DNA from: Nitratiruptor sp. SB155-2
Lineage (GTDB): Bacteria; Campylobacterota; Campylobacteria; Campylobacterales; Nitratiruptoraceae
Length of the DNA: 64,000 nt
Reading direction: 5' to 3'
Assembly: GCF_000010325.1 (NCBI RefSeq)
Contig: NC_009662.1
Location: forward strand, 1,508,501-1,572,500
Each line of letters opens with the position of its first letter. The first letter of the stretch is position 1. The translations under genes were made by a program, and so were the position numbers. The notes under the pieces were generated by a model. The model was not told the DNA's origin. It did not search any database and saw only the letters and a program-made list of their open reading frames with translations. Below, piece after piece: positions 1 through 64,000 of the stretch.

Positions 1-945
1 CGTATCGGCAAAATCCTCTTCGCTCTCCCCCGGAAAACCGACGATAATATCCGTCGAGATATGAACCTCCGGGACCATCTCGCGAAGCTTCATAGCCCTA
101 TCCAAAAACCACTCTTTCGTATATCCTCTCTTCATATCCCGAAGCACTTTCGTACTGCCACTTTGCAAAGGCATATGCATCGATTTACAGATTTTTGGGT
201 TTGTAGCAAACTCTTGTAAAAATTTATCATCCATATGCAAAGGATGGGGTGATGTAAAACGTATTCTTCGCACTCCATCGATCTCACTCACCATTCGCAA
301 AAGATCGGTGAAGTCTACTTTTCTTGCTTTGTCACTAAAACTTCTTCCATAGTTGTTGACATTTTGCCCTAGCAAAAATATCTCTTTGGCTCCCGTATCA
401 ACCGCTCTTCGAACTTCTTGGAGTATGAGTTCGGGCGGGATGGAAATCTCTTCACCTCTTGTATTTGGAACGATACAGAATGTACATTTTTTATCGCATC
501 CTATGGAGATGTTGATAAACGCTTTATAAGGAGACGTTCGAAAATCGCTGAATGCATAGGTACTCTCGTCATAATCAATATCGACCTCGACCGCTTTTTC
601 TTGTTTGATGACATCTCTTATCTTTGAAACATTTCTTGCACCCAGAACAAAACTCACATAGGGTGCTTTTTTGATAATCTCTTCTCCTAAATGGCTCGCT
701 GTGCAACCGCAAACACCAATCTTTGCACCCTCTTTTTTCTTTTTATTGAAATATCCGATTTCACTAAAGAGCTTGTGAACCGGCTTCTCTCTGACAGAAC
801 AGGTATTGATCAAAATAAGATCGGCTTCTTGGAGATTTTGCGTAAGCTCGTAATCCTCTTTTTGAGTAAGTTCTGCAATGATATGTTCGCTATCGCGAAC
901 ATTCATTGCACATCCTAAAGTTTCGATATAGAGTCGCTTTTTCAT
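1..945 (-). CDS. miaB: tRNA-2-methylthio-N6-dimethylallyladenosine synthase MiaB (3' end beyond window)
   Basis: Radical SAM methylthiotransferase that adds the 2-methylthio group to isopentenyl-adenosine 37 of tRNAs in the cytoplasm. The first 315 codons are visible and the C-terminal TRAM part lies outside the window. The N-terminal UPF0004 domain carries cysteines C12 (ETLGCAMN), C49 (INTCSVRE) and C81 (VCGCTAS), which in the family bind the auxiliary cluster. The radical SAM motif CDKKCTFC gives C150, C154 and C157. [11 protein letters not shown] at the left edge is also typical of MiaB. The ATG start overlaps the stop of the upstream small gene as ATGA, so the two are translationally coupled. 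The same pairing (HP0268-HP0269) occurs in Helicobacter. Confidence 0.96.
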
Positions 946-1187
946 GCTAATATATGCACCTCATAGATATAGTCATTCTCATCCAAACCATATTTGACTT
1001 CTCGAAAATAGACGCTATAGCCTTTTTCTTCAAAGTGTTCGACAAGTTCTACTAGATCCTTATGGGAGTTTTCCCTGTCAAAATAAAATATCTTGTTTCC
1101 CTCTTTTTGTACCGCTTCTTCTATTTTTTCCACACTGATCGTTTTTGGTTTGCCACTCAGCTCCTGACGTGCAAGTTTGAGTTCCAT
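942..1187 (-). CDS. HP0268-like small nuclease family protein
   Basis: An 81-residue protein of the length and layout of Helicobacter pylori HP0268, reported as a small nicking endonuclease/RNase; I recognise this from memory of that family. Visible features are an N-terminal basic segment, the core [16 protein letters not shown], and a C-terminal strand ending EVHILA. It overlaps miaB by four bases (ATGA), which matches the HP0268-miaB order in Helicobacter and supports the identification. A TATAAT box lies about 35 bases upstream of the ATG. The nuclease activity is inferred from the family; catalytic residues cannot be fixed from this sequence alone. Confidence 0.75.
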
Positions 1188-1221
1188 CCTATCCCTTTTG
1201 TTCTGTTTATTGAAGTGAGAT

Positions 1222-1227
1222 ATTATA
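1222..1227 (-). promoter_or_regulatory. -10 box for the HP0268-like/miaB operon
   Basis: Perfect TATAAT on the minus strand, 35 bases before the ATG at 1187. No clear -35 hexamer is present, as is usual for sigma-70 promoters in Campylobacterota. The rest of the divergent gap with nusA is AT-rich. Confidence 0.6.
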
Positions 1228-1340
1228 TCAAAATTTTTAACTATTATAAGATAACCTTAATGGTTTCTAAAGTTATATTTCAGTAAAATACCGTAACTTC
1301 AAATTCTCCTTCAAAAAAATCACAAAAGGTTTGAAATCAT

Positions 1341-2456
1341 ATGGAAAAAATAGTCGATATTATAGATTCTATTGCCCATGAAAAAGGGCTGCCAGTCGAA
1401 CAAGTCAAAGAGGCGATTCAAAAAGCATTTGAAAATACGGCGAAAAAAGTTCTCGGAGAAGATCTGGAATTCGAAGCAGAAATCGATCCAGATACAAAAT
1501 CGATTAAGGTTTTTCAAAAAATTTTGGTCGTAGAAGATGGGGATGAACGGGCAACGCAAGAACCGGAGCGTTACATTACCCTCTCTGAAGCCAAAGAGAT
1601 AGATCCCAATGTAGAAGTGGGCGATGAGCTGCGTTATCCTGTGGAATTCGAAAAACTTGGCAGAACGGCAGCCATGCGTTTGCATAACGAGATAGAGTTT
1701 CATATCCAACGCCTTATGGAACAGCAGCTCTTTGAAAAATATAAACAAAGAATAGGTACCATCATCAGTGGTACCGTAACACGTGTGGATGAAGAAGAGA
1801 ACACCTATGTAGAAATTGATGAAGTCAAAGGGATACTTCCTAAAAGATATCGCATCAAAGGCGAGTTCTTTAAACCGGGAGATGTGGTCAAAGCAATATT
1901 GAAGCGTGTAGTTTTTGACAAAATCAACGGCATCTACTTGGAACTTTCACGAACAACACCAAAATTTTTGGAAGAGCTTTTGAAACTGGAAGTCCCTGAA
2001 ATCAAAGACGGACTCGTTACAATCGAAAAAGTTGCAAGAATCCCAGGTGAAAGGGCAAAAGTTGCGGTCAACTCCCACAGCCCGAAAATCGATCCAGTAG
2101 GAGCCTGCGTGGGTGTCAGAGGGGTTCGCATCAATGCAGTAAGCAAGGAGCTTCGAGGCGAAAACATTGACTGCATCGAATATTCGCCTATCCCTGAAAT
2201 TTTTGTAGCAAGAAGCCTCTCGCCTGCCATTATCACTTCCGTAAAAATTGAGGGAGACAAAGCTATCGTCACCCTTCCTAGTGATCAAAAAAGTAAAGCT
2301 ATCGGGAAAAGTGGTATCAATATACGTCTCGCTTCCATGCTTACAGGCTATGAAATAGAACTGATCGAAACCGAAGGATCAGCTGAAAAAGGAAGCGAAA
2401 CAGAAGAGAAAAAAGAGGAGCCAACAATCACCCTACAAGATCTTTTCAAAGAATAG
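1341..2456 (+). CDS. nusA: transcription termination/antitermination factor NusA
   Basis: RNA polymerase-associated elongation factor controlling pausing, termination and antitermination. The 371 residues show an N-terminal RNAP-binding domain (about 1-130), an S1 domain (about 137-200, GTIISGTVTRVDEEENTYV), a first KH domain containing VGACVGVRGVRINAV and a second containing SKAIGKSGINIRLAS. It ends with an acidic tail and lacks the C-terminal acidic repeats of enterobacterial NusA, which is normal for this phylum. AAAAGG precedes the ATG. It is divergent from the HP0268/miaB operon and stands alone, without the rimP and infB neighbours seen in many bacteria. Its stop lies four bases from the stop of the convergent permease gene. 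Confidence 0.96.
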   Translation: MEKIVDIIDSIAHEKGLPVEQVKEAIQKAFENTAKKVLGEDLEFEAEIDPDTKSIKVFQKILVVEDGDERATQEPERYITLSEAKEIDPNVEVGDELRYPVEFEKLGRTAAMRLHNEIEFHIQRLMEQQLFEKYKQRIGTIISGTVTRVDEEENTYVEIDEVKGILPKRYRIKGEFFKPGDVVKAILKRVVFDKINGIYLELSRTTPKFLEELLKLEVPEIKDGLVTIEKVARIPGERAKVAVNSHSPKIDPVGACVGVRGVRINAVSKELRGENIDCIEYSPIPEIFVARSLSPAIITSVKIEGDKAIVTLPSDQKSKAIGKSGINIRLASMLTGYEIELIETEGSAEKGSETEEKKEEPTITLQDLFKE

Positions 2457-2459
2457 TCC

Positions 2460-3416
2460 CTACTTTGCGTAGGGATTGAGCTTCAAAAGCGCGATATCCG
2501 CCAATATATTGCCTAAAAGCGTCAAAAATGCAGTAATGATCATGATGCCCATAATAACCGGATAGTCTCTTGAAAGTGCGGCCTGATAAAAAAGAAGACC
2601 CATTCCATTGATGGAAAAGATCGATTCTAAAATAACGCTTCCTCCGATGATTCCTGGAAGAGACAAACCTAAAACGGTAACTATAGGGGGCTTTAGATTT
2701 GGCAGAACAAAGTTTTTTATGATGGTTTTTTGCGTAGCGCCACGGGCTTTTGCAAAAAAGATATAATCACTTTTTAAAATCTCGATTACAAGTGAACGTA
2801 CATACTGCGTCAATGTTCCAAATCCCACAAAAATGACCACGAATACAGGCAATACCAGATGCCAAGCGATATCGAGATAATAATCGAGCCCCTCTTTTGG
2901 CTCCATAGAGTGAAGGCCCGCCAACGGAAAGAGCTGCAATTTCACGGAAAAAAAGATGATGAGCAAAAGTGCAAGATAAAAGGATGGCATAGAGAATGAA
3001 AGCAGTGAGAGTTGCTGAATCGCTCTGTCGAGCCATGAACCGCTTTTTAAAGCGGATTTGATACCCAAATAGAGTGATAGAAAAAAGATACAAATCATAG
3101 CGGTCAGATTGATCCCAAGTGTCACTCCGATTCGATCCATTATCTCGTCAATGACCGGTTTACCCGAAGCAAAAGAGATCCCAAAGTCAAAATGAAGCAT
3201 CGCGCTAAGCCATGAGAGATATTGCTGCCAAAGAGGTTTATCAAGGCCATAAATAGATTTAAGATGCTCTAACGTCTCTTTTGTGATGTTTGGATTGAGT
3301 TCACCCGCACTGAAAAAAGAGTTGGGTGCAAGATGTATGGCAAAAAATGAGATGAGCGATATCAGAAGCATCATCCACACAAGGTAGAAGAGCTTACTGA
3401 TAAGAAGTTTTCTCAT
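2460..3416 (-). CDS. DppB/OppB-type ABC transporter permease
   Basis: Inner-membrane permease of the peptide/nickel ABC importer family. It has an N-terminal membrane anchor (about 9-28), a periplasmic loop with the family signature YGLDKPLWQQYLSW, and five further helices. The EAA-type cytoplasmic loop reads FAKARGATQKTIIKNFVLPN, the contact site for the ATPase. Length (318) is normal. No second permease (DppC), binding protein or ATPase is adjacent. The only candidate ATPase in the window is the orphan at 31746-32450. The ATG overlaps the stop of the upstream periplasmic protein gene (ATGA), so they are co-translated. Substrate is unknown: di/oligopeptide, nickel or other. Confidence 0.88.
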   Translation of the reverse strand: MRKLLISKLFYLVWMMLLISLISFFAIHLAPNSFFSAGELNPNITKETLEHLKSIYGLDKPLWQQYLSWLSAMLHFDFGISFASGKPVIDEIMDRIGVTLGINLTAMICIFFLSLYLGIKSALKSGSWLDRAIQQLSLLSFSMPSFYLALLLIIFFSVKLQLFPLAGLHSMEPKEGLDYYLDIAWHLVLPVFVVIFVGFGTLTQYVRSLVIEILKSDYIFFAKARGATQKTIIKNFVLPNLKPPIVTVLGLSLPGIIGGSVILESIFSINGMGLLFYQAALSRDYPVIMGIMIITAFLTLLGNILADIALLKLNPYAK

Positions 3417-3964
3417 TGAATTTTGTGAAGCGTATAGACTTTTCCGTCAAATCTGTCAGTAATATCTTCGATAGTGTTGGAATCAACAATTCTCAACTTT
3501 CGAATATCGCCACCAAATGTCAAAAATCCAAGTCTCGCACCCTCTCCGATGTTAACGGTAACAATCTTTTTGTTTTTGTCAACGTTTTCAACGATCCACT
3601 TACCCGTAATCGTTTTATAATTATGGCCAACTTTCATCTTGAATACTGCCTTATCGGATGTAAAACTATAACTTATGCCATCGCCGGACCATTTACCAAG
3701 CAAAGTTTTTACAAGTGGCTCATCTTTATACTTTTTATCCACTGCCGTTTGAAGTTTGTTCGCCGCTTCTATTTTGGAAGCTTCTACCTTTTCCCATGTT
3801 CCGTTTGGTTTGATGGCAATGGTTTGGGAACCTTTTTTGACAACCTTTACTTCTTGCCATGTACCGTCAGGTTTGAGTTCGATCACTTTCCCGTTATCGA
3901 GAGTGATGTAATTACCCGCAAACAATGTTGCTGCAATGAACAAAGTCGAGGCTATTTTTTTCAT
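3413..3964 (-). CDS. secreted protein with tandem DGTW-type repeats
   Basis: A 183-residue protein with a Sec signal peptide (MKKIASTLFIAATLFAGN). Two short imperfect repeats follow: ITLDNGKVIELKPDGTWQEV (about 20-39) and a second ending TIAIKPNGTWEKV. They resemble the DUF3157-like repeat seen in small periplasmic proteins. A C-terminal beta-rich domain (about 85-183) contains KWSGDGISYSFTSDKAVFKM and may be lipocalin/META-like, which is only an impression. The gene is co-translated with a DppB-type permease through an ATGA overlap. A role as an accessory or ligand-sensing partner of that permease is inference. I do not recognise a defined function. Confidence 0.7.
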   Translation of the reverse strand: MKKIASTLFIAATLFAGNYITLDNGKVIELKPDGTWQEVKVVKKGSQTIAIKPNGTWEKVEASKIEAANKLQTAVDKKYKDEPLVKTLLGKWSGDGISYSFTSDKAVFKMKVGHNYKTITGKWIVENVDKNKKIVTVNIGEGARLGFLTFGGDIRKLRIVDSNTIEDITDRFDGKVYTLHKIQ

Positions 3965-4026
3965 TGGAAGCCTTTGAGTAAATTTTAAAGATTATACAAA
4001 AGAGGAGTTTAAACGTTTTTGAAATG

Positions 4027-4046
4027 TTTCGGGCCAAAGCCCGAAA
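4027..4046 (-). terminator. stem-loop after the porin gene
   Basis: TTTCGGGC and GCCCGAAA form a perfect 8-bp stem around a CAAA/TTTG loop, starting six bases after the porin stop codon. The following sequence is only moderately U-rich, so it may act as an mRNA 3' stabiliser as much as a terminator. It resembles the hairpins at 26583 and 59148. Confidence 0.6.
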
Positions 4047-4051
4047 GTTAA

Positions 4052-5246
4052 TTAGAAGTTGTAAGTTAGATATACTTGGATAGTGTTTACATCATCACTT
4101 GCAGAATCGATGTCAGTATAGATATATGCAAGTGTCGCATCAAGGCTACCGAAAGATTTGCTTGCTGTTACAGTGAATTCACTCATGCTATCATCAACAG
4201 TAGTTGTATCTACATCTGCGTATGTATAGTAAGCAGCAAAATCAGCTATATTTTCCATATTGTAAGAAGCATCAATATGGAAGGAATCAGCACCTGCTCG
4301 TCCTACCCATCCATAGTTCCACCATGCTTCTGTATATAGTTTTGTCTGTTGTCCCGCAACATTTGCAACTTGTACGGCTCCATCTTCATCTGCTGATGAG
4401 TAAGATGCTGAAACATTGAGGTTTTCCATACCATAACCCACTTTGACTGCCCATGCTGAAGCATTATCAGCGCCTGTTGCCTCTGGGTCAATATTTGCGT
4501 ACTGTACACCAAATGTAAGACCAGATGCAACTTCTTTAAGATCTACATCAGCCTGAAGCCACCATGCAGTTGCTAACTCTGCTACATTGTAATACCATAC
4601 TTGTGCAGTCGTGTTTGGAATAGCTTTTGTAATAGCACCTACTGCATATGCTCCTTCATTTGCAAATGTTGTAAAAGGATCAGTAGATGCATTTGCAGTA
4701 TTTACTATACCAGCATATGCACCAGATGTAGTTGCACCTAACATTCCTGCATTGTTTCCTTGGCCAATCCAAGCGCCAACAAGTGTTGTTTGAGGAAGAT
4801 CATTGTTCAAAACTACAGCAGCATCAAAAGTATTTTTAGCTATTGACCATTTTTCAGTGAATGCCAAAGGTGTATCAATTTCTTGTCGTCCTAGTTTTTA
4901 CTGTAGTGTTACCGATAGTTTTTGCTAGCCACGCTTCACTTACCCACCATTGATTTTGAGCATTACCTTCCCAAACATTACCAACTAAATTGTTCTCAAG
5001 GCCAAGAGTATCTAACATTGTCACAGCCAATTTAGCTTTAGCTCCATCACCAACATCAGCTGTTGCAGCTAAATCAAGAGCAACTTGACCTGCAGAGTTT
5101 GTTTGATCAAATAAATCATTATTTCCACTATCATTAGTTCCATAGTAAAGTTTCGCGTCTCCGCTAAATTTTACATTTTGTACATCAGCGAATGCACTTA
5201 CGCCCAATGCTACGATCGCAGCAAGACTCAATTTTGCCAGTTTCAT
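4052..5246 (-). pseudogene. outer-membrane porin with a one-base frameshift
   Basis: A porin-like beta-barrel protein in two frames. The first part (5246 to about 4875) has a signal peptide MKLAKLSLAAIVALGVSAFA and the barrel start VKFSGDAKLYYGTND. The second (to 4052) begins PLAFTEKWSIAKNTFDAAVV and ends TIQVYLTYNF with the terminal aromatic typical of outer-membrane proteins. The break lies in five T (A on the coding strand) at 4895-4899. Removing one base restores KLGRQEIDTPLAFTEK and a single 397-residue protein. It may be a sequencing error, a real inactivation or a phase-variable tract. A start with AAGGAG, a TATAAT box and a 3' hairpin are intact, which suggests an otherwise functional major porin. 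Confidence 0.85.
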
Positions 5247-5282
5247 TCGTACTCCTTTTTCAAGTTTGATTTGTCAAAGGGT

Positions 5283-5319
5283 ATTATATCGCCCTTATCC
5301 TTAAATTTAGATTATCTAA
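5283..5319 (-). promoter_or_regulatory. porin promoter with upstream palindrome
   Basis: TATAAT at 5283-5288 on the minus strand sits 37 bases before the porin ATG. Upstream, at 5307-5319, is the palindrome TTAGAT-T-ATCTAA, centred near where a -35 box would lie, so it could be an operator. It also lies directly after the fabI stop codon. Confidence 0.5.
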
Positions 5320-5322
5320 TCT

Positions 5323-6838
<1,516 letters not shown>

Positions 6839-6842
<4 letters not shown>

Positions 6843-8038
6843 GACGCACCTACTTCCAACGCTTTGATACCTGGAAGCTCTTTTCCTTCCAAAAGTTCAA
6901 GGCTCGCTCCACCACCAGTTGAAATAAATGTCATCTCATCCACTACGCCAGCTTTACTGATCAAACTTGCCGTATCTCCACCTCCGATGATCTTGGTCGC
7001 AAAGCTTTCTGCCACGAAATTGGCCAGTTTTATACTACCTCGCGCAAATTTATCGATCTCAAAAACCCCCATCGGACCATTCCATATGATCGTTTGCACC
7101 TCATCGAGTGCTTCTTTAAAGAGTCTCGTGGAGGCCGGGCCGATATCAAGCCCCATCCATGTCTTTGGAATCTCTTGGAAGGTAACATATTTTACCGGGG
7201 CGTTTGGATCAAGTTCGGGTGCCACGACAAAATCGACAGGAAGATAAAGCTTCACTCCGTTATTTTTGGCTTGATTTAAAATATTTTTCGCTTCTTCTAT
7301 CAAATCATCCTCTACCAAACTTTTCCCCACCTCGTATCCCAAAGCTTTCAAAAAGGTAAAAGCCATCGCTCCACCGATGATCAGCTTGTCCACTTTTGGC
7401 AAAAGATTGATCAAAGCGCCGAGTTTTCCTGAAACCTTGCTTCCACCTACAATCGCCATAAACGGTCTTGTGGGGTTTTCCAAAATTTTATAGAGATATT
7501 TGATCTCTTTCAAAAGCAAAAATCCTGCCGCTTTATGATCTTGATCGTAAAATCGTGTGATAGCTTCCACAGATGCATGGGCTCTATGGCTAACACCAAA
7601 GGCATCATTGACATAAAACTCTCCAAACTGACTCAGTTTTTTCGCAAACTCCTCATCATTTTTCGTCTCGCCCGGCTCAAAACGAAGATTTTCAAGGAGT
7701 AAAATTTCACCGGGTTGAAGTTTGGTAAATTTCGCTTTTGCATCTTCACCCACTACATCTTGGGCCATAATGATATCTTGTTTCAAAAGGGTATGGAGCC
7801 TTTTCGCAACAGGCTTCAAAGAGTACTTTTCATCAAATCCTTTCGGTCGTCCAAGATGGCTCCCAAGGACTATTTTGCAGTCATTATCGAGGCAGTAGCG
7901 AATTGTCGGGAGGGCTTCTCTGATTCTTCTATCGTCTGTAATGTTGCCATACTCATCCAATGGAACATTAAAATCGCAACGGATAAATACAGAATTGCCG
8001 GGTTTGAGATCGAGATCTTTAATCGATTTTATGTTCAT
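6839..8038 (-). CDS. pgk: phosphoglycerate kinase
   Basis: Transfers phosphate between 1,3-bisphosphoglycerate and ADP. The 399-residue protein shows the N-terminal substrate site [32 protein letters not shown], the hinge [13 protein letters not shown] and the nucleotide-site GGGDTASL and [18 protein letters not shown]. The ATG at 8038 lies inside the 3' end of gap (20-base overlap), and an AAAGGAG ribosome-binding site sits within the gap coding sequence. This fixes the start and implies coupled translation. Confidence 0.97.
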
Positions 8039-9032
8039 GATACTCCTTTGTTATAAAGTGCGCCATATCCAAAAGGCGATTGGCATATCCCCATTCATTG
8101 TCATACCAGCTCATGACTTTTACCATATCAGCGCCTATGACCTGGGTAAGATCCAGGGCTACGATACTGCTAAAGCTTTTCCCCACCACATCTTGCGAAA
8201 CCATGAAAGAATCATCGACTCCCAGTATCCCTTTCATTGCTCCTTGTGACGCTTCGATAAAAAGCTCGTTTAGCTCCTCTTTCGTTGTACTTTTTTTGAG
8301 ATGGAGATCCAGATCCATCAACGACACATCAGGCACTGGGACCCGAACGCTTCTTCCATGGAGTCTGCCTTGTAAATTTGGCAAAACCCTATGGATCGCT
8401 TTTGCAGCTCCTGTCGTCGTAGGCACCATATTCACAGCAGCTGCACGGGATCGTCTGATATCTCGTTTATGGTCGCTGTCAAGAAGATTTTGATCAATCG
8501 TATAGCTATGAATCGTTGTCATGAGCCCTTTTTCAATGCCATAGGCTTCATCGATCAACTTTGCAATTGGAGCGAGGCAATTGGTGGTGCAGCTTGCATT
8601 GGAGATGATCTCTTCGCCCTTGTAGTCTTGATGATTGACTCCATATACAAAGGTGGCCGTCTCATCTGTTGCAGGAGCTGAGATAATCACTTTTTTTGCA
8701 TAGCGAAGATGCTTTGAAACAAGATCGCTGCTTAAAAATCGGCCGGTCGATTCGATAAGGACATCTACCTGTGGGAAGGGAATCTCTTTTGGTGATGAAG
8801 CGTGGGAAACAAAAACCTCTTTTCCATCAATCCTGAGTCTCTTTTCATTTAAAGCCTCTACGGCGTAAGCAAATGGGCCATGGACGGAATCGTATTGCAA
8901 AAGATATGCCATCATTGACGTATCCATCAAATCGTTGATGGCCACAAGTTCAAACTCCTCTCTTTGGAAAAGATTCCTTGCTACTGCTCTTCCGATACGC
9001 CCAAAACCGTTGATCCCTATGCGTACAGCCAT
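8019..9032 (-). CDS. gap: glyceraldehyde-3-phosphate dehydrogenase, type I
   Basis: NAD(P)-dependent phosphorylating enzyme of glycolysis/gluconeogenesis. The Rossmann motif is [17 protein letters not shown]. The catalytic cysteine is C148 in [12 protein letters not shown] and the partner histidine H175 in MTTIHSYT. The phosphate site [17 protein letters not shown] and the C-terminal [12 protein letters not shown] are standard. In an autotroph with the reductive TCA cycle, as many vent Campylobacterota are, the operon would mainly run toward sugar synthesis; that is inference. It is the first gene of gap-pgk-tpiA-fabI. Confidence 0.97.
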
Positions 9033-9075
9033 TCACCACCTTCAAAAAATTTGATAGATTTTAACGAAAATTAAC

Positions 9076-9081
9076 TATAAT
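9076..9081 (+). promoter_or_regulatory. -10 box of nadD
   Basis: Perfect TATAAT 27 bases before the nadD ATG at 9108, in an AT-rich divergent gap shared with gap. No -35 hexamer is clear. Confidence 0.55.
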
Positions 9082-9107
9082 TTGGGTTAAATGAATAAGG
9101 TTAAAAA

Positions 9108-9641
9108 ATGAAAATAGCAATTTTTGGTGGGAGTTTCGATCCACCCCATAAAGGTCATATAGCAATTGTAAAAAGGGCCCTTGAAGAACTGGATATAGAC
9201 TATGTGATCATTGTTCCAACTTATCTCAATCCTTTCAAAACATCTTTTCAAGCTTCTCCATCGCTTCGTTTACGATGGCTAAGAAAGATATTTTTGCCCT
9301 ATAACCGAGTCAAAATTTGCGACTATGAAGTCCGAAAAGGTCGACCGACCTATGCCATAGAGACGGTGGAGTTTTTACGCAGAAAATATGCTCCAAAAAA
9401 GCTTTATTACATCATAGGAAGCGACAATCTCCCGACGCTTCACAAATGGCACAAATATCAAAAACTATCCCATCTTGTACAGTTCGTCGTCGCAACAAGA
9501 AAAGGGTACAAAGTACCCAAAAAGTATAAAATGATAGAGGTCCATGAAGATATCAGTTCTACTGAACTAAGAATTCATCCGAAAAAACGCTATTTGCCAC
9601 CAATAGTGGCAGAAGAGATTATTCGTTTTTACCGCTCATAA
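9108..9641 (+). CDS. nadD: nicotinate-nucleotide adenylyltransferase NadD
   Basis: Adenylates nicotinate mononucleotide to deamido-NAD in NAD biosynthesis. The nucleotidyltransferase fold is shown by IFGGSFDPPHKGH (the HxGH motif) and by the C-terminal ISSTELR. YIIGSDNLPTLHKWHK is the NadD substrate loop. Length is 177 residues. The 3' end overlaps the convergent rsfS gene by 23 bases. Having nadD next to rsfS is a widespread bacterial arrangement, although here the two genes converge. Confidence 0.95.
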   Translation: MKIAIFGGSFDPPHKGHIAIVKRALEELDIDYVIIVPTYLNPFKTSFQASPSLRLRWLRKIFLPYNRVKICDYEVRKGRPTYAIETVEFLRRKYAPKKLYYIIGSDNLPTLHKWHKYQKLSHLVQFVVATRKGYKVPKKYKMIEVHEDISSTELRIHPKKRYLPPIVAEEIIRFYRS

Positions 9642-9954
9642 GCTCTTTTAAAAAATCTTCAATGCGATATTTTTGCCGATATGCATCGGTCATAAGATGA
9701 ATGAGGATATCGCCAAGATCGATGACAATCCACTCCTCCCCCTCCTGCACCTTCAAAAACTCCTCACCTTCAGGTTTCAGTTTCTCTTTGAGGTGATCCA
9801 GAAGTGCCGCTGTATGCCTGTCGCTTAGAGATGTTCCCACAATCACACGATCGACAAAATAGTCTCCTTTGGAAGTATCGATAATCTCGACATTCTCCCC
9901 TTTTTTATCTTCGATCACCTCTTTAATGCGTTTTGCTCTTTTTTCGATTCCCAC
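9619..9954 (-). CDS. rsfS: ribosome silencing factor RsfS
   Basis: Binds ribosomal protein L14 and blocks subunit joining when nutrients are low. The Iojap/RsfS fold is shown by DYFVDRVIVGTSLSDRHTAA, by EEWIVIDLGDILIHLM and by YRIEDFLKEL. I chose the GTG at 9954 (111 residues, VGIEKRAKRIKEVIED) because AAAGGATG precedes it and argS stops two bases upstream. A frame starting at 9984 would run 29 bases into argS. Confidence 0.92.
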   Translation of the reverse strand: MGIEKRAKRIKEVIEDKKGENVEIIDTSKGDYFVDRVIVGTSLSDRHTAALLDHLKEKLKPEGEEFLKVQEGEEWIVIDLGDILIHLMTDAYRQKYRIEDFLKELMSGKNE

Positions 9955-9955
9955 G

Positions 9956-11539
9956 CTACATCCTTTTTTTCGCTTCGATTCCAAGCAGTCTCAATCCAAC
10001 TCGTATGGAAAGAGCTACCACCAAAAAAAGTTTGAGATAGCGGTCTTCATATTCTGAACCGATCACTTTATGCTTGTTGTAAAAACTGTGAAACTGGGCT
10101 GCAAGAGCCTTGAGGTAATCGGTCAGACGTTGCAGCTCTCTTTTTGCGAAGGCATCTTCGATAATTTCTGGCAAAATCAACGCTTCGAACAAAAGATCTT
10201 TCGCATCCTCATTGAGATCTTTCAATGGCGTATCGATCACTTCCCCTGCACTCTTACCGGCTTTTTCCAAAACAGAGTTGATTCTCGCGTGAGCATAATT
10301 GATGTAGTATACAGGATTGGAAGCATCCTCTTTTTTGAGCATATCCACATCAAACTCCAGATGGGTATCGGCCTTTTTACTTAAAAACATAAATTTCAAG
10401 GCATCCGCCCCAATCTCTTCCACTACCTCGCTCATCAGAATAAAGTTTCCGGCACGCTTGCTCATCTTGTATGGTTCACCACCTTTGAGCAAAGAGACCA
10501 TCTGCGCCAGCAGTACTTCCAATTTGTCTGGATCAAATCCCAAAAATTTTATAGCCGCTTTCACTCTTGCGATATATCCATGATGATCCGCTCCCCAGAT
10601 ATTGATATAGCGATCAAAGCCCCGTTTGAATTTGTCATAGTGGTAGATGATATCTCCGGCTAGATAGGTTGGTCTACCATCTTCACGAACGACGACTCTA
10701 TCTTTTTCGTCTCCATATTCACTCGATTTGAGCCATACTTTGCTATCTTTTTCATACACGGCATCATGCTCTTTGAGTATGGCAAAAACCTCATCCCATT
10801 TCTCATATAACGCTTTCTCGCTGACAAAGTGGTCAAACTTGATATCGACTGCAGCCAAATTGGAAACGATCAGTTCCATCATCTTCTCTTTGCCCCATTC
10901 GCTGAGCTTGTCTATCAAGGATTCGTCACTAAAAGCCTCTTTGCCAAACTCCTCTATTGCCTCTTTTGCCAAATCCTTGATGTAATCACCCCGGTAGTAC
11001 TCCTGGGGCCACTGCACCTCCTGGCCCAGTTCCTCTTTGGCTGCAAGATAGATAGATAGCCCAAGAAGATAGATCTGGTTACCTGCATCGTTGATATAGT
11101 ACTCTTTGACGATCTCATTGCCCAGATGTTTTCCCAACCTCGAAAGAGCTTCACCAAGCACGGCTCCTCTGGCATGACCTATGTGCAAAGGACCCGTAGG
11201 ATTTGCACTGACAAATTCGAGTAAAATAGTTTCTCCCTGCTCGTCTTTGCCAAATTCCGATTCGTTTTTGAGTGCCCATGTCGCATACTCATCCAAGAAA
11301 GATTCACTCAGTTTGAAATTGACATACCCTTTGATAGGCTCCACCTTCTCAAAGATAGAACTGCTTTCGAAGGATTTGGCCAATTCATCGGCAATTTGCA
11401 TAGGGGATCTTCGAAGCTCTTTGGCTAAAGAAAAAGCGATCGGCGTCGCATAGTGTCCAAACTGTCTATCTCTTGGTTTTTCAAGGATTATACTCTTATC
11501 ACTCAGTTTTGAAAGTTCTGACTGAACTCTTTTTTTCAA
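9956..11539 (-). CDS. argS: arginyl-tRNA synthetase
   Basis: Class I synthetase charging tRNA-Arg. It has the N-terminal Add1 domain ([18 protein letters not shown]), the HIGH motif in [15 protein letters not shown], the KMSK-like loop [15 protein letters not shown] and a C-terminal DALR anticodon-binding domain ending at the usual terminal methionine. The preferred start is the TTG at 11539 (527 residues), seven bases after AAAGGA; another TTG two codons earlier is too close to that site. It lies between tatA and rsfS, in the conserved order gmk-tatA-argS. Confidence 0.95.
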
Positions 11540-11555
11540 TGGCAAGTCCTTTGAA

Positions 11556-11575
11556 TAAGAGGGAGTTCCCTCTTA
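11556..11575 (-). terminator. perfect hairpin at the tatA stop codon
   Basis: TAAGAGGGA and TCCCTCTTA form a 9-bp inverted repeat with a two-base centre, overlapping the tatA stop. The following sequence is U-poor and argS follows within 20 bases, so it may be a processing or attenuating hairpin in the operon rather than a full terminator. Confidence 0.5.
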
Positions 11576-11809
11576 CGCTTTTGTAGTATCTTGATCTGCA
11601 GTCGTTTTTGTAGTGGAAGCAGTGGTTTTCTCTTCAATCTCTTTTTTATTCTCTGTAGCAACCTCTTCCTCATCCTCTTTCATCGCTTTTTTGAAATTTT
11701 TGATTCCGCTTCCCAACCCTTTTGCCAGTTCTGGAATCTTTTTTGCTCCAAACAGTAGTACAACGATCAACAAAATGATCAGAAGTTCCGGCATACTTGG
11801 CATACCCAT
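11573..11809 (-). CDS. tatA: twin-arginine translocase subunit TatA
   Basis: Pore-forming component of the Tat pathway for folded, often cofactor-bearing proteins. It has a short N-terminal transmembrane helix (about 6-22), the [20 protein letters not shown] amphipathic hinge region, and a charged, Thr/Lys-rich low-complexity tail. The 78-residue length is normal. No tatB or tatC is in the window. It lies between gmk and argS as in Helicobacter and Campylobacter. Confidence 0.95.
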
Positions 11810-11877
11810 ACGTACTCCTTCAATAGATTATGTAAAATAATACACAAACTTTCTTAATATGAGGTTTAAAGCCCTGG

Positions 11878-12507
11878 CTAATCAGTTTTTCTCCACTGCT
11901 CGATAAAAGCCTCGATCTCTTCGTTATCTCGTCTTAGTCTAGCCGCTTTTGCAATTGCCAAAATTAGCTCTTTGGATTGTTCCAACTTTTCATTGATCAA
12001 GATAAAATCAAATTGTGGCATCCACTCCATCTCTTTGAGAGCGTTTTGCAACCGTTTTTGTATCGTCTCTTCATCATCTGTCCCTCGGGTCTCCAGGCGA
12101 ATACGCAACTCCCTCATTGTCGGCGTCGTTACAAACACCGATGTCACCAAAGAAGAAAACTGGCTTTTTTTGATAGAATCGAATCCCTGGACATCGATAT
12201 CGAAAAGGACAAGTTTCCCCTCTTCTACCGCCTGTTTCACAGGTCGCAAAGAGGTACCGTAGTAGTTGCCGTGTACATTGGCCCATTCCAAAAACATTCC
12301 GGCTTCTATCTCTTTTTCAAACTCCTCTTTCGAGACGAAATAGTAATCTTTCCCATCAACTTCACCGGGACGTTTCGGACGGGTAGTCGTAGAAATGCTA
12401 AAATAGACATCAGGAATATGCTCTACAATCGTTTTAATAAGCGTACTCTTTCCCGCTCCACTTGGACCTGAAATGACAAGTAAGGCACCTTTTTGAAACA
12501 TGCTCAC
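11878..12507 (-). CDS. gmk: guanylate kinase
   Basis: Phosphorylates GMP to GDP. The P-loop is SGPSGAGKSTLIKTI. The GMP-binding segment STTTRPKRPGEVDGKDYYFV and the lid with RLETRGTDDEETIQKR are standard. The 209-residue protein begins within the last codons of the ChePep-like gene (ATGA overlap), so the two are co-translated. Confidence 0.96.
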   Translation of the reverse strand: MSMFQKGALLVISGPSGAGKSTLIKTIVEHIPDVYFSISTTTRPKRPGEVDGKDYYFVSKEEFEKEIEAGMFLEWANVHGNYYGTSLRPVKQAVEEGKLVLFDIDVQGFDSIKKSQFSSLVTSVFVTTPTMRELRIRLETRGTDDEETIQKRLQNALKEMEWMPQFDFILINEKLEQSKELILAIAKAARLRRDNEEIEAFIEQWRKTD

Positions 12508-13460
12508 TCTTTTGGAAAAGATATTTTGATTGTGATATCGAGCTGCATACCATCGAGCAGCGCCTTGAGTGAAGGCACGGACATTTTTTCCATATTTTGG
12601 CTAAGAGCTTTGACTTCTTCCTCCCGATTTTTTGGCTCTTCTATCTTTTCATGAGTAGTGAACTCTTCATGAGAAGAGGTGTCATAAGATGCAGTATCCT
12701 CCATGGATGTTTCGTGTGTTTCCACTTCTTCTGGCTCACTCTCCTCTTGGGTCACTTGCGTGAGTTCTTCGGCAATATTCGTCAATATATCTTCAGCACT
12801 CTCTTCTTGAAGAGGTTCTTCATCATTCTGGTCAAGAAGTTCATTGACTTTTTTCACCTCTTCCTCATCCAAAACACCGCTTTTTTCCATTGTCTCTTCT
12901 ACAAATGGGGGCTCCTCTTCCTCCTCTTCTACTTCCACTAACGGCTCTTCACGCTCAACTGGCTGTATTGTCGGGATTTCAGAAACTTCTTCCTCTCCTT
13001 GCATTGATTCTTCTGCAGGTATTTCCTCTTGGGCTTCTTCCTCTACAGATACTTCTTCAGGCTCCTCTTCTTCAGTAGTTTGCGCCTCCAAAACCTCTTC
13101 TTCGGATAGAGGTACTTCTTGCTCTTGTTCGCCTGTGTGCATAATCTCTTGCTGGACTTTGCGAAGCAGCTCTACAAGATCTGTCGGCAAGAAAGGTTTG
13201 GGTAGAACGAAGTCGAACTGAACTTCAAAATTTTTCGCATTGGAAGCAATAATGCCGATCTTTTTGTAATCAATCTTCTCTTTGATAAGTTCCAAAAGAT
13301 TTTCATCATACAGATCATCATCAATAATGACAACTTCATATGTTCCGCTGGGAATCTCATTGACATTTTCTATACTTTCAAGTTCGTAACCGGCTTTTGG
13401 AACACCGATGTTCATCATTCTGTTGACGACGGGATTGTTATTGATAAGTAGAAGCTTCAT
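12504..13460 (-). CDS. ChePep-like acidic receiver-domain protein
   Basis: A 318-residue protein with three parts: an N-terminal CheY-like receiver domain (about 1-105), a long Glu-rich linker (about 110-280) and a conserved C-terminal segment containing SVPSLKALLDGMQLDITIKI. This architecture and the position next to gmk-tatA-argS match the poly-E-rich protein HP0322 (ChePep) of Helicobacter pylori, a polar regulator of chemotaxis and flagellar rotation. The receiver looks degenerate: the acidic pair is replaced by asparagines (LLINNNP), while D47 (VVIIDDD) and the Lys of VLPKPF remain. The linker is unlikely to fold. The identification is from architecture and synteny. Confidence 0.78.
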   Translation of the reverse strand: MKLLLINNNPVVNRMMNIGVPKAGYELESIENVNEIPSGTYEVVIIDDDLYDENLLELIKEKIDYKKIGIIASNAKNFEVQFDFVLPKPFLPTDLVELLRKVQQEIMHTGEQEQEVPLSEEEVLEAQTTEEEEPEEVSVEEEAQEEIPAEESMQGEEEVSEIPTIQPVEREEPLVEVEEEEEEPPFVEETMEKSGVLDEEEVKKVNELLDQNDEEPLQEESAEDILTNIAEELTQVTQEESEPEEVETHETSMEDTASYDTSSHEEFTTHEKIEEPKNREEEVKALSQNMEKMSVPSLKALLDGMQLDITIKISFPKE

Positions 13461-13537
13461 TCTCTCTCCCAGACAGGCTTTTGCATAATTTTATAATCTT
13501 TTTGCTTTAATATTATTAATTTTTGCAAAGGATCGTT

Positions 13538-14053
13538 ATGCGTTTTTTGATCATTCTGTTTTTGGGTCTATCGCTCTATGCTCAATCGCTCTATTTTCTT
13601 CCTTTCGAAGCTAAAGCGGCCAAGATAGAACTCTTACGAAAAATTGATCATGCCAATCATGAAATAACCGTTGCTATATACAGCTTTACGCACAAAACCA
13701 TAGCAAAACATCTCAAAAAGGCCGCAAAAAGAGGTGTACATGTTCTCATTATAGCGGATGAAGAGCAAAACACGAACAACCCCTACTCGCAAATAGGCTA
13801 TCTACAAAAATATAAAAATATCGATGTCTATACGATCAAAGGAAAATATAACAAAAAAAGAGACTACTTTGGGAAAATGCATATGAAGTTGGCCATCATA
13901 GATCAAAAATGGCTCATATTTGGTTCAGCTAACTGGAGCTATTCTGCATTTAGCAAAAATTATGAAATGCTGTACTTTGTGAAAGATTACGCTTTGGCCA
14001 AAAAGGCGAAGAAGATGTTTGAAAGAGTGCTCCGCAAAGCGAAGCCCTACTGA
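13538..14053 (+). CDS. secreted phospholipase D-like (Nuc-type) nuclease
   Basis: A single-HKD PLD-superfamily protein of the size of the bacterial Nuc endonucleases, which dimerise to build an active site. The signal peptide is MRFLIILFLGLSLYAQ, so it is probably periplasmic. The HKD motif is H115, K117 and D122 in KMHMKLAIIDQK, followed by GSANWS. The ATG at 13538 follows AAAGGA; an upstream in-frame TTG lacks such a site. It converges with rplS two bases away. Possible roles are nutrient DNA/RNA degradation or lipid hydrolysis; nuclease is favoured by size. Confidence 0.88.
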   Translation: MRFLIILFLGLSLYAQSLYFLPFEAKAAKIELLRKIDHANHEITVAIYSFTHKTIAKHLKKAAKRGVHVLIIADEEQNTNNPYSQIGYLQKYKNIDVYTIKGKYNKKRDYFGKMHMKLAIIDQKWLIFGSANWSYSAFSKNYEMLYFVKDYALAKKAKKMFERVLRKAKPY

Positions 14054-14055
14054 TA

Positions 14056-14409
14056 TTAGCGAAGCTCTTTGATTCGAGCCGCTTTTCCTTTTCTTTCTCG
14101 CAAATAGTAGAGTTTGCTTCTTCGAACACGTCCTCTTCGAACAACCTTGATATCTTTGATACTATCGCTGTAAAGAGGGAAAATTCTCTCAACACCGATA
14201 TTGTTCGCTCCAATTTTTCGAACGGTAAATGTCTTTCCTGTTCCTTCTCCTCGAATCGCGATACATACACCTTCAAAGTTCTGGATTCTTGTTTTGTCGC
14301 CCTCTTTGATCTCTACCGCTACTCGTACTGTATCACCCGCTTTGAATTCAGGTACACTTTTTTGCTCAAGCTGAGCTTTTTCGAAATGCTCGATATATCT
14401 ATTTCTCAT
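14056..14409 (-). CDS. rplS: 50S ribosomal protein L19
   Basis: L19 lies at the 30S-50S interface. The family signature appears in [31 protein letters not shown] and the basic C-terminal [20 protein letters not shown]. Its start overlaps the trmD stop by 11 bases. It closes the rpsP-khpA-rimM-trmD-rplS operon. Confidence 0.97.
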
Positions 14410-15079
14410 CCTCTATCCTTTTATCGGGTCTGTAGTATTTCGTTCTCAGACGTGCCAACTGGTATTTTAAGGCGCTAATTTTACTATGGTTTCCCTTTAA
14501 AAACTCTTTAATGACTGCTTTACCTTTGAAAACATCTGGCTTCGTGAACGAAGGCGCTTCCAAAAGATCCCCCTCAAAGCTCTCCTCTTCCAAAGATGCA
14601 CTATTGCCTAGGACTCCAGGGATATTGCGGACTATCGCATCACTCATCACCAAAGAAGCCAGCTCACCACCGGTCAGTATAAAATCACCAATGCTAAAAA
14701 CCTCATCCGCATAGATTTCGATAAGTCGCTCATCAAATCCTTCGTACCGCCCATTGACAAAAACAATATGTTTTTTATGCGCCAGCCGCTTTGCATCTTT
14801 TTGGGTAAATCTTTTGGCTACGGGAGTAGTAAAGACAACCCAACTCTCTTTCTTTTTAATGAATTCCAAAGCATCGGCAATGGGTCTGGGCTCAAGCAGC
14901 ATTCCCGCACCACCACCTATTTTATAACGATCCACTTTTTTATGTTTATTATGACTAAATGCTCTATAATCGATAAACTCTATTTCAAAAAGCTTTTTTT
15001 CTAAAGCCCGCTTTAAAATGGAATCTTCAAAATAGCAACGCATTAGATTTGGGAAAAGCGTAAGATAGGTAATCTTCAT
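14399..15079 (-). CDS. trmD: tRNA (guanine-N1)-methyltransferase TrmD
   Basis: SPOUT-fold enzyme making m1G37 in tRNAs, which prevents +1 frameshifting. Key segments are [48 protein letters not shown] and the C-terminal [12 protein letters not shown]. The 226-residue length is usual. It overlaps rimM by ATGA at its start and rplS by 11 bases at its end. Confidence 0.97.
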
Positions 15080-15597
15080 GAAGCTTCTAGGATATCTTGT
15101 GCACCTTTGGTATCGATCCTTTTTTGATCAAGATGCACATCTTCGATAAACATATCCAAAAAAGGAATTAAAAAGGATTTTGCTTTTTTCATATCTACAA
15201 AACTCTTATCCGTTTCAACCAAAAGATAATCACCAGCAGGGAGCCTTTGAATATCGACAACCTTTCCTAGCCTTTTTCCCTCTTCAAAAACGTCACATCC
15301 TAAAATATCGAACCAAAAGTACTCATCTTCTCCAAGAGGAAAGCTCTTTTTTGTCGTCTCTTCATCACTGTAAAGATAGGCGTTAGTATACTTTTTCGCT
15401 TCATCCACTGAATCGATACCTTGAAATTTCACGGTACCTCGAGCGGGATTGACAGATTCAATCGTTAAAGAGCCTCGATCACTCTCAAAAGTGGACCCTT
15501 TTTGAAACTGCTCAGGAAAATCGGTAAGAATATGGAGTTTCATATCTCCATGGAGACCAACGGTTCTTCCCAATCGCGCAACCGTGAGTTTTTTCAC
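15076..15597 (-). CDS. rimM: ribosome maturation factor RimM
   Basis: Assembly factor for the 30S head that binds S19. The N-terminal RimM domain begins [18 protein letters not shown] and the PRC-barrel follows at about 95-170 ([19 protein letters not shown]). Length is 173 residues. It is coupled to trmD by an ATGA overlap and follows the KH-domain gene by two bases. Confidence 0.95.
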
Positions 15598-15599
15598 GT

Positions 15600-15842
15600 T
15601 TACTCCTTGGGTTGAACGTTGACTTTGTAGCTTACTCCATCTTTTGCTTTGCAGCCGGATATTACCGTTTTGATGGCACCGATCATTTTGCCCTCTTTTC
15701 CGATAATCTTACCGGCATCGGCTTTATTTGCATAGATCGTGATCTGGGCATATGTTTCATTGACCTGATCCACGACTACTTCTATATCCTCGGGATGGTT
15801 TGCCAAGAGCTTGGCATACTCCCGAATAAAATCTTGTACCAT
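15600..15842 (-). CDS. khpA: KH-domain RNA-binding protein KhpA
   Basis: A small KH-domain protein of the KhpA/YlqC type. The GxxG-bearing core reads KIIGKEGKMIGAIKTVI. The family often partners KhpB (Jag) and binds many RNAs; that role is from the family. I chose the ATG at 15842 (80 residues, MVQDFIREYAKLLANHPEDI), which directly follows the rpsP stop; the longer frame would start inside rpsP. It lies between rpsP and rimM, as usual. Confidence 0.93.
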   Translation of the reverse strand: MVQDFIREYAKLLANHPEDIEVVVDQVNETYAQITIYANKADAGKIIGKEGKMIGAIKTVISGCKAKDGVSYKVNVQPKE

Positions 15843-15843
15843 C

Positions 15844-16071
15844 TTACTTTCCAGAGAGTTTTTTGACCCGTTCACTCATTTTGGCGCCTACGCCAAGCCA
15901 GTAGTTCAATCGCTCTTCATCGATTTTTACAGTTACAGGATCTGTCAATGGGTTGTAATAACCGATACTTTCGATCCAGCCACTGTCTCGTCTTTTTCTA
16001 CTGTCTGTTACAACGATTCTGTAAAAAGGTCGTTTTTTTCTTCCAAAACGTGCCAGTCTTATAACTACCAT
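15844..16071 (-). CDS. rpsP: 30S ribosomal protein S16
   Basis: S16 is an early 30S assembly protein. The sequence begins [20 protein letters not shown] and contains [18 protein letters not shown]. The 75-residue length is typical. It follows ffh with a 70-base gap holding a hairpin. Confidence 0.97.
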
Positions 16072-16107
16072 CTACTAATTCTCCTTTTTTTGATTGGTAT
16101 ATTTTAA

Positions 16108-16133
16108 CCACTTCACACCGTGATGTAAAGTGG
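16108..16133 (-). other. stem-loop between ffh and rpsP
   Basis: CCACTT and AAGTGG pair around an inner CAC/GTG stem. It lies eight bases after the ffh stop and precedes an AT-rich stretch. It could be a weak terminator or an rpsP leader structure. Confidence 0.4.
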
Positions 16134-16141
16134 ATAAAACA

Positions 16142-17500
16142 TCACCGAATTGGTGGCATGCCTCCACCACCCATCTGTTTCATCATGTTTTGAATATCTT
16201 GCATTCCTTTTTTACCAGCAAACTTTTTGGCAAATTTCGCTGCGTTGTTGAACTGTTTCAAGATTTTGTTCACTTCTTGCGGACTCAGCCCAGCTCCCTG
16301 GGCAATTCGTTTTTTTCTTGAGTTGTTTTTCAAAATGAGATCCGGATCTTTGCGCTCTTTCGGTGTCATGGAGTTGATCATCGCTTTGATCTTTTTGATC
16401 TCTTTTGAGTTCTCAAGATCCAAATCTTTAATGGCTTTTGCCATATTTCCCATACCTGGGATCATAGAGATAAGACTTTTGAGACTTCCCATCTTTTTAA
16501 TAGACTCTAACTGCTCGAGGAAATCTTCAAAGTTGAATTTCCCTTTCGCGATCTTTTTACTGATCTTTTTGGCCTGTTTCTCATCGATAACGGCAGCCGT
16601 TTTTTCTGCCAAAGATTCGATATCACCGGCCCCCATCAATCGATTCGTGATACGTTCAGGAATAAACACTTCTAGGTCTGGCATCTTTTCACCAGTCCCG
16701 ATAAATCGTAAAGGCACACCAATTTGATGGGCAAGCGAAAGGGCTACGCCTCCTTTTGCATCCCCATCATACTTGGTCAAAATAACGCCGGTAATACCAA
16801 CATCTTCATTGAATTTTGCTGCACTTCGAACGGCATCCTGACCGGTCAAAGAGTCTGCCACATAAAAAACTTCATCCGGATGAGCCGCTTCTTTAACCTT
16901 TTTGAGCTCCTCCATCAATGCTTCATCGATGGCAAGACGACCGGCCGTATCGATGATAACTACATCATAGAGTTTTTCGCGTGCCAGTTTCAAAGCATCA
17001 TTCACTACTTTAACCGGATCTTTTTGGTCATCTTCACCAAAAAAATCCACTTCAATCTGGGATGCTATCTGTCGAAGCTGCTCCACAGCAGCAAGCCGTT
17101 GTAGATCGGCAGCTACCAAAAGAACTTTTTTCCCTCGCAGTTTGAGATAGTTTGCAAGTTTTCCGGAAGTAGTCGTTTTACCGCTTCCTTGAAGCCCAGT
17201 CATCAAAACGACTGTAGGAGGTTTTGATGCATAGACAAATCCCTGTTTTGCCCCAGGAGCTGTAAGGATTTCAGTTAGATTTTTTTGAAGCGCTTGCAAA
17301 AAAGTATCTCGCCCGATTCCAGCCGCTTTTGTATCGAGTTCAACTTTTTGAAGTAGTTCTTTTACGACTTTATGGTGCACATCGGATTTCAGTAGGCTCT
17401 TTTTCAGCTCGGTAAGCGCTTTTTTCAGTGCTTTTTCATCATCTTTGAAACGAATCTTTTTGATGGCACTGGTAAACGAGTTCGAAAGCGTTTCAAACAA
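16142..17500 (-). CDS. ffh: signal recognition particle protein Ffh
   Basis: SRP54-type GTPase that targets nascent membrane proteins to FtsY. An N domain (about 1-85) precedes the G domain with TGLQGSGKTTTSGKLA (P-loop about 102-109), IIDTAGRL and LTKYDGDAKGG. The methionine-rich M domain (about 300-452) includes the signal-binding region and ends KGMQDIQNMMKQMGGGGMPP. Length is 452. It sits upstream of rpsP as in many bacteria. Confidence 0.97.
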   Translation of the reverse strand: MFETLSNSFTSAIKKIRFKDDEKALKKALTELKKSLLKSDVHHKVVKELLQKVELDTKAAGIGRDTFLQALQKNLTEILTAPGAKQGFVYASKPPTVVLMTGLQGSGKTTTSGKLANYLKLRGKKVLLVAADLQRLAAVEQLRQIASQIEVDFFGEDDQKDPVKVVNDALKLAREKLYDVVIIDTAGRLAIDEALMEELKKVKEAAHPDEVFYVADSLTGQDAVRSAAKFNEDVGITGVILTKYDGDAKGGVALSLAHQIGVPLRFIGTGEKMPDLEVFIPERITNRLMGAGDIESLAEKTAAVIDEKQAKKISKKIAKGKFNFEDFLEQLESIKKMGSLKSLISMIPGMGNMAKAIKDLDLENSKEIKKIKAMINSMTPKERKDPDLILKNNSRKKRIAQGAGLSPQEVNKILKQFNNAAKFAKKFAGKKGMQDIQNMMKQMGGGGMPPIR

Positions 17501-17574
17501 ATCTAACCCCTTTTTCTATTTGAGTGTGCAATTTTACTTAAAAATAGATTAATTTTAGCTAAATTTAATAAAAG

Positions 17575-18303
17575 TTATTGAATGTCAAAATCTTTCGGTT
17601 CAGGCGCTTCAAACTCATAATCAAAAAGTTTTATCCGCTTTGCATGGAGCATCATTCTTTTCCATGGTTTACCACCATACAGTGTATCTCCCAAAATGGG
17701 ATGATCGGTTCTTGCTAAATGCACACGAATCTGGTGCGTCCTGCCTGTCTCGATAACCGCTTTGACTTTGCTTTTTTTGCCATGGATCTCCAATGGTTCC
17801 ACATAGGTTTTTGCTGGTTTTCCCTTGGAAGCTGAGAGTCTCGATTTTGCTTTGCCATCTTTTTTGATTGTTAGTATCGGATAGTCAATTTCATAAGGTT
17901 CAGCGACAATGCCTTCCACCCATGCAACATACTCTTTATAGACTCTGCTTTTGCGAAACTCTTCGATCGCTTTTTTCCGAAAAGCTTCATTTTTGACTAG
18001 AAGAAGCACCCCGCTCGTCTCTTTATCAAGGCGATGCAGCAACTCGTACCCGCTATCCTCTTTGATCTCTTCACTTGTGATGTGGGCCGGCTTGTTGATG
18101 GCCAAAATCTTCTCATCTTCAAATAAAATTTCAGGTTTTTCTATTCTTTTGATACGAAACTTTGTATCGGTATCGATAAGACCTCTTGCGATAACAACCT
18201 TTTTATCTCCCACATATACAAGACCTCGATCGATCAGCTCTTTTGCTTTTTTGTTGGAGATGCCAAGTTGCTGGGCCAGGACCTTATAGGCTTTCTCTTT
18301 CAT
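17575..18303 (-). CDS. RluA-family rRNA pseudouridine synthase
   Basis: Converts uridine to pseudouridine in rRNA. An N-terminal S4 domain (about 5-50, AQQLGISNKKAKELIDRGLV) precedes the RluA catalytic domain with LLHRLDKETSGVLLLVK, where the Asp is the nucleophile, and ETGRTHQIRVHLA. The 242-residue length is compact. Its place between waaA/DUF167 and ffh matches other Campylobacterota. The target site cannot be assigned from sequence. Confidence 0.92.
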   Translation of the reverse strand: MKEKAYKVLAQQLGISNKKAKELIDRGLVYVGDKKVVIARGLIDTDTKFRIKRIEKPEILFEDEKILAINKPAHITSEEIKEDSGYELLHRLDKETSGVLLLVKNEAFRKKAIEEFRKSRVYKEYVAWVEGIVAEPYEIDYPILTIKKDGKAKSRLSASKGKPAKTYVEPLEIHGKKSKVKAVIETGRTHQIRVHLARTDHPILGDTLYGGKPWKRMMLHAKRIKLFDYEFEAPEPKDFDIQ

Positions 18304-18336
18304 CCATTTCCTTTATACTAGATAGTACTGTTGAAC

Positions 18337-18624
18337 TCATTGCGTCAGTTCTTTTATAAAATCGTCTATTTTTTTATTATATGGCATTACAATATGCTTT
18401 CGCTTACTCGTTTCCCCGCTTGCAAAAACGATATCACTCTTTGCTACTTTAAAGGTTTTACTTAAAAACTTCACAAGCTCTTTATTGGCGGCTCCCTCTA
18501 CTGCTGGCGCTTTTATAGCAATTTTAAGCGAATCACCCAAAATTCCTGCAATTTTGTTTTTTGAGGCGTTTGGCTGTGCTTTGATAAACATATGCACTTG
18601 GTCATCTTCTATCTTATACCACAC
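18337..18624 (-). CDS. DUF167/YggU-family protein
   Basis: A small conserved protein of unknown function. The family core is MFIKAQPNASKNKIAGI and APAVEGAANKELVKFLSKTF, followed by IVFASGETSKRKHI. The GTG at 18624 (95 residues) is preceded by GAAAGGATC and is preferred over a TTG six codons upstream. It overlaps the 3' end of waaA by 11 bases with this start. Confidence 0.9.
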   Translation of the reverse strand: MWYKIEDDQVHMFIKAQPNASKNKIAGILGDSLKIAIKAPAVEGAANKELVKFLSKTFKVAKSDIVFASGETSKRKHIVMPYNKKIDDFIKELTQ

Positions 18625-19759
18625 TTTTGATCCTTTCCACAAGAGGCTTCAGATCAATCTTTGCATTTATTGCAGTAGGCTCCCAGTTTTGCTTTAAAGC
18701 ATCTCCAAGATTGTTTGGCTCAATTATTTTTATGCCATCAACATAACTGTAACTTTGAATGTGGTTGTGAAAATAGGGACCGCTAATAATAGGTTTATGA
18801 AAAAAGGCAGGCTCCAGTGGATTGTGTCCTCCGATGCCTTCTATGAAACTGCCTCCAAGTATCACAAGATCACTTACTGCATAGATATTGACAAGCTCTC
18901 CCAGTGTATCTACTAGTACTATATCACCCGTCAATGAAGGATTTTCACTGAATCTGTGATATGCAAGTCCCTCTCTTTTTGCGATATGTTCAAGCAGCTC
19001 ATCCACCTCTTCAAAACGCTCCGGATGTCTGGGAACAACTACGAGTGTCGTTTTGTCCTTGAGATGCATCACCCATTCTGTAGCTATGATCTCCTCTTCT
19101 GGATCGTGCGTACTTGCCGCAACGACAACTGGCTTTTGCTTGGTATACTCTTTCGTCACTTTCGGTTTTTGCAAAAGTTTGATGTTTCCAAGTATCTCAA
19201 TATGTTTTGCTCCAAGTTGCTTGAGTCGTAGAGCATCTTCATCACTTTGCGCATACACATAGTCGATATTTTCAAAAATCTTTTTATAAAACCAGGCAAA
19301 TCGCTTGTACTTGGGAAAACTTCGCTCACTGATCCTGGCATTGATCAAGAATGTTACTGCACCTCTTTTCTTACTGAGATAAAAAAGCAGATACCAAAGC
19401 TCTGCCTCCATCACTACAAGTGCCGGCATGGGCCTTAGCCAAAACCAAAGTAGCGGCTCAAAAGGGAGATACCTGACATCTGCATTCGTATAACTCTTTG
19501 CTGCTTCAAATCCTGTTTGCGTAATGACGCTGATATTTGCTTTGTCAAACTCTCGTACCAGAGGCTCCAGCGCTTTCGTTTCACCGTAGCTACAGGCATG
19601 GAAATGAACCGTTTTTTTTAAAAAAGGAGGATTGTTTTTTAAAAAAAAACGAGCCGGAATGGAGTGGCAGTATTTATCCTTGAATTGTAAAAAAAGTAAA
19701 AATAGTAATGCAAGAAGATAAAGGATTATAGTAATGAACGTATAGATATAAGCAAACAT
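18614..19759 (-). CDS. waaA: 3-deoxy-D-manno-octulosonic acid (Kdo) transferase WaaA
   Basis: Inner-membrane glycosyltransferase adding Kdo to lipid A. The N-terminal membrane anchor spans about 5-28. The catalytic glutamate lies in HACSYGETKALEPL. VVMEAELWYLL, NARISERSF and the C-terminal GGSFIEGIGGHNPLEPAFF are family signatures. I favour the ATG at 19759 (381 residues), because an in-frame TTG at 19777 sits inside the terminator of the previous gene; neither has a good ribosome-binding site, so the start is uncertain. Confidence 0.93.
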   Translation of the reverse strand: MFAYIYTFITIILYLLALLFLLFLQFKDKYCHSIPARFFLKNNPPFLKKTVHFHACSYGETKALEPLVREFDKANISVITQTGFEAAKSYTNADVRYLPFEPLLWFWLRPMPALVVMEAELWYLLFYLSKKRGAVTFLINARISERSFPKYKRFAWFYKKIFENIDYVYAQSDEDALRLKQLGAKHIEILGNIKLLQKPKVTKEYTKQKPVVVAASTHDPEEEIIATEWVMHLKDKTTLVVVPRHPERFEEVDELLEHIAKREGLAYHRFSENPSLTGDIVLVDTLGELVNIYAVSDLVILGGSFIEGIGGHNPLEPAFFHKPIISGPYFHNHIQSYSYVDGIKIIEPNNLGDALKQNWEPTAINAKIDLKPLVERIKSVV

Positions 19760-19764
19760 TGCAC

Positions 19765-19788
19765 AAAAAAGAGCCAAAGGCCCTTTTT
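19765..19788 (-). terminator. Rho-independent terminator after the zinc-ribbon gene
   Basis: On the minus strand AAAAAGGGCC pairs with GGCTCTTTTT around TTT, with one G-U pair, and runs into TTTTTT. It starts at the zinc-ribbon protein's stop codon. It may separate that gene from waaA or limit read-through. Confidence 0.7.
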
Positions 19789-20500
19789 ACTCTTCTTCCT
19801 CTTCTAGATAGAGAATTCTTCCACAGTGTGGACAGCTCGTAATCTCTTCGCCTTTGATAACACTGGCATAGGTTTTGTCGTTTATTTTCATAAAGCAGCC
19901 CATACAAGCCTGTTTGCGTACCGGAACTACTGCCGTATTACCAGCCCATCGTCTGATTTTTTCATAAAAAACAAGAATCTGCTGAGGGATTTTGGAAACG
20001 AGTTCACTTTTTTGTTCAAAAAGAGCCTGCTGCTCTTTTTCCAGTTCTGCAAGTTCTGCATCCACTTCTTCTTTCACTTTTGCAAGGCGTTCTTCAACCT
20101 CTGTCAACTGCTCTTGCAAAGAGGTTTTTTCCTCCTCTTTTGTTTCACAGATATTTTCAAGTCTTGCTATCTCTTCATTGGCAAAGTTGATCTGCTCTTT
20201 TGCGATATCCTCTTCAAGCTGAATTGCTTTGAGCTCTTTTTCTGTCTTGACCTGAGCACTCTTTTTCTCTAGCTCTTCCAGTTTTTCACTCAGTTCTTTT
20301 AGATGCAGCTCATTTTTTCTCTTTTTGAGTTCACACTCTTTAATCTCTTCATCAATAGAAACTATGGCAGATTCGATCTGATTCTTTTCATCTTCGACCT
20401 GTTTGAGTCGTGCTTTGACCGCTTCTATTTTTGGTCCGAAATCATCGATCGCCTTATCGATCTTTGAAAGCTGCACAAGCTGCTTTATGTACTGTTCCAT
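19787..20500 (-). CDS. coiled-coil zinc-ribbon protein, FlgZ (HP0958)-like
   Basis: A 237-residue protein with a long antiparallel coiled coil (about 5-165) and a C-terminal C4 zinc ribbon: C199, C202, C223 and C226 in ACMGCFMK and SCPHCGRIL. This is the architecture of Helicobacter HP0958 (FlgZ), which stabilises RpoN and modulates flaA mRNA. The neighbours nif3 and glyQ match HP0959-HP0960, supporting orthology. The flagellar role here is inference, since no flagellar genes are in the window. It is followed by a terminator. Confidence 0.85.
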   Translation of the reverse strand: MEQYIKQLVQLSKIDKAIDDFGPKIEAVKARLKQVEDEKNQIESAIVSIDEEIKECELKKRKNELHLKELSEKLEELEKKSAQVKTEKELKAIQLEEDIAKEQINFANEEIARLENICETKEEEKTSLQEQLTEVEERLAKVKEEVDAELAELEKEQQALFEQKSELVSKIPQQILVFYEKIRRWAGNTAVVPVRKQACMGCFMKINDKTYASVIKGEEITSCPHCGRILYLEEEEE

Positions 20501-20501
20501 T

Positions 20502-21218
20502 CTACGCCTTTAGCGGATTTTTTATTGACGCAATTATAGCCTTAATTTGTGCTTTTTTCAATTCGTCCTGCAGACACTGGGCAAAATAGTGTTCACTCTC
20601 AAAGTGACCTATATCAATCATATTAATTCCCAAAATCTTCGCTTTCATGGCATCGTGATACTTGATATCACCGGTCAAAAAAAGATCAGCATCTACCATA
20701 TCCAGTAGCCCGCCACCACTTCCGGTGGTAAGGGCTATTTTTTCTATATTCTCTTTTGCCTGCACATACCTTGGACACGTAAGGCCAAATCGATCTTTCA
20801 CCCAGGAAAGAATTGCTTCGAAACTCCCCTGTTTTTCAAAATAGCAGATAAAATCTTCACACTTTGGCTCTACCTGCAAGACATGTTTTGCTACATATCT
20901 GTTGAGATGGGTTTTGTCAAAATTGGTATGCATCGATATCAAAGCGATATCTTTTTTGATGAGCCTTACAAGCAATTTTGCAGGATAGGCACTATACTCG
21001 ATGGATGTGAGCTTGCCAAAAATCAGTGGATGATGAGTAATCAATAAACTTTTGGGAGGAAGTGTATCGATAAGTTCTTCATCCAAATCGATGCAAAGAT
21101 ATATATGCTCTATTGTTTGATCAAAATCTCCCACCTGTAAACCGGAATTGTCCCACTTCTCCTGAAGCTCAAAAGGAGAGATGGTATCAAGGATTTTATA
21201 GACCTCTTTAAGCCTCAC
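20502..21218 (-). CDS. Nif3-like dinuclear metal centre protein
   Basis: Member of the Nif3/YbgI family, hexameric proteins with a dinuclear metal site and no settled function. Metal ligands are suggested by [14 protein letters not shown]-like [34 protein letters not shown] and the C-terminal [13 protein letters not shown]. Length is 238. It overlaps glyQ by 11 bases and lies next to the FlgZ-like gene. Confidence 0.93.
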
Positions 21219-22080
21219 TCAGCTCTCCAAGACTCTCTTTGTACACTTCGGCACACCCTTTTGCCAGTTCACGAACTTTCAAAATAAAATTTTGACGCTC
21301 TGTCACACTGATCGCTTTTCTCGCATCCAGTGTATTGAAAATATGGCTGGCCAACAGACAGTAGTCATATGCTGGAAGGGGTAGTTTTTCTTCCAAACAA
21401 CGTTTGCACTCCCGGCTTGCATCTTCAAACCAGTCAAAAAGCATCTTCGTATCGGCCACTTCAAAGTTATAGCGACTATACTCAAACTCACCTCTTTTAT
21501 GGACATCTGCATAGGTAACAATGTGGCCACCGTTTTTGCTCCAGACAATATCAAAAACGCTCTCCACCTCTTGCAGATACATCGCAAGACGCTCCGTTCC
21601 GTATGTGATCTCTACTGCAACCGGATCACACTCAAATCCACCAACTTGCTGAAAATAGGTAAACTGTGTCACTTCCATGCCATCGAGCCACACTTCCCAG
21701 CCAAGTCCCCAAGCTCCCAAAGTCGGACTCTCCCAATTATCTTCCACAAAGCGGATGTCATGCTTTCGCCAATCCAATCCCAAAGCTTCAAGACTTTTTA
21801 GATAAAGATCTTGGATGTTGTCTGGACTTGGCTTTATGAGAACCTGAAACTGATAATAGGCTCCAAGCCTATTTGGGTTTTCTCCATAGCGACCATCTGT
21901 CGGACGGCGGCTTGGCGCTACATACGCGGTAGCCCATGGCTTGGAGTCGAGTGATTTTAAAAAAGTGGCTGGATGAAAAGTCCCGGCACCGCTTGGAAAA
22001 TCGTATGGCTGCACAATCGTACATCCCTGTTTTGCCCAAAAATCTTGCAGTTTTAAAAGAAGTTCGCTAAAAGTTATCAT
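21208..22080 (-). CDS. glyQ: glycyl-tRNA synthetase alpha subunit
   Basis: Catalytic subunit of the bacterial alpha2beta2 glycyl-tRNA synthetase (class II). It begins [19 protein letters not shown] and contains [35 protein letters not shown] and [20 protein letters not shown]. Length is 290. The beta subunit gene glyS is not in this window. It is coupled to the upstream glutaredoxin gene by an ATGA overlap. Confidence 0.97.
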
Positions 22081-22328
22081 GAAAGCCCCAATTCCTTTTC
22101 GATTTTTGCTTGATCAAATCCACAAATCCATCGATTCCCAACAAGGACAACTGGCACACCTCTACATCCATGTCGCTGGCAATCTTGCGCCGCTTTTTGA
22201 TCCTTGCTGATATCGATCTCTTTGAAACGAATCTGATGTTTTTTGAAAAACTGTTTCGCTCTTGTACACCAGACACATCCGGGACTGGTAAAAAGTACTA
22301 CCCGTTTTTGCGTCTTTTTCTCAGCCAT
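22077..22328 (-). CDS. glutaredoxin-like protein
   Basis: A small dithiol glutaredoxin/NrdH-like protein of 83 residues. The active site is C18-V-W-C21 in [15 protein letters not shown], with the cis-proline loop GVPVVLVG and the C-terminal [15 protein letters not shown]. It probably takes electrons from glutathione or thioredoxin reductase. It is co-translated with glyQ (ATGA). Confidence 0.92.
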
Positions 22329-22339
22329 CTATCCCTCCT

Positions 22340-23206
22340 TTATATCGTATCTCCTTGAATACAGACAAGATCACCCACCTGTTTTCCAACCCTTTTTGCT
22401 ACTACGTCACATTTGATCTTAAAAAGAAAAAAGAGTCTTGGATCTTTCACTCCATCCAGGCATTCAAAATTACCCATTCCTTTGGACAGAATCAAATCAA
22501 CATTGTCAAAAATTGCTTTTGCTTCATTACTGGCTCGCTCCAAGCAAAAACCAGGTGTATCGACGCCGCTATCCACCACTGTACACACTTTATCCAAACC
22601 GGCTTCCAGTGCTTCATCCATTGTCACATCGTTGATGATAGGTTTACCTCTCACAAAATAGTAGATATCAAGATGGGAACAATGCTCTTTAAAAACTTCG
22701 ATCATAATTTTATCAAAAAGATGCTCTGCTGTATTGTCCCCGATGACAAGTAAAGAAGATGCTTTACAAAGTCTTTGAGAAAAGGCTCTTTTGTCATCAA
22801 TCGCAAAAGGTATATGAAAAATTTTTTTGATCTCTTCTTCTAAATCGAAACCATATTGCGTTGCAAAATCGATTACATTTCCTACAACAGCGGCTCGTAA
22901 GGCTGCATCCAATGGATCACTGCTTTTTCGAATTTGCTCTTTTGCAAAAGGAAGGAGTTTCTTGGCTTTTTGAATTGATTCCGTTTTTGCCTCTTTGTAT
23001 AGATCCTCTTTATGTAAAAGCTTAGAAATCTTCGGATAAAGTATTGCAGCGGCTTCAGGTGGCGTCAAAGTAAAATCGAATTTTGCAATTTCTAAAGCTG
23101 CTGTGTCCAAAACATCTTTTGCACAAGTTTCATCACACTCCAAAACTTTAGTAACCCGTTGGGCCTGATTGAAAAGACATACCAAACAATCAGGCTTGAG
23201 TTGCAT
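22340..23206 (-). CDS. DUF89-family metal-dependent phosphatase
   Basis: A 288-residue protein of the DUF89/ARMT1-like damage-control phosphatase family, which removes phosphate from harmful metabolite side products. The metal-binding site is VIGDNTAEHLFDKIMIE, with further acidic residues in VDSGVDTPG and DLILSKGMGNFE. The N-terminal C7 and C10 ([12 protein letters not shown]) mark the bacterial/archaeal subgroup I. The 5' end overlaps purE by 17 bases. The natural substrate is unknown. Confidence 0.88.
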   Translation of the reverse strand: MQLKPDCLVCLFNQAQRVTKVLECDETCAKDVLDTAALEIAKFDFTLTPPEAAAILYPKISKLLHKEDLYKEAKTESIQKAKKLLPFAKEQIRKSSDPLDAALRAAVVGNVIDFATQYGFDLEEEIKKIFHIPFAIDDKRAFSQRLCKASSLLVIGDNTAEHLFDKIMIEVFKEHCSHLDIYYFVRGKPIINDVTMDEALEAGLDKVCTVVDSGVDTPGFCLERASNEAKAIFDNVDLILSKGMGNFECLDGVKDPRLFFLFKIKCDVVAKRVGKQVGDLVCIQGDTI

Positions 23207-23699
23207 CGATGATCACTTCTACTTCGCTGGAATCCGCTTCCACTTTTTTCGCTTTGCTGAGTCGATCCTCTTCCAGTTTCGCTCGAAGCTCTTCATCATC
23301 GATCGCTAAGATCTGCATTGCTAAATAAGCAGCATTCACAGCACCTGCTTTCCCTACAGCAACGGTTGCAACAGGCATTCCTGCCGGCATCTGCACTGTG
23401 GAAAGCAATGCATCCATTCCATCCATAAAGCCACCTTTCATAGGTACACCTATAACCGGTTTCACTGTCAGTGATGCTACGACGCCTGCTAGGTGCGCAG
23501 CCATACCTGCGGCACAGATAAAGACTTTTGCTCCTTTTTTTTCAGCTTCACTCACATAACTTTTTGTTCTGTGGGGGCTTCTGTGAGCACTGGAAATGAT
23601 CAGTTCATACTGCACACCAAACTTATCCAGTACGTTCGCACACTCTTTCATCACCTCATAATCGCTTTTACTGCCCATGATAATAGAAATAAATCGCAT
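23190..23699 (-). CDS. purE: 5-(carboxyamino)imidazole ribonucleotide mutase PurE
   Basis: Class I PurE converting N5-CAIR to CAIR in purine synthesis. Signature segments are [35 protein letters not shown] and [14 protein letters not shown], with [20 protein letters not shown] and [16 protein letters not shown]. The C-terminal tail is slightly extended ([17 protein letters not shown]). No purK is seen in the window. Confidence 0.97.
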
Positions 23700-23708
23700 C
23701 TTTTCTCC

Positions 23709-23972
23709 TTACTTGATCGCCGCTTTTTTATAAGTATCGAGGTTGTCATTTGGTATATAGACACGATATTTTCGCATAACAAAACCTAAAAAATAGATAG
23801 AAGCATAGATTGTTATGCCAAATGAAAGAAGATTGGTACCTATGATAACACTTTTTTGCGAAAGCGCAAGCAATCCTCCCAAAAGCCCCATCAAAAAACC
23901 TATCAAAACATTTGCAAGCATAACCGAAACAAGAACGCGCCACTGCCATGACCACCATATCTTAAGAATCAA
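23709..23972 (-). CDS. small two-helix membrane protein
   Basis: An 87-residue protein with two predicted membrane helices (about 11-34 and 44-66) and a basic C-terminal tail. It starts with TTG at 23972, six bases after a strong AAGGA, and overlaps the end of the U32 gene by 11 bases. The trhP-like gene is upstream and purE downstream. I do not recognise the family; the shape fits a small AtpI-like or membrane-stabilising protein, with no firm basis. Confidence 0.7.
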   Translation of the reverse strand: MILKIWWSWQWRVLVSVMLANVLIGFLMGLLGGLLALSQKSVIIGTNLLSFGITIYASIYFLGFVMRKYRVYIPNDNLDTYKKAAIK

Positions 23973-25233
23973 CTTTCTTCCTTAAAAAAGTATATGCCGG
24001 AAGCGGGCAAGGGAGTTTCACAGGATTGACATTGCCACTGTGGATACACTCATACTCTTTGTTCGCCTCAATTTTATTGAGCTTCAACCACCATCTCCTC
24101 TCATTTTCAAAAACGGAACCTATCTCGTTGGAACATGGCTCCAATTTTGCTCCCTCAGGTGCAACGATTTCCAGTACATCCCCTTGACAAATTTTATCTT
24201 TTGTCAAAAAGTGAAGACCATCTTCCATGACTTCCGCTTTAACCTGGTGGGTGCCTTCACTGATGGAAGAATCAAGTTTTTGTGTACTACTCTTCTCATA
24301 AGGTCTGCTCACAAGGTAGCCGTCAGTGAATCCCCGATGCTTGGTGGTATGAAGTTCTGCTTGATACTTATCTGGTTCAAATGTGCCACTATAATAGTCA
24401 TCAATTGCCATGCGATAGGCTTTTGTCGTAATTGCTGCATAATAATCACTCTTGGTTCGTCCCTCTATCTTTAAACTGTCAATGACACCGCTATCTAAAA
24501 TCTCTTTTATGTGGCTTGCAAGATTGAGATCTTTTGCATTCATAATGTAGGTCCCTTCACCCTCTACCTCTTCCAGTTTAAACAGGGTTCCGGTTTCTGG
24601 ATTTTCAGCATAGAGAGTATATTCAAAGCGGCAGTCATTGGCACAGCTTCCTCTGTTTGGCACGCGACCACTTTGTACTGAGCTAATTAAGCATCTGCCG
24701 CTATAGGCAAAGCACATACTGCCGTGTACGAAGATTTCCAGTTCCAATTCAGGTACTCGTTTTTTTATTTCCACTAAGTCCTTGAGGCTGATCTCACGGG
24801 CTGCGATGATACGACTCACCCCTAATTCATGATAAACCCCGGCATCCAAATAGTTCATCACATTTGCCTGAGTCGAAAGATGCAAAGGAATATGCGGTAC
24901 TATCTCTTTACACAGCTTAATCACCCCAGGCGTACTGACGATAAAAGCGTCCGGACCAAGCTCAGCCATCGCTTCGATATGTTTGGCAAATAGTTTGATT
25001 TGGGAGTTAAAGGGAAAGCCGTTGATCGTTGCATACACTTTTTTGCCAAGACTATGGGCATATTCTATCCCCTCTTTGAAACTCTCCATATCAAACTCTT
25101 TGCCACTTCGGATTCGAAGGCTATAGTGGCTTACCCCTCCATACACTGCATCGGCTCCATAGGCAAAAGCAATTTTTAGCTTTTTGAGATTTCCAGCTGG
25201 GCTTAAAAGCTCCACTTTTTTACTCTTTTCCAT
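23962..25233 (-). CDS. peptidase U32-family protein, TrhP/YegQ-like tRNA hydroxylation enzyme
   Basis: A U32-family protein of 423 residues. YegQ (TrhP) proteins of this family make 5-hydroxyuridine at tRNA position 34 using prephenate. The N-terminal barrel begins VELLSPAGNLKKLKIAFAYG. Four cysteines typical of an Fe-S-binding U32 site are C174, C181, C197 and C201 in GSMCFAYSGRC and RGSCANDCRFEY. It overlaps the ankyrin gene by 14 bases. Protease annotation in older databases is probably misleading for this subgroup. Confidence 0.86.
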   Translation of the reverse strand: MEKSKKVELLSPAGNLKKLKIAFAYGADAVYGGVSHYSLRIRSGKEFDMESFKEGIEYAHSLGKKVYATINGFPFNSQIKLFAKHIEAMAELGPDAFIVSTPGVIKLCKEIVPHIPLHLSTQANVMNYLDAGVYHELGVSRIIAAREISLKDLVEIKKRVPELELEIFVHGSMCFAYSGRCLISSVQSGRVPNRGSCANDCRFEYTLYAENPETGTLFKLEEVEGEGTYIMNAKDLNLASHIKEILDSGVIDSLKIEGRTKSDYYAAITTKAYRMAIDDYYSGTFEPDKYQAELHTTKHRGFTDGYLVSRPYEKSSTQKLDSSISEGTHQVKAEVMEDGLHFLTKDKICQGDVLEIVAPEGAKLEPCSNEIGSVFENERRWWLKLNKIEANKEYECIHSGNVNPVKLPCPLPAYTFLRKKVDS

Positions 25234-25702
25234 TGTCCTCCAATAATCTCAACAGATGTTTGTATCCGGTCATTTTCGCATAATCACTCGCCGTTTTTTC
25301 AAAACTGTCTTTCACATCAGTATCAACTTTACACTCTTTGATCAGATACCTCGCAATCGGTTCATCCCCATACGCCATTGCGGCCATCAAAGGGGTAAAT
25401 CCCGATTTTCTTTTTGTAGTGTTGGGATCGATTCCCGATTCAACCAAAAATCGGACAATATCGAGTCTTCCCTTCTTGATCGCATCGTCAATGAGTCCCA
25501 CACCCTCTTCGTCAATCTCATAAATATCGGCTCCATGCTGAACGATCGTTTGAAAGATCTCAAGACTGGCACTATGTTTTATCGTAAACCGCAGTAGACT
25601 ATCGCCATTTTCATTTTGTACACTTTTGACATCGTCAATCGATTCAAGCGCTTTTTTCACACTTACCAAACTATCTTTTTTTATCGCTTCAAATATATTC
25701 AT
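25220..25702 (-). CDS. ankyrin-repeat protein
   Basis: A 160-residue protein built of ankyrin-like repeats. The clearest are GDSLLRFTIKHSASLEIFQT, then VGLIDDAIKKGRLDIVRFLV and SGFTPLMAAMAYGDEPIARY. There is no signal peptide, so it is probably cytoplasmic. The gene is the first of the minus-strand series that includes trhP and purE. Such proteins mediate protein contacts; the partner is unknown. Confidence 0.85.
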   Translation of the reverse strand: MNIFEAIKKDSLVSVKKALESIDDVKSVQNENGDSLLRFTIKHSASLEIFQTIVQHGADIYEIDEEGVGLIDDAIKKGRLDIVRFLVESGIDPNTTKRKSGFTPLMAAMAYGDEPIARYLIKECKVDTDVKDSFEKTASDYAKMTGYKHLLRLLEDNGKE

Positions 25703-25763
25703 TCCCCACCCCTCAAAAATACTATATAATTAAAAACTACTTAATTATAGCAAAAGGAAAACA

Positions 25764-26582
25764 TTGCGAGTAGATTTACATAATCATACAAAACTTTGTA
25801 ATCATGCAACAGGTGAAATAGAAGAGTACATCGATAAAGCGATCGAAAAAGGGATCGATATTTATGGATTTAGCGATCATGCTCCAATGAATTTTGATCA
25901 AAAATATCGTATGAGTCTAGAACAGGCAGATCTATACGAAAGAAAAATCCTTGAGGCAAAAGAAAATTATAAAGATCAAATCGAAATTCTTTTAGGCTAC
26001 GAAGTCGATTTTTTACCAGGACTTATTGAAGATCGTATCATTCATGCCGATGTTGACTATCTGATAGGTTCGGTCCATTTTCTACCCAAAAAGCGAGGAC
26101 ATAAAGAGATTCTCATCCATCAAGATCTTTGGGGGTTTGACAATCCCGAATTTATCGGAGAATACAAAAACCAAGATATCGATACCATCTGGGAAGACTA
26201 TTTCAACGCTATTGAGGCGTTGGCAAAATGCGGACTTTTCCAAATCGTTGGACACTTGGACTTAATCAAAGTATTTAACTTCAAACCGAAAAAAGATGTG
26301 CGTCTTATCGCCAAAAATGCTTTAAAAGCCATCAAAGAGAATGATTTGGTTCTTGAAATCAGTAGTGCAGGATTGCGTAAACCAGTAGGCGAACCATATC
26401 CAAGCAAAGAGCTTTTAGAAGAGGCTTACTCTCTTGATATCCCCATCACCTTCGCATCTGATGCCCATGCACCCGATCAAGTGGGATTCAAACTCGATGA
26501 AGTGATGCAAATGGCAAAAGAGATAGGCTATACAAAATGTACAGTTTTTAGAAAGAAAGAGCGTGAGTTGGTAGAGTTTTAA
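25764..26582 (+). CDS. PHP-family histidinol-phosphatase
   Basis: HisK-type phosphatase of the PHP superfamily, probably cleaving histidinol phosphate in histidine synthesis. Metal ligands are seen in VDLHNHTKLCNHATG, YGFSDHAPMNF, GSVHFLPKKRG, EISSAG and FASDAHAPDQVGF. The start is TTG at 25764, after AAAAGGAAAACA. Length is 272. It ends just before a hairpin shared with the convergent glnA. Another PHP phosphoesterase role is possible, but the length and motif set favour HisK. Confidence 0.88.
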   Translation: MRVDLHNHTKLCNHATGEIEEYIDKAIEKGIDIYGFSDHAPMNFDQKYRMSLEQADLYERKILEAKENYKDQIEILLGYEVDFLPGLIEDRIIHADVDYLIGSVHFLPKKRGHKEILIHQDLWGFDNPEFIGEYKNQDIDTIWEDYFNAIEALAKCGLFQIVGHLDLIKVFNFKPKKDVRLIAKNALKAIKENDLVLEISSAGLRKPVGEPYPSKELLEEAYSLDIPITFASDAHAPDQVGFKLDEVMQMAKEIGYTKCTVFRKKERELVEF

Positions 26583-26603
26583 TTTCGGGGCGAAGCCCCA
26601 AAA
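26583..26603. terminator. bidirectional terminator between the PHP phosphatase and glnA
   Basis: TTTCGGGGC and GCCCCAAAA form a strong GC stem with a GAA loop, flanked by A and T tracts on both sides. It occupies exactly the gap between two convergent stop codons, so it can serve both. Confidence 0.8.
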
Positions 26604-28049
26604 TTAGCAAGAGTATGTAGTGATAAACTCGTATGGGTGCGGTCTACCTTCCCAAGGCCAGATAGATGTTTCAAATTTGTAGTGCTGATATGTTTGAATG
26701 AACTCTTCAGTCATAACATCACCAACTTTGAACAGATCTTTGTTTGCAAGCATATTCTCGATCGCTTCTCTTAGAGTATGAGGCATCTGCTGGATACCTT
26801 TTTCTCGAATCTCATCAAGAGTAAGCTCAAAGAGATCCATCTCCATAGGATCACCTGGATCGATTTTGTTTTTGATTCCATCGATTCCAGCAAGAAGGAG
26901 TGCAGTAAACGCAAGATATGGGTTACCAGAGCTGTCTGGAAATCGGAACTCTGCCCGTACACTCTTTTCACCAGCTCCCCAAGGAATACGACAGCTTGCA
27001 CTTCTGTTTTGTGCTGAATATGCAAGGATTGAAGGAGCTTCAAATCCAGGAATGAGTCGTTTATAAGAGTTCGTAGAAGCATTTGTAAATGCAGCTACTG
27101 CTTTAGCATGTTTTAAAACGCCACCGATGAAATATTTACCAAACTGGCTAAGGTTTGCATATCCGTTTGGATCATAAAAGAGGTTTTTGCCATCTTTCCA
27201 GATCGAGATATGGGTGTGCATTCCGTTTCCGTTGTCACCATAGAGTGGTTTTGGCATAAAAGTTGCAGTTTTACCATTGATGTGCGCAACATTTTTGACT
27301 ACATATTTAAGTTTTTGCACATTATCAGCTGCTTCGATGAGTGTTCCAAACTTCACACCAATTTCACCTTGTCCCTGTGCAACTTCGTGGTGGATGACAT
27401 AAGTTTCCAGACCTACCTCTTCCATCACTTGACTCATCTCCGCTCTTAGATCCATCATAGAGTCTACTGGAGGAACAGGGAAGTATCCACCTTTTGTACC
27501 AGGTCTGTGTCCGATATTATACACATCGTACTCTGGACTATCAACGCCTCTATTCCACTCACCTTCGCTTGTATCTACTTCGTAGTACTGGCAGTTGATC
27601 TCATCTCTCACTTTGACATTGTCAAATACGAAAAACTCATTTTCCGGACCAAAGTATGCAACATCACCGATACCGCTTTCTTGAAGATATTTAAGCGCTT
27701 TTTTTGCGATACTTCTAGGACACTTCTCATATGGTTGATTTTTATAGATATCATATACATCACAGATAACTACAAGTGTAGGATCTGCAGTGAACGGATC
27801 AACAAACTCAGTTCCCGCTTCAGGAACCAAAACCATATCCGATTTATTGATTGGCTGCCATGCTGGAAGAGAACTTCCATCAAAAGGGAGACCATTTCTA
27901 AATGTATCTTCATTAACCGCTTTGACATTGTACGTCACGTGGTGCCAAGTTCCTTTGATATCTGTAAACCGAAAGTCAACAAACTCGATCTCCTCTTCTT
28001 TTATTGTATCGAAGAGTTTTTGTAGCTTGGCCTCATCAACTTGAAACAT
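26604..28049 (-). CDS. glnA: type I glutamine synthetase
   Basis: ATP-dependent synthesis of glutamine from glutamate and ammonium. Family motifs: [55 protein letters not shown] and [16 protein letters not shown]. At the usual adenylylation site the sequence reads [10 protein letters not shown], with F407 in place of the tyrosine of E. coli, so control by GlnE is not possible. This is known for Helicobacter GlnA. The gene has its own TATAAT box and a shared terminator. Length is 481. Confidence 0.97.
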
Positions 28050-28082
28050 TGATTCTCCTTTGTTTTGTTTGATTTCGAATAA

Positions 28083-28088
28083 ATTATA
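28083..28088 (-). promoter_or_regulatory. -10 box of glnA
   Basis: Perfect TATAAT on the minus strand, 34 bases before the glnA ATG at 28049, in the divergent gap with the antiporter gene. AAGGAG precedes the ATG. Confidence 0.6.
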
Positions 28089-28146
28089 TCGTAATAAAGT
28101 TTAAACAAATTTTCACATGATGTTCAAAAAATAGACAATTTTCTTC

Positions 28147-28159
28147 TATAATGTATAAT
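28147..28159 (+). promoter_or_regulatory. tandem -10 boxes of the Kef-type antiporter gene
   Basis: Two TATAAT hexamers, at 28147-28152 and 28154-28159, sit 28-40 bases before the ATG at 28187. The gap is divergent with glnA. Confidence 0.55.
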
Positions 28160-28186
28160 TGTATCAATAGAATTTGAAGGATTTTT

Positions 28187-29785
28187 ATGCAACAAATTGC
28201 AATTATTTTGGGAGCTATTTTTATTGCTTCAGTGATCAATATCATTTTAAAGCGTTTCGATTTTCCAACCATTATCGGCTACATTCTCACTGGGGTCATC
28301 GTAGCGGAATTTTTTCATCTCAATGTCCATAATACAGAAATTCTTGAATATGTTTCCGAATTTGGAATCGTCCTTTTGATGTTTACTATCGGTCTGGAAT
28401 TCAGTTTCCGGGAACTGAAGGTAATGAAAAAGGAGGTGTTCGTCTATGGCGCCCTACAGGTGCTCATCACTGGGCTGCTTTTTGCATTCATGGCCACACT
28501 TCTGTTTTCGATGCCACTTCGATCTGCCATCATCATCGGTTTTGCATTAGCACTCTCTTCTACCGCTATCATTTTAAAGATTTTGAATGAAACTGGAGAG
28601 ATCCATGCAAGTTATGGACGCAAAGCGCTAGGCATCTTACTTTTTCAAGATATAGCGGTTATCCCGCTTCTTTTGATGATTGAAATCTTTACCAAGGATG
28701 TACCTTTACAGGCATTGATTTTACAAACACTTCTCAATATGTTCCTCTTCTTTTTACTGCTGTATATCCTGGGAAAATATGTTATCGATAGGTTTCTTCA
28801 CTATGCAGTCGCAACCAAAAATCAAGAGATCTTTTTATTGGCAGTCTTTTTCGTCATCATTCTCAGTGCCGCAGTCGCACACTATTTTGGCTTCTCCTAC
28901 TCACTTGGAGCATTTTTTGCCGGTATGCTTCTAGCAGAATCGCACTACAAATATCAAATAGAGGCTGACCTTTCTCCATTTCGTGATCTATTACTTGGTA
29001 TCTTCTTTTTTTCCGTTGGAAATAGAATCGATTTATCCATCATCGTAGACCACTTTGGCCAAATCATTCTCCTTCTCACTGGCATCATGCTACTGAAAGC
29101 TCTCATTGCCTATGGCATTGTAATAATCTGGGAGCAAAAACGAACCGCTTTTAAAACCGCATTGACAATATCACAGGTAGGCGAATTTGCCCTTGCCCTT
29201 TTTGTGATGGCCTACGGCAATAAATTTATCGATGAAACCACACTGCAAATCGTGGTCAGTGTCGTTGTTCTTTCCATGATTGCAACACCTTTTATCCTAA
29301 AAAATCTCAAACGTTTAGCTGATAAACTCTTTAAAGAACCTGTAAGAGAGCTTATCATCGAAGGGGGACATTTCAATAACCATATCATCGTATGCGGCTA
29401 TGGACCTCTTGGAAAAGAGATTGCAAAAGTATTGAAACATAAATCGTTTCAATACATCATTATCGAACACGACCTCAAACTCTACGAAGAGGGCGTACAG
29501 AACAACGAGCCTATCTTTTTTGGAAACGCTGCACAGCGCAATGTGTTACAAAGCCTTGATGTCAAAAATGCGTGTGCTGTTGTTATGACATTTCACAATC
29601 TTGAAAAAATCAGACTTGTTGCCCAAGCTGTTTTGGACATGGCACCAAATGCCCATCTCGTTGCGAGAGTACGGGACGAAAAAGAGAAAAAGGTTTTGGA
29701 AGATCTCTCCATTGCCGATATTGTGGTCAGTACTCAGGTTCTATCCAAAGAGATGATGGACAGACTTTTGTATTGCCACATCTAA
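28187..29785 (+). CDS. Kef-type monovalent cation/proton antiporter with RCK domain
   Basis: Inner-membrane CPA2-family antiporter. About 12 membrane helices span residues 1-385, with VLLMFTIGLEFSFRELK, FALALSSTAIILKIL and FFAGMLLAESHYKYQIEADL. A C-terminal cytoplasmic RCK/TrkA-N domain (about 400-532) has the nucleotide motif CGYGPLGKEIAKVL and FGNAAQRNVLQSLDV. The substrate is probably K+ or Na+. Regulation by NAD(H) or glutathione via the RCK domain is typical of the family. It converges with the PBP1A gene (4-base overlap). Confidence 0.92.
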   Translation: MQQIAIILGAIFIASVINIILKRFDFPTIIGYILTGVIVAEFFHLNVHNTEILEYVSEFGIVLLMFTIGLEFSFRELKVMKKEVFVYGALQVLITGLLFAFMATLLFSMPLRSAIIIGFALALSSTAIILKILNETGEIHASYGRKALGILLFQDIAVIPLLLMIEIFTKDVPLQALILQTLLNMFLFFLLLYILGKYVIDRFLHYAVATKNQEIFLLAVFFVIILSAAVAHYFGFSYSLGAFFAGMLLAESHYKYQIEADLSPFRDLLLGIFFFSVGNRIDLSIIVDHFGQIILLLTGIMLLKALIAYGIVIIWEQKRTAFKTALTISQVGEFALALFVMAYGNKFIDETTLQIVVSVVVLSMIATPFILKNLKRLADKLFKEPVRELIIEGGHFNNHIIVCGYGPLGKEIAKVLKHKSFQYIIIEHDLKLYEEGVQNNEPIFFGNAAQRNVLQSLDVKNACAVVMTFHNLEKIRLVAQAVLDMAPNAHLVARVRDEKEKKVLEDLSIADIVVSTQVLSKEMMDRLLYCHI

Positions 29786-31749
29786 AACAGAAGCTGTTCT
29801 TGTTCCTGATTATCTTTTGCAAGATCATCTTTTGATGGCTTGGAGATATCGGTATAATAGATCTTTTTTCCATTAATGATCATAGTTTTAACCCCTTCGG
29901 GGACTATAAATTTCCTTCGAAGCTGAGGATTGAGCCTATAGATCTCTTTGATCATCGCTCCCACCACCGGTGCAGAAGCCCTTCCTCCCGCCTCTCTTTT
30001 TTTGAGCGGAGAATTGTCATCTTGACCGAACCAAACAACAGTTTCGATATCCGGTGTAAACCCACAAAACCAGGCATCCACATAATTGTTGGTTGTCCCT
30101 GTTTTCCCTGCCACTTCAACACCTGGGACTCTCGCTCGGGTACCCGTACCTCTTTTGACCACATCACGTAATATATCTACGATCAAAAAGGCTTGTTTGG
30201 GCTCCTCAATCTTTTTGGACCGAAGCTGTGATTCAAAAACGATTTTTCCATCCTTATCATGGATACTCAAAACGATTCTCGGTGTAATACGAATACCGTA
30301 GTTTGGAAATACAGAATAGAGTCCTGCCAGTTCCAAAGGAGATACAACTACGCTTCCCAAAGCGATAGAGAGATCTTTTGGTATCTTAGTAAAACCAAAC
30401 TCCTTCAATCCTTTGTAAACATTGGTCAAACCCAGATCTTCCACTAAATTGATTGTTGCCAGATTTCTGGAGTGTATGAGTGCCTCACGTAATGGAATCT
30501 CCCCTTCAAAATTCTTTTCATAGTTCTTTGGTTTCCATATCTGTTTCTCCCCGTCAACCTCAAATTCATAGCTTCTTGCGATATCCGGTATTTTTGTGAT
30601 CTGAGAATAGCCATGATTGAGAGCGATTTGATAAATAAACGGTTTAATGGCACTTCCTGGCTGCCGTTTTGCCTGGGTAGCTCTGTTGAATGAACTCTTC
30701 GTATAGTCCACTCCTCCAACAAGCGCCAAAACTTCCCCAGTTTTTGGCTTGAGAGTAACCAAAGCACCATTGAGATTTGAGTAGTTGTAATCTTTGCCTC
30801 TTTGCTTGATCGCTTCGTATCCTGCCCTTAGCTTCTCTTTTGCAATGTTTTGGAGTCGCAGATCAATGGTTGTATAGATTGCATATCCGCCTGTTTTGAT
30901 ATCTGGAAAGAGTGGACCAAACCTTCGAATCACCTCATCGACAATATATGGTGCACTGTTTTTTGTCAAAGTATCGTCGTACACTATTGGCTTTTCTTGA
31001 ATCGCTTCGGTAAACATCGCTTCATTGATCCAACCAAGTTCATGCATACGGGTAATGACCCGATTGGCCCTTTTGAGAGCCTCTTGATAATGTTTGGTAG
31101 GATCGTAATAGCTTGGCGCTCTTGGAAGTCCAACGAGCATGGCGATCTCTTTGAGTGTCAGCTGAGAGAGATTTTTGTGAAAATATCCCTTTGCAGCTGT
31201 TTTGATACCGTAATATCCATGCCCAAAAAAGACCTGATTGAAATAGCGCTCCAAAATCTGCTCTTTTGTGAGTCTTCGTTCCACCTCCAGTGCTATAAGA
31301 GCCTCTTTTATCTTTCTTTGCAGTTTCTTTTCACGCGAGAGTACCATGTTTTTAACCAACTGTTGCGTGATGGTACTGGCTCCTTCAACAAACCTTCTTG
31401 CTTTGATATCTTTGAGCAGAGCTCTAAAAATAGCATCGAAATTGATGCCGGGATGTTCAAAGAATTTCGTATCTTCAATGGCTAAGAGCGCTTCAATCAC
31501 CCGCGGCGGTATCTCTTCGTATCGCACATACTCTCGATTTTGACCTAAAAACACATTGGCGATCAGTTTTCCGTTCCTATCATATATCTTTGTCGTAAGC
31601 TTTGGATGATAGTTAACGATAACATCCGCTTTGGGAGCTACCTCTTTGTACAGTGTGGCTGCATAATAGATTCCAAACCCAATACCTACTATCGATACAA
31701 TCAAAAATATTGTAAAGAAAAAAGAGATAATTTTTTTCAGTATCTTCAT
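29782..31749 (-). CDS. penicillin-binding protein 1A (bifunctional transglycosylase/transpeptidase)
   Basis: Class A PBP for peptidoglycan polymerisation and crosslinking. A membrane anchor (about 9-30) precedes a GT51 domain with EDTKFFEHPG, GASTITQQLVKNM, RKIKEALIALEVER and GHGYYGIKTAAKGYF. The transpeptidase domain has SAIKPFIYQIA (SxxK), SRNLATINLV and GKTGTTNNYVDAWF (KTG). The 655-residue length is normal. The start overlaps the ABC ATPase stop (ATGA). Conserved alaS-maf-pbpA order is seen in Campylobacter; here several genes are inserted. Confidence 0.96.
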   Translation of the reverse strand: MKILKKIISFFFTIFLIVSIVGIGFGIYYAATLYKEVAPKADVIVNYHPKLTTKIYDRNGKLIANVFLGQNREYVRYEEIPPRVIEALLAIEDTKFFEHPGINFDAIFRALLKDIKARRFVEGASTITQQLVKNMVLSREKKLQRKIKEALIALEVERRLTKEQILERYFNQVFFGHGYYGIKTAAKGYFHKNLSQLTLKEIAMLVGLPRAPSYYDPTKHYQEALKRANRVITRMHELGWINEAMFTEAIQEKPIVYDDTLTKNSAPYIVDEVIRRFGPLFPDIKTGGYAIYTTIDLRLQNIAKEKLRAGYEAIKQRGKDYNYSNLNGALVTLKPKTGEVLALVGGVDYTKSSFNRATQAKRQPGSAIKPFIYQIALNHGYSQITKIPDIARSYEFEVDGEKQIWKPKNYEKNFEGEIPLREALIHSRNLATINLVEDLGLTNVYKGLKEFGFTKIPKDLSIALGSVVVSPLELAGLYSVFPNYGIRITPRIVLSIHDKDGKIVFESQLRSKKIEEPKQAFLIVDILRDVVKRGTGTRARVPGVEVAGKTGTTNNYVDAWFCGFTPDIETVVWFGQDDNSPLKKREAGGRASAPVVGAMIKEIYRLNPQLRRKFIVPEGVKTMIINGKKIYYTDISKPSKDDLAKDNQEQEQLLF

Positions 31750-32450
31750 GTCCGAAACTCTCTGTTGGCAAAATTGGACTCAATCAGTATTTTCGTATAT
31801 TCTGTTCTTGGATGGGTAACGACTGAATCGAGCGGACCCTCCTCCAAAATTGTACCATCTTTGATCACAGCGATTTCTTTGCAAAGTTTTTGTGCGCTTT
31901 GTATATCATGGGTTACAAAAAGCATCAAAAACTCCATCCGTTCTTGCAAATTTTTTAAAAGCCGCAACACCATCGCTTTGGTTTTAGGATCGAGGGCAGT
32001 AGTGGGCTCATCTAGTAGGAGCAGTTTCGGTTCTTGCACAAGGGCCATAGCGATAACTACTCTTTGTACCTGACCCCCGCTTAGCTGGGGAGGATATCTC
32101 TCCAAAAAAGAGCCATCAAGTCCCACCATTGTCAACATATGAGCCGCTTTTATCTTGGGAGCAAAAAATTGATCTTTTATTTTTGTCAGTGGACTCAACG
32201 AGGTAAAAGGGTTTTGTGGAACGAGAGATAGCGTCTGTCCTCGAACAAGCTCATACTCCCACTCATACTCTATTTGAGAGTGAAGATTTTTCGGTAGCAG
32301 TCCAAGCAAGGCCTTGAGTGTCAGACTCTTTCCACTGCCGCTTTGTCCCACCAACGCCAATGAATGATGAATCTCAAAAGAGATATCGACAAGCTTTTTT
32401 CGTTGGTTTTTATCGATAATCTGCACCCTCTTACAAACAAATGGCTTCAT
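31746..32450 (-). CDS. orphan Dpp/Opp-type ABC transporter ATPase
   Basis: A 234-residue cytoplasmic ATPase of the DppD/DppF/NikD type. Walker A is GQSGSGKSLTLKALLG, the signature LSGGQVQRVVIAMAL, and Walker B LLLLDEPTTALD, followed by VTHDIQSAQKLCKEI. It is shorter than DppD (about 320) and lacks much of the C-terminal oligopeptide domain. It has no adjacent permease. The DppB-like permease at 2460-3416 is a possible distant partner. It is coupled to the BioF-type gene by an ATGA overlap. Confidence 0.88.
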   Translation of the reverse strand: MKPFVCKRVQIIDKNQRKKLVDISFEIHHSLALVGQSGSGKSLTLKALLGLLPKNLHSQIEYEWEYELVRGQTLSLVPQNPFTSLSPLTKIKDQFFAPKIKAAHMLTMVGLDGSFLERYPPQLSGGQVQRVVIAMALVQEPKLLLLDEPTTALDPKTKAMVLRLLKNLQERMEFLMLFVTHDIQSAQKLCKEIAVIKDGTILEEGPLDSVVTHPRTEYTKILIESNFANREFRT

Positions 32451-33505
32451 GAAAGCATCTCCAAAACTTTCACAAAGTCTTCTTCGCTCTCTCCGAGTCT
32501 TGCAATGACACGGATGATCGGTTTTTGGACGGTTGGAGGGCGAATAGCACCCACAAGATAGCCTTGTTCTAGCAGTTCTTGCTGCACATTCAATACATCT
32601 TTTTTCTCTATATCTACGATGAGTCCCGGTGTTTCATAGCCAAAATCTTTTGCGATAGACTGCCTTTTTTGAATCGCTTTGTACAAAAACTCTCTTTTGT
32701 TGGTAATCTCTTGAAGCGCTTCATGTGCCAACGCTACATCCATAAGTGACAATGCAGTGGTGTAGATTATACTTTTTGCCCGATTTTCCAGATAGGAGAC
32801 AATTTCGCTACTAGCCAAGATATACGCTCCATAACTTGCATAGGCCTTGCCAAGCGTTCCCATTTTGATATGCATCGGTGAAGGCTTTATGTTGTAATAG
32901 TCAAAAACACCCAGAAGACTCTTTCCTACGACTCCACTACTATGAGCTTCATCGACGATCAAAAGAGTATCTTTGGCAACCTCAAAAATTTCAGGATTGA
33001 GAATATCCCCACTCATGGAGTAGATCCCCTCAACGGCAACTATTGCTCTATCAAAACCACCTTTTTGTAGTCTTTTTTGTAAATCTTCTGCATCATTATG
33101 AGCAAAAAACTCTACCTGTTCAACAAGCCTTGAAGCCAAAATACCGCTAGCATGAAACTCCTCATCCATGAAAAGTTTATCTTTTTTTCTCACTAAGGAT
33201 TCTATGAGTGCCAGGTTTGCCAAAAATCCGCTTCCTACCGTTATACAACTCTCAAATCCATTGAGCCGACACAACGCTTCTTCGAAGGCTTGATGAATGG
33301 GAGTATAACCGTTGATTAAAGCGGAAGCTTTAGAAGTGTTGTAAGAAAATTGCAATACTTTTTCATACGCTCTTTTCAAAAGCTCTTTGTCATGAGCAAG
33401 TCCCAGGTAGTCATTGGAAGCAAAATCTTTGACATCAAGAGGAAAAAGTCGTCTTTTGCGAAAACGTCTGGAACGCTGCAAGGCCTTCAGCTCTTTTTCA
33501 TACAT
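32447..33505 (-). CDS. BioF/Kbl-family aminotransferase-fold acyltransferase
   Basis: PLP enzyme of the alpha-oxoamine synthase family. 8-amino-7-oxononanoate synthase (BioF) is the likeliest member. PLP residues are the Schiff-base K220 in KMGTLGKAYASYG, D185 and H188 in LIVDEAHSSGVVG, and H118. The N terminus has FASNDYLGLAHD. Length (352) is about 30 less than usual BioF. No other biotin genes are near, so 2-amino-3-ketobutyrate ligase or a lipid-related role is possible. It overlaps the kinase-like gene by eight bases. Confidence 0.85.
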   Translation of the reverse strand: MYEKELKALQRSRRFRKRRLFPLDVKDFASNDYLGLAHDKELLKRAYEKVLQFSYNTSKASALINGYTPIHQAFEEALCRLNGFESCITVGSGFLANLALIESLVRKKDKLFMDEEFHASGILASRLVEQVEFFAHNDAEDLQKRLQKGGFDRAIVAVEGIYSMSGDILNPEIFEVAKDTLLIVDEAHSSGVVGKSLLGVFDYYNIKPSPMHIKMGTLGKAYASYGAYILASSEIVSYLENRAKSIIYTTALSLMDVALAHEALQEITNKREFLYKAIQKRQSIAKDFGYETPGLIVDIEKKDVLNVQQELLEQGYLVGAIRPPTVQKPIIRVIARLGESEEDFVKVLEMLS

Positions 33506-34019
33506 CCAAAGCCTCTACAATTTTTTTATAACCTGCTGTTTTCTCTTTTTTATATAATTCTATTGCCTCTTTCAGATCGTACTCTTTACAGTAAAATCCA
33601 ACGATTTGCAAAAGATTTCGGGGTTTGGGACTCTCTTTGGCCCTTTCAAAATCGATCACCTTGCACCACCTTAGCTTTGGATCAAACAATATATGATAGT
33701 AGCGTCCTAGTTCCGTGTGCCAGATATGCGCTTTATCCAAAATGTATCCAATCTCCAAAGCTAAACGAAGCGCTCTTTTTTTATCTCGCTTCAAGGCCTC
33801 TTTCATGGAAATTCCATCAATATACTCCATGACGATGTAATCTGGCCCATACTCGTACAGTTTTGGAACGAAACCGAGAGGTTGAAGTTTTTGCAATATT
33901 TTTATCTCATTTTGAATGGTATTTGGCTTGTTGGGTTTTTGCTTTTTGAGAACAGCTTTTTGATCAAAATAGTCTATGAGATAGATTTCGCCACGGTTGC
34001 CTTCAAAGATCTTTTGCAA
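33498..34019 (-). CDS. atypical protein kinase-like protein
   Basis: A 173-residue protein with a reduced kinase fold. Visible are the ATP-binding lysine K25 (AVLKKQKP), a possible C-helix glutamate E38 (IQNEIKIL), the hinge IVMEYIDGISM, and D123 in KVIDFERAKE. The catalytic-loop histidine-aspartate is altered to H101-T-E103 (HTELGRYYHIL) and the downstream Asn to His. The pattern resembles the archaeal-type predicted Ser/Thr kinase group (COG2112-like), judged from memory. It starts with TTG inside the end of maf (17-base overlap). Activity and substrate are unknown. Confidence 0.72.
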   Translation of the reverse strand: MQKIFEGNRGEIYLIDYFDQKAVLKKQKPNKPNTIQNEIKILQKLQPLGFVPKLYEYGPDYIVMEYIDGISMKEALKRDKKRALRLALEIGYILDKAHIWHTELGRYYHILFDPKLRWCKVIDFERAKESPKPRNLLQIVGFYCKEYDLKEAIELYKKEKTAGYKKIVEALDV

Positions 34020-34560
34020 TTTCAGCCAGCCTTTCTACCTGAAGTCCCATCGCTGTCGATTCTCTCCCTAGAACCTCTTTGATATATTTTTTACAAAACC
34101 CCTCTACCATACAAGCACCAGCTTTTCCTCTCCACTGGCCACTTTTAAGATAGTTTTGCAAATCTTCTTCGTCAAATGGAGCAAAAATGTAGCTTGTTAC
34201 GTCAAGATCTTCTACTGTTTTCTCTTTATCTTTATAGATCATGCAGGTGATAATATCTACTTTGTTTCCGCTCTGTTTTTGCAAGATCTTTCTAGCCTCT
34301 TCTTCATCCTTGGCTTTTCGAAGAATTTCATCGCTAACGGCTACGACCGTGTCTGCAGCAACGATCGGTATTTCAAGGCCATATTTTTCAACAGCTGCTT
34401 CCATCTTTCCTCTTGCAGCTGCGCAAACAAAATCTCTAGGATTTTTATATACCTTTAAAAGTTCCTCTTCATCAAAGTCGACTGGACTTTGAATGAACTC
34501 AATTCCAGTATCTTGTAAAAGTTTCGCCCTTGTCTCACTTGTACTGGCAAGTCGTATCAT
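34003..34560 (-). CDS. maf: Maf-type nucleoside triphosphate pyrophosphatase
   Basis: House-cleaning enzyme hydrolysing non-canonical or regular NTPs to NMP. Motifs are [34 protein letters not shown] and the C-terminal [14 protein letters not shown]. Length is 185. Starts on the speD stop (ATGA). Near alaS, as in Campylobacter. Confidence 0.94.
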
Positions 34561-34976
34561 CCGATTTTTTTATCTCCACAATTTCCCGTAATACAACTGC
34601 CACCAGGTTTGTGGCGAAGATCTGGAATATTCAAAACACCTCGTAAAATTGTCTCTACCGTAGCATTCTGCGTCTGGAAAACCTCTTTGAGATATTCATG
34701 GGCTTTCATGGGATCCACATGATCGCCACATGTAAACACATCCACCGCTGCAAACCCATATTCGGGCCAGGTATGGATCGTCAGATGCGACTCACTGATG
34801 ACCACGACACCACTCACGCCATATGGCTCAAACCTGTGAAACGATTTTCCTATTACCGTCGCTCCTGCAATCTCGGCAGCCTTTACCAGCGCCTCTTCCA
34901 CTTTCTGCACGTCATTAATCGCATTTTCATCACATCTATAATATTCTGCCAAAAGATGCTTTCCCAAAGATTTCAT
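34557..34976 (-). CDS. speD: S-adenosylmethionine decarboxylase, prokaryotic type
   Basis: Makes decarboxylated SAM, the aminopropyl donor for spermidine. This is the short prokaryotic form of 139 residues. The self-cleavage site, which makes the pyruvoyl group, is [20 protein letters not shown]. The cysteine and His in FTCGDH are also conserved. No speE is in the window. It is coupled to maf. Confidence 0.95.
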
Positions 34977-34987
34977 TGCATTCCTTT

Positions 34988-35458
34988 CTAAAATCCTCTC
35001 AATACCAATCCAAAATAGAGTGCCATAATCCCCAAAAAGATATTGAGCGGTAACATATATTTCGCGATCGGTGCCAACATTTTCTTCGCCATCAAGTAGT
35101 TGCTTGAAAGATAGTAACTTTGCGCTTTAAATCGAAGCCAAACCATACCTGCGTAATTGAGTGTCATAACAAGCCATATGGCCTCTTTTACATGAACAAT
35201 CTTACTCAAATCGGTATGCCCTTGAAAACCAAAAGCATATGCCATGTACAGGCCTGTTGCCAAAATGATCACGATAAATGGGAATACCAAACCAAAAAGT
35301 CTTCCTGTAATTTCAAGAAGTCTTGCAAGCCGTACATGATCATCCTCGATATGCTGCATCGACGGATGTACCGCAAAGCGAATGGCTATCATACCACCTA
35401 CCCAGATTATGGCTCCAAGAACATGGAAAAAGATCACATATTTCATCAAATCACCCAT
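34988..35458 (-). CDS. four-helix membrane protein, CopD/HemJ-like
   Basis: A 156-residue inner-membrane protein with four predicted helices (about 5-25, 55-77, 88-107 and 132-152). Conserved-looking histidines are H13 ([14 protein letters not shown]), H31 (AVHPSMQHI) and H89, which could bind haem or copper as in CopD/HemJ-like proteins. The ATG at 35458 follows AGGAGGGG, a strong site just after the alaS stop. It is adjacent to speD. A role in metal or haem handling is only inferred. Confidence 0.72.
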
Positions 35459-35466
35459 GTCCCCTC

Positions 35467-38019
35467 CTATAGATGCTCTTTTGCATACTCTAAAGCTGCT
35501 TTCTTTGCTTCACCGATCTTCTCTGGATTTTTTCCACCCGCTTGCGCAAAATCTGGACGCCCTCCGCCACCGCCGCCAACGACTGGAGCGACACTTTTGA
35601 CCCAGTCACCAGCTTTGAGTTTCACTCCTTTTGCACCAGCAGCGATCAAAACTTTCTCGCCCCTTTTTTGAAAAAGCATCACTGCCAATTTTTCGTGTGC
35701 ATTTTTCAAATCATCTATGATTTTTTTGATATCCCCGGCATCTACCTCATCAATAACAACTCGGACGCCGTTGATCTCCTGGGAAGCAAGCTCTTTTGCA
35801 CTGACACTGCTTATATTTTTTATCTCTTGTTTAAGATCTTTTATCTCATCTTTGAGTTTCTTGATACCAAGAAGGATATCTTTATTTTTGACCTCTTCGC
35901 TGGCTTTCACTAAACTCTCTCTCCACGATTTCGCCAATTTGACTGCACTCATACCACATACGGCTTCGATCCTTCTGACTCCACTGCTAACCCCTGACTC
36001 TTTTGTAATAAAAAAGGAGCCAATCTCCGCACTGTTTTTCACATGCGTCCCACCACACAACTCTACACTCACATCGCCGAACTCGACAACCCTTACAACA
36101 TCGCCATATTTCTCACCGAACAGTGCCATCGCTCCTTTTTCTTTCGCTTTGTCGATTGGCATCTCCTCCACTTTTGCTTCAATTCCCTGCGCAATCACTT
36201 CGTTGACAAAATTCTCAATTCGTTCAATCTCTTGGGCATTCAAAGGCTTTGGATGGGAAAAATCGAATCGCAGTCTATTCGCTTCAACCAAACTTCCTTG
36301 CTGCGTCACATGCTCTCCCAAAATTTTGCGAAGTGCAGAGTGTAAAATGTGGGTAGCGGAATGGTGCTTGGCGATTTCTCTTCTACTCTTATCGACAACC
36401 GCTTCAACCGCTTCATCTTTTTTGACCTCTTTTATCGCTTCTACAAGACTCATATTGAGATCAAAAAATTTCTTCGTATCAAGGACTTTTGCGATTTTTT
36501 CACCCTCATACAGGCGTATTTCACCTCTATCTCCAATTTGTCCACCACTTTCGGCATAAAATGGGGTCTCTTCCAGTAAAATCCATCCCTTTTGTCCTGG
36601 TTTCAAAGATTCGCATTTTTTGAAACTCTCATCCAAAAGGCCTGTGATGATAGTATGGGCTTTTAGTTTCTCATATCCCACAAACTCGTTTTTCAGACCC
36701 AACAACTCTTTGAAATCGCCACTTAATGCTACGTCCCCGCTTCCCTTCCATGCAGCTTTCGCCCTTTGGCGTTGCTCTTGCATAAGCGTTTCGAAGCGCT
36801 CTTTATCTAGTCGAAGTCCCTTTTCTCTGAGCATATCTTCGGTCAAATCGAGCGGAAATCCGTAGGTGTCGTAGAGTTTAAAAGCCACATCTCCGCTAAA
36901 GATTGTTTTCGTTTTGGCAAGTTCTTCTTCAAACAGTCTCATTCCTGCTTCGATGGTTTGATAAAAGCGCTCCTCTTCAGCACGAATCTGCTCTTTGACA
37001 GTGGAGAGTTTTTCATACAGATAGCTGTAGTGTCCTCCCATTATTTCAGCTACTTTATCTGCCAACCGATACATAAACGGCTCTTTGAGACCAAGCAGAT
37101 AGCCGTGGCGAACACCCCGTCTAAGAATTCTTCGAAGAACGTAGCCTCGGCCTTCATTGCTAAACATCACACCTTGACTAAGCAAAAAGGTCACGGCTCT
37201 GATATGGTCTGCAATGACACGAAAGCTCGCGCCCTCTTTATAGATGTATTTTTTCTTTGAAAGATCACTGATAGCATCGATAAGAGGCATGAAGAGTGAG
37301 CTGTCGTAATTGCTCAAAACTCCCTCTTTAATAGCGGTAATTCGCTCCAACCCCATTCCCGTATCGATACTCGGTTTTGGAAGCGGCAGCAGTTCACCCG
37401 CTTCGTTTCTTTCATACTGCATAAAAACAAGGTTCCATATCTCCAAAAAGCGATCACCATCACCGCCAAGATAGTCTTCGGGCCCTTTGAAATGCTCTTC
37501 ACCCTGATCATAGAAGATTTCACTACACGGTCCACATGGACCCGTATCGCCCATCTGCCAAAAATTGTCTTTGTCGCCAAATCGTTTTATCCGATCTTTT
37601 TTCACAAATTTTTGCCATATCTTTTCGGCTTCATCGTCACTTTCATGAACCGTCACCCAGAGCTTCTCAACCGGAAGTTCCAAAACTTCCGTCACAAACT
37701 CCCATGCATAGGCGATGGCTTCCTCTTTAAAATAGTCTCCGAAACTAAAGTTGCCAAGCATCTCAAAAAAGGTGTGGTGCCTTGCGGTATAGCCCACATT
37801 TTCGAGATCATTATGCTTTCCACCCGCTCTTATACAGGTTTGGCAGCTGGTCGCTCTTGGAACTTCAGCCGGCATTTCCCCAGTGAAGATCTTTTTAAAA
37901 GGCACCATCCCAGCATTCGTAAAAAGAAGGGTAGGATCTTCGGGCACGAGGGGTGCACTAGGGTAGATCGTATGCGCTTTGCTGGCAAAATAGTTTAAAA
38001 ACTCTTTTCGAATATCCAT
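35467..38019 (-). CDS. alaS: alanyl-tRNA synthetase
   Basis: Class II synthetase with editing. The aminoacylation domain (about 1-440) has [32 protein letters not shown] and [13 protein letters not shown]. The editing domain holds [13 protein letters not shown] and [16 protein letters not shown] (zinc ligands). The C-Ala domain ends with the glycine-rich [20 protein letters not shown]. Length is 850, slightly compact. It precedes the CopD-like, speD and maf genes. Confidence 0.98.
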
Positions 38020-38062
38020 ATGAAGCCTCGTTTCATAATTTTTAATGGGTTATTTTACCAAA

Positions 38063-39808
38063 TTACTGCTTCGGAGTGAGATAGCCTTCATTGACCATCT
38101 CTAGCACGATATCACGAAATACAGGGGCGGCTGTTTGTGAAGCGAAATGTCTTGTGTGAGGTTCTATGACGGTTACACCTATCGTATATCTGTGTGTACG
38201 ATCATCGGCAAAACCGAAAAAGGAACTGTTATACAGACGCACATACCGGCCATGTTTGACCCGGTGGGCGGTTCCAGTTTTCCCCCCTATAAAAAGACCC
38301 TCCACTTTGGCAACGGTCCCCGTTCCCTTTTCGACAACCTTGCGTAAAACATTACGCACCATAGCTGCAGTCTTTTCATCAATGACTCGTACTCTTTTGG
38401 GAGGTTTCAAAGCCACTCTTTTACCGCTTGGAGTTGTTAAAAAGGAGGCGATTCTTGGAGTGATGCGAATACCATCGTTATTGAAAACATTGTAGGCATT
38501 TAAAAGCTGCATAAATGTCGCCTTGATTCCATAGCCATACCCTACCGTCGCTTTGTAGATTTCGCTTCTGAATTTATATACAGGTATGAGATAGCCGCTA
38601 TGCTCATAGGGTAAGTCAATCCCTGTTTTTTGGGAAAATCCAAACTTTTTGAGTCCATTGTAAAACTCTGTTTGCGAAAGTTTTTGTGCTAGCTGAGCGA
38701 TACCGATATTGCTGGAATAGACAATCACATCTTCCACACCCATCCAACCCATTTTATGTTCATCGGTGATGATTTTTCGCCCCAACCTATATCGACCGTT
38801 GTACCCAAAAACGATATCGTACAGTGATATATGTTTGTTTTGCAGGAGCAACGCAAAAGTGATCGGTTTCATGACAGAACCCGGTTCGAACTCATACTCT
38901 ATCACTTTTGCATTGAGCGAGTTGTAGTCTTTTTTCCGAATATGCTTTGGATAGAATCGATTGGAAGAGGCAATGGCCAATATCTTCCCACTTCCGCTCT
39001 CCATAACCGCTGCAATGATCTCTTTTGCTTCAAGGTCTTTTTTATGAGTATCCAAAATTTTTTCGAGGTTTTTTTGAAGCAACATATCCACATTGAGATA
39101 GACATTGTACCCATCGATACGCTTTTTGACGAAAGTGTCTTTATTGAAGATGATGTTATTTCCTATATCCCTTTTACCACGGATAATGCCGTCTTGTCTT
39201 GGCCGTATCCACGATTCATAGTATTTCTCTATCCCCTTGACACCCTCGATCCGGGTATACCGGTTCTCTTCATGCTTTCGCACATATCCTAAAATGGGGG
39301 TAAGTGTATCCCTGTATGGAAAAACCCTGCTCTCACCACTTTCTAAAATAGTCAATCCCTGCTTTATCACTCTGTTGCCTACTTTGTATGGGACAAACAT
39401 ATCCATACGATAGAGTTTTCTGGCTAAAGATTTAAGCTGATATGCGGTTTTTGTATCGATATTGTACGAAAGTACTACATACCCGCTTTTGCGAAGTTTC
39501 TTTCGTATCTTTCTTGGTTCAATTCCACTGAATATGGAAAAAAGTTTGACAAAAAGCTCTTTTTTATTTGGATCGATACATCGTGTATTGACGGCAACTT
39601 TATAGAGTTTGTTAGAGTAAGTCACCTGATACCCGTCACTGCTGACGATAGATCCACGAATGGCACGGTTTTTCTCTTCGATCACTAACCTTGGAAGTTT
39701 TCTCTCCTCGACGACAATTTTAAAAAGCACCGCTAAAAAAATCACAATTCCGAAAACAAAAAGCAAAAAAATGGAGACGATTTTATAGAGTTTTGCAGTT
39801 TGGTCCAT
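38063..39808 (-). CDS. ftsI: division-specific transpeptidase FtsI (PBP3/PBP2 class B)
   Basis: Class B PBP for septal peptidoglycan. An N-terminal helix (about 9-32) is followed by a dimerisation domain (RAIRGSIVSSDGYQVTYS) and a transpeptidase domain with the nucleophile in EPGSVMKPITFALLL, VYSSNIGIAQLA (SxN) and GGKTGTAHRVKHGRY (KTG). No PASTA domain is present. Length is 581. It is divergent from ftsW-murG, which fits a division cluster. Confidence 0.93.
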   Translation of the reverse strand: MDQTAKLYKIVSIFLLFVFGIVIFLAVLFKIVVEERKLPRLVIEEKNRAIRGSIVSSDGYQVTYSNKLYKVAVNTRCIDPNKKELFVKLFSIFSGIEPRKIRKKLRKSGYVVLSYNIDTKTAYQLKSLARKLYRMDMFVPYKVGNRVIKQGLTILESGESRVFPYRDTLTPILGYVRKHEENRYTRIEGVKGIEKYYESWIRPRQDGIIRGKRDIGNNIIFNKDTFVKKRIDGYNVYLNVDMLLQKNLEKILDTHKKDLEAKEIIAAVMESGSGKILAIASSNRFYPKHIRKKDYNSLNAKVIEYEFEPGSVMKPITFALLLQNKHISLYDIVFGYNGRYRLGRKIITDEHKMGWMGVEDVIVYSSNIGIAQLAQKLSQTEFYNGLKKFGFSQKTGIDLPYEHSGYLIPVYKFRSEIYKATVGYGYGIKATFMQLLNAYNVFNNDGIRITPRIASFLTTPSGKRVALKPPKRVRVIDEKTAAMVRNVLRKVVEKGTGTVAKVEGLFIGGKTGTAHRVKHGRYVRLYNSSFFGFADDRTHRYTIGVTVIEPHTRHFASQTAAPVFRDIVLEMVNEGYLTPKQ

Positions 39809-39892
39809 GTGCGGCGTTCTTAAATCTTTTTTTGGGTAAATATAGGTAGAATAATACTCTTAATGCTATAAAGATTGACTTAAAAGAGTCTT

Positions 39893-41068
39893 ATGATCGA
39901 TAAACGACTATTTTTCATTGCTACAGCCATTATTGTCGTTAGTATGCTGGCTTCATACAGTATGACCACATATACGACACTCTTTTTTGGCTATTCGCAG
40001 TTTCACTTTTTCATACGCCAAACACTATTTGGAATTGCCGCCATCCTCATCATGTGGACGTTGGCCCAATTTGATCCAGAAAAGCATGCCGTTCCTTTCG
40101 GCCTTGGTCTCTTTTTTCTCTTTTTCATTCTTATGCTTACAATGCATTTTTTGCCTTCTTCTATCGTTACTGCCGTAGGAGGAGCAAAACGGTGGATTAA
40201 ACTGCCGTTTATTTCCATCGCTCCTGTCGAATTTTTCAAAGTTGGTTTTGTCTTTTTTTTAGCCTGGAGTTTTTCGCGAAAATTCCAGCAAACATCCACC
40301 CATCCGCTTTGGAGTGAGTTGAAGCTCATCGTACCCTATCTTGTGATCTTTCTCATTGCCGTTATCTCCATAGCTATCTTTCAAAACGATATCGGACAGG
40401 TCATGGTACTGGGATTGACACTCTCTTTTATGCTGGTCTTTGCAGGGCGCAGTTTGAAACTTTTTTTCATGCTTATTTCACTTGCTGCGGTTCTTTTCGT
40501 GCTGTTCGTTTCTATTTCGGAACACAGAATAGCCCGGATCAAAATGTGGTGGGCCAGCGCACAAAACTATATCCTTTCCTATCTGCCAGGTTGGGTGGCC
40601 CAGGAATTGAAACTGGATGACGCCAAAGAATCCTATCAGATTGTCAACTCTTTAAACGCAATTCATCATGGAGGTATTCTCGGTCAAGGTATCGGAAATG
40701 GAGCGTTGAAACTTGGATTTTTGAGTGAAGTACATACAGACTTCATTTTAGCAGGTCTCAGCGAAGAACTCGGGTTTATCGGTGTTGGACTCTTGATGTT
40801 TCTTTATATTCTTCTGATTCACAGACTCTTCAAAATCGCCCACAGAAACAAAGACACCATCACTTATCTGTTCAGCGTAGGTGTTGCGATGTTAATAGGA
40901 TTTTCTTTGCTTATCAACTCCTATGGCATCAGCAGTATCTTGCCTATCAAAGGCCTTGCAGTTCCTATGCTCAGCTACGGAGGAAGTTCCATGCTCGCCA
41001 ATGGAATGGCTCTTGGTATGGTACTGATGCTAAGTAAAAGGAAAGATGCAATATGCGAATCCTCATAA
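39893..41068 (+). CDS. ftsW: cell division protein FtsW
   Basis: SEDS-family integral membrane glycosyltransferase that polymerises lipid II at the septum. About ten membrane helices are visible. Signature segments are VGGAKRWIKLPFISIAPVEF, QNDIGQVMVLGLTL and PIKGLAVPMLSYGGSSMLAN. Length is 391. RodA is the alternative; the 16-base overlap with murG favours FtsW. The 5' region is divergent with ftsI. Confidence 0.92.
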   Translation: MIDKRLFFIATAIIVVSMLASYSMTTYTTLFFGYSQFHFFIRQTLFGIAAILIMWTLAQFDPEKHAVPFGLGLFFLFFILMLTMHFLPSSIVTAVGGAKRWIKLPFISIAPVEFFKVGFVFFLAWSFSRKFQQTSTHPLWSELKLIVPYLVIFLIAVISIAIFQNDIGQVMVLGLTLSFMLVFAGRSLKLFFMLISLAAVLFVLFVSISEHRIARIKMWWASAQNYILSYLPGWVAQELKLDDAKESYQIVNSLNAIHHGGILGQGIGNGALKLGFLSEVHTDFILAGLSEELGFIGVGLLMFLYILLIHRLFKIAHRNKDTITYLFSVGVAMLIGFSLLINSYGISSILPIKGLAVPMLSYGGSSMLANGMALGMVLMLSKRKDAICESS

Positions 41069-42054
41069 CAGGAGGAGGTACGGGAGGTCACCTCTCGGTA
41101 GCCAAAAGTCTCAAAGAGGCTTTCAAAAAGAAAGATGCCACACTCTACTACATCGGTTCTATTCAAGGACAGGACAGATCATGGTTTGAAAATGATGAAG
41201 ATTTTCAAAAAAAACTCTTTTTCGATGTTGAAGGTGTCGTTAATAAAAAGGGGATCAACAAGATAAGAGCACTAACGGATATAGTGCGTGCAAGTTTCGC
41301 GGCAAAAAAATTGATCAAAAACGAATCCATCGATGCCGTTGTGAGTGTGGGAGGCTACTCTGCAGCTGCAGCAAGTTTTGCAGCGCTGCAGCTGAACCTT
41401 CCCCTTTTTATACATGAACAAAACGCTGTCAAAGGAAAACTGAACAGACTGCTTTCACCTTTTGCAAAACGGGTATTTTGTTCGTTTGTGCCACCATATG
41501 ATCCCTATCCTGTACAAAACATCTTTTACGAAACCAGACGAATCAGGAAAGAGCTTACAACTATCATCTTTTTAGGAGGTAGCCAAGGAGCAAAGCAGAT
41601 CAATGATCTTGCCATGAGCTGGGCGAAAGAGCTTCAAAAACACAATATCAAAATCATTCATCAAACAGGAACAAGGGACTTTGAAAGAGTTCGCTCTTTC
41701 TATGCAAAAGAGCGAATAGAAGCGGATGTATTCGCCTTCGATCAAAATCTAGCGCAAAAGATTGTTCAAGCCGATTTTGCAGTTTCCAGAAGCGGAGCTA
41801 GCACTCTATGGGAACTTGCCACCAACCTTTTGCCAGCTCTTTATATTCCCTACCCGTACGCAGCAGGTGACCACCAAAAACATAACGCACTCTTTTTATA
41901 CCGTCATGATGCATCAATGGTATTTGAAGGACAAAGTCCGCAGGATATCCTATCACTCAATATCTTTTCCATGAGTGAAAACCTCTTGCCATTTTCTAGA
42001 CCCGACGGCGCAACAAAAATAGTGCTGTCTATTGTAAAAATGATTGAAAAGTAA
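41053..42054 (+). CDS. murG: UDP-GlcNAc:lipid I GlcNAc transferase MurG
   Basis: Membrane-associated enzyme making lipid II. The N-terminal motif ILITGGGTGGHLSVAKSL, VVSVGGYSAAAASFAA, FIHEQNAVKGKLNRLL and the UDP-binding VSRSGASTLWELA are standard. Length is 333. The start is inside ftsW, after GGAAAG. The stop is close to the convergent diguanylate cyclase gene. Confidence 0.96.
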   Translation: MRILITGGGTGGHLSVAKSLKEAFKKKDATLYYIGSIQGQDRSWFENDEDFQKKLFFDVEGVVNKKGINKIRALTDIVRASFAAKKLIKNESIDAVVSVGGYSAAAASFAALQLNLPLFIHEQNAVKGKLNRLLSPFAKRVFCSFVPPYDPYPVQNIFYETRRIRKELTTIIFLGGSQGAKQINDLAMSWAKELQKHNIKIIHQTGTRDFERVRSFYAKERIEADVFAFDQNLAQKIVQADFAVSRSGASTLWELATNLLPALYIPYPYAAGDHQKHNALFLYRHDASMVFEGQSPQDILSLNIFSMSENLLPFSRPDGATKIVLSIVKMIEK

Positions 42055-42059
42055 ATTTC

Positions 42060-43061
42060 TTATTTACTTACTTCAACTCTATTTTTTCCATCCCTTTTTG
42101 CTTTGTAAAGTGCTTGATCGGCTCGTTTCAAAACTCTTTCAAAAGACTCATCTCCCTTCTTCTGGGCGATACCAAAACTAGCAGTTACTATAATATTGGT
42201 TCCATCATCTAAAACGATAGTATGATGACTAATTACTTCTTTCAATCTTTGTGCAAGTTTTTTTGCTCCATCAATATCTGTATGTAGTAAAATAATTAAA
42301 AATTCTTCACCTCCGTATCGATACACTTTTGAATCTTTTCGGACATAAGTATGAAAGATCTCACCAAGTTCACGAAGGACCTTGTCCCCTGCTATATGCC
42401 CAAAAGTATCATTTATCTTTTTAAAATCATCAATATCTATTATAATAACACTATATGGCAAACTCGCTTCTTCTAAAAGTTTAATTTCTTTTTTTAAAGC
42501 GTTTCTATTATAAAGATTTGTTAATGGATCGTGAACAGCTTCTTTTTCTTGCTGTTTAAAAGCATCTTCAATAACTATCAGTTTTTTCTTGCTTTTTTCA
42601 ATCTCTTGTTTTAATTTTTTATTTTCTTCTTCCAATTGTTCTACTTTGTTTTTCAAATCTTCAATCCGTTCATCATCTCGATTTTGAATAGCATCAACAC
42701 TCTCATTAAGGTACCCATTATGTTTTTCTACATTTTTCTCAAATCTTATCAAAGTAACTTCTGAATATGTGGCTATGTTTTGTAAATCATCAGTAAGTTT
42801 CCGAATCTGATACTGCATATCAGTTTGTTCCATATAATGTTTATACTCTTCATATAAGGCAAAAAGATTTTTAGGGGTTAAAAGATGTTTATTCTTCATA
42901 GCTTTACAAAATGTAAAAAACCATTCACTATAATTTTTAGGTGTCAACGAAATTTTTTGCTGACTTAAAAAATGAATAGTTTCTTTTGCAACTTTTTTAA
43001 CAAACTCCTGCTCTTTTGCATTTAATACTATTTTTGTAATCAACTCTTCACAATTCATCAT
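42060..43061 (-). CDS. diguanylate cyclase with N-terminal coiled coil
   Basis: A cytoplasmic GGDEF protein (333 residues) making cyclic di-GMP. The N-terminal 165 residues have a helical start followed by a coiled coil (about 95-165, KNKVEQLEEENKKLKQEIEK), with no receiver domain. The catalytic domain has DPLTNLYNRNALKKEI, IDIDDFKKINDTFGHIAGD and the active site YRYGGEEF. The inhibitory-site position reads RKDS instead of RxxD, so product inhibition is probably lost. It follows panC. The input signal is unknown. Confidence 0.93.
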   Translation of the reverse strand: MMNCEELITKIVLNAKEQEFVKKVAKETIHFLSQQKISLTPKNYSEWFFTFCKAMKNKHLLTPKNLFALYEEYKHYMEQTDMQYQIRKLTDDLQNIATYSEVTLIRFEKNVEKHNGYLNESVDAIQNRDDERIEDLKNKVEQLEEENKKLKQEIEKSKKKLIVIEDAFKQQEKEAVHDPLTNLYNRNALKKEIKLLEEASLPYSVIIIDIDDFKKINDTFGHIAGDKVLRELGEIFHTYVRKDSKVYRYGGEEFLIILLHTDIDGAKKLAQRLKEVISHHTIVLDDGTNIIVTASFGIAQKKGDESFERVLKRADQALYKAKRDGKNRVEVSK

Positions 43062-43067
43062 ACTGTC

Positions 43068-43889
43068 CTATAACCAAATGTTATCAATGAGTCGAGTGGA
43101 ACCTACATACGCTGCAACTAAAATGATCGTTTTTCCGATTTGAATCTTTTGGAGCGGGCGAAAATCTCTATCTACAAAAGCGATGTACTCCACTTTAAGA
43201 TCTTGCAAAATATTTTGCATCTCTTTTTGAATCTCTTGGATATCCAGTATGCCGCTTTGTACCATTTTAGCAGCTCTTTTGAGAGATTTTGAGATTAAAA
43301 GGGCCTTTTTCCTCTCTGCATCGCTTAGATACACATTTCGGCTGCTCAAAGCCAGGCCATCGTTGTCACGCACTATTTCACAAGGGACTATCTCAATATC
43401 CATAAAAAAGTCCTGTACCATTTTTTGAATGAGATAGAGCTGCTGAGCATCCTTTTTCCCAAAGTAGGCTCTTGTAGGCAAAACAATATGAAAGAGCTTG
43501 TTCACAACCTGCAAAACACCATCAAAATGTCCCGGTCGAAAATGCCCCTCTAAAACATATCCTTTTTGATGGGGAGCTTTTACAAGGACTTCATCTTCTG
43601 AATAGATTGTATCTGGCTGGGGCATAAAAAGAATGTCCACTCCGGCAAGTTCACAGATTTTTTTATCTGCCTCATACCGTCTGGGATACTTCTCAAAATC
43701 CTCTCCTGGCAAGAATTGCGTAGGATTGACAAATACAGAAACAATTGTATAATCATTATGCTCTTTACTTTTTTCAATAAGAGAAAGATGGCCTTGATGA
43801 AGTGCTCCCATCGTTGGAACAAATCCTACGCTTCCTTTCAGCGCGATTCTGGCTTCTTTCAGTTCTCTTGGAGTATGCACAATTTGCAT
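43068..43889 (-). CDS. panC: pantothenate synthetase
   Basis: Condenses pantoate and beta-alanine with ATP. Motifs are [20 protein letters not shown], with the Hx[36 protein letters not shown] and [18 protein letters not shown]. Length is 273. It is divergent from prfB, with the diguanylate cyclase gene following after six bases. Confidence 0.97.
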
Positions 43890-43944
43890 GTATACCCTTT
43901 TGATATAATTCTCTTAAAATTTTACCCAAATTAGGAGCAAACAA

Positions 43945-45051
43945 TTGGACAGCTACGAATATTCAGAACTACTGAAAAAACTGGAACAAAAAATTGAAAA
44001 TATCAAGAATATTATCAAACCAGATCTGATTACAAAGCGTCTAAAAGAGATAGAACAGTTGGAAAACTCTCCGGATTTTTGGAATGATGCAAAAAAAGCG
44101 GGGGAGATTCAAAAAGAGAAAAACAGGCTCTCTCGCATATTGGAAAAATTTGAAGAGGCTCGTAGTAGCGTTGAGGATGCAAAAGATCTTTTTGAGATGG
44201 CTACAGAAGAAGAGGATACGGAAACACTGAACATGCTCTTTGAAGAAGCACCAACGCTTGAAGAAAAAGTCAATAAGATAGAAATAGAAACGATGCTCAG
44301 CGGTGAAAATGATGATAAAAATGCAATTGTCACCATCCATCCGGGTGCCGGTGGAACCGAGTCGCAAGACTGGGCCAGCATTTTATACAGAATGTACCTC
44401 AGATGGGCGGAACGACATGGGTTCAAAGTGGAAGTATTGGACTACCAAGAGGGGGAGGAAGCGGGCATAAAAGACGTCAGTTTTATCATCAAAGGAGAGA
44501 ATGCCTACGGATATCTAAAGGCTGAAAACGGTATTCACCGATTGGTCCGCATCAGTCCGTTTGATTCGAACGCCAGACGTCATACCTCCTTTGCTTCAGT
44601 GATGGTAAGTCCAGAAGTAGACGATGATATCAACATCGTCATAGAAGATAAAGATATTCGCGTAGATACCTACAGGGCCAGCGGTGCTGGAGGACAACAC
44701 GTAAACAAAACGGACTCAGCCATTCGTATTACACACATTCCTACTGGAATAGTTGTTCAATGCCAAAACGACAGAAGTCAGCATAAAAACAGGGCTACTG
44801 CGATGAAAATGCTAAAATCCAGGCTGTATGAACTTGAACTTGAAAAGAAACGTGCAGAACAAGAAGGAATTGAAAAGAGTGACATCGGCTGGGGTCACCA
44901 GATTCGAAGTTACGTTTTAGCTCCATACCAACAGGTAAAAGATACCAGAAGCAACAAAGCCTACTCCAATGTAGAGGCAATCCTTGATGGTGATATCGAC
45001 AAAATTATCGAAGATGTGTTAATAGCCGAAGCCGAAAAAGAGAGCAAGTAG
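43945..45051 (+). CDS. prfB: peptide chain release factor 2
   Basis: Terminates at UGA and UAA. Domains: N-terminal helical domain (about 1-110), the SPF codon-recognition motif in [15 protein letters not shown] and the catalytic GGQ in [15 protein letters not shown]. The start is TTG at 43945 after TTAGGAGC. The reading frame is continuous: the in-frame UGA and +1 frameshift used by many bacteria for autoregulation are absent. Length is 368. Confidence 0.97.
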
Positions 45052-45067
45052 CTCCTTTCGGTTTTAT
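45033..45067 (+). terminator. probable terminator overlapping the prfB stop
   Basis: GAGC/GCTC and the flanking CGAAA/TTTCG can pair around the stop codon region, followed by GTTTTATT. The stem is bulged, so the call is tentative. Confidence 0.4.
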
Positions 45068-45202
45068 TGATCTTACCCATCAACTCATTTCATCAACATC
45101 TCTTTTTTTAAAAATATTTCCAACATTTACAACAAAATGTATTCAATTTGGTCGGCTTTCAGTTTTGTTTAATCTTCTCATAGTTACCATGAATGGTGTA
45201 AC

Positions 45203-45226
45203 AGTTATGCAAATTATTGCATAACT
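45203..45226. promoter_or_regulatory. perfect 10-bp inverted repeat, probable operator
   Basis: AGTTATGCAA, a 4-base ATTA spacer, and the exact complementary half-site. Its centre is about 18 bases upstream of the TATAAT at 45230, so it covers the expected -35 region of the short peptide gene. A second, imperfect dyad (GTTACCAT and its partner with GTGTAAC) lies directly upstream at 45182-45201. The layout suggests binding of a dimeric regulator; the regulator is not identified. Confidence 0.65.
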
Positions 45227-45229
45227 ATT

Positions 45230-45235
45230 TATAAT
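45230..45235 (+). promoter_or_regulatory. -10 box of the 29-residue peptide gene
   Basis: Perfect TATAAT four bases after the 45203-45226 dyad and 21 bases before the ATG at 45256, with AAGGAG between. The leader is short. Confidence 0.65.
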
Positions 45236-45255
45236 ATTACATATAAGGAGTAATA

Positions 45256-45345
45256 ATGGCACCATCTGAGATTCTTGGTATTGTTTATGCAGGTCTTATG
45301 AGCGTTTCTGCTGTAACTTGGTTGGGATTTAATCTCAAAAAATAA
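45256..45345 (+). CDS. 29-residue single-helix membrane peptide
   Basis: A very short gene with a full expression set: AAGGAG seven bases before the ATG, a TATAAT box, an upstream perfect dyad and a strong terminator at the stop. The peptide starts MAPSEIL, has a hydrophobic stretch at about residues 6-25 with Trp22, and ends GFNLKK. A C-terminal Lys pair would place the C terminus in the cytoplasm. It resembles small subunits of membrane complexes (in the style of CydX, KdpF or CcoQ), but I recognise no family. It lies alone between prfB and the convergent lolD. Confidence 0.7.
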   Translation: MAPSEILGIVYAGLMSVSAVTWLGFNLKK

Positions 45346-45367
45346 GGCTAAGATCTCTTAGCCTTTT
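45344..45367. terminator. bidirectional terminator between the peptide gene and lolD
   Basis: AAGGCTAAGA and TCTTAGCCTT are perfectly complementary with two central bases, so the effective loop is four to six bases, followed by TTTT. It overlaps both the peptide stop and the convergent lolD stop codon, and can serve both strands. Confidence 0.8.
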
Positions 45368-46008
45368 ACCTTTTTCAAGGCTCCCTCTTCCAACTTATAA
45401 ACTGCGTTACACTGCATTGCCAAATCCATATCATGCGTTACCAAAAATAGTCCAGCTTCTCGAATTTCAATATATTCAAAAACCCTGTGCATAACCTCAT
45501 GTGCCGTTTTTTGATCAAGATTGCCAGTTGGTTCATCGGCAAATAATATTTTTGGCTTTTTTGTCAAAACCCTAGCGATACTAACGCGCTGCTGCTCTCC
45601 CCCACTCAGCTCAGTGACCTTTTTTTCCATGACTTTTTCTATTCCAAAAGCACGAATGAGGTTTTGATCGATTGGCTCTTGACTCAACAACGATGCAACC
45701 TCAATATTCTCCAATGCGGTAAAACCTTTGAAAAGATAGTGAAATTGAAAAACGATGCCTATCTGCTTGCGACGAATCTCTTGAAGGAGTTTTCTGTTTT
45801 TTTGGTGATAGATGGAATTGCCAAAAAGTTTTACTTCACCATTTTGTGGTTTGAGCAAGGTTGAGCAAATATGTAAAAGTGTCGATTTCCCACTTCCACT
45901 CACGCCCACTATCGCCAAAGACTCTTTTGGAGCCAATTCCAAATTGACATTTTCAAAGAGAGGGTAGTCAAATGAATGGGCAATGTTTTTCGCTTCAAGC
46001 AGTGACAT
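45358..46008 (-). CDS. lolD: lipoprotein-releasing ABC transporter ATPase LolD
   Basis: ATPase of the LolCDE-type complex moving lipoproteins to the outer membrane. Walker A is [18 protein letters not shown], the signature [16 protein letters not shown] and Walker [13 protein letters not shown], followed by [10 protein letters not shown]. Length is 216. LolC/E genes are not adjacent. Other MacB/FtsE-like ATPases share these motifs, but the [10 protein letters not shown] segment fits LolD. Confidence 0.88.
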
Positions 46009-46080
46009 GATTTCCCTTCTATTTTAGGGAGTATTATAGCAATAATGTTGAAAAGTAGAGACAATGGGAAAGAAAACTTC

Positions 46081-46142
46081 AGTGAGGCACGAAGGAGAAG
46101 CAGTTCTCCTTCTAAAAAAGCCTTTGGCTTTTTTACCTCACT
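46081..46142 (-). other. branched structure (three-way junction) at the 3' end of tsf
   Basis: Directly after the tsf stop, a 7-bp outer stem (AGTGAGG with CCTCACT) encloses two perfect hairpins: AAAAAAGCC-GGCTTTTTT (46114-46134) and GAAGGAGAA-TTCTCCTTC (46091-46112). The first has the form of a terminator. The second and the outer stem are not needed for termination. On the plus strand the structure can also form, facing the lolD promoter region. Confidence 0.65.
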
Positions 46143-46147
46143 TCACC

Positions 46148-47065
46148 TTACTTCATTTGCGCAGCAACTTCTGCTGCGAAATCCTCTTCTTTTTTCTCGA
46201 TACCTTCACCAAGCTCATATCGGATAAAACCGATGATTTTCGCACTGCCGCCTGCAGCTTTAGCCGCTTCATCGATCACCTGTTTTACACTTTTCTTGTC
46301 ATCTTTAACAAATTTTTGTCCAAGAAGCGTATTTTCTTCAACAAACTTCTTTATCTTTCCAGGAATGATCTTTTCGATGATATTGGCAGGTTTTCCCTCT
46401 TTTTCAAGTTGTGCCGCTGCGATCTCTTTCTCTTTTTCGATCACTTCAGCTGGAATTGATGCTTCATCAAGATATCTTGGATTCATTGCCGCTATATGCA
46501 TTGCAACATCTTTAAGAAGATCTTTTAAAGAAGCACAAACATCTTCTTTATCGCAGCTTGCAGCGACGATAACACCTATCTTTCCACCCATATGGAGGTA
46601 TCCGTTGACTACGCCAGGGCCTTCCACGCAGATTTTATCGAAACGTCTTACAACGATATTTTCGCCAATTTTCGCGATTTCCGCTTTCATATACTCTTCA
46701 AAAATCACATTGTCAATTGGCGTCTTGTAAAGCTCTTCAACGCTTTCTACTGCACTCTGGGCAATATGTCCTTTTACTTTTTCTACGAGTGATTTAAAGT
46801 TTTCGTTTTGAGCTACGAAATCTGTTTCAGAGTTCACTTCCACGATTGTCGCACATTTATAATCCTCACTCACTTGAACGGCAATTGTCCCTTCGCTTGC
46901 CACTCTGTCCGCTTTTTTCGCTGCTTTTGCGATACCTTTTTTTCTTAAGATTTCGATCGCTTTGTCCATATCTCCATTTGCTTCTTGAAGGGCCTTTTTG
47001 CAATCCATCATACCAGCGCCTGTGCGCTCTCTGAGTTCTTTTACTTGTGCTGCGCTGATCGCCAT
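46148..47065 (-). CDS. tsf: elongation factor Ts
   Basis: Nucleotide exchange factor for EF-Tu. The N-terminal domain begins ISAAQVKELRERTGAGMMDC and KKALQEANGDMDKAIEILRK. SETDFVAQNENFKSLV and the C-terminal coiled-coil containing TLLGQKFVKDDKKSVKQVI are standard. Length is 305. The start overlaps the rpsB stop (TAATG). Confidence 0.97.
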   Translation of the reverse strand: MAISAAQVKELRERTGAGMMDCKKALQEANGDMDKAIEILRKKGIAKAAKKADRVASEGTIAVQVSEDYKCATIVEVNSETDFVAQNENFKSLVEKVKGHIAQSAVESVEELYKTPIDNVIFEEYMKAEIAKIGENIVVRRFDKICVEGPGVVNGYLHMGGKIGVIVAASCDKEDVCASLKDLLKDVAMHIAAMNPRYLDEASIPAEVIEKEKEIAAAQLEKEGKPANIIEKIIPGKIKKFVEENTLLGQKFVKDDKKSVKQVIDEAAKAAGGSAKIIGFIRYELGEGIEKKEEDFAAEVAAQMK

Positions 47066-47868
47066 TACTTCTCCTCCTCTTCAGTTTCTTCTGCTTCGCC
47101 TTCTGCTACCGCTTCTTCGATAAGCTCTTTTTTCTCTTCTTCTGTAGCCGGTGCAGCTTCTTCTTGCTCTTCACCTTCTAACTCTTGCTCTCGAAGCTCT
47201 TTTCCTTCGATAATCGCTTCTGCCATCTCTTTACAAAAAAGTTGAATACTTCGAATCGCGTCATCATTTCCAGGAATCGGATAGTCGATTAGGTCAGGAT
47301 CACAGTTTGTATCAAGTGGAGCTACGATAGGAATACCAAGTTTATTCCCCTCTTTTACCGCGATATGCTCTCGAACGGCATCGATAATGAAAAGCATATC
47401 AGGAAGTCCTTTCATATCCCGAATACCGCCAAGAAAATTTTCAAGTTTCTCTTTTTTTCGTCGAAGCATCAATGCTTCTTTTTTTGTCAATAGGTCCATT
47501 TGACCTGTTTTTTCCATCTCTTCAATAATTTCAAGTTTTCGAATAGATTTTTTGATTGTGTTGAAATTTGTAAGTGTTCCACCAAGCCATCGTGAATTTA
47601 CATATGGCATACCACATTTTTTCGCATACTCTTCAATAGCATTTTTCGCTTGTTTTTTCGTTCCGACGAAAAGGATCGTTTTTCCCTCTTTCGCAGCATC
47701 ACGAACGATATTGTATGTATATCTGAAATACCGAAGTGTTTTTTGCAAGTCGATAATGTGGATATTTTTTCGAACGCCAAAGATAAATGGTTTCATCTTT
47801 GGATTCCATCTACGTGTTTGATGTCCAAAGTGCACACCGCACTCGAGTAGGTCTTTCATAGTTACCAT
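47065..47868 (-). CDS. rpsB: 30S ribosomal protein S2
   Basis: S2 with the family signatures [39 protein letters not shown] and [16 protein letters not shown], and [13 protein letters not shown]-like [20 protein letters not shown]. It has an acidic C-terminal extension (about 230-267, Glu-rich), longer than in E. coli. It leads the rpsB-tsf operon and has a structured leader and a TATAAT box. Confidence 0.97.
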
Positions 47869-47901
47869 GATTGCTCCTTGTTTTGTTTAGGTTTTTGCCT
47901 C

Positions 47902-47947
47902 CGCAGTCATCAACGGCTCATGCCGCAACCCGTCAAGGATTACTGCG
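47902..47947 (-). promoter_or_regulatory. candidate S2 leader structure upstream of rpsB
   Basis: In the 5' leader, CGCAGT (47902-47907) pairs with ACTGCG (47942-47947) and an inner CGGC/GCCG hairpin (47914-47925) has a four-base loop. It lies between the -10 box at 47968 and the ATG. Ribosomal S2 leaders are known in other proteobacteria for autoregulation; this one is inferred. Confidence 0.5.
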
Positions 47948-47967
47948 TGTGTACTAAAAGGCGAGTG

Positions 47968-47973
47968 ATTATA
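47968..47973 (-). promoter_or_regulatory. -10 box of rpsB-tsf
   Basis: Perfect TATAAT on the minus strand about 100 bases before the rpsB ATG, preceded by an AT-rich run. It leaves space for the structured leader. Confidence 0.6.
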
Positions 47974-48018
47974 TAAAAAATATACTTAAATTGCGTTGAG
48001 GAAACTGTTTAGTAAGAG

Positions 48019-48040
48019 AAAAGCAGGAGGTCCTACTTTT
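48019..48040 (-). terminator. Rho-independent terminator of the ALDH-bcp operon
   Basis: AAAAGTAGGA pairs with TCCTGCTTTT with one G-U pair and two central bases, ending in a T-rich run. It overlaps the bcp stop codon at 48033. Confidence 0.75.
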
Positions 48041-48503
48041 CTTGCAGCTCTTTGAGAGTCTGAAGTACCTTTTCGACGTGCCCTTTTACTCGAACCTTTG
48101 GCCAGACTGCAGCCACATTGCCTTCCGGATCGATTACGTATGTTGTACGAATCACACCTTCATACTCTTTGCCGTACATCTTTTTTATTCCCCAGGCTCC
48201 ATACGCTTTGAGAACCTCTTTTTGCGTATCGCATAGCAGTGTCACTTGTAGCTGCTTCTTTTCACTGAATTTTCTGTGACTTTCACAACTATCGGGGCTG
48301 ACTCCAAGGACTACCGCACCTAAATCCTCAAACTCTTTGAGATGTGCTGTAAAATCAAGAGCTTCTGTGGTACATCCTGGAGTATTATCTTTTGGATAGA
48401 AATAAAGAACTACCCATTTTCCTTTGAGATCTTTCAAACAGATCTCCACCTCATCCTGATTTGGTAAACAAAATTGGGGCGCTTTTTGTCCAACTTCTAT
48501 CAT
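48033..48503 (-). CDS. bcp: thioredoxin-dependent peroxiredoxin Bcp
   Basis: Reduces peroxides and lipid hydroperoxides. The peroxidatic cysteine is C44 in NTPGCTTEALDF. The E. coli-type resolving cysteine five residues later is absent (Leu49); C73 and C91 remain and could act, or it may be a one-Cys type. VLYFYPKDN and the C-terminal region are standard. Length is 156. Last gene of the operon with DUF523, coupled by ATGA. Confidence 0.94.
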   Translation of the reverse strand: MIEVGQKAPQFCLPNQDEVEICLKDLKGKWVVLYFYPKDNTPGCTTEALDFTAHLKEFEDLGAVVLGVSPDSCESHRKFSEKKQLQVTLLCDTQKEVLKAYGAWGIKKMYGKEYEGVIRTTYVIDPEGNVAAVWPKVRVKGHVEKVLQTLKELQEK

Positions 48504-48937
48504 TTTCCCTCCCTTTCAAAGATTTTCACATCTGGCTTTATTTTTTGAACTGTTTTCGTAAAAATACCTTCGCCATTTTTGATCAAATTTTTATCTTTGT
48601 CATAATGTTTTGCACTAGCAAGAGCGCAACTTGGTGATTTCGATTTGACAACGAACATATCGATATCGGGATGTTTTTGACATAAATTCAAAGCATATTT
48701 TTCAATCCATTCTGTATAATCCGTACCAGACTCATTACCGATAGCTCTTTCGTTTACTATATCGATCGTCTCTCTAGGAGTTCCCAATATAGCATCTTCA
48801 GGGCAAAAAGCGATCACCTCATCACACCCTTTCAATACCGTTTGAAGCGACTCATCTTTTTTATTACTCCCATCATATCGACAGTTATGTCCAAGCAAAC
48901 ATGCACTAACTGCTGCTTTGACCTTTTTAGACAACAC
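48500..48937 (-). CDS. DUF523-family protein
   Basis: A 145-residue protein of the widespread DUF523 family, function unknown. The signature VSACLLGHNCRYDGSNK, CPEDAILGTPRETIDIV and KSKSPSC are visible, with several cysteines that could bind a metal or Fe-S cluster. It overlaps the response-regulator gene by 11 bases and bcp by ATGA. Confidence 0.9.
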   Translation of the reverse strand: MLSKKVKAAVSACLLGHNCRYDGSNKKDESLQTVLKGCDEVIAFCPEDAILGTPRETIDIVNERAIGNESGTDYTEWIEKYALNLCQKHPDIDMFVVKSKSPSCALASAKHYDKDKNLIKNGEGIFTKTVQKIKPDVKIFEREGK

Positions 48938-50171
48938 AAACTCCTCTTGTTTTTTTCGCCATATAGAGTTTTTCGTCCGCTTTTTTTATTAGTTGATTTA
49001 ATTGCTCTTCGCTGTCACAAATTCCACATGAAAAATTGTAATATACGTTTTGACCATCATCAGTCATAATACAATCTTCATGAACTCTTTTTCGAATCCG
49101 TTCTTCTACGATCCTTTTAGCATCCTCTTTGGAACAATTTCCAAAAAAAATCACAAATTCTTCACCACCATATCGAACAACAAAATCTCCTTGCCGAAGA
49201 GAATTTTGTAAAATTTGTCCAAAGTGTCGCAACACTTCATCCCCAATACTATGTCCAAAAGTATCATTGATCTGTTTAAAATGATCCAAATCTAAAATCG
49301 CAATCGAAACAGGTTTTTGTTGACGTTTAAAATTTTCAAAAAGCTTTTGTCCCATATCAAAAAGATAATATCGGTTATAACATCCAGTTAGAGCATCTTT
49401 AATAGCCAATTCTTTGATTTTATGAAATTGCACCATAGATTTCACCACATTGTCAATACGACACACAAATTCAGCATTAAAAAAATTTTTTTTCAAAAAA
49501 TCATTAGCACCACTTTTCAAAAAACGTGTAATTACATTACTATCATCAGATGCTGTTAGAGCCACTATGCCAAAATCTTCATAAAAATATTTCTCTCGTA
49601 CATAGCGAACAAACTCTAGACCTGTTTCATTGTTTTTCAACATATAATCAACGACCAATAATTTTATATTGTGTATTTCTATCATCTGTTTTGCCGCTTT
49701 AATGCTATCTGCAATATGCACTTTCGTATAAGGATAATATATAGCAAAAAAATGTTGCAAAAACTTTTGAAAAGAGGGCGAATCATCAAGAATCAAAACT
49801 TCATGTTCATCCAAAAATTCTAAAATAGTCAACTTTGTAACGAGATAATCTAAACGGACCATATCCCGCTTAATAATAAAATCAATCACCCTTTTTTTTG
49901 TATATTTCTCAAAAACTTCCAAAGATTCTGAAGCGGTAATTACGATAACAGGTTTTTTATTGGCAATTAACTCATCGATGAGTTCACACTCATTGCAATC
50001 TGGCAAATAGATGTCAAGCAAAACAAACTTATACTCATCCAACGATGGCAATTGCTTGAACTCCGCATAACTTGAAATATGAGTGACTTCGTATGATAAT
50101 TGCGATTCTAAGACATTTTTAATATTTTTTGCATAGAATCTATCATCTTCTATCAACAATATCTTTCTCAT
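48927..50171 (-). CDS. response regulator diguanylate cyclase (REC-REC-GGDEF)
   Basis: A 414-residue protein with two receiver domains and a GGDEF domain. Phospho-acceptors are likely D53 (VLLDIYLPD) and D175 (LVVDYMLKNN). The GGDEF part has DALTGCYNRYYLFDM, LDLDHFKQINDTFGHSIGDE and the active site VRYGGEEF. A canonical inhibitory-site RxxD (RQGD) lies five residues before GGEEF, so product inhibition is expected. The layout is PleD-like. No histidine kinase is nearby. It is coupled to the aldehyde dehydrogenase gene (ATGA), an unusual partner. Confidence 0.92.
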   Translation of the reverse strand: MRKILLIEDDRFYAKNIKNVLESQLSYEVTHISSYAEFKQLPSLDEYKFVLLDIYLPDCNECELIDELIANKKPVIVITASESLEVFEKYTKKRVIDFIIKRDMVRLDYLVTKLTILEFLDEHEVLILDDSPSFQKFLQHFFAIYYPYTKVHIADSIKAAKQMIEIHNIKLLVVDYMLKNNETGLEFVRYVREKYFYEDFGIVALTASDDSNVITRFLKSGANDFLKKNFFNAEFVCRIDNVVKSMVQFHKIKELAIKDALTGCYNRYYLFDMGQKLFENFKRQQKPVSIAILDLDHFKQINDTFGHSIGDEVLRHFGQILQNSLRQGDFVVRYGGEEFVIFFGNCSKEDAKRIVEERIRKRVHEDCIMTDDGQNVYYNFSCGICDSEEQLNQLIKKADEKLYMAKKTRGVCVV

Positions 50172-51589
50172 ACAATAACCACCGATTTGAGTTCTGTATA
50201 CTCTTCCAATGCAAACTTTGGTCCTTCCCGGCCAATGCCAGAATATTTCACACCCCCATATGGCTGAATGTCAAAGCGAAGAGTTGGTATATCATTGATT
50301 ACTACACCTCCAGCCTCGGCATCATCGATAAAACGTTTGATCAATTCGATATCTCTTGTAAAAATAGAAAACTGCAAGCCATATGGCGAATCGTTCATTT
50401 TTCCGATCGCCTCTTCATAGCTTTGCACTTTCACAAGAGAAACGATCGGAGCAAACACCTCTTCACACACAATCTCCATATCATCCGTTACATCGGCCAA
50501 AATGGCCGGATAAAAATATTTTCCTTCCCTCTTTCCTTCCAACATGGCTCTAGCCCCTGCCTTTATAGCACTTTGCACCCATCTTTCCGCCCTCATTGCC
50601 GCCTCTTCGTTGATGAGCGGTCCCATGAAGGTATCTGGCTCATAAGGATCACCAACTTTGAGCTTTTTCGTATCATTAGCTAAAGCTTGTGCGAACTCTT
50701 CATAAATTGCCTCATGCACATAGATTCGCTGCAAACTGATGCACACCTGCCCACTGTTGACAAAGGCTCCCACGGCGCATCTGCTTGCAGCCTGGTTGAT
50801 ATCGGCATCTTTATCGATAAAGGTAGCTGCATTTCCACCAAGCTCCAGACTCACCTTCTTGATACCGGCATTTTTCATGATAATCTTTCCAACAGGAACG
50901 CTTCCGGTAAAACTGATCTTTCTTGGAATCTCACTCGTTACAAGTGCATTTCCCACTTCAGCATCTCCATACACAAGGCTGAGCATATCGGGCACCGCGT
51001 ATTCGCTTTCGATAAAAAGCTTAGCCAGTTTATACCCGGTCAGTGGTGCTTCAGGAGTCGGTTTGTACACAACACTGTTACCGGCGACCAAAGCGGGAGC
51101 CAGCTTATGGACTGAGAGGTTGAGTGGAAAGTTAAAAGGCGTAATGGCAACAACGACGCCAAGCGGAACTCTTTTATAATAGCTCATCGTTCTTCGTCCG
51201 CTTTGGGTCGCATCGGTATTGATTGTCTCACCGCTTAAACTTACTGCGAAATCGGCACTGAGCTCTATCGTTTCAATAGCTCGCTGCACTTCCACTCGGC
51301 TAAAAGTGATAGGTTTGCCCACCTCTTTGGTGATTGTCAGAGCAAACTCCTCCTTTTGCTCTTTCAGCTTTGCCGCCACATCTCTTAACCAGGCTACTCT
51401 TTGAGAAAGAGGAATGATGTTTTTATATTTTTGAAAAGCTTTTTGAGCGATTTGCAACGCTTTTATTGCATCTTGGGCATCACACTTTGGATATTTTGCA
51501 ACTACTTTGTCGTTAAAGGGGCTTCGATGCTCTTCCCACTCCTCTTTGTCTGCAGGAGTTGATCCAAAATATATTTTCGCCTCTTCCAT
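50168..51589 (-). CDS. NAD(P)-dependent aldehyde dehydrogenase family protein
   Basis: A 473-residue ALDH. Cofactor and catalytic motifs are ITPFNFPLNLSVHKLAPAL, FTGSVPVGKIIM, the Glu in VSLELGGNAATFI and the catalytic Cys in FVNSGQVCISLQRIYVH. The closest family members are lactaldehyde or non-phosphorylating glyceraldehyde-3-phosphate dehydrogenases; the substrate cannot be settled. It is the first gene of the operon with a c-di-GMP cyclase, DUF523 and Bcp. Confidence 0.88.
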   Translation of the reverse strand: MEEAKIYFGSTPADKEEWEEHRSPFNDKVVAKYPKCDAQDAIKALQIAQKAFQKYKNIIPLSQRVAWLRDVAAKLKEQKEEFALTITKEVGKPITFSRVEVQRAIETIELSADFAVSLSGETINTDATQSGRRTMSYYKRVPLGVVVAITPFNFPLNLSVHKLAPALVAGNSVVYKPTPEAPLTGYKLAKLFIESEYAVPDMLSLVYGDAEVGNALVTSEIPRKISFTGSVPVGKIIMKNAGIKKVSLELGGNAATFIDKDADINQAASRCAVGAFVNSGQVCISLQRIYVHEAIYEEFAQALANDTKKLKVGDPYEPDTFMGPLINEEAAMRAERWVQSAIKAGARAMLEGKREGKYFYPAILADVTDDMEIVCEEVFAPIVSLVKVQSYEEAIGKMNDSPYGLQFSIFTRDIELIKRFIDDAEAGGVVINDIPTLRFDIQPYGGVKYSGIGREGPKFALEEYTELKSVVIV

Positions 51590-51706
51590 AGCGACTCCTT
51601 AAGCATGCTTTTAGGCTGATTATAACCTATTTCTTTTTAAACATTATTTTGATAGACTTGGGCCTAATTTACTATTAAGATTTTTCAACAAAAGGGAACA
51701 GTTTTC

Positions 51707-52621
51707 ATGGAAAAAGCACAATATATCTGGATGAATGGAGCTTTCGTCAACTGGGATGATGCAAAAGTGCACGTTCTTACACACACACTTCATTACGGTA
51801 ACGGTGTTTTTGAAGGAACAAGAGCATATAAAACCCAAAAAGGGCTAGCTATTTTCAGACTTCGTGATCATACGAAACGGCTGCTCAATTCTGCAAAAAT
51901 CACGGCAATCAAATGTCCCTATTCTCTAGAAGAGTTGGAAGAGGCTCAGATCGAACTTTTGCGAAAAAACAGTTTCGACGGTAATGTTTACATCCGACCA
52001 CTCATCTATTTGGGATATGGCGTGATGGGTCTTTATCATGTCAATGCACCTGTAGAGGTAGCAATTGCCGCATGGAAATGGGGAAGCTATCTGGGTGACG
52101 AAGGACTCGAACATGGAATTCGGGTCAAAATCAGCTCTTTTGCCAGAAACAGTGTCAAATCGACAATGGGCAAAGCCAAAGCGGTAGCCAATTATCTCAA
52201 CTCCCAAATGGCGAAATTTGAAGCACTGGAAGCGGGATATGAAGAGGCGCTGCTTCTTGATGATGAAGGATTTGTCGCTGAAGGCAGCGGAGAATGCCTA
52301 TTTATTGTCCGAGACGGGGTGCTCATCTCCCCTCCAAACGACAATTCACTTGAATCCATCACGCAAGACACCATTTTGAAAATTGCAAAGGAAAAAGGGT
52401 TGCCGATTGAGAGAAGACGTATAACAAGAGATGAAGTCTATATCTGCGATGAAGCCTTTTTCACAGGAACAGCTGCAGAAGTGACACCGATCAAAGAGGT
52501 GGATGGACGCATCATCGGAAATGGAAAACGAGGACCTGTTACCCAGGAACTCCAATCAGCATATTTCGATATCGTCTATGGACGAAATCCAGCATATGAA
52601 CATATGCTGACATATATTTAA
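51707..52621 (+). CDS. ilvE: branched-chain amino acid aminotransferase
   Basis: Fold-type IV PLP enzyme for Val, Leu and Ile synthesis. The N-terminal WMNGAFVNWDDAKVHVLTHT, GVFEGTRAYKT, the likely PLP lysine K158 in GKAKAVANYLNSQM and the C-terminal EAFFTGTAAEVTPIKEVDGR are standard. Length is 304. It is followed after nine bases by the SPFH gene and then hisIE. Confidence 0.95.
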   Translation: MEKAQYIWMNGAFVNWDDAKVHVLTHTLHYGNGVFEGTRAYKTQKGLAIFRLRDHTKRLLNSAKITAIKCPYSLEELEEAQIELLRKNSFDGNVYIRPLIYLGYGVMGLYHVNAPVEVAIAAWKWGSYLGDEGLEHGIRVKISSFARNSVKSTMGKAKAVANYLNSQMAKFEALEAGYEEALLLDDEGFVAEGSGECLFIVRDGVLISPPNDNSLESITQDTILKIAKEKGLPIERRRITRDEVYICDEAFFTGTAAEVTPIKEVDGRIIGNGKRGPVTQELQSAYFDIVYGRNPAYEHMLTYI

Positions 52622-52630
52622 GGAGGCAAA

Positions 52631-53683
52631 ATGCCAGCAGATTTGAATGATTATTTTAAAAACAAGATGGATGATAACGGTGGAGAAAACAGAGCTCCAC
52701 AGTTTTTGAAAGATTTTAGTAAAAAAGCGACAATTCTTTATGTCATTTTGGCCATAGCGGTATTACTTATCATTGCAAAACCCTATACCATTATACAGTC
52801 TGGCGAAGTGGGTATCAAAGTGACAGCGGGAAAATTTGATCCAATTCCTTTGGCTCCCGGTATCCACTTTTTTATCCCAGGTATTCAAAAGATCATTAAA
52901 GTCGATACAAAAGTACGGATCATCAACTACAAAAGTGAACGTGACACCTCTTTTGGCAATGTCAACGAAGGCATCATCGAAAAACCGGCAATTACCGTTC
53001 TGGATGCCAGGGGGCTTCCCGTCAGTATCGATTTGACGGTACAGTATCGACTCAATCCAGCAAACGCTCCCCAAACGATTGCCACGTGGGGTCTAAGTTG
53101 GGAAGAGAAACTCATCAACGCCGTTGTTCGAGAAGTGGTACGAAATGTCATCGGCCGATACAAAGCAGAAGAGCTTCCAGTGAAGCGAAACGAAATAGCG
53201 GCACTTATTGAACAAGAGATACGAAAAAAGATCGATAGTTTCAAAAATAAACCAGTTTTTCTAGAGTCTGTACAGCTTCGTGAAATCAATCTCCCACCAA
53301 AAATCAAAGAGCAGATTGAGCGCGTTCAAATCGCAAAGCAAGAAGCCGAGAGAATGAAATATGAAGTAGAAAAAGCAAGACAAGAGGCTGAAAAAAGAGC
53401 CGCTCAGGCAAGAGGAGAAGCAGAGGCGAAAAAGATTCGCGCACAAGGGGAAGCAGAACGAATCATGATCGAAGCGAAAGCAAAGGCGCAGGCAAATACA
53501 GTGATTGCAAAAAGCGTAACACCAGAACTTCTTCGCCTCAAACAGATCGAGATTCAAGGGAAATTCAACGAAGCATTGAAAGTCAATAAAGATGCAAAAC
53601 TTTTCTTGACTCCAGGTGGTGCTGTACCAAATATCTGGATCGATAGTAAAGATAATCAAAAAGCAACCTCCATTTCTCGATAA
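52631..53683 (+). CDS. SPFH/prohibitin-family membrane protein
   Basis: A 350-residue protein with one N-terminal membrane helix (about 33-54), an SPFH domain (QSGEVGIKVTAGKF, APGIHFFIPGIQ, SIDLTVQYRLNP) and a long Ala/Glu/Arg coiled coil (about 225-290). HflK/HflC-like and prohibitin-like proteins form large membrane rings and control proteases or membrane domains. AAGGAGG precedes the ATG. Orthologues are general in Campylobacterota. Confidence 0.9.
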   Translation: MPADLNDYFKNKMDDNGGENRAPQFLKDFSKKATILYVILAIAVLLIIAKPYTIIQSGEVGIKVTAGKFDPIPLAPGIHFFIPGIQKIIKVDTKVRIINYKSERDTSFGNVNEGIIEKPAITVLDARGLPVSIDLTVQYRLNPANAPQTIATWGLSWEEKLINAVVREVVRNVIGRYKAEELPVKRNEIAALIEQEIRKKIDSFKNKPVFLESVQLREINLPPKIKEQIERVQIAKQEAERMKYEVEKARQEAEKRAAQARGEAEAKKIRAQGEAERIMIEAKAKAQANTVIAKSVTPELLRLKQIEIQGKFNEALKVNKDAKLFLTPGGAVPNIWIDSKDNQKATSISR

Positions 53684-53685
53684 CG

Positions 53686-53699
53686 GCGGGACTTCCCGC
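53686..53699 (+). other. small hairpin before hisIE
   Basis: GCGGG-ACTT-CCCGC between the SPFH stop and the hisIE ribosome-binding site. It may tune expression of hisIE or be a weak attenuator; no T run follows. Confidence 0.4.
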
Positions 53700-53715
53700 T
53701 TCATAAAGGAAAACT

Positions 53716-54390
53716 ATGCAATTTTCCATCGACTGGGAAAAACATCCACTCATTCCAGCCATCGTTCAAGATGTGGATACAAAAGAAGTGTTGATGCTTG
53801 CATACATGAATAAAGAGGCTTTACAAAAAACGCTTTCTACCGGATTTGCACACTACTATTCCAGAAGCCGCCAAAAACTGTGGAAAAAGGGCGAAAGCAG
53901 CGGTAATGTACAAAAAGTGGAAAGAGTGAAGCTTGATTGTGACAGTGATACACTCTTGCTTGAAGTAAAACAGCAGGGACCTGCGTGTCATACGGGAAGA
54001 AAAAGCTGTTTTTATAAAGATTTAAAAAATGGACAAATCACAAGCGAACCTATCCAAAACCCGGATGAAATGTATGAGGATATTGTCGATAGGCTCTATC
54101 ATGTTATCCAGGAGAAAAAAGAGGCCGATCCTTCACAATCATGGACAGCAAAGCTCTTTAGCAAAGGGGAAAACAGCATCCTCAAAAAAGTGGTGGAAGA
54201 AGCCGGCGAGTTCTGTTTTGCCGTCAAAGATAATGACAAAGAACAAATCATCTATGAATGTGCCGACCTCGTCTACCATACATTAGTGGCGCTTGCGAGC
54301 AAAGATATTTCTCCAGAATTAATTAGAAAAGAGCTAAAAAGGCGATTTGGAATAAGCGGTATAGAAGAAAAAGCTTCAAGGAGTAAATGA
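53716..54390 (+). CDS. hisI: bifunctional phosphoribosyl-AMP cyclohydrolase/phosphoribosyl-ATP pyrophosphatase HisIE
   Basis: Second and third steps of histidine synthesis. The HisI part (about 1-110) has VQDVDTKEVLMLAYMNKEAL, SRSRQKLWKKGESSGN, the metal-binding LDCDSDTLLLEVKQ and CHTGRKSCFY. The HisE part (about 125-224) has KKVVEEAGEFCFAVKD and ECADLVYHTLVALA. The two domains are fused in one protein of 224 residues. It overlaps the RNase T2 gene. Confidence 0.96.
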   Translation: MQFSIDWEKHPLIPAIVQDVDTKEVLMLAYMNKEALQKTLSTGFAHYYSRSRQKLWKKGESSGNVQKVERVKLDCDSDTLLLEVKQQGPACHTGRKSCFYKDLKNGQITSEPIQNPDEMYEDIVDRLYHVIQEKKEADPSQSWTAKLFSKGENSILKKVVEEAGEFCFAVKDNDKEQIIYECADLVYHTLVALASKDISPELIRKELKRRFGISGIEEKASRSK

Positions 54391-55046
54391 TGAAAAAGCT
54401 ATTCGCACTTCTCCTTCTTAGTTCTGCTCTTCTTGCTGAGAGTGCCGTATTGGCAGCACAATGGTACCCCTCCGTTTGCAAAGTCAAACACTACAAAACT
54501 TGCAAAAAACCGATAGAGTACTGGCAAACACATTTTACCCTTCATGGACTGTGGCCACAGAAAAAAGAGTACTGCAATGTCCCAGCGAGAGCCAAAATCC
54601 TTGATAAAAAAAGGGAGTGGAAAGCTTTGCCAACACTTGTCAATCCATCCATGATGGAACTTCTTGTCACCTATATGCCAGGTGCTCTTGCAGGACTGCA
54701 TAAGCATGAGTACGTCAAACATGGAAGTTGTCTCAGCCCAAATCCTGACTTTTACTTTCTTACCTCTTTTTCACTCCTTTCTCAACTCAATAACACCCCA
54801 ATACGCCTTTTCTTTTTGAAAAACAGAGGTAAGAGGGTTCAGACTGCAAAAATTGCAAAACTGTTCGATAAAGCATTTTTCGAAGGTGCCGGAAAGCGAG
54901 TTCGATTCGTTTGTGAAAAGGGATACTTGACAGAACTTCGAATAAATCTTGCCGGAGATATTATACCACAAAGCTACCTGTATGATCTTTTGCGCCAGGC
55001 AAAACCCACAAAAAGAGGGTGCAAACTTGGCAAAATCGGCCGTTAG
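54390..55046 (+). CDS. secreted ribonuclease T2-family protein
   Basis: Periplasmic RNase cleaving single-stranded RNA. The signal peptide is MKKLFALLLLSSALLAESAV. Conserved active-site segments are FTLHGLWPQK with H52 and HKHEYVKHGSC with E107 and H111; cysteines C30, C38, C62 and C114 could form disulfides. I prefer the second ATG (54390, 218 residues), six bases after AAGGAG, to that at 54387. It is co-transcribed with hisIE and convergent with a radical SAM gene. Probable role: RNA scavenging; possibly acquired by transfer. Confidence 0.92.
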   Translation: MKKLFALLLLSSALLAESAVLAAQWYPSVCKVKHYKTCKKPIEYWQTHFTLHGLWPQKKEYCNVPARAKILDKKREWKALPTLVNPSMMELLVTYMPGALAGLHKHEYVKHGSCLSPNPDFYFLTSFSLLSQLNNTPIRLFFLKNRGKRVQTAKIAKLFDKAFFEGAGKRVRFVCEKGYLTELRINLAGDIIPQSYLYDLLRQAKPTKRGCKLGKIGR

Positions 55047-55994
55047 TTAGTATATATACCCCTCTTTTCGTAAGGCTTTGCGAATCCGATGCAGTTGATC
55101 GTTTTTGTCGCTGCACCACTCGGGGGCCAAAAGAGTATCATCACCGATCCCTGCGCTCACTCTTTGAATAACCATATCTTTAGGCAGTATCTTTATCGCT
55201 TCAACAAGAGTTTCGATATAGGTCTCTTGCGAAATAGGAGTAAATTTTCCCTTCATGTAATCAACTGCCAAAGCGGTATTTTTCACCACATACAGTGGAT
55301 GGATCTTAATGGAGTCGATCCCCCACTCTATCGATTTTTTGACAGTTTGCAGCATCATGTCAGGCGTTTCATCTGGCAAACCAAATATAACATGCCCGCA
55401 AACTTTTAGTCCTTTTTCCTTACTTTTTCTTATCCATTCCTCCACGTTGGCCGCATCGTGCCCTCTATTGATCTTTTGAAGCGTCTCATCAAAAATAGAT
55501 TGGATACCATATTCGATCCAGATCTCGTACTCTTGTGAAAGGTCAGCCAAATAATCCAAAATCTGTTCTGTAACGCTATCACTTCTGGTACCAATACTCA
55601 ATCCAACACATTGTGGCTGTTTGAGCGCTTCAGTGTAGAGGGTTTTGAGCGTATCCAAAGGAGCGTATGTATTGGTAAAAGCTTGGAAGTAAGCTAAGAA
55701 TTTTTCGTAGCCAAGCTTTTCATAGTGCGCTTTCGTTCCAGTGTACTGAAAACGGATCTCTTGCAACTGCTTTTGTAAAAGAGGATTCTCCTTGCTATCT
55801 GGAGACAAAAAGATCTTCTTTGATTTCGATAAATTTGGACTGAAAGATTCATTCTCACAAAAGGTACATCCCCCTTTGGCCACCCGCCCATCGATATTGG
55901 GACAGGTGAAGCCCGAGAGCCCCAGGGGAACCTTTTTGACTCGTACTCCAAAACGTTTTTTACAGTATCTTCCAAATGTCAGTAGTCGTCTCAA
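55047..55994 (-). CDS. TIGR01212-family radical SAM protein (YhcC-like)
   Basis: A 315-residue radical SAM protein of unknown reaction. The Fe-S motif is the spaced C-x12-C-x2-C in LSGFTCPNIDGRVAKGGC then TFCEN. HVIFGLPDETPDMMLQTV and GIQSIFDETLQKINRGHD are family signatures. A tRNA or protein modification role has been suggested for relatives but is not assigned. It precedes purF on the coding strand's 3' side, nine bases apart. Confidence 0.9.
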   Translation of the reverse strand: MRRLLTFGRYCKKRFGVRVKKVPLGLSGFTCPNIDGRVAKGGCTFCENESFSPNLSKSKKIFLSPDSKENPLLQKQLQEIRFQYTGTKAHYEKLGYEKFLAYFQAFTNTYAPLDTLKTLYTEALKQPQCVGLSIGTRSDSVTEQILDYLADLSQEYEIWIEYGIQSIFDETLQKINRGHDAANVEEWIRKSKEKGLKVCGHVIFGLPDETPDMMLQTVKKSIEWGIDSIKIHPLYVVKNTALAVDYMKGKFTPISQETYIETLVEAIKILPKDMVIQRVSAGIGDDTLLAPEWCSDKNDQLHRIRKALRKEGYIY

Positions 55995-56003
55995 TCCGAT
56001 CCT

Positions 56004-57344
56004 CTAGTTTTTGTTTGGCACTGGATAATTGCCATCAAAACATGCCATACAATAGCTTTGATCGTTTCCGACACTTCGAATTAATCCAGGAATAGAAAGA
56101 TAGGCTAAGGTATCTGCACCTATATATTTTCGTGTCTCTTCGATGCTGAGTCTAGAACTGATGAGCTCCTCTTTCGTAGGTGTATCCACACCGTAATAGC
56201 ATGGGCCCGTTGTAGGAGGTGCGGAGATTCTCATATGCACCTCTTTTGCACCAAACTCTTTCAAAATTGAGACAATTTTTTTGCTTGTTGTTCCTCGTAC
56301 GATACTGTCATCGATAACGATAAGCCTTTTTCCCTGTATCACATTTTTGATCGGATTGAGTTTCATCTTCACCTTAAGATCTCTGATCTCTTGCGTAGGC
56401 TCAATGAAAGTTCTTCCCACATAGTGGTTTCGTATGATACCAAGTTCAAAAGGGATTCCACTCTCTTCACTGTACCCTATAGCCGATGCTACACCGCTAT
56501 CTGGGACAGGGACGACCATATCCGCCTCTACGGGATACTCCTTTGCAAGCTCTCTCCCCATTTTTTTGCGCAGTTCATACACATTTTTTCCAAATATATT
56601 GCTATCAGGTCTTGCAAAATAGATATATTCAAAAATACACTTTGCCGGAGTCGGATCAAAAACCTGAATACTTTGTGGCTCTTTATTCTCTTCGAAAACG
56701 AGAAGTTCACCCGGTTTCACATCCCGAACATATTCAGCCCCGATCAGATCGAAAGCACAGGTTTCACTGGCCACTACCCAGCCTTCACCAAGTCTTCCAA
56801 GCACCAATGGTCGAAACCCATAGGGATCTCGCATAGCAAACATCTTTTTCCTGCTCAAAAGAATCATCGAATATGCACCCTCGATTTTATGCAGGGCTTC
56901 GATGATTCGATCATACAGATACTCTTTTTGACTCCTGGCAATCAGATGGATGATGTTTTCCGTATCCATAAATGTCTGGAAAATGGCCCCCTCTTTGATA
57001 AGATCTTTTCGTACGGGCTTTGCGTTGGTCAAATTACCGTTGTGCACGACAGCTATTTGACCAAGATCATACCTTGCAAAAATTGGCTGCGCATCAAGTA
57101 CGGAATCATCCCCGGCAGTCGAGTATCTCGTATGACCCACGGCACTGTTTCCCTCAAGCAGAGCCAGTTTTTTTTCATCAAAAACTTGCGTTACGAGTCC
57201 TCTGCCTTTGGAAATATGGATCCTCTCTCCATCGCTACTAGCGATACCGGCAGCCTCTTGACCTCTGTGCTGCAAAGAAAAAAGACCGTAATAGGCATAT
57301 TTTGCCGCCTCTGGAACATTGAATAGTCCAATTACCGAACACAT
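56004..57344 (-). CDS. purF: amidophosphoribosyltransferase
   Basis: First committed step of purine synthesis. The N-terminal nucleophile is Cys2, just after Met1 (MCSVIGLFNVPEAAKY), so no propeptide is present. LQHRGQEAAGIAS and VVHNGNLTNAKP belong to the glutaminase domain; VIDDSIVRGTTSKKIV is the PRPP site. Cysteines KCIFEYIYFARPDS, GPCYYGVDTP and YCMACFDGNYP match the four [4Fe-4S] ligands of the Bacillus type. Length is 446. Stop/start gap to dapB is one base. Confidence 0.96.
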   Translation of the reverse strand: MCSVIGLFNVPEAAKYAYYGLFSLQHRGQEAAGIASSDGERIHISKGRGLVTQVFDEKKLALLEGNSAVGHTRYSTAGDDSVLDAQPIFARYDLGQIAVVHNGNLTNAKPVRKDLIKEGAIFQTFMDTENIIHLIARSQKEYLYDRIIEALHKIEGAYSMILLSRKKMFAMRDPYGFRPLVLGRLGEGWVVASETCAFDLIGAEYVRDVKPGELLVFEENKEPQSIQVFDPTPAKCIFEYIYFARPDSNIFGKNVYELRKKMGRELAKEYPVEADMVVPVPDSGVASAIGYSEESGIPFELGIIRNHYVGRTFIEPTQEIRDLKVKMKLNPIKNVIQGKRLIVIDDSIVRGTTSKKIVSILKEFGAKEVHMRISAPPTTGPCYYGVDTPTKEELISSRLSIEETRKYIGADTLAYLSIPGLIRSVGNDQSYCMACFDGNYPVPNKN

Positions 57345-57345
57345 G

Positions 57346-58110
57346 CTACAGTCCTAAACAGTCATCTATGGTATAAAAACCTGGCTCTTGGGAAACGAGC
57401 CATTTGGCAGCTTTGATAGCTCCTTTAGCAAAGGTATCGCGGCTGGTTGCAGTGTGGTTGAGTTCGATATATTCTCCATCGTTATAAAACCCTACGGTAT
57501 GACGCCCAACGATATCACCGCCACGAAGAGCAAATACGCCAATTTCCTCTTTGCTTCGTTCACCTATATTTCCATCCCTTCCGCTCACTCGTACCTTTTC
57601 TAGATCCAAACCACGAGCTTTTGCCGCAAATTCTGCCAGTGTCAAAGCCGTACCACTCGGTGCATCTTTTTTGTATCTGTGATGCATCTCAACGATTTCT
57701 ATATCGAAATCTCTGAGTTTCTCGCTCGTTACTGCCACAAGTCTTTTGAGTAATGCAATTCCCAGACTCATGTTTGTCGCATATAGCACCGGAGTTTTTT
57801 GGGCAAGGGTTTGCATAAGATTTTGCTGATGCTTATTCAAGCCCGTTGTTCCACTCACGAGGGGCTTTGGATGTTCTAGTAATCTTTCTAAGAGACTCTC
57901 CGTTCCTTCAGGTAAAGTAAAGTCTATAATCACATCACTTTTTTGAATGAGTGTATCGATATCATTCGTCACCGTCGCACCTGGAACAGCTAGTTCTATG
58001 CCTTTGAGAACATGAACTACAGAAACTCTTGCAACTTCATCATGTTGAAGGTTTTTTATAAGTAGTGACCCTACTCTTCCGCTTCCCCCATAGATTCCAA
58101 CATTCAGCAT
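57346..58110 (-). CDS. dapB: 4-hydroxy-tetrahydrodipicolinate reductase
   Basis: NAD(P)H-dependent step in diaminopimelate/lysine synthesis. The Rossmann motif is VGIYGGSGRVGSLLIKNL. VIDFTLPEGTESLLERL, LVSGTTGLNKHQ, the catalytic EMHHRYKKDAPSGTALTLAE and GRHTVGFYNDGEYIELNHTA are visible. Length is 254. It overlaps trxB by seven bases and is followed by purF. Confidence 0.96.
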   Translation of the reverse strand: MLNVGIYGGSGRVGSLLIKNLQHDEVARVSVVHVLKGIELAVPGATVTNDIDTLIQKSDVIIDFTLPEGTESLLERLLEHPKPLVSGTTGLNKHQQNLMQTLAQKTPVLYATNMSLGIALLKRLVAVTSEKLRDFDIEIVEMHHRYKKDAPSGTALTLAEFAAKARGLDLEKVRVSGRDGNIGERSKEEIGVFALRGGDIVGRHTVGFYNDGEYIELNHTATSRDTFAKGAIKAAKWLVSQEPGFYTIDDCLGL

Positions 58111-59060
58111 GGTCTCAACTCCCCTATTTTTTCGATATAGTCAATTGCATTGATAGCAGCCGTCGCTCCATCTCCGGCAGCACAGACAACCTGTTTTGAT
58201 GCGTCTGCTCGGATATCGCCGGCTGCAAAAAGTCCCGGAATGTCCGTTCTCATTCGAAGATCGACAATCACTTCACCCCAATGATTGACGCTGCACAAAA
58301 AACTACCGTCTTCTTGCTTGAGGACATCATTGTTGACATTCATTCCAACAAACACAAAAACACCAGGAACTTGCAAATCGATCTCTTTGCCTTGCTGATC
58401 GATAATCACACCCTGCAAACCCATCTGATCACCATAGGCCTTCTTGATCGTTGCATTCAAAATGAGTTCAATTTTTGGGTTTTTCAATACTCGATCCACT
58501 GTAGCAGGAGCTGCTCTGAAGGCATCACGCCTGTGGATAAGATAGACTTTGGAAGCTATTTTGGATAGATAAAGTGCCTCTTCCAAAGCGGTATCCCCGC
58601 CACCCAGTACGGCTACCTCTTTATCTTTATAAAAAAAACCGTCACATGTGGCACAGGTACTCACGCCTTTGCCAAAAAACTCCTCTTCTCCTTCAAAACC
58701 GGCTCTTTTTGGAGTGCTGCCCGTACAGACAATAACCGCTTTTGCCTGAAAAGTTTTTTGGGATCCACAATGGATGGTAAAAGTCCCGTTACACTCTCTT
58801 GTAACTCTATGAACCTCTTCCATCTCATGCCTCAGACCAAATCGCATCGCCTGTTTGGGCCAGCACTCCATGAGCTCCATCCCCGTTACCACTTCACAGA
58901 CTCCCGGGTAGTTTTCCACTTCACTACTTTGCGTAATTGCACCTCCGGGAAGTCCCTTTTCAAACATGACTACATTGGATAGTCCACCTCTTGTGGCATA
59001 AAGACCCGCAGCCAATCCTGCCGGACCGCCACCGACTATTGCAAGATCAAGCATTTTCAT
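58104..59060 (-). CDS. trxB: thioredoxin-disulfide reductase
   Basis: FAD enzyme reducing thioredoxin with NADPH. The FAD motif is LAIVGGGPAGLAAGLYA, the redox dithiol C-A-T-C in STCATCDGFFYKD, and the NADPH motif AVLGGGDTALEEALY. VFVFVGMNVNNDVLK and LFAAGDIRADASKQVVCAAG follow. Length is 318. It pairs with trxA just upstream. Confidence 0.96.
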   Translation of the reverse strand: MKMLDLAIVGGGPAGLAAGLYATRGGLSNVVMFEKGLPGGAITQSSEVENYPGVCEVVTGMELMECWPKQAMRFGLRHEMEEVHRVTRECNGTFTIHCGSQKTFQAKAVIVCTGSTPKRAGFEGEEEFFGKGVSTCATCDGFFYKDKEVAVLGGGDTALEEALYLSKIASKVYLIHRRDAFRAAPATVDRVLKNPKIELILNATIKKAYGDQMGLQGVIIDQQGKEIDLQVPGVFVFVGMNVNNDVLKQEDGSFLCSVNHWGEVIVDLRMRTDIPGLFAAGDIRADASKQVVCAAGDGATAAINAIDYIEKIGELRPC

Positions 59061-59148
59061 ATCCTTTATTGCTAAATCTGCAATATACCTTCGTATATTC
59101 CAAATTTAGCAACAATATTTTTTCAAAGGGGAAGAAGGTGTCGAAAGA

Positions 59149-59167
59149 TCGGGGCAAAGCCCCAAAA
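59149..59167. terminator. GGGGC-AAA-GCCCC stem-loop between trxA and trxB
   Basis: GGGGC and GCCCC form a short GC stem around AAA, flanked by GATC and AAAAAG. It lies 8-22 bases after the trxA stop. On the minus strand the run after the stem is only partly T-rich, so read-through to trxB is plausible. Relatives at 4027 and 26583. Confidence 0.5.
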
Positions 59168-59170
59168 AGA

Positions 59171-59491
59171 TTAAGAGAGAAGTGCATCAAGTTTTTGTTT
59201 GTACACATCCTTGCTTGCTGCACCAACCATCTGATCAACAAGCTGTCCATCTTTAAAGAAAAGAATGGTAGGAATAGATCGGATACCGTATCGAATAGCG
59301 ATATCTTGCTCTTCATCAGTATTGACTTTTGCAATTTTCGCTTTTCCTTCATACTCTTCAGCAAGCTCGTCTATAATCGGAGCGATCATTCTACAAGGCC
59401 CACACCATGGTGCCCAGAAATCCACCATTACAACACCTTCTTTGATCGTATCATCAAAATTGGATGCATTTAATTCAATATATTTTCCCAT
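59171..59491 (-). CDS. trxA: thioredoxin
   Basis: General cytoplasmic thiol reductase of 106 residues. The active site is C30-G-P-C33 in [17 protein letters not shown], and the cis-proline in [14 protein letters not shown]. It has a TATAAT box and AAGGAG before the ATG. trxB follows after 110 bases with a hairpin between. Confidence 0.97.
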
Positions 59492-59529
59492 TTTTTCTCC
59501 TTAACTAATAAATTTTATCAAGAGATTTT

Positions 59530-59535
59530 ATTATA
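59530..59535 (-). promoter_or_regulatory. -10 box of trxA
   Basis: Perfect TATAAT on the minus strand 38 bases before the trxA ATG at 59491, preceded by an A/T run. No -35 is clear. Confidence 0.55.
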
Positions 59536-59551
59536 CTCTTTTTTTCTTAAC

Positions 59552-59567
59552 CTCACATAATTGTGAG
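59552..59567 (-). other. hairpin overlapping the yraN stop codon
   Basis: CTCACA-TAAT-TGTGAG, a perfect 6-bp stem overlapping the yraN stop, ahead of the trxA promoter. It may act as a weak terminator for the fdh-yraN operon or as a boundary element. Confidence 0.4.
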
Positions 59568-59891
59568 ATTCTCTATCATCTCCAAAGTATTCTTTTTGAT
59601 AAGAACACCATCAATTTGGTAGGGCAGTTCAAGGCCATTTTTCATCATATAAAATTCGATTGCCAAAAGAAGTTTCTCCATCTTCTTTTGGGTAATCATA
59701 TAAACAGGATCACTTTTCTCACTCAATTTCACTTCGATAAAATGGAGTATTCCATCCTTTTGTGCGATGATATCAATCTCTCCAAAACGGGAATGAAAGT
59801 TTTTCTCTCGAATGGTAAAACCATTTTTGATCAAAAACGCTTCAGCTCTTTTTTCGCCATTTCGTCCCAAAAGATAACTTTTGAGCCCCAT
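59553..59891 (-). CDS. yraN: UPF0102 family protein YraN
   Basis: A 112-residue protein with the restriction-endonuclease-like core of the UPF0102/YraN family: GRNGEKRAEAFLIKNGF, SRFGEIDIIAQKDG and HFIEVKLSEKSDPVY. The D-(x)n-ExK residues for metal binding are kept. Function is unsettled, probably linked to DNA repair or Holliday-junction processing. Its ATG overlaps the fdh stop (TAATG). Confidence 0.93.
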   Translation of the reverse strand: MGLKSYLLGRNGEKRAEAFLIKNGFTIREKNFHSRFGEIDIIAQKDGILHFIEVKLSEKSDPVYMITQKKMEKLLLAIEFYMMKNGLELPYQIDGVLIKKNTLEMIENLTIM

Positions 59892-61933
59892 TACAAAACT
59901 TTCACTTTCACACTCTTAAAGCGGGCCGTTTTGACGAACGCATCCGCTTCATCACCGAAAAGGTAGTTGATATGGCTTTTTGCATGATGAAAGGAAACAT
60001 ACATCGTACCCCGTTTGATCGTTTTAGAAAATTTGATCTTCAAAGGATGGGACCTTCCATATTTGCTTTCAAGTACGACACGATCTTTCCCTTCAAAAAA
60101 CTCTCTATCCTTTTCACTCACCAGTAAAACATCTTCTACATGCCGTTTGGCTAGTTTTTCACACGCTTTGGTTTGTGCCGCATTGTTATAGTGTACGATG
60201 ATTCGTCCGGTCGTCAGATAGAAGTGGGGATCTTTTTTTTGCATCAACTCTTTCATCATGCCCCGAAGCTCATACTGTTTATAGCGAAATGTTCCATACC
60301 CGTCTTTTGTTCGAAAAGTATCTTTATGCAAAATAGGAGTATCCTCTTCAAAAACAGGCCATTGAAGTCCTCGGAGGCGATTTTTGGCAAGCTTTTCATA
60401 ACTTGCGCCCTGAAATCTCCTATGCGCCACCTTGCGTACTTCATTCCAAATAGACTCAGAATTTTCATATACGAAATTTTGATCAAAATATTTGCCTATT
60501 CCAACCAATACTTCCCAGTCATCCGGAAGGTTGGAGTCGATAAGAGGTTGCGAAAGATGGAGCCTTCTTTCGGCATTCACATAGACCCCCTCTTTTTCAT
60601 AGGCACTTTTGACGCCAAAAACCACATCGGCATATTTGGTGATCTCATTGAAAAAGATCTCGTTGACCACTAAAAGTTCCAAATTTTTAAGAGCCTTTTT
60701 GATCTTGTTTTGGTTCGGGTGGATATGGGCGATATCTTCTCCCATATTGAAAAGCGCCTTTATCTTGCCCTCCAACATCGCATCTATCAGATCTGGCGTC
60801 ATCAATCCTTCAACCTCGGGCTTTTGGTAGTCTGGCAAATAGTATGGAAGCATACCCATATCGCAGGTACCCTGGACATTGTTTTGTCCTCGAAGAGGCA
60901 TCAAACCAGCACCCTCTTTCCCGATATTTCCCGTAAGCATCGCCAGATGGGTTATCGCCATAACCGCATAGGACCCATCAATATGTTCAGTGATACCAAG
61001 TCCCCAAAAGATGAGGCTTTTTTTGTGCGCTAGATCGTAGGCTATGGAGGTGAGTTTTTGCGGTAGATCCTCATATCCTCTGATATGTTCGAGTATGGAT
61101 GGATCAGCAAACTCATCATTTAATATGTTCTCTTTGTATTCCTCAAAATTTTTACACCGTTTTTGGATAAACTCTTTGTTTTCCCACCCGTTTTCCAAAA
61201 TAATATGGGCAATCATGTTGAGGATCATAAGATTCGTCTCAAAAGGAATGGAGCAGTGGTTTTTGGCAAATTTGCTCAGCTGAATCTCTCGCACATCGAT
61301 GACGCTTAGTTCCACCCCCTCTTTCACCACATCCAAAATCCTGTTTGCTACGATCGGATGGGCTTCGGTTGTATTGGATCCGATGACGAGAATGTTTTGG
61401 GTTTTGTAGATATCGTCAAATGGATTGGTCGCAGCACCTTCTCCGATGGTCGCACGCATCCCTTTGAGGCTCGGTGAATGGCAGACACGGGCGCAATTGT
61501 CCACGTGTGGGCTTTTGATCACTTTTCTTGCAAATTTTTGAAAAAGATATCCGCTTTCGCAACTGGTTCTTGCACCCCCGATGGCAGCAAAGGAATATGG
61601 AGAATGTGTATCGATGATGGATTGAAGCTTCTTTGCAACTATTGTATAGGCCGATTCATAGGAAGTGGTATAGAAATCGCTATCAAATGGAGTCAATTCG
61701 ACATTTTCAAAAAGATCTGGATTTTTTTGAACGAAACTCTTTTTGATATAGACATGGCGAAGGCGATTTGGGTGATACAGATAATCCCATCCGTATTTGC
61801 CTTTGATACAAAGTTTTCCCTGGCTCACTACGCCTTGGGGCTTCGCGCCTACTTTTACGATACGCCCATCTTCTATCGTCGCTGCTATATCACATCCTAC
61901 GCCACAGTAGGTGCAAACACTTATCACATCCAT
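59891..61933 (-). CDS. cytoplasmic molybdopterin oxidoreductase, formate dehydrogenase alpha (FdhA/FdhF-like)
   Basis: A 680-residue Mo/W-bis-MGD enzyme. The N-terminal [4Fe-4S] cluster uses C7, C10, C14 and C42 in SVCTYCGVGCD and GKLCIKG. C151 in DNCARVCHSPSLKG takes the place of the selenocysteine in E. coli FdhH, with H152 next. QNNVQGTCDMG is the cofactor region. There is no twin-arginine signal, so it is cytoplasmic. No beta or gamma subunits are adjacent. It might work as a soluble formate dehydrogenase or CO2-reducing partner of a ferredoxin. A nitrate reductase is less likely. Confidence 0.88.
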   Translation of the reverse strand: MDVISVCTYCGVGCDIAATIEDGRIVKVGAKPQGVVSQGKLCIKGKYGWDYLYHPNRLRHVYIKKSFVQKNPDLFENVELTPFDSDFYTTSYESAYTIVAKKLQSIIDTHSPYSFAAIGGARTSCESGYLFQKFARKVIKSPHVDNCARVCHSPSLKGMRATIGEGAATNPFDDIYKTQNILVIGSNTTEAHPIVANRILDVVKEGVELSVIDVREIQLSKFAKNHCSIPFETNLMILNMIAHIILENGWENKEFIQKRCKNFEEYKENILNDEFADPSILEHIRGYEDLPQKLTSIAYDLAHKKSLIFWGLGITEHIDGSYAVMAITHLAMLTGNIGKEGAGLMPLRGQNNVQGTCDMGMLPYYLPDYQKPEVEGLMTPDLIDAMLEGKIKALFNMGEDIAHIHPNQNKIKKALKNLELLVVNEIFFNEITKYADVVFGVKSAYEKEGVYVNAERRLHLSQPLIDSNLPDDWEVLVGIGKYFDQNFVYENSESIWNEVRKVAHRRFQGASYEKLAKNRLRGLQWPVFEEDTPILHKDTFRTKDGYGTFRYKQYELRGMMKELMQKKDPHFYLTTGRIIVHYNNAAQTKACEKLAKRHVEDVLLVSEKDREFFEGKDRVVLESKYGRSHPLKIKFSKTIKRGTMYVSFHHAKSHINYLFGDEADAFVKTARFKSVKVKVL

Positions 61934-62020
61934 ACTCGCTCCGCTTTTTTGCTTTATCTTATCCTATCTCGTTTTAATTTTGTCGCAGCGACCGATATAA
62001 CTTTTTTTTAATAGTTTGCT

Positions 62021-63283
62021 TTAAACCTCTATACGAATCATGGCTGGTTCTTCTTTCAAAAATGCCTGTTGTTTGATCTCATTCAAGGCTTTATGTATCT
62101 CACTCTCTTGGCACTGATGGGTTGAGAGTAAAAGATGAGCCAGTCTATCAGGTCCCGGTTTTTGAAGCATCGACTCGATTGAGATATTGTACTCTCCAAA
62201 TATTGAAGCGATCTTGGCTAAAATCCCTGGTCTATCTTCCACAAGAAGCCGCAGATAGTAGTTCGAAAGGATAGAATCTTTTGAGGCAAGCTCCATACCA
62301 GATTCGAGTGGGCGCTTGAAACCAAGCATCGGAGAGCATTTTCCTCCTCTTGCGATATCGATGATATTGGAGACAACCGCACTGGCAGTGGCATCTCCAC
62401 CGGCTCCTGGTCCGTAGTACATCGTCTCGCCAACCACATCTCCGATCACGCTCACTCCATTCATCACGCCATCCACTTTTGCGATCATCTGCTCATTGGG
62501 AACCAGTGTCGGATGGACTCGAAGTTCCACTTCGTTGCCTCTTTTTTTGGCAATCGTCAACAGTTTGATGGAGTAGCCAAACTCATTGGCAAATTCAAAA
62601 TCGAGTGTATTGATTTTAGTAATGCCCTCAATCAAAATATCTTCAGGTTTTGCGTCAATCCCATAGGCAATGCTTGCCAAGATGAGTAGTTTGTGGGCTG
62701 CGTCGTATCCTTCTATATCAAACGTCGGATCAGCCTCTGCGTAGCCAAGCTCTTGAGCCTCTTTTAAAATAGCGGAAAACTCGGCTCCCTCGTTTGCCAT
62801 CTTCGTCAAAATATAGTTGCAGGTTCCATTCATGATGCCCCGAATCGCATCGATATGGTTGGCACTCAGACCTTCCCGAAGGGCCTTGATAATTGGAATA
62901 CCACCAGCCACACTCGCTTCGAACTCAAAGGGAATATCGCCGGCAAGTTGTTGCAGTTCATAGCGATGATAAGCCAGAAGAGCTTTATTCGCCGTTACAA
63001 CGGCTTTTTTGTTTTTCAAGGCTCTTTGAACAACTTCATAGGCTTCCTCCACTCCTCCCATGAGCTCCACAACGATATCGATATTTGGATCGTCCGTCAC
63101 TTCAAAGGGGTCAGTGGTCAAGGGGATATCGATATTCCGTTTTTTCTCTAAATTTCTCACGACTCCTTTGACCACCTGGATCTCTTTCCCGGCTCTTGCG
63201 CTGATGATGTCTCTGTTTTTTTCCAAAACTTTAACGACGCTGGTGCCTACCGTCCCTACACCGATGATTCCTACATTGATCAT
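62021..63283 (-). CDS. hom: homoserine dehydrogenase
   Basis: NAD(P)H-dependent step to Thr and Met. The cofactor motif is [20 protein letters not shown]. The catalytic domain has [20 protein letters not shown] and [10 protein letters not shown], with [21 protein letters not shown]-terminal ACT domain (about 345-420, [20 protein letters not shown]) allows feedback control by threonine. Length is 420. It overlaps the aminotransferase gene by ATGA. Confidence 0.96.
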
Positions 63284-64000
63284 TGCTGAGCCTCTTTCAA
63301 AAATTTTTTGATGTTTTTCGCAGCCTGCCGGATTCGTTTTTCATTTTCGATCAGTGCGATCCGTACATACTCTTCCCCGCCTTCACCAAATCCGATACCA
63401 GGACTGACTGCAACTTTTGCCTTCGTTAAAAGCTCTTTGGAAAATTCAAGACTCCCAATGTCTCGAAACTGCTCAGGAATTCTTGCCCAAACAAACATCG
63501 TCGCTCTCGGTTTTTCGATCTCCCATCCGGCTCTTCCAAAAGAGTCGATCAATACATCACGTCTGTGCTCATACTTTTTTCGTATCTCTTCCACACAATC
63601 TTGTGGACCATCCAAAGCCACGGTAGCCGCTACTTGAATCGGCGTAAACATTCCATAGTCGATCCAGCTTTTGATCTTTTGCAAGGCCCCCACAAGCTTT
63701 TTGTTTCCTACCACGAAACCCACACGCCATCCGGCCATATTGTAGCTTTTGGAGAGGGTAAAGCTCTCGACTGCCACATCCTTGGCTCCGTCCACTTCCA
63801 AAACACTCGGAGTTTTGTATCCATCGTACGTAAGATCTGCATAGGCGATATCGCTTAAGATATAAAAGCGCTCTTTTTTGGCAATCCTAACAAGCTCTTT
63901 GTAAAACTCTGGCGTAACAGTTGCGGTAGAGGGGTTGTGGGGAAAATTCACTACAAGATATTTCGGTCTTGGGAAAGCGTCATTAAGCGCTTTATGCAGA
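63280..64000 (-). CDS. class I/II aminotransferase (5' end beyond window)
   Basis: C-terminal 239 residues of a PLP aminotransferase; the frame continues to the right edge without a start. The PLP lysine is in [54 protein letters not shown] and the C-terminal [20 protein letters not shown] are typical of the AlaT/AspC/DapL-like subgroup. Its place upstream of hom suggests an aspartate-family or alanine role. The first visible GTG is an internal valine and not the start. Confidence 0.9.

What the first reader, a model, noticed from the sequence alone, without database searches (positions are those of the whole stretch)
4052..5246. Porin gene broken by a single extra base in a five-base homopolymer
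The signal peptide and first barrel strands are in one frame and the rest in another; deletion of one T at 4895-4899 gives a continuous 397-residue porin and restores LGRQEIDTPLAFTEK across the break. Regulatory signals are intact. It could be a sequencing error, a strain-specific loss, or a slow phase switch of a surface protein.
Basis: partly seen in the sequence, partly recalled or inferred. Interest (0 to 1): 0.6.

Follow-up and report, generated by a model that had tools for sequence, protein, structure and literature searches.

The report
Porin gene frameshifted in one assembly
In the reference genome of one deep-sea vent bacterium, a gene for a main outer-membrane channel has one extra base that breaks it, while all 28 recovered orthologues from other genomes are unbroken and both halves still look preserved by selection, so this is most likely an error in that sequence or a very recent mutation rather than a genetic switch.

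Summary
An ATG-started porin gene (4052-5246, minus strand) changes reading frame at an A5 tract (T5 at 4895-4899), inside predicted strand 5 of 18 and just before the family's most conserved motif. By exact chromosome size the genome is Nitratiruptor sp. SB155-2. The nearest relative (YY08-10 by size) has an intact 397-residue orthologue at the same place, 94% identical in DNA, with a tract one base shorter. All 28 recovered orthologues are single-frame. dN/dS is the same before (0.093) and after (0.084) the break, so unconstrained evolution can fill at most about 5% of the divergence from YY08-10. In a 384-kb sample this is the only split gene among 336 conserved genes. The tract is ordinary (721 A/T tracts of 5 or more in the window; none of 6 or more in the gene), which argues against a phase switch. 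No conserved site or RNA structure supports recoding.

Verdict: an extra base confined to the SB155-2 reference. Most likely a sequencing or clone-library artefact; the main rival is a real, very recent loss in the cultured strain. Public RNA-seq reads of the strain (PRJNA746661) would settle it. Interest is low.

The parts
4875..5246 (-). Upstream frame: signal peptide and first four and a half predicted barrel strands of the porin, then 6 out-of-frame residues and a premature stop (123 aa)
   Evidence: dN/dS 0.093 against YY08-10
4895..4899 (-). A5 tract (T5 on the + strand) where the reading frame changes; one base longer than in the nearest relative
4052..4894 (-). Downstream frame: remaining barrel strands, open to the normal C-terminal phenylalanine and stop; no signal peptide of its own is apparent
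   Evidence: dN/dS 0.084; Porin_4 match 27.7 bits, cut-off 27
5252..5257 (-). Ribosome-binding site AAGGAG
   Evidence: read from sequence; identical in relative
5283..5288 (-). Putative -10 box TATAAT
   Evidence: read from sequence; identical in relative; not picked up as a full sigma-70 site
4027..4046 (-). Hairpin just after the stop (8-bp stem, 4-base loop), possible weak terminator without a T run
   Evidence: read from sequence; stem conserved in relative with a one-base shorter loop; not called as a terminator

Best explanation
The gene is a conserved 18-stranded general porin, intact by descent. The frame break exists only in the SB155-2 reference sequence and is most likely not present in the living strain. 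It is probably a one-base insertion introduced when the 2007 genome was made, either a base-calling or finishing error or a mutation in an E. coli library clone, since porin genes with their own promoter tend to be harmful in E. coli. Shown here: one-base difference, restriction to one genome, undiminished purifying selection on both sides, ordinary tract, no second lesion. Inferred: that the base is not in the chromosome, and the clone-toxicity route, which rests on general knowledge of clone-based sequencing.
For: The nearest relative (G001, 1,792,750 bp = YY08-10 by size) has the intact 397-aa orthologue, same site, one base shorter, 94% DNA identity. All 28 orthologues recovered with a locus are single-frame. 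dN/dS is equal on both sides (0.093 and 0.084), giving a 95% upper bound of about 5% of total divergence spent unconstrained. No other lesion in 843 bases downstream. One split gene among 336 conserved genes in 384 kb, within what an error rate of about 1 in 100,000 for finished clone-era genomes (general knowledge) would give. The gene is strongly conserved and codon-biased (25th of 319 by DNA identity, 12th of 319 by codon bias), so a tolerated loss is a priori unlikely.
Against: No raw reads, second assembly of the same strain or proteome could be examined, so the base may truly be in the chromosome. A five-base tract is not a notorious Sanger error site. No MutL was found in the genome, so real slippage may be commoner than usual. 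Two other distant porin-like genes could make loss tolerable. The sequencing method of the 2007 genome could not be read (paper not held), and no held paper on clone toxicity of this family was found.
Confidence: 0.6

Rival explanations
1. A real, very recent loss-of-function mutation in the SB155-2 culture or its immediate lineage, by replication slippage in the A tract. The cell makes a short, probably degraded fragment and relies on other porins; it could have been favoured in culture or by a phage that uses the porin.
For: Only one lesion and no relaxation of constraint, as expected of a very young mutation; no MutL found in the genome; two intact distant paralogues; the strain carries a siphovirus and related phages are common in the genus.
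Against: The gene is among the most constrained and codon-biased in the sample and unbroken in every relative recovered; there is no evidence of selection for loss, and the phage-host paper on this genus does not mention porins or receptors.
Confidence: 0.32
2. A slow phase switch: the A tract changes length reversibly and turns the surface porin on and off.
For: The break is in a homopolymer of a surface protein; Campylobacterota are known for phase-variable tracts (general knowledge; G:C tracts noted in PMC2147049); no MutL.
Against: The A5 is one of four A5 tracts in the gene and of 721 A/T tracts of 5 or more in the window. Intact relatives carry 6-7-base tracts in this gene. The tract is not conserved at the site. 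Only two tracts of G8 or longer exist in the genome. Five bases is shorter than known switching tracts (general knowledge).
Confidence: 0.05
3. Recoding: ribosomal or transcriptional slippage at the A tract yields full-length porin from the broken gene.
For: A-rich run; downstream frame still constrained.
Against: No recovered relative has the shift; the surrounding RNA folds no better than shuffles (z = +1.33); efficient transcriptional slippage needs much longer tracts (general knowledge). The constraint is explained equally well by recency.
Confidence: 0.03

Closest known systems
Pfam Porin_4 (PF13609), Gram-negative porin
   Same: Downstream part (27.7 bits, cut-off 27) and intact relative (43.7 bits) pass the curated cut-off
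   Different: Here the frame is broken; the predicted barrel has 18 strands rather than the 16 of classical general porins (general knowledge)
OprD/Occ channels of Pseudomonas and Acinetobacter, and Campylobacter jejuni MOMP (PDB 5ldv)
   Same: Predicted 18-strand barrel; best Foldseek matches are Occ channels (E down to 2.6e-17) and MOMP (E 4.8e-14), TM about 0.7
   Different: Only 12-15% identity; Pfam OprD just below cut-off (24.2 against 25) for the intact relative; Campylo_MOMP below cut-off (15.4 against 29.6) for the N-terminal part
Single-lesion frameshifted genes of finished clone-era genomes (artefact or young pseudogene)
   Same: One single-base indel in a homopolymer, flanks under purifying selection, intact in all recovered relatives
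   Different: Nothing evident; the kind is ordinary

Membership tests
Gram-negative porin (Pfam Porin_4) | Score above curated cut-off | tested here: met
   downstream part; intact relative
Gram-negative porin (Pfam Porin_4) | Signal peptide, antiparallel beta-barrel, C-terminal aromatic residue | tested here: met
   signal-like start and final F read from sequence; 18 predicted strands, mean pLDDT 82 on the intact relative
Campylobacter MOMP (Pfam PF05538) | Score above curated cut-off | tested here: not met
   15.4 bits against 29.6 for the N-terminal part; not among the matches of 25 intact orthologues
OprD family (Pfam PF03573) | Score above curated cut-off | tested here: not met
   24.2 bits against 25 for the nearest intact relative; the fold is alike
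Phase-variable contingency gene | Unusually long simple repeat in gene or promoter | tested here: not met
   longest tract in the gene is 5; ordinary for the window
Phase-variable contingency gene | Mixed tract lengths within one population | not testable with these tools
   no reads available
Programmed frameshift gene | Shift site conserved among relatives | tested here: not met
   all recovered orthologues single-frame; site not conserved
Programmed frameshift gene | Stimulatory RNA structure next to the site | tested here: not met
   fold no better than shuffles
Established pseudogene | Relaxed selection or further lesions | tested here: not met
   dN/dS 0.084 downstream, no other lesion
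Sequencing or clone artefact | Extra base absent from independent reads of the same strain | not testable with these tools
   public reads exist (PRJNA746661) but cannot be fetched here

The most novel reading that the evidence does not exclude
The five-base tract is real, and the strain either switches its main porin slowly by tract slippage in a genome without MutL or makes the full-length porin by slippage, so that a short ordinary tract acts as a regulator of outer-membrane permeability.
Probability: 0.05. Interest if true: 0.55.

Novelty: not a real feature. Interest (0 to 1): 0.15.

Why it matters
SB155-2 is a model strain for vent Campylobacterota, and this assembly is used as the mapping reference for its own transcriptome (PMC10092412). 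A false break in a strongly codon-biased porin gene could hide its likely main porin from such work, and peptides from most of the protein could be missed. If the break is instead real, it is an ordinary recent loss.

Tried and rejected
Close second copy in the genome: none; only two distant paralogues. Independently separate genes in relatives: rejected, every recovered orthologue is one frame. Poor assembly overall: rejected, 1 split gene in 336 in a 384-kb sample; the two 'splits' in the reverse test are overlapping N-terminal matches and were not pursued. Recoding structure: none. The named genome-contig scan gave only two metagenome-assembled genomes. Papers on clone toxicity of this porin family: none of use. 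The 2007 genome paper is not held.

Full report
Identity of the genome. The window lies in a single contig of 1,877,931 bases. That is exactly the chromosome size given for Nitratiruptor sp. SB155-2 (AP009178.1) in PMC9723563 and PMC7728183. The nearest relative used below, G001, has a chromosome of 1,792,750 bases, the size given for Nitratiruptor sp. YY08-10. G005, G016 and G017 match YY09-18, HRV44 and EPR55-1 by size.

The observation. On the minus strand an ATG at 5246, behind an AAGGAG ribosome-binding site and a TATAAT box, opens a frame that ends after 123 codons at 4875. The remaining porin sequence continues in another frame to a stop at 4052. A profile of intact orthologues covers positions 1-121 in the first frame and 119-400 in the second, so the change of frame falls at the A5 tract (T5 at 4895-4899).

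The protein. The downstream part and the intact relative pass the Pfam cut-off of Porin_4. AlphaFold2 on the intact relative with 24 orthologues gives an 18-strand barrel with mean pLDDT 82. The best solved relatives by fold are the Occ/OprD channels and the Campylobacter MOMP, TM about 0.7 at 12-15% identity. The break falls at about residue 117, inside strand 5, just before the most conserved motif of the family, GRQ..DTP. The broken product would hold four and a half strands and could not form a barrel (inference).

Relatives. YY08-10 has the orthologue at the same place, one frame, 397 residues, 94% identical in DNA, one base shorter at the tract. All 28 orthologues recovered with a locus from genus, family and order are single-frame. 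The nearest relative does not have the A5 tract at the site, and intact orthologues carry tracts of up to seven bases within the gene.

Selection. Against YY08-10, dN/dS is 0.093 before and 0.084 after the break, and no further lesion exists. A Poisson bound on nonsynonymous changes downstream leaves at most about 5% of the total divergence for unconstrained evolution. The break is therefore either very recent or not in the chromosome.

Background rate. In a 384-kb sample of this genome, 336 conserved genes of YY08-10 were compared; this gene is the only one split between two frames. Within the window itself it is the only uncompensated single-base indel found well inside a gene conserved in both genomes. 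The porin ranks 12th of 319 by codon bias and 25th by DNA identity, as expected of a highly expressed, constrained gene; expression itself was not measured here. One frameshift in this much coding sequence is about what general experience of finished clone-based genomes would give, and a porin gene is a likely victim of selection against intact clones in E. coli. This last point is background knowledge and was not supported by a held paper.

Switch or recoding. The gene has four A5 tracts and none longer; the window has 721 A/T tracts of five or more and 74 of seven or more. The genome has only two tracts of G8 or longer. Nothing marks this tract as a switch. The genome shows no MutL by the Pfam PF01119 model, which may raise slippage rates in general. 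The RNA around the site folds no better than shuffled sequence and no recovered relative shares the shift, so programmed recoding is unlikely.

Conclusion. The most likely cause is an artefact of the SB155-2 reference (0.6), then a genuine very recent loss (0.32), then a switch (0.05) or recoding (0.03). 'Not a real feature' is chosen for novelty because the base is in the deposited sequence but is judged more likely than not to be absent from the organism; if it is present, the case is an ordinary young frameshift. Public RNA-seq reads of the strain (PRJNA746661) can decide between them.

Noticed in passing
G000:C1:1409360-1409368 (outside the window; locus L048): One of only two tracts of G8 or longer in the genome (G9); a better candidate for a slippage-prone tract than the porin tract. 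The gene it lies in was not examined.
   Followed up: no
whole genome G000: No match to the MutL family (PF01119) although 11 of 14 control genomes match.
   Followed up: partly
G000:C1:520930-522078 and 1821474-1821902 (loci L041, L042): Two distant, intact porin-like paralogues of the broken gene; their expression would bear on whether loss is tolerable.
   Followed up: partly
window 12504-13460: A gene with many frame-compensated insertions and deletions relative to the nearest relative, concentrated in one stretch at about 12600-12840; probably a fast-evolving linker.
   Followed up: no
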